A DNA stretch of 13,485 bases from Candidatus Kaiserbacteria bacterium (GTDB lineage: Bacteria; Patescibacteriota; Minisyncoccia; Phycocordibacterales; UBA2100), in NCBI GenBank assembly GCA_026985835.1, contig JALSPS010000041.1, positions 1-13,485 on the forward strand, given 5' to 3'. Numbering within the stretch: the stretch's first letter is position 1; every line of letters begins with the position of its first letter. This document shows, piece by piece, positions 1-13,485 of this stretch. The position numbers and the translations under genes are program-made. The notes under the pieces were generated by a model. That model was given only the letters and a program-made list of their open reading frames with translations, searched no databases and was not told where the DNA came from.

Positions 1-1
1 G

Positions 2-883
2 GTTTACCCTCTTGAATTTAGGGCAATTATTCATCCTGAGTTAATGTCTTCTGGTGAAATTAAAGATACGGTTTTAACAACACTAAAAAAAGAAGACATT
101 CAGGCCTTGGTAATAGATGTGAGCAACAAAGCCATTGATGATATTCTGCCATTTTTGTATGACTTATCTTTTGTTAAGAAGAAGGTTATATTTATAGATG
201 CGCGTAAACTGTATGAAGAAGTGTTTGAAAAGGTGCCGTTTAGTCTAATAGATGATAGGTGGATTTTGAGATATATGCACTTATTTAAATTGAAATGGTA
301 TTCACTATTTAAACTTTTATTTGATTATTTTACAGGAATAATTTTGGGCATATTATGTATTTTTCTTTGTCCGATTCTTATTGTTCTTATCAAATTACAA
401 GATTATAAAAAACCAGCGTTTTATGTAAGTCGCAGAGTTGGATATAAGGGAAAAGAAATTAAATTGTTTAAATTAAGAACAATGAACGGTTTGGATAGCG
501 GGAAAAGTGCTTTGAGTTCAAAATTGAAGCCAACCAAAATTGGTTCTTTTTTGCGAAAAACAAGACTTGATGAACTTCCTCAATTTATAAATCTCCTAAA
601 AGGAGAACTATCTTTTGTTGGTCCACGGCCGGAAATTCCGGAACTTGCAAAGGAGTATAAGGAGCAACTACGATATTATAATTTAAGACACAGTGTAAAG
701 CCCGGATTATCGGGCTGGGCTCAGATTAAACATTCTAAACATCCACATCATAAATTAGACATTGATCAAACAAAAGAAAAACTCGCGTATGATTTATATT
801 ATATACAAAAGAGGGGTTTTTGGTTTGATTTGTATATAACCATATTAACATTAAAAATTATTTTTACAGGAAAAGGCTCATAA
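2..883 (+). CDS. Polyprenyl-phosphate sugar-1-phosphate transferase, 3' part (5' end outside window)
   Basis: This enzyme would transfer a sugar-1-phosphate from a nucleotide sugar to a polyprenyl-phosphate lipid at the cytoplasmic membrane, the first step of capsule, exopolysaccharide or surface-glycan synthesis. Numbering from the ATG at 44, residues 1-75 resemble the end of the Rossmann-like domain of long (WbaP/WcaJ-type) transferases. Residues 92-117 form a hydrophobic segment with a proline, as in the re-entrant membrane helix of the family. The catalytic domain shows RRVGYKGKEIKLFKLRTM (129-146), TRLDELPQ (173-180, with the Asp-Glu dyad used by PglC), SFVGPRPE (190-197), VKPGLSGWAQI (218-228) and a C-terminal LTLKIIFTGKG block. 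The frame stays open from position 2, with 14 more codons before the ATG, so the gene almost certainly starts upstream and should carry further N-terminal membrane helices. It ends 19 bases before secD. Sugar specificity cannot be read from the sequence. Confidence 0.93.
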   Translation, partial: VYPLEFRAIIHPELMSSGEIKDTVLTTLKKEDIQALVIDVSNKAIDDILPFLYDLSFVKKKVIFIDARKLYEEVFEKVPFSLIDDRWILRYMHLFKLKWYSLFKLLFDYFTGIILGILCIFLCPILIVLIKLQDYKKPAFYVSRRVGYKGKEIKLFKLRTMNGLDSGKSALSSKLKPTKIGSFLRKTRLDELPQFINLLKGELSFVGPRPEIPELAKEYKEQLRYYNLRHSVKPGLSGWAQIKHSKHPHHKLDIDQTKEKLAYDLYYIQKRGFWFDLYITILTLKIIFTGKGS

Positions 884-902
884 ACTTGAGTTTAATGTTA
901 AA

Positions 903-2255
903 ATGAGTATACTAAGCGATATGTTAAAGATTAGAATTTCAGCGTTTTTAATTTTAGCAGTTTCTATATTGCTTGGATATTTTGTGTATTCTACTCACAT
1001 TGATAAGCAAAGTAAATTTCCATTTAAATTGGGATTAGATTTATCTGGTGGAACACATTTGGTATATAAGGCAGATGTCTCAAATATAAAGCCTGCGGAT
1101 GTTCCAGAGGCAATGTCAGCCCTGCGAGATACTCTCGAAAAGCGTATTAATCTCTTCGGTGTTGCAGAGCCTATTGTTCAAGTTGAACAGGGAGGGGCTT
1201 TGTCTGGGAAAATTGAACAAAGACTTATAATAGAATTGCCAGGTATTGAGGATACAAAAAAAGCTATAGAAATGATTGGTAAAACCCCCGTTCTCGAATT
1301 CAGGATGAAAAAAGATAAACCTAAAGTTGAGGCGACAGCATCTTCAACGATAACTCTCGATATAAATTCTATGTATGACTCAGCAAGTATAACGGGAGCT
1401 CATTTGAAAAGAGCATCAGTTGCATTCGGTGGTACAAGCGCCGGGCTTTCAAATGAGCCGGTTGTACAATTACAATTCAATGATAAAGGCAAGGAAATTT
1501 TTGCAAAAATGACAAAAGAAAATGTTGGTAAAATATTTGGCATTTTCCTTGATGGTAGATTGATTTCAGCTCCAGTTATCAGAGAGGCAATTCCAAATGG
1601 TAAGGCGATTATATCCGGTAATTTTAAGCCAACTGAAGCGCGAGAACTCGTTAGAAATTTGAATCTGGGCGCATTACCTGTTCCTATTGAGTTATTATCC
1701 AGTCAAACAATAGGCGCATCTCTAGGAAAAGATACTCTCGCAAAAGGAATAAAAGCAGGTGTTTATGGTTTTGCGATGGTGTTATTATTTTTACTTTTAT
1801 GGTATCGTTTACCTGGTTTGATTGCCGGTATCTCTCTTTCAATTTATGTAATTATAATGCTTGCTCTATTTAAATTCCTGGGTATTACAATAACAGCTGC
1901 CGGACTCGCAGGATTCATATTATCGATTGGTATGGCGGTTGATGCAAATGTATTGATTTTTGAGCGAATGAAAGAAGAGTTAAATGAAGGAAAGTGGACA
2001 CATAACGCAATTAAAGATGGTTTTGCAAGAGCGTGGCTTGCGATTCGTGATGGTAATCTTTCAAGTTTAATTACAGCTGTAATACTATTTTGGTTTGGAA
2101 CAAGTATGGTAGAAGGTTTTGCGCTTGTTTTTGGTTTGGGGGTTATTGTTTCTATGTTTACTGCGCTCACTGTAAGCAGGACACTTTTACTTGCGTTAGG
2201 TGATTATGAAAATAATAAAATTGTAAGATTTTTATATAAATCAGGAATAAAATAA
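903..2255 (+). CDS. secD: Protein translocase subunit SecD
   Basis: SecD works with SecF in the membrane. It uses the proton motive force to pull exported proteins through SecYEG after SecA has driven insertion. The 450 residues show a first membrane helix (about 11-30), the GLDLSGG signature just after it (44-50), an extracytoplasmic P1-type domain (about 50-270) and five further helices (about 284-301, 303-322, 330-352, 386-402, 405-430). The hallmark AGFILSIGMAVDANVLIFER lies at 336-355 and carries the conserved Asp-Ala-Asn of the proton path. The length is shorter than E. coli SecD (about 615) and normal for lineages with a reduced P1 domain. The ATG at 903 places the first helix correctly; no convincing Shine-Dalgarno sequence precedes it. 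secF begins five bases after the stop, so the two are surely co-transcribed. Confidence 0.97.
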   Translation: MSILSDMLKIRISAFLILAVSILLGYFVYSTHIDKQSKFPFKLGLDLSGGTHLVYKADVSNIKPADVPEAMSALRDTLEKRINLFGVAEPIVQVEQGGALSGKIEQRLIIELPGIEDTKKAIEMIGKTPVLEFRMKKDKPKVEATASSTITLDINSMYDSASITGAHLKRASVAFGGTSAGLSNEPVVQLQFNDKGKEIFAKMTKENVGKIFGIFLDGRLISAPVIREAIPNGKAIISGNFKPTEARELVRNLNLGALPVPIELLSSQTIGASLGKDTLAKGIKAGVYGFAMVLLFLLLWYRLPGLIAGISLSIYVIIMLALFKFLGITITAAGLAGFILSIGMAVDANVLIFERMKEELNEGKWTHNAIKDGFARAWLAIRDGNLSSLITAVILFWFGTSMVEGFALVFGLGVIVSMFTALTVSRTLLLALGDYENNKIVRFLYKSGIK

Positions 2256-2260
2256 TACAT

Positions 2261-3148
2261 ATGTTTATTGTAAAGTACAGAAAAATATTTTATGCATTTA
2301 CCACTCTTGTAATGCTTTTTTCTGTTGGAGCGATATTTGTTTATGGTGTTAAATTCAGTATAGATTTTACAGGTGGAACTCTCTCAGAATTTTCTTATCA
2401 AAAAAGACCCGCAAAAGAACAGTTAATTAAAGAATTGGATAAGTTACAGTTGGGAAATTATTCACTGCGTGAAGCCGGTCAAAACTCATTTATTTTAAGA
2501 ACTCAGGTTCTTAAATTGGAGAAACAAAAAGCTCTGACAAATAAATTACAATCTACCGGAGCAAAAATTGATAGATATACGGATATTGGTCCGACAATTG
2601 GGAAAGAATTACGCGCAAAAGCGTGGATTGCTATTGTTCTTGTTGTTATAGCCATAATTTTATTCATTGCTTTTGTTTTCAGGCATGTATCAAAGCCCGT
2701 TTCAAGTTGGAAGTATGGGTTGATTGCAATTTTAGCGCTAATTCATGATATTACTATTCCTTTTGGTGTTTTTGCGATATTGGGACACACACAAGGCGCA
2801 GAAATTGATATTTTATTCGTTATGGCACTTTTGGCAATACTAGGCTATTCGGTGAATGATACAATTGTTATATTTGATAGGGTTAGAGAAAGACTAAAAG
2901 AAAACAGAGAAGGTAATAGAAAAGAATCTTTTGAAGAAACTGTTGGTAACGCTCTTGCTCAGACAATGACTCGTTCAATCAATACATCGCTTACAACAAT
3001 TATTACACTTCTTGCGCTTTATTTTGTTGGTGCTCAAGTAACTCAGCATTTTGCGCTTGTTTTGCTTGCAGGTATTATAGCAGGTACATATTCATCAATT
3101 GCTCTTGCCGCGCCATTGCTTGTCTCAATAAAGCGTTTTCGTAAGTAA
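2261..3148 (+). CDS. secF: Protein translocase subunit SecF
   Basis: SecF is the partner of SecD in the proton-driven accessory complex of the Sec translocon. The 295-residue protein has a first helix at about 10-30, the FSIDFTGGT signature at 32-40, a small extracytoplasmic domain to about residue 108 and five more membrane segments. LAILGYSVNDTIVIFDRVRE (191-210) is the SecF family motif matching VDANVLIFER of SecD, and MTRSINTSLTTIITLLALY (236-254) is the conserved late helix. The start lies five bases after secD; the only purine-rich patch upstream (AGGA at 2243) is about 14 bases away, so translational coupling to secD is likely. No clear terminator follows. The next gene has its own promoter about 50 bases downstream. 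Confidence 0.97.
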   Translation: MFIVKYRKIFYAFTTLVMLFSVGAIFVYGVKFSIDFTGGTLSEFSYQKRPAKEQLIKELDKLQLGNYSLREAGQNSFILRTQVLKLEKQKALTNKLQSTGAKIDRYTDIGPTIGKELRAKAWIAIVLVVIAIILFIAFVFRHVSKPVSSWKYGLIAILALIHDITIPFGVFAILGHTQGAEIDILFVMALLAILGYSVNDTIVIFDRVRERLKENREGNRKESFEETVGNALAQTMTRSINTSLTTIITLLALYFVGAQVTQHFALVLLAGIIAGTYSSIALAAPLLVSIKRFRK

Positions 3149-3196
3149 ATACAAAGAGGTTCTTGTGGAAACTAAACTATACACATTTTTGAATTG

Positions 3197-3205
3197 TGTT
3201 AGAAT
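3197..3205 (+). promoter_or_regulatory. Extended -10 promoter for the 3212 gene (leaderless)
   Basis: TGTTAGAAT is an extended -10 element (TGn followed by TAGAAT at 3200-3205). Only six bases separate it from the ATG at 3212, so transcription should start at or within a base of the start codon, giving a leaderless mRNA. No good -35 hexamer is visible at 16-18 bases upstream. Confidence 0.55.
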
Positions 3206-3211
3206 ACTTAT

Positions 3212-4639
3212 ATGGAAAAGGTAACGAAAATTTTGTTTTTCTTGTCTGTTTTTTTCTTGATGGCCTCGTTTTTTGTTGTCGCATCTGATTTTAACTCTAC
3301 TGTAAGTATTTCAAAAATGACGAATATGTTAGCTTCTGCGGTAAATTTTGATGTTGTTTCAAAAAATGATATGTCAAAGCAAAAAAAACCGGATAAGTCA
3401 ATAAAAATTGTTATACCAAAATTGCCTGACAATTTAACGGGGTCAACAACTACTGCGACAACCACTGAACAAAAGATTAACATATCAAATTGGAACCTCC
3501 TTTATAGAAAGAACTTATATGATAGCGCCGGAGCATATACACTAAAATATCCTGATAATTGGGAATCATTAGAGGTAGAAGGAAAAGTTGCGCTAACTTA
3601 TGATTATAACAATAATGTTTATTCTCTACTTTTAGATGAGATGGATGAATCTGTAAACATTAATGAAAAAGAATTTGATAAAACGCTGGCGACCACAACT
3701 CAATATGGTGATTATGAATTTATAAAAAAATCATATATAAAAAATGGAACAACAACTCAAATCGTATATATTCCAACATTTGCTCCCACACCTTTTGCAA
3801 AGGCTGTTGCTACCTTGCCAGCTGAAGCAAGCGCGCAATTTGAAGATATTTTTGCAAGGATATTTGAAACACTCCTTGTTGAACCTATTAAAAGACCATT
3901 TAAGATTGATTATATAAAAGTGCATACACCAGTGGTTTCATTAAAATCAAAAACAAGCATACCTACTAAACTTGTATACTCTTGGAGATTATCTCATTTT
4001 CAAAAAACTGCCAGAAATAATTTTATTATTTATTCTCAAATAGAGGATGATTATGGAAAGGTTCTATATAGATTACCAAATATAACATCTATAAATAAAA
4101 CAAAAGCGCAAATTGAGCTTCCTCCAGTTTGTGAAAATGATCAGGTAATTGAAAATTGTATCCATAAAAAAGATGTGAATCAAAATAAGCAATATCGTAT
4201 ATCAATGGTGGGTTATGCATGTCAAGATGGTATTGATGTCGCCTTATGCCCAGAGGATATGAGAGTATATGCAACTCCGATTTATTCTGATAATTTTTTG
4301 ATTCAGACTCCAAAAATATTTTCTGATTTTAAAGTAAGTTTGAATAAAACGGAATTAAAAGGGCAATATACAATAACGGCTTCCTTTAAAGTGTATTCTA
4401 ATTCTCCAACTGATAAATATGTCTTACTTTTGGATGATGGTACATATGTTTCGCTGAGATATTCAGATGGCTTATATAAAACTAAATTTGTAAAAAAGTT
4501 TACAAAAGGTTCACATAAGCTCTTGATTTTAAAAACAAATACCAGTGTGATTGATAATAATTTTTATGGCGCTGAAACAATTGATGAACTTTCTTCGTAT
4601 GGAAATATGATTTATTCCAAAGATTTTGATATAAAATAA
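3212..4639 (+). CDS. Exported or membrane-anchored protein of unknown function with four cysteines
   Basis: I do not recognise this 475-residue protein. It begins with a hydrophobic segment (about 6-24) ending in VVAS, which fits a Sec signal peptide or an uncleaved N-terminal anchor; the rest is hydrophilic and presumably outside the membrane. A Thr-rich linker (78-86) leads to a region starting GAYTLKYPDNW (107-117), reminiscent of the YP-x-x-W opening of PsbP-like folds; that resemblance is weak. The middle (about 240-365) reads as beta-strands and holds exactly four cysteines: C307 and C316, then C337 and C346, each pair nine apart, suggesting two disulfides. The C-terminal part (about 370-475) looks like another beta-sandwich. 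Its promoter overlaps the start, so it is expressed independently of secDF. A surface or periplasm-like role is inferred only from the export signal and the Sec neighbours. Confidence 0.85.
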   Translation: MEKVTKILFFLSVFFLMASFFVVASDFNSTVSISKMTNMLASAVNFDVVSKNDMSKQKKPDKSIKIVIPKLPDNLTGSTTTATTTEQKINISNWNLLYRKNLYDSAGAYTLKYPDNWESLEVEGKVALTYDYNNNVYSLLLDEMDESVNINEKEFDKTLATTTQYGDYEFIKKSYIKNGTTTQIVYIPTFAPTPFAKAVATLPAEASAQFEDIFARIFETLLVEPIKRPFKIDYIKVHTPVVSLKSKTSIPTKLVYSWRLSHFQKTARNNFIIYSQIEDDYGKVLYRLPNITSINKTKAQIELPPVCENDQVIENCIHKKDVNQNKQYRISMVGYACQDGIDVALCPEDMRVYATPIYSDNFLIQTPKIFSDFKVSLNKTELKGQYTITASFKVYSNSPTDKYVLLLDDGTYVSLRYSDGLYKTKFVKKFTKGSHKLLILKTNTSVIDNNFYGAETIDELSSYGNMIYSKDFDIK

Positions 4640-4652
4640 ATAAGACTGCCAC

Positions 4653-4681
4653 TTGATTTTTGTTATAGTTTATGCTATATT
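4653..4681 (+). promoter_or_regulatory. Strong promoter for a short RNA
   Basis: TTGATT (4653-4658), a 17-base spacer and TATATT (4676-4681) preceded by TGC give a -35, ideal spacing and an extended -10. This is the best promoter in the window. Predicted start is about 4688. No gene follows within reach; the transcript would run straight into the terminator at 4721-4754. Confidence 0.7.
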
Positions 4682-4687
4682 TCGATG

Positions 4688-4754
4688 TGTGAGGGCTGGA
4701 AAGCTCCAAGAAAACCGGACAAAAATCCCGCCATCGGTGGGGTTTTTGTTTTTT
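4688..4754 (+). ncRNA. Candidate small RNA of about 65 nt, unknown family
   Basis: A strong promoter and an intrinsic terminator bracket about 65 bases with no room for a protein. The 5' part is purine-rich and GC-rich compared with its surroundings: GAGGGCTGGAAAGCTCC can form a small hairpin, followed by an AAGAAAACCGGAC linker. The 3' part is the terminator hairpin. I do not recognise a riboswitch, SRP, tmRNA or 6S signature. A 37-codon reading frame (4685-4798) overlaps, but its ATG lies only three bases after the -10, so it would probably precede the transcription start. Alternatively, the segment could be just the terminator of the upstream gene with a fortuitous promoter. Confidence 0.5.
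4721..4754 (+). terminator. Intrinsic terminator
   Basis: AAAAATCCCGCC (4721-4732) pairs over its whole length with GGTGGGGTTTTT (4736-4747) around a three-base ATC loop, with two G-U pairs. A T tract to 4754 (interrupted by one G) follows. It would end both the short RNA from 4688 and any read-through from the 3212-4639 gene. Confidence 0.88.
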
Positions 4755-4758
4755 GGTA

Positions 4759-4786
4759 TTGCCTTTTTTTAAAAAATTGGTATTCT
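4759..4786 (+). promoter_or_regulatory. Promoter for the structured RNA
   Basis: TTGCCT (4759-4764), a 16-base spacer and TATTCT (4781-4786) preceded by TGG form a plausible -35 plus extended -10. The predicted start, about 4793-4795, is two or three bases before the foot of the long stem beginning at 4797. That agreement supports both features. Confidence 0.55.
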
Positions 4787-4793
4787 AATATAA

Positions 4794-4885
4794 GTTAATC
4801 GCATTTCTTGTGCAGGGCGGCGGCACTCACATAGGTTTTCGTTTTGGAGCTAGCACCCGCCTTGCACAAGGAATGCGATTTATTA
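4794..4885 (+). ncRNA. Candidate structured RNA with a 24-pair stem, unknown family
   Basis: Bases 4797-4820 pair with 4857-4880 without a bulge: 22 Watson-Crick pairs and two G-U pairs (T4806 with G4871, G4815 with T4862). On the opposite strand those two would be A-C mismatches, so the sequence is best explained as an RNA made from the + strand. The 36-base apical region (4821-4856) is GC-rich at its edges and holds GGTTTTCGTTTTGGAGC. It could form only weak inner pairs such as CTC with GAG. A T-rich run (TTTATTATT, 4879-4887) follows the stem and may end the transcript. The size recalls bacterial SRP RNA, but the conserved GGAA-loop core of SRP helix 8 is absent. It lies directly upstream of secA, which has a separate promoter. 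Confidence 0.62.
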
Positions 4886-4943
4886 TTGAAATAGCTTTTA
4901 GATTATTAGTTTAAAAATACTATTATTTGAGCGACTTTTAGGG

Positions 4944-4949
4944 TATAAT
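4944..4949 (+). promoter_or_regulatory. -10 element of secA (leaderless)
   Basis: A perfect TATAAT ends eight bases before the secA ATG at 4958. Transcription would then start at about 4956, leaving a leader of at most two bases. The -35 region (TATTAT, 4921-4926) is poor. No Shine-Dalgarno sequence could lie in such an mRNA. Confidence 0.6.
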
Positions 4950-4957
4950 GTCTGGAT

Positions 4958-7420
4958 ATGCAATTATTAAAAAGGATATTTGGTGATGAAAATGCAAAGG
5001 CTTTTAAACGGGCTCTCCCAGTTGTTGATAAAGTTAATGCGTTTGAGCCTGAAATTAAGGCGTTGTCAGATGAGGTATTAAAAAATAAAACAAAAGAATT
5101 TAAAGGAAGACTTGCTGAAGGAAAGGAGAGTTTGGACGATATTATGCCTGAGGCATTTGCTGTTGTAAGAGAAGCTGCAAGACGAACTTTAAATCAAAGA
5201 CATTACGATGTACAGCTCATTGGAGGAGCTGTTTTACATAATGGCGATATAGCAGAGATGAGAACAGGAGAGGGAAAAACATTGGTTGCAACATTGCCGG
5301 CATATCTAAATGCTTTGGAAGAGAAGGGTGTGCATGTGATAACTGTTAATGATTATTTATCCAAACGTGATGCCGCATGGATGGGGCAGATCTACTCATT
5401 CCTTGGATTGACTGTTGGAGTAATCAATCATGAATCGTCATTTTTATATAAACCAGTAGAACAAGGAAGTGATATTGATAAGGAAAGAGATGAGGAGGGC
5501 TCATATAAAATTGAAGACAAATTGCTTGTGCCGGCAAGCAGACAAGATGCATATAAAGCAGACATTACATACGGAACCAACAGTGAGTTTGGTTTTGACT
5601 ATCTTCGTGATAATCTCTCGTATAATCCTAAAGATTTGCGTCAGAGAGGGCATAATTTTGTGATAGTTGATGAGGTTGATTCTATTTTAATAGATGAGGC
5701 TCGTACTCCGCTTATAATCTCATCTGCCACCAACGAAGCTGAAGAATTATACAAGCGATTTGCGGAGATTGTGCGATATTTTAAAAAAGATGAGGATTAT
5801 ACGGTTGATGAAAAACAACGAGCAATTCAAATTACCAATGCCGGTATTACAAAGGCTGAAAAGGCCCTTGGTGTAGATAATATATATACAGATAAAGGAA
5901 TAAAATTTGTTCACCACCTAGAAACTGCTGTAAGAGCAAAGGCTTTATTTGAAAAAAATAAACACTATTTAATAAAAGATAACGAAGTTGTGATAGTTGA
6001 TGAGTTTACCGGCAGGATGCAGCCTGGAAGACGCTGGAGTGAAGGTTTGCATCAAGCCATAGAAGCAAAAGAGGGTGTTGCAATACAAAAAGAATCAAAA
6101 ACATTTGCTTCTGTTACCTATCAAAATTACTTTAGATTGTATAAAAAACTCTCAGGTATGACAGGTACCGCAATTACTTCTTCTGAGGAGTTTTATAAAG
6201 TATATGGATTAAATACAGTTGAAATTCCAACAAATAAACCAATAAAAAGGATTGACCATAGTGATTTAATTTTTCAAACAGAAAAAGGTAAATTTACAGC
6301 TATAGCCCGTAAGGTAAAGGAATTAAACGATAAAGGACAGCCGGTTCTTATAGGAACCGCATCTGTTGAAAAGAACGAACTCTTATCAGCATATTTAACA
6401 AGAGAAGGAATAAAGCATGATGTATTAAATGCTAAAAATCACGAGAAAGAGGGAGAAATAATTGCTGAGGCGGGGAAAAGAGGAGCTGTAACTGTTGCAA
6501 CAAATATGGCAGGAAGGGGAGTTGATATAAAACTAGGTGGCCCCCAGGCAACAAATGAAGAGTATGAGGAGGTGAAAAGATTGGGTGGACTTTTTGTCCT
6601 TGGAACAGAGAGGCACGAAGCGCGTAGAATTGATAATCAATTAAGAGGGCGTGCTGGACGTCAGGGAGACCCTGGAGAAACTCAATTTTTTGTTTCGGTT
6701 GAGGACGATTTAATGCGTATATTTGCTGGGGATACAATTAAGAAGCTTATGGGTAAATTTGGTGTTGCGGAAGATGAGCCAATCAAAAGTAAAATGATTA
6801 CAAATGCCTTGGAGAGCGCACAAACAAAAATTGAAGGAATGCATTTTGATGCCAGAAAACAAGTATTGGCTTATGATGATGTTTTAAATAAACAAAGAGC
6901 AACAATCTATAAACAAAGAATGTTGTTTTTATCCGGAACGGATAATGAGGTCTTGAAAGAGGTAAAACAAATGTTCAATGATGATAATAAGTTACTTTCC
7001 GTTATAGATAGTAAGATTGATGAAATTGGAGAAAATGAGTTTGTCTCTCTTTTAAGACATTCTTTATTACAAACAATAGATATGCTTTGGGTTGATCATC
7101 TTGAATATATGGACTATCTTCGCGCATCTGTAAGTTTAAGAGCATATGGACAAAGAGATCCACTGATTGAGTATAAAAAGGAGGCTCTGAATACATTTAA
7201 GGTATTGCAAGAACAACTCAAGTTAAATATTGCAAAATTAATACCGCAATTTAAAAAGATTGAACAATCTCAGGTTAATAATGTTGAAATAAAACCGGAA
7301 GCTGAAAAAATATCAAAACAAGGTTTATCTTCACAACATATCTCTAAAAAGGAACCGGGTCGCAATGATCCGTGCCCATGCGGTAGCGGAAAAAAATATA
7401 AGAAATGTTGCATGGCATAA
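4958..7420 (+). CDS. secA: Preprotein translocase ATPase SecA
   Basis: SecA is the cytoplasmic motor that binds preproteins and drives them through SecYEG by ATP hydrolysis. The 820 residues carry Walker A MRTGEGKT (101-108), Walker B VDEVD (237-241) followed by SILIDEARTPLIIS, the second nucleotide-binding fold with TVATNMAGRGVDIKLGG and the arginine-finger region GRAGRQGDPGETQFF, and the helical scaffold and wing toward the C-terminus. The last residues are a SEC-C zinc site, CPCGSGKKYKKCC, with C806, C808, C817 and C818. Between strands of the first fold, residues about 160-196 form a charged insertion of some 25 residues absent from E. coli SecA but seen in several other bacterial lineages. 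The overall length is below the E. coli 901. The start at 4958 begins MQLLKRIFGD, as expected for the family. secDF lies 1.8 kb upstream. Confidence 0.98.
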   Translation: MQLLKRIFGDENAKAFKRALPVVDKVNAFEPEIKALSDEVLKNKTKEFKGRLAEGKESLDDIMPEAFAVVREAARRTLNQRHYDVQLIGGAVLHNGDIAEMRTGEGKTLVATLPAYLNALEEKGVHVITVNDYLSKRDAAWMGQIYSFLGLTVGVINHESSFLYKPVEQGSDIDKERDEEGSYKIEDKLLVPASRQDAYKADITYGTNSEFGFDYLRDNLSYNPKDLRQRGHNFVIVDEVDSILIDEARTPLIISSATNEAEELYKRFAEIVRYFKKDEDYTVDEKQRAIQITNAGITKAEKALGVDNIYTDKGIKFVHHLETAVRAKALFEKNKHYLIKDNEVVIVDEFTGRMQPGRRWSEGLHQAIEAKEGVAIQKESKTFASVTYQNYFRLYKKLSGMTGTAITSSEEFYKVYGLNTVEIPTNKPIKRIDHSDLIFQTEKGKFTAIARKVKELNDKGQPVLIGTASVEKNELLSAYLTREGIKHDVLNAKNHEKEGEIIAEAGKRGAVTVATNMAGRGVDIKLGGPQATNEEYEEVKRLGGLFVLGTERHEARRIDNQLRGRAGRQGDPGETQFFVSVEDDLMRIFAGDTIKKLMGKFGVAEDEPIKSKMITNALESAQTKIEGMHFDARKQVLAYDDVLNKQRATIYKQRMLFLSGTDNEVLKEVKQMFNDDNKLLSVIDSKIDEIGENEFVSLLRHSLLQTIDMLWVDHLEYMDYLRASVSLRAYGQRDPLIEYKKEALNTFKVLQEQLKLNIAKLIPQFKKIEQSQVNNVEIKPEAEKISKQGLSSQHISKKEPGRNDPCPCGSGKKYKKCCMA

Positions 7421-7432
7421 TTTCATTATGCC
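7414..7432 (+). repeat. Hairpin overlapping the secA stop codon
   Basis: GGCATAAT (7414-7421) and ATTATGCC (7425-7432) are perfect 8-bp arms around TTC. The TAA stop (7418-7420) lies inside the left arm. No T tract follows (TCCCTCAC), so this is not a standard terminator; it may stabilise the mRNA 3' end. Confidence 0.5.
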
Positions 7433-8145
7433 TCCCTCACTTAGAAAATTCTGTTATCTACTACAGATTATTGCATAATTTTATCTCTGATATAAAGAGT
7501 ATTTTATTTTGGGTTTAAATCCGAGATACACAAATAATGGCTTATTTGTGTATCTCGGAAATACGATATTAACTAATTTTTCATAATATACTGCTTTTTA
7601 CCTGTTTTATAAATAGATTTTAACTTATAGTTTGTATTCTTTGAATAAACTATTATAATTATTAATAGTGATATTATAATTACACTATTTATTATTCAAT
7701 TATATGGATCATTTATCCATAAATTATAGAATACACAGCGCTATAAATACTATTCATAAAGTTTATGCACATAATAAATCTAATCTATAATATGTTCTAT
7801 CATTCTCTCCAGAATAAATAATCCTATATTATATTTACCATAAAGGTATATATAATTGCGCATAATTGATACTTATTACCTAACTTTAATAAAAAAGTAG
7901 TATATAAAATACTATATTTCTTTAATATCAATAAAATTTGGATTGTCTTTTTATTCAATACTTTTGTATTTAAGTATTTTGTATAGTTTAGAAAAATAGA
8001 GGATATTATTTTCTATTTCATAATACCAAACTTACGTATTGATTATTGACAGTCAAAAGTGAGTGTCCGTGATAATTATAGTTGCATAATTACGGTATTC
8101 TTTTTATGAAAATTAAACTGTAAATTTTATTGTGTGGTTTAATCT
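7433..8145. other. Gene-free, very AT-rich intergenic stretch
   Basis: About 700 bases with no credible reading frame on either strand, and markedly richer in A and T than the coding regions. It contains the 18-bp hairpin at 7520-7559, small palindromes (TATGGAT/ATCCATA near 7703-7717; AATACTT 7957-7963 with AAGTATT 7972-7978), a 10-base direct repeat ATTATAATTA (7652 and 7673, 21 bases apart), one DnaA-box match TTATGCACA (7763-7771), and a consensus -35 TTGACA (8046-8051) with GATAAT at 8071-8076 at a long 19-base spacing. It may be a decayed gene, a regulatory region or a spacer. Confidence 0.6.
7520..7559. repeat. Perfect 18-bp inverted repeat with a 4-base loop
   Basis: The 17-base arm starting CCGAGATACAC (7521-7537) is exactly repeated in reverse complement at 7542-7558, with TGGC as loop; the flanking T7520 and A7559 add one more pair. 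No T run follows on either strand, so it is not a canonical intrinsic terminator. It may be a factor-assisted terminator, an mRNA end-protecting structure for secA, or a cruciform-type DNA site. Confidence 0.75.
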
Positions 8146-8147
8146 TG

Positions 8148-8156
8148 TGTTATACT
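8148..8156 (+). promoter_or_regulatory. Extended -10 promoter for the 8199 gene
   Basis: TGTTATACT is an extended -10 with TATACT at 8151-8156. TTGTGT (8130-8135) could serve as a -35, although the spacing of 15 is short. Transcription would begin near 8163, giving an AU-rich leader of about 36 bases that contains only AAGGG near its 5' end. Confidence 0.5.
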
Positions 8157-8198
8157 CATATAAAGGGCATTAATTATTAGAAATACATAAAATATATT

Positions 8199-8522
8199 AT
8201 GTTATTAAAATTATCCATAATGGTTTTGACATTAATTGCAATTTCAGCATTCGTACCCGGTATATATGTTGCCGGAATTTATACATCCATCATCGTTGCA
8301 ATCTTTATTGGTGTTGCAAATCTCACAATTAAACCAATTTTAACAATTTTGACATTACCAATTCATATCATCACATTTGGTGTATCATCTTTTTTTATAA
8401 ATGCATTTATTTTTTGGTTCATTTCAACTTTCGTAAAAGGATTTTATGTATCAGGACTTGTCCCGGCATTAATTGGATCGCTGATAATATCAATTGTTGG
8501 GGCAGTTACCTCGCGTCTGTAA
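8199..8522 (+). CDS. Small four-helix membrane protein, YvlD / phage-holin-IV family (PF04020-like)
   Basis: The 107 residues are almost entirely hydrophobic and form four membrane helices (about 3-22, 27-47, 53-77 and 83-104). The conserved pattern is present: ANLTIKPILTILTLPIHIITFG (39-60) with its paired prolines, INAFIFWF (67-74), and a final GSLIISIVGAV run. This matches the bacterial family annotated as mycobacterial four-helix phage holin or YvlD. Members sit in ordinary chromosomes and their biochemical role is not established; the name does not imply a phage here, and no phage gene lies next to it. The repressor-type gene begins 44 bases after its stop, so the two may share a transcript, although a possible -10 (TATGAT, 8548) lies between. 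Confidence 0.88.
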   Translation: MLLKLSIMVLTLIAISAFVPGIYVAGIYTSIIVAIFIGVANLTIKPILTILTLPIHIITFGVSSFFINAFIFWFISTFVKGFYVSGLVPALIGSLIISIVGAVTSRL

Positions 8523-8566
8523 GGTGGCATTGTAAAATTTACTTTAGTATGATAAAGTGTTTTCAT

Positions 8567-8845
8567 ATGGATAAGAAAATACATAAACAAAACATTGAAG
8601 AATTTTGTATGGCTATAAGTAACCAAAAAATGGCTACAATAAAGGAATTTTTAACTACAATTTTGACAGATAAGGAATTAGAACAGATAACAATGAGGTG
8701 GCTTATCGCAAGAATGCTATATGCCAATTTTTCATGGCAAAAAATAGAGAAAATAACCGGTGCAAGTTCGGCAACTATTGCAAATGTGAACAGAATAATG
8801 AAAAAACGCAATGCAGGACTATATGTTATCCTCGATAAAATGTAA
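8567..8845 (+). CDS. TrpR/YerC-family DNA-binding repressor
   Basis: A 92-residue all-helical protein of the Trp-repressor superfamily, YerC/YecD type. The second half carries the typical layout: RWLIARMLYANFSWQKIEKI followed by TGASSATIANVNRIMK (residues about 64-79). The GA-x-x-ATI pattern corresponds to GAGIATITRGSN in the E. coli TrpR recognition helix. Members dimerise and bind palindromic operators; whether this one senses tryptophan or anything else cannot be seen. The frame is open further upstream, but those codons overlap the previous gene. ATG 8567 (MDKKIHKQN) gives the family's usual length and lies 13 bases after a possible -10, TATGAT (8548-8553); ATG 8549 is the alternative. 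A 16-bp palindrome resembling the trp operator lies 18 bases after the stop. Confidence 0.85.
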   Translation: MDKKIHKQNIEEFCMAISNQKMATIKEFLTTILTDKELEQITMRWLIARMLYANFSWQKIEKITGASSATIANVNRIMKKRNAGLYVILDKM

Positions 8846-8863
8846 TTTTTGAGAGTATACCTA

Positions 8864-8879
8864 CTTTAGTTAACTAAAG
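8864..8879. promoter_or_regulatory. Palindromic candidate operator (trp-operator-like)
   Basis: CTTTAGTTAACTAAAG is a perfect 16-bp palindrome. Its central ten bases, TAGTTAACTA, are identical to the centre of the E. coli trp operator (ACTAGTTAACTAGT). It lies directly downstream of a TrpR-family gene and 119 bases upstream of obg. It could also act as a weak hairpin (six pairs, TTAA loop) at the end of the repressor mRNA. Confidence 0.45.
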
Positions 8880-8893
8880 CAATCTTATTTCAA

Positions 8894-8912
8894 ACTAATT
8901 TTTTTAATTAGT
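8894..8912 (+). terminator. Possible weak terminator hairpin after the repressor gene
   Basis: ACTAATT (8894-8900) and AATTAGT (8906-8912) pair around a loop of five T. The stem is AT-only and the following TATCTGTAATTTT is a poor T tract, so termination here is uncertain. Confidence 0.25.
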
Positions 8913-8939
8913 ATCTGTAATTTTGCACAGAAAATATTT

Positions 8940-8967
8940 TTTTATATAAGTTTTATATAAGTTTTAT
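8940..8967 (+). repeat. Tandem 11-base direct repeat upstream of obg
   Basis: TTTTATATAAG occurs at 8940-8950 and again at 8951-8961, followed by a partial third unit TTTTAT. The 11-base period is about one helical turn. The repeats lie immediately upstream of the proposed obg -10, where a regulator or the RNA polymerase alpha subunit might bind. Confidence 0.6.
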
Positions 8968-8982
8968 TTTTTACCAAACCTG

Positions 8983-8991
8983 TGATACCAT
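8983..8991 (+). promoter_or_regulatory. Extended -10 promoter of obg (leaderless)
   Basis: TGATACCAT reads as TGn plus TACCAT (8986-8991), matching the extended -10 pattern seen elsewhere in the window. The obg ATG is at 8999, seven bases later, so the mRNA would have essentially no leader. No clear -35 is visible. Confidence 0.45.
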
Positions 8992-8998
8992 CAATTGT

Positions 8999-9964
8999 AT
9001 GAAAAAAATAATTGATGAAATAACTTTATATGCAAAAGCGGGAGATGGTGGAGATGGCGTGGTGCGTTGGGCATCTACTTATGGAAAACCAAAGGCCGGT
9101 CCGGCAGGTGGCAATGGGGGTCGTGGTGGTGATGTATACCTAAGGGGTGTAAAAGATATATTATTGCTAAAGAGATATGCTCGTGGTAATAAGAAATTTA
9201 TCGCTGAAGATGGTGAACCCGGTAAGGCGAACTCAGCTCATGGAAAAAACGGGGAAGATATAATAATAGACTTACCTCTTGGTTCCATAATTAAAATTTT
9301 CAGTACTGGCAAAACTCTGGAGTTATTAGATGAGAATAAGGAAGTGTTGATATTAAAAGGTGGTATGGGTGGTTTTGGAAATGAGCATTTTAAAAGTTCT
9401 GTAAATGTTGTCCCAAAAGAGAGTACAAAAGGGAAAAAAGGCGAGTCAAGTGAGTTATATGTTGAATTAAGATTGATTGCAGACATAGGTATCATAGGTA
9501 TGCCTAACGCCGGTAAATCATCACTATTAAATGCTCTCACAAATAGTGTTGCCAGAGTTGGAAACTACCCATTTACAACAATAACCCCAAATCTAGGGAG
9601 TATAGACGGTATCATACTTGCTGATATACCAGGTCTTATAGAAGACGCATCAAAAGGGAAGGGGCTGGGCGATCAATTTTTACGCCATATATTACGTACA
9701 AAAAGCTTAATACACTGTATCTCGGTTGAGCAAGATGACCCAATTTCAGCTTATAGAATGATAAAAAATGAGATGTATACCTATAATATAGATTTATCAA
9801 ATAAACCGGAGATACTTCTTTTAACAAAGATTGACCTTATTTCTACAGAAAAAATACATAATATTCAAAAACAGTTTAAGAAACAACTAAAAAAAGTGGT
9901 TTTGCCTGTCTCGATAAATATGCCAGAGACAATAGCAAAACTTAAGCAAATAATCACGCACTAG
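8999..9964 (+). CDS. obg: Obg-family GTPase (ObgE/CgtA)
   Basis: Obg is an essential GTPase that binds the large ribosomal subunit during assembly and links ribosome state to growth and stress. The 321 residues contain the glycine-rich OBG domain (about 1-157: AKAGDGGDGVVRW, GPAGGNGGRGGD, GGMGGFGNEHF) and the G domain: G1 GMPNAGKSS (167-175), G2 YPFTTITPNLG (190-200), G3 DIPGLIEDASKGKGLGDQFLRH (209-230), G4 TKID (276-279, Thr replacing the usual Asn) and G5 near VSIN (304-307). There is no C-terminal OCT domain. Two departures from the family are visible: the usual RREK(F/Y)-type stretch after the first glycine loop is replaced by ASTYGKPKAG (25-34), and the segment between G2 and G3 is short. 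The gene is preceded by its own promoter and probably expressed alone. Confidence 0.96.
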   Translation: MKKIIDEITLYAKAGDGGDGVVRWASTYGKPKAGPAGGNGGRGGDVYLRGVKDILLLKRYARGNKKFIAEDGEPGKANSAHGKNGEDIIIDLPLGSIIKIFSTGKTLELLDENKEVLILKGGMGGFGNEHFKSSVNVVPKESTKGKKGESSELYVELRLIADIGIIGMPNAGKSSLLNALTNSVARVGNYPFTTITPNLGSIDGIILADIPGLIEDASKGKGLGDQFLRHILRTKSLIHCISVEQDDPISAYRMIKNEMYTYNIDLSNKPEILLLTKIDLISTEKIHNIQKQFKKQLKKVVLPVSINMPETIAKLKQIITH

Positions 9965-9980
9965 TTAGTTATCCACAATC
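9965..9980 (+). promoter_or_regulatory. Shared upstream element, copy 1 (contains a DnaA-box consensus)
   Basis: TTAGTTATCCACAATC contains TTATCCACA (9969-9977), the perfect DnaA-box sequence. It ends 41 bases before the ATG at 10022 and just upstream of the likely -35. A second copy with 14 of 16 identical bases precedes the next gene (11068-11083). Confidence 0.5.
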
Positions 9981-9985
9981 TTGTC

Positions 9986-10016
9986 TTGCCGAGATGCATT
10001 TTTTTGTTATTATTAT
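9986..10016 (+). promoter_or_regulatory. Promoter of the double-HTH membrane gene (near-leaderless)
   Basis: TTGCCG (9986-9991) can serve as -35. TATTAT occurs twice in overlapping registers (10008-10013, spacer 16; 10011-10016, spacer 19). Either places the transcription start at about the ATG at 10022. TTG 9986 is in frame but lies in the promoter, so it was not chosen as the start. Confidence 0.45.
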
Positions 10017-10021
10017 ACCCA

Positions 10022-11059
10022 ATGGGAGATGTGTTATTTAAAAAACATGTTGATAGGGTTGTGTTGGATGGAAATATATTTCTTTCGGCAGCTCGTTTGG
10101 CCGATGTGCTCGATTATTCTCGTGATTATATCGGTCAGTTATGCCGTAAAAAAACTCTTTCATGTAAAATGGTTTCTGGGGTTTGGTATGTGGATCAATC
10201 TTCAGCTACTAATTATTTTTCCTCTAAAAAGTTAGATTTGACTGCTTTTAATAATACTCCGGAATCATTAAAAGACTATAGAACAGGAACGTTTATAACT
10301 GATAATCAAGATGAGTTTATTTCTACTACAGTAGCAGCGAAAATTTCGGGTTATACTCAAGATTATATTGGTCAATTGGCAAGAAAAAGGGAAATATCCG
10401 CAAAAAAAATTGGGAGAAAGTGGTTTGTTGCCAAGGATGAATTACTATTACACAGAAAATCAAAAGACGAAATGTTTAGAGAAGTACAAGCCAAATCGGC
10501 TGGATTGGATATTAATTCAACCCGAAAAACAAATAATATCTCCAAGACTGTACCAATAAAAAGACATCTTTCTGATTCAATTAATTTTCCGATTAAATAT
10601 GAAAGTGATACAAATTCGCCACTCATCCCTCTGCATACAAATTTAACTGATACTAAAAATGTTTATTTATCCAGGTTGGCAAATAAGAGTAACGAGGATA
10701 CAAGTTCTTATCCAGAAAATGCTACTGTGTCAAAATTATTGGATCCTACACAGAATACTAATCGTAGATTTAATAGTAAAGACAAGGATACCCCTGAAAC
10801 TATGGATATCGGATATACGAGAAATGCTTTTCAGAGTAAAAATCACACAATTGCCCGACATTATTCCATCTTTTCGTTTATTTTTTCAATATGCTTATTC
10901 TTATTGTCTATTTTTCTCTTCCTTTATTCTTTAATTGCTGTGGGGGTCGCGGGTAATTTTTTGGAGAGTAATATCTTTTTCAAAGATTATGCAAAACCAA
11001 TTCAAAATATATTTTGGAAAACCATCCCTCAAAAAAATATTCATATAAACGCCTCATAA
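10022..11059 (+). CDS. Membrane-anchored protein with two helix-turn-helix domains
   Basis: The 345 residues start with two copies of one small helix-turn-helix module of the MerR/excisionase type. The first (about 19-67) has LDYSRDYIGQLCRKKTL and VWYV; the second (about 98-145) has SGYTQDYIGQLARKREI and RKWFVAKDEL. Such modules normally bind DNA. A polar, low-complexity linker (about 146-278) rich in Asn, Ser, Thr and Lys leads to one long hydrophobic segment (about 281-311). About 34 residues follow on the far side. The positively charged flank before the helix predicts the HTH domains in the cytoplasm. The next gene shares the same module and the same layout with a large ectodomain. Candidate roles are a membrane-tethered regulator or an anchor touching DNA; neither is shown. 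The ATG at 10022 follows the -10 directly; an in-frame TTG at 9986 would add 12 hydrophobic residues. Confidence 0.85.
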   Translation: MGDVLFKKHVDRVVLDGNIFLSAARLADVLDYSRDYIGQLCRKKTLSCKMVSGVWYVDQSSATNYFSSKKLDLTAFNNTPESLKDYRTGTFITDNQDEFISTTVAAKISGYTQDYIGQLARKREISAKKIGRKWFVAKDELLLHRKSKDEMFREVQAKSAGLDINSTRKTNNISKTVPIKRHLSDSINFPIKYESDTNSPLIPLHTNLTDTKNVYLSRLANKSNEDTSSYPENATVSKLLDPTQNTNRRFNSKDKDTPETMDIGYTRNAFQSKNHTIARHYSIFSFIFSICLFLLSIFLFLYSLIAVGVAGNFLESNIFFKDYAKPIQNIFWKTIPQKNIHINAS

Positions 11060-11067
11060 ATCTGACT

Positions 11068-11083
11068 TTAGTTATACACAGTC
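11068..11083 (+). promoter_or_regulatory. Shared upstream element, copy 2 (contains a DnaA-box consensus)
   Basis: TTAGTTATACACAGTC includes TTATACACA (11072-11080), which fits TTATNCACA. It differs from copy 1 (9965-9980) at only two positions. It lies in the loop of a small inverted repeat, TGACT (11063-11067) with AGTCA (11080-11084), and ends 53 bases before the ATG at 11137. Confidence 0.5.
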
Positions 11084-11111
11084 AAATTCTTTGTAATCCG
11101 AAATAATAAGG

Positions 11112-11122
11112 TAAAATATACT
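11112..11122 (+). promoter_or_regulatory. Probable -10 region of the HTH-fibre gene
   Basis: TAAAAT (11112-11117) and TATACT (11117-11122) overlap. With TTGTAA (11091-11096) as -35 the spacing is 15 or 20, neither ideal. Transcription would begin near 11129, leaving a leader of about eight bases without a Shine-Dalgarno sequence. Confidence 0.35.
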
Positions 11123-11136
11123 TATATCGTTTTTAT

Positions 11137-13485
11137 ATGAGTGATAAAAAAAGAGAATTTATTTCAGTTTTAGAGGCGTCCAAATTATCTGGATATACTA
11201 CTGATTATATAGCTAAGTTATGTCGTGATAAATCAATCATATGCATTCGCAATGGAAAAAAATGGAATGTTAATAAAAAATCAATAGATGATTTTTTGAT
11301 AAATCAAGAACTATTAAAAGCCAAGAGAGCAAAGCAGCTTTCCCAAAATAGAATATTGGAACGAACACAATATAATTTTAGTAATAATTCTTTAAAGAAT
11401 TCGCCACTGGACAATAATTCTAAAGAGTTACATTCATATACAGTACGACCAAATTTGGTTTTAGAAAATGCAAAAAAAACCTACTCCACAAAAAAAGTGA
11501 AAACCAAGCTTAATAACACACATACAGTACATCAATATAATTCAGGGGTATTCTTACAAAAAATTTTGGCTTTCATAACAGCTATTGCGATAGTATTTTC
11601 AACATATTCATTTGCTGACGCATCTTTTGCCAGGCTTATTTACCGTCATATATCCTCCCTTGCATATGAGTTTAATTTAGATTTTAAAAATTCACTTGAG
11701 GATATCGCAAATTTGGACGACTCTATTTCAAATAAACTTTCAAAAACAGATTTTATAAATTCACCATTCTCAGCAAATGTTTTAAATGCAGGAAATGGTT
11801 TTCTTGATACTTTAATATCCGGGTTACAACTAATTGGCGACAAGATATCAGATAAATTGGCGCGTAGAGATTTATCCGGTAACTTTTTATTATCTGGCGC
11901 AGAAAAGGCCAATGTTGATATTTATATAAAGGAGTTAATGCCTAATTCTTTTGCAAAATCCAATAAGGAAATAGTTGACCATAAAAAATATACTCAATAT
12001 AAATTATCTTCTGTTCCAAATATAAAAACAGTAAATAAAACAATCAAAAAAGAAATCTATATACCGATTTATAAACCTACATCTTTATCAATTGAACTGG
12101 TAGATAAAAAGATTGAAGAGCTTGAAAAAAAATTGAATGCAAAAATCTTAGAGTATACAACTTCAAATAATTTTGGAGTACAAAATAACTTTAATACAAT
12201 AGCTTTAACTCAAAGAATAGATAATTTATCCGGTGTTCAAATATCGGGCTCAACAATTACGAATTCAAATGCAAATCTTAATTCTCTTACTGTCTTCGGT
12301 GATACAAATCTTGCGAACTTAAGTGTAGGTAACCTTACATTTAATGGCATAATTACAACCCCGCTCTCACAAGGGGTTGTACATACTAATTCTTCCGGAG
12401 AGCTGATTTCCGCAACGGGTACCGCATATACTCTCACTCGTTGGGATTCAAATGGAAATGCTCTTACGGATTCTATAATCACAGACGATGGAACGGTAGC
12501 AACCACAACTGGTGATTTTATTGTTACCGGTAGTACGAATTTACTCGGGAATACAACAGTAGAAGGAGAATTTTCTACGGTTGGTACGACCACCCTTGCA
12601 ACCACAACAGTCTCAAATGCAACAATAACAGGAGATATTGAGGTAAAGAAAAATCTTGCAGTAGATGGTTCAAGCACACTCGCAACAACAACTGTTATCG
12701 GGGATTTAACGGTTAGCGGGACAACATCATTTGGTAGTACAGCAACCGCAAGTTCCACAATTACAAATTTACACTATACAAATGCAACGGGCACAAATTC
12801 TACAACAACGAATGCCTATGATACAAACTTATTTGCAGACAATGCAACAACTACGATATTGTATTCAACAGATTTTACATCTGATAATGCAACAATTACG
12901 GAAGCCATATTTACAAACGCAACCTCAACAAATTTCTTTACTAACGCGCTCAACACGCTTTCTGCTTCAATATCAAACACACTTACCGCTCTTAAGGGTA
13001 TGTTCACGAATATAGAGGTTGCAGATACCGCAACAACGACAAATTTGGTTGCAACAGGCGCCGTTCATTTACCAAACCTTCCGAATACAGGAACTCAAAG
13101 TGATGTTGTATTGGTACGCGATGCGAATGGAGATATTAAAACAATATCAATGAATGATGTTGGAAGAACAACACTCCAAGCGCTTGATGATACAGTGTTG
13201 TCAGCGTTAGCAGATGCAGATATGATTATTTATGATGCTTCAACAGGCAAGTGGTACAACAAGCAAATCACCGGAGATGTATCAATCGCAAAAGATGGTA
13301 CGGCAACAATTCAAGCAAACGCTGTGGCGCTCGGCACCGATACAACAGGTAATTATGTTGCCGACTTAAATGCTGGTTCAGGTATACAAATATCTGGAGC
13401 AGGATCAGAGAGCGCAACACCTACAATTACCGCAACACTAGGCGACTCAATTGAATCAAGCGAAATCACAGATGGCACAATTACA
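11137..13485 (+). CDS. Giant surface-fibre protein with an N-terminal helix-turn-helix domain (3' end outside window)
   Basis: The frame is open from ATG 11137 to the window end: 783 residues with no stop. Residues 8-54 are the same helix-turn-helix module as in the neighbour (SGYTTDYIAKLCRDKSI, then KKWNV). A basic linker (about 58-135) precedes one hydrophobic segment (about 138-159) ending in YSFADASFA. Beyond it lie a helical stretch (about 165-265), a short coiled coil (LVDKKIEELEKKLNAKILEY, 321-340) and a Thr/Ser/Asn/Ala-rich ectodomain. The latter holds tail-fibre-like phrases (LTRWDSNGNALTDSIITDDGT, about 433-453), strand repeats sharing STLATTTV-type cores (about 483-530), twelve pentapeptide repeats (543-602) and, from about 650, blocks such as KWYNKQITGDVSIAKDGTATI common in phage tail-collar fibres. 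The expected role is a surface adhesin; the cytoplasmic DNA-binding-type domain is unexplained. The protein has only three cysteines so far, all before residue 40. Confidence 0.88.
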   Translation, partial: MSDKKREFISVLEASKLSGYTTDYIAKLCRDKSIICIRNGKKWNVNKKSIDDFLINQELLKAKRAKQLSQNRILERTQYNFSNNSLKNSPLDNNSKELHSYTVRPNLVLENAKKTYSTKKVKTKLNNTHTVHQYNSGVFLQKILAFITAIAIVFSTYSFADASFARLIYRHISSLAYEFNLDFKNSLEDIANLDDSISNKLSKTDFINSPFSANVLNAGNGFLDTLISGLQLIGDKISDKLARRDLSGNFLLSGAEKANVDIYIKELMPNSFAKSNKEIVDHKKYTQYKLSSVPNIKTVNKTIKKEIYIPIYKPTSLSIELVDKKIEELEKKLNAKILEYTTSNNFGVQNNFNTIALTQRIDNLSGVQISGSTITNSNANLNSLTVFGDTNLANLSVGNLTFNGIITTPLSQGVVHTNSSGELISATGTAYTLTRWDSNGNALTDSIITDDGTVATTTGDFIVTGSTNLLGNTTVEGEFSTVGTTTLATTTVSNATITGDIEVKKNLAVDGSSTLATTTVIGDLTVSGTTSFGSTATASSTITNLHYTNATGTNSTTTNAYDTNLFADNATTTILYSTDFTSDNATITEAIFTNATSTNFFTNALNTLSASISNTLTALKGMFTNIEVADTATTTNLVATGAVHLPNLPNTGTQSDVVLVRDANGDIKTISMNDVGRTTLQALDDTVLSALADADMIIYDASTGKWYNKQITGDVSIAKDGTATIQANAVALGTDTTGNYVADLNAGSGIQISGAGSESATPTITATLGDSIESSEITDGTIT
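12763..12942 (+). repeat. Twelve tandem pentapeptide repeats (15-base period) inside the fibre gene
   Basis: Residues 543-602 divide without gaps into twelve pentads such as TNLHY, TNATG, TNAYD, TNLFA, DNATT, TDFTS, TNATS and TNFFT. Position 1 is Thr or Asp, position 2 mostly Asn (also Ile, Asp, Glu), position 3 Ala, Leu, Phe or Ser, and position 4 alternates Thr and large residues. This fits the pentapeptide-repeat consensus [STAV][DN][LF][STR]x, which folds as a four-sided right-handed beta-helix. The fold is inferred. Confidence 0.65.

Follow-up and report, generated by a model that had tools for sequence, protein, structure and literature searches.

In a contig of a member of the Patescibacteria, a fibre gene (hereafter gene 2) encodes a helix-turn-helix (HTH) domain, a membrane helix and the start of a fibre in one frame, and an imperfect palindrome of ~31 bp, newly found here, lies directly upstream of it over a −10-like element. 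With a probability of about 0.5, the fibre is anchored by a signal-anchor helix, and its cytoplasmic winged HTH binds the palindrome in its own promoter, so that the gene would be autoregulated, repression being the likeliest mode. A role of the HTH at DNA is suggested, though not proven, by the palindrome itself and by the association between the type of the recognition helix and the half-site found upstream; binding through the fibre's own HTH and the repressive sign are putative. The window, i.e., the whole stretch of DNA that was analysed, comprises 13,485 bases and represents the entire contig C41 of a 495.7-kb assembly (G000), which is 78% complete.

Architecture of the Fibre Gene

Gene 2 (11137..13485, forward strand) is a single open frame running from the ATG at 11137 for 783 codons up to the contig end; since the contig stops at 13485, the gene is truncated, and complete relatives exist. 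The continuous order of HTH, membrane helix, coiled coil and fibre, described in the first-pass annotation, is thus confirmed up to this point. The encoded protein begins with a winged HTH (11146..11316, delimited by fold prediction and by the profile A5, which includes the window sequence), followed by a basic linker (11329..11559; 12 K/R and 4 D/E) and one membrane helix (11563..11616; residues 143–160 according to hydropathy, flanked by K142 and D161). Further downstream, a coiled-coil-like stalk segment, VDKKIEELEKKLNAKILEY (12100..12156, beginning at residue 322), and a threonine/serine-rich, fibre-like ectodomain were recognized by eye; the latter starts at approximately 12230 and is cut at the contig end at 13485. 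The truncated window fragment of gene 2 displayed no PHROG match.

A cleavable signal peptide in place of the anchor was considered and is held unlikely for the family: 18 uncharged residues between K and D argue otherwise, and a fixed A-x-A motif was not seen by eye across the family. It may yet apply to the window protein, in which ADA does occur. A second fibre-like gene of the same assembly (contig C26, L104:445-1242, reverse strand) possesses a signal peptide-like start (ANA-FD, by eye), lacks an HTH and has a stalk resembling that of gene 2 (QPVIER...). The presence of such a gene, with an apparently ordinary signal peptide and without an HTH, suggests that the HTH is dispensable for exporting fibres of this kind.

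Fold and Conservation of the HTH Domain

Residues 1–86 of gene 2 are predicted to fold as a MerR/Xis-type winged HTH (mean pLDDT 89.8) continued by a long helix, in line with the earlier assignment of the N-terminus to DNA-binding-type HTHs. The recognition helix, D23–R30 (DYIAKLCR), is referred to here as the R/K type; a predicted 40-residue helix comes next. The domain (residues ~8–54) scored 12.9 bits with HTH_17 (PF12728), under the Pfam cut-off of 27, which was passed by the upstream gene 1 (33.9 bits) and by two of the five relatives tested (L049 and L040); it is 45% identical to an HTH of gene 1. One of the relatives is annotated in a database as an “excisionase family DNA-binding protein”. 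The top fold matches to the predicted HTH included BldC (in DNA complexes) and Xis, and the same list contained packaging proteins, CbpM and IF2; no Foldseek match was found at E ≤ 0.001. Solved structures searched by sequence with A4 gave nothing at E ≤ 0.1, and none of the 7,999 candidates scored in the protein search with window residues 1–440 reached E ≤ 0.001.

Among five segments compared across the family, the HTH was the best conserved, which argues for its translation; the linker was weakly conserved (mean identity 0.16). The most conserved columns of the HTH (D23, Y24, L28, G40 and W43) are situated in the recognition helix and the wing.

Distribution of the Architecture

Matches to residues 1–434 were found in 44 of the 59 genomes searched (own included). 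Forty stretches from relatives revealed the same arrangement as the window locus; they harbour 13 complete fibre genes spanning 1,262 to 5,970 aa with an unbroken frame, and three short versions of gene 2 (236, 274 and 283 aa). The relatives identified by name (n = 28) included 15 Ca. Kaiserbacteria, five Parcubacteria, two Ca. Nomurabacteria and two Patescibacteria. As judged by similarity to the window proteins, and with the stretch length set by the analyst, secA was present on 18 of the 40 stretches and obg on 11. In terms of their outer parts, complete proteins of this type match phage tail fibres, some of them with Peptidase_S74, which lies towards the C-terminus and hence beyond the cut in gene 2: this domain (PF13884) exceeded the Pfam cut-off in three of five fibre proteins (L050, L051 and L047, not L049 or L040), and PHROG tail-fibre families were matched in both relatives tested. 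Unlike phage fibres, gene 2 resides in a chromosomal setting and includes a membrane helix and an HTH. A phage origin found no support at the reach of the own family: of the 52 pattern matches that A3, composed of seven own-family sequences, picked up in viral_contigs, not one was confirmed.

The order HTH–membrane helix–long frame was encountered repeatedly, both in the class and in further classes of Patescibacteria. Of the 286 genomes sampled from the class, 151 had an HTH match at E ≤ 1e-4, at least 67 of them in an open frame of ≥700 aa; in 40 class stretches picked for long frames, the HTH was followed by a hydrophobic segment in every case. Fibre-like repeats were seen by eye within the first ~700 residues in seven of ten class frames (not in L152, L155 and L165). 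Across the phylum, 285 sampled genomes yielded 51 with a match at E ≤ 1e-6, and 14 further stretches picked for long frames, 12 of them from outside the class, displayed the HTH in all 14 and the hydrophobic segment in 13; in L193, no such segment followed the HTH in the stretch searched. Hence, the initial notion that an HTH and an extracellular fibre rarely share a polypeptide does not hold for this lineage, where this architecture is common, and the frame between the two was intact in the relatives examined. A chance or assembly fusion of the two parts was rejected in view of the order retained in relatives. In G022 (L045/L046), a region of ~33 kb comprises a two-HTH gene, a palindrome-bearing gene for a short HTH–membrane protein, and a pair of giant HTH genes (3,116 and 5,386 aa).

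The Neighbouring Gene 1

Directly upstream of gene 2 lies gene 1 (10022..11059, forward strand; 345 aa if translated from ATG 10022, its likely start), which encodes two further HTHs of this kind, both of the GQ type (profile matches at 10052-10228 and 10304-10465), and a membrane helix (10868-10942); it belongs to the locus of gene 2. Of the 39 gene-2 entries, 28 were preceded by a gene 1 on their own stretch, in 27 cases at a distance of ≤711 bp. In the congener G002 (L074), gene 1 is present, gene 2 is absent from that place, and no palindrome above 12 bits occurs on the stretch; the gene following gene 1 there is, presumably, a glyceraldehyde-phosphate dehydrogenase. Elsewhere in the window, a frame between secA and obg (8414-8845) has homologues on 8 of the 40 stretches; we take its end to resemble a TrpR/YerC-like repressor.

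The Promoter Palindrome

The imperfect palindrome (11099..11129, forward strand, ~31 bp), a candidate operator defined by the motif search, is centred on TAAAAT (11112..11117), a putative −10 element assigned by consensus. It was first spotted by eye; expectation-maximisation, started from 120 seeds taken from 39 regions upstream of gene 2, then converged on the same motif, CCGAAATAtCTAGTAaAATATAGaTAnATCG. In 426 kb of stretches scanned on both strands, most regions of which also trained the matrix, 27 distinct sites exceeded 20 bits; 26 of these preceded HTH genes belonging to this type of locus (that in L055 including a second site within the same gap), and one was inside a gene 1 (L041). 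With a centre 1 bp longer permitted, sites of ≥17 bits were located within 170 bp upstream of the HTH in 29 of 38 non-duplicate single-HTH genes of the training stretches and in 13 of 19 held-out loci; nine genes and six loci, respectively, had no site at this threshold. The genes lacking it include the extra giant genes in L045 (a 3,134-aa frame), L047 (2,984 aa) and L069, and most genes outside the own family (L050, L051, L067 and L070). In L060 and L077, the palindrome is situated ~0.45–0.5 kb upstream, outside the 170-bp range; L094 carries an altered version (10.9 bits), and L100 has a site visible by eye before the matched gene and another, of 23.7 bits, before a different HTH gene.

A strict degenerate pattern, which misses variants, including the site of the window and those whose centre is longer by 1 bp, gave 17 matches in 15 of 59 whole genomes (own included) versus two for the reversed control. 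Fifteen of the 17 were at these loci, and two elsewhere, both in G046. Two matches precede short versions of gene 2 (G022 and G007), another, in G007:C9, was assigned to the locus solely from a gene 1 on the same contig, and that in G029 precedes a frame with two HTHs that the contig end truncates; 13 of the 15 matched genomes have one match only. In its own assembly, 78% complete, the window palindrome is unique at up to three mismatches. No genome-wide regulon was found with the palindrome in the 426-kb stretches, the 59 genomes or the own assembly. The idea that a sensor would relay host contact to genes elsewhere found no support: the palindrome recurs only before genes of the gene 2 type and their short versions.

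The conserved bases of the palindrome occupy symmetric positions. In the congener G003, both inner arms depart symmetrically from the family (GTCTT...AAGAC), and G001 deviates likewise except at one base. A different palindrome, ATCTCG-N6-CGAGAT, is borne by the promoter of an HTH–fibre gene from another family (L118) and has one change in L122. Over 30 sites, pairing between arms of the same locus amounted to 203 versus 195 for arms shuffled between loci (sd 4.2; reached in 40 of 1000 shuffles), with G-T pairs at 22 versus 20.5; for 13 sites with the longer centre, it was 95 versus 92.8 (305 of 1000). Since arms of the same locus pair barely better than shuffled ones, and the conserved bases are symmetric, a DNA dyad fits better than an RNA hairpin, and the latter reading is disfavoured. 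The TAAAAT/TATTAT core is −10-like, so a protein bound there would probably block the promoter. Operators of the MerR family are located between −35 and −10; the palindrome described here is centred on the −10-like TAAAAT, as assigned by consensus.

Another signal nearby was tried and rejected as specific to the locus. The nonamer TTATACACA (11072..11080, forward strand) is one letter off the DnaA-box-like TTATCCACA, which occurs in the window at 9969-9977. The latter has 21 copies in G000 versus four for the reversed control; such nonamers stand directly upstream of many genes of G000 in gene orientation, including genes of this locus, and several copies precede other genes. On the first stretches, all 23 noncoding copies point at the next gene start, and ten more are in coding sequence. 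Some of the G000 genes just downstream of TTATCCACA are, as we assume, dnaA and pilins.

Association of HTH Type with the Half-Site

The half-sites found upstream vary with the type of the recognition helix. Among genes with GQ-type helices (n = 66), CGAGAT was upstream in 38 and CGAAAT in six; among those with R/K-type helices (n = 59), the respective counts were nine and 25. For these 125 classified HTH genes, Fisher’s test gave 1e-6 (CGAGAT) and 2e-5 (CGAAAT), the words having been picked after viewing the sequences and the statistics ignoring phylogeny. When CGAAAT was widened by its variants CGAACT and CGATTT, it was found in 47 R/K-type versus 11 GQ-type genes. The counts omit the duplicates L046, L119 and L121 and merge identical upstream regions; two of the 127 genes fell into neither helix class, and the regular expression matched few of the distant loci L147–L181. 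Restricted to fibre or open frames, CGAGAT was found in 9/14 GQ-type vs. 8/51 R/K-type genes (p 7e-4) and CGAAAT in 4/14 vs. 23/51 (p 0.36). Outside the own family, the figures were 12/20 vs. 2/8 (p 0.21) for CGAGAT and 3/20 vs. 3/8 (p 0.31) for CGAAAT; within it, CGAGAT was upstream of 26/46 GQ-type and 7/51 R/K-type genes. This pattern supports the view that each HTH type would read its own promoters.

The co-divergence test leaned the other way, tying the operator to the HTHs of gene 1 rather than to that of the fibre: over 36 loci, partial Mantel correlations of operator divergence were 0.20 (71 of 2000 permutations) and 0.23 (33 of 2000) with the two gene 1 HTHs, and 0.08 (454 of 2000) with the fibre HTH. 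This set was made without the duplicate L046, the near-identical L057, L060, L077 and L093, loci lacking two gene-1 HTHs, HTH matches of <38 residues, operator scores <10 and second genes per locus. On balance, the HTH of the fibre is favoured over those of gene 1 as the putative binder by about two to one.

Proposed Mechanism and Alternatives

According to the preferred reading, gene 2 would encode a very long surface fibre held by its N-terminal signal-anchor helix. The HTH end of the chain would be synthesised first; upon insertion of the anchor, the cytoplasmic MerR/excisionase-type winged HTH would occupy the imperfect palindrome over the −10 of the gene 2 promoter, and autorepression would hold the fibre number low, the gene possibly being kept close to the membrane during synthesis of the chain. 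The conserved DNA signal at the start of many fibre genes suggests a role for the fibre, acting from the membrane, in regulating its own synthesis. One point against own-promoter binding is that a dyad operator does not match a trimeric fibre, if the fibre is trimeric. A bolder and decidedly tentative version, which we hold to be rather improbable as a whole, is that giant fibres across Patescibacteria act as membrane-bound transcription factors of their own genes, the own promoter being practically the sole genomic target: the HTH, emerging first from the ribosome, would catch the gene at the membrane and halt initiation during synthesis and export of the chain, and fibre occupancy outside the cell would then time the next one. 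For V. parahaemolyticus, it has been proposed that regulators residing in the membrane capture a gene there (excerpts of PMC9977878).

The most serious competitor, unlikely but by no means far-fetched, is gene 1: this two-HTH membrane protein may bind the palindrome, with the fibre HTH acting as a co-binder, a competitor or a tether near the gene 1 complex. Its frequent position upstream, the two HTHs per chain suiting a dyad and the Mantel correlations speak for it, but the HTHs of own-family gene 1 are of the GQ type, which goes with CGAGAT upstream of such genes, and in L049 and L063 the palindrome occurs on stretches that show no gene 1 ahead of it. This last argument is weak, given that the fibre gene of L049 itself carries two HTHs and that G020, the genome in question, encodes a gene 1 on another contig (L059). 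Another reading, to which we would give little credence, is a contact sensor, in which a ligand on the fibre would alter the cytoplasmic HTH, releasing or activating its promoter, as in ToxR/CadC. The single-pass topology, with the HTH inside and a long part outside, suits it, and transmembrane one-component regulators are an established kind (excerpts of PMC10269533), but no second recurrent palindrome target was found beyond this gene type, and the poorly conserved linker speaks weakly against mechanical coupling. Contact sensing confined to the gene 2 promoter and tethering of the chromosome are both conceivable, and a link of fibre regulation to host contact is speculative.

HTH folds are also reused for protein contacts, e.g., in RodZ, which combines a cytoplasmic HTH binding MreB, a single membrane helix and an outside domain. 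A comparable non-DNA role of the gene 2 HTH in anchoring or localisation, the palindrome serving an unrelated regulator, appears similarly improbable; it would accommodate CbpM and IF2 in the fold list and the nine of 38 genes with an HTH and no palindrome at 17 bits, but it sits poorly with the association of recognition-helix type and half-site and with the peak of conservation in the recognition helix and wing. Given the palindrome at the own promoter and the helix–half-site association, of the meanings initially offered for the HTH, a role at DNA is favoured and that of a spacer disfavoured. As for an assembly or gene-calling artefact, with the HTH and fibre wrongly joined or translation beginning after the HTH, it is next to inconceivable: the window gene is cut by the contig end in an incomplete assembly, but the same order is intact in >60 other genomes, including the one-contig G013, G027 and G160, and the HTH is the best-conserved segment.

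Relation to Known Systems and Significance

The candidate regulator from gene 2 shares with RodZ the layout outlined above; it differs in that a promoter palindrome accompanies many of the HTH–fibre genes. From BldC, MerR and phage excisionase winged HTHs, it differs in being membrane-anchored and fused to a fibre, its identity to the three best chains being 6–13%. A DNA-binding-type domain and a membrane helix in one chain, the feature of one-component regulators, are present in gene 2 according to the profile, fold prediction and hydropathy. In this respect, it is similar to ToxR, CadC and VtrA/VtrB, which have a DNA-binding domain inside, a membrane helix and an outer part (excerpts of PMC10269533 and PMC9977878). 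Unlike these, its HTH is of the MerR/Xis type, its outer part forms a fibre that can reach thousands of residues, and its only recurrent candidate operator is at the own promoter. No description of the architecture appeared among the open-access papers listed by the literature searches, most subscription papers and preprints being outside this search; a word search in the available parts of PMC10269533 and PMC11573180 gave no mention of Patescibacteria, and the available part of PMC12281837 mentions no surface fibre.

Host recognition and attachment by ultrasmall, mostly uncultured bacteria is largely an open question. A DNA-binding-type domain in giant fibres, many of whose genes bear a conserved site in the promoter, would couple a surface structure to its expression, and the HTH and the 31-bp palindrome represent a short, testable DNA–protein pair. 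If the proposed autoregulation is true, structural surface proteins would join the range of membrane-bound transcription factors.
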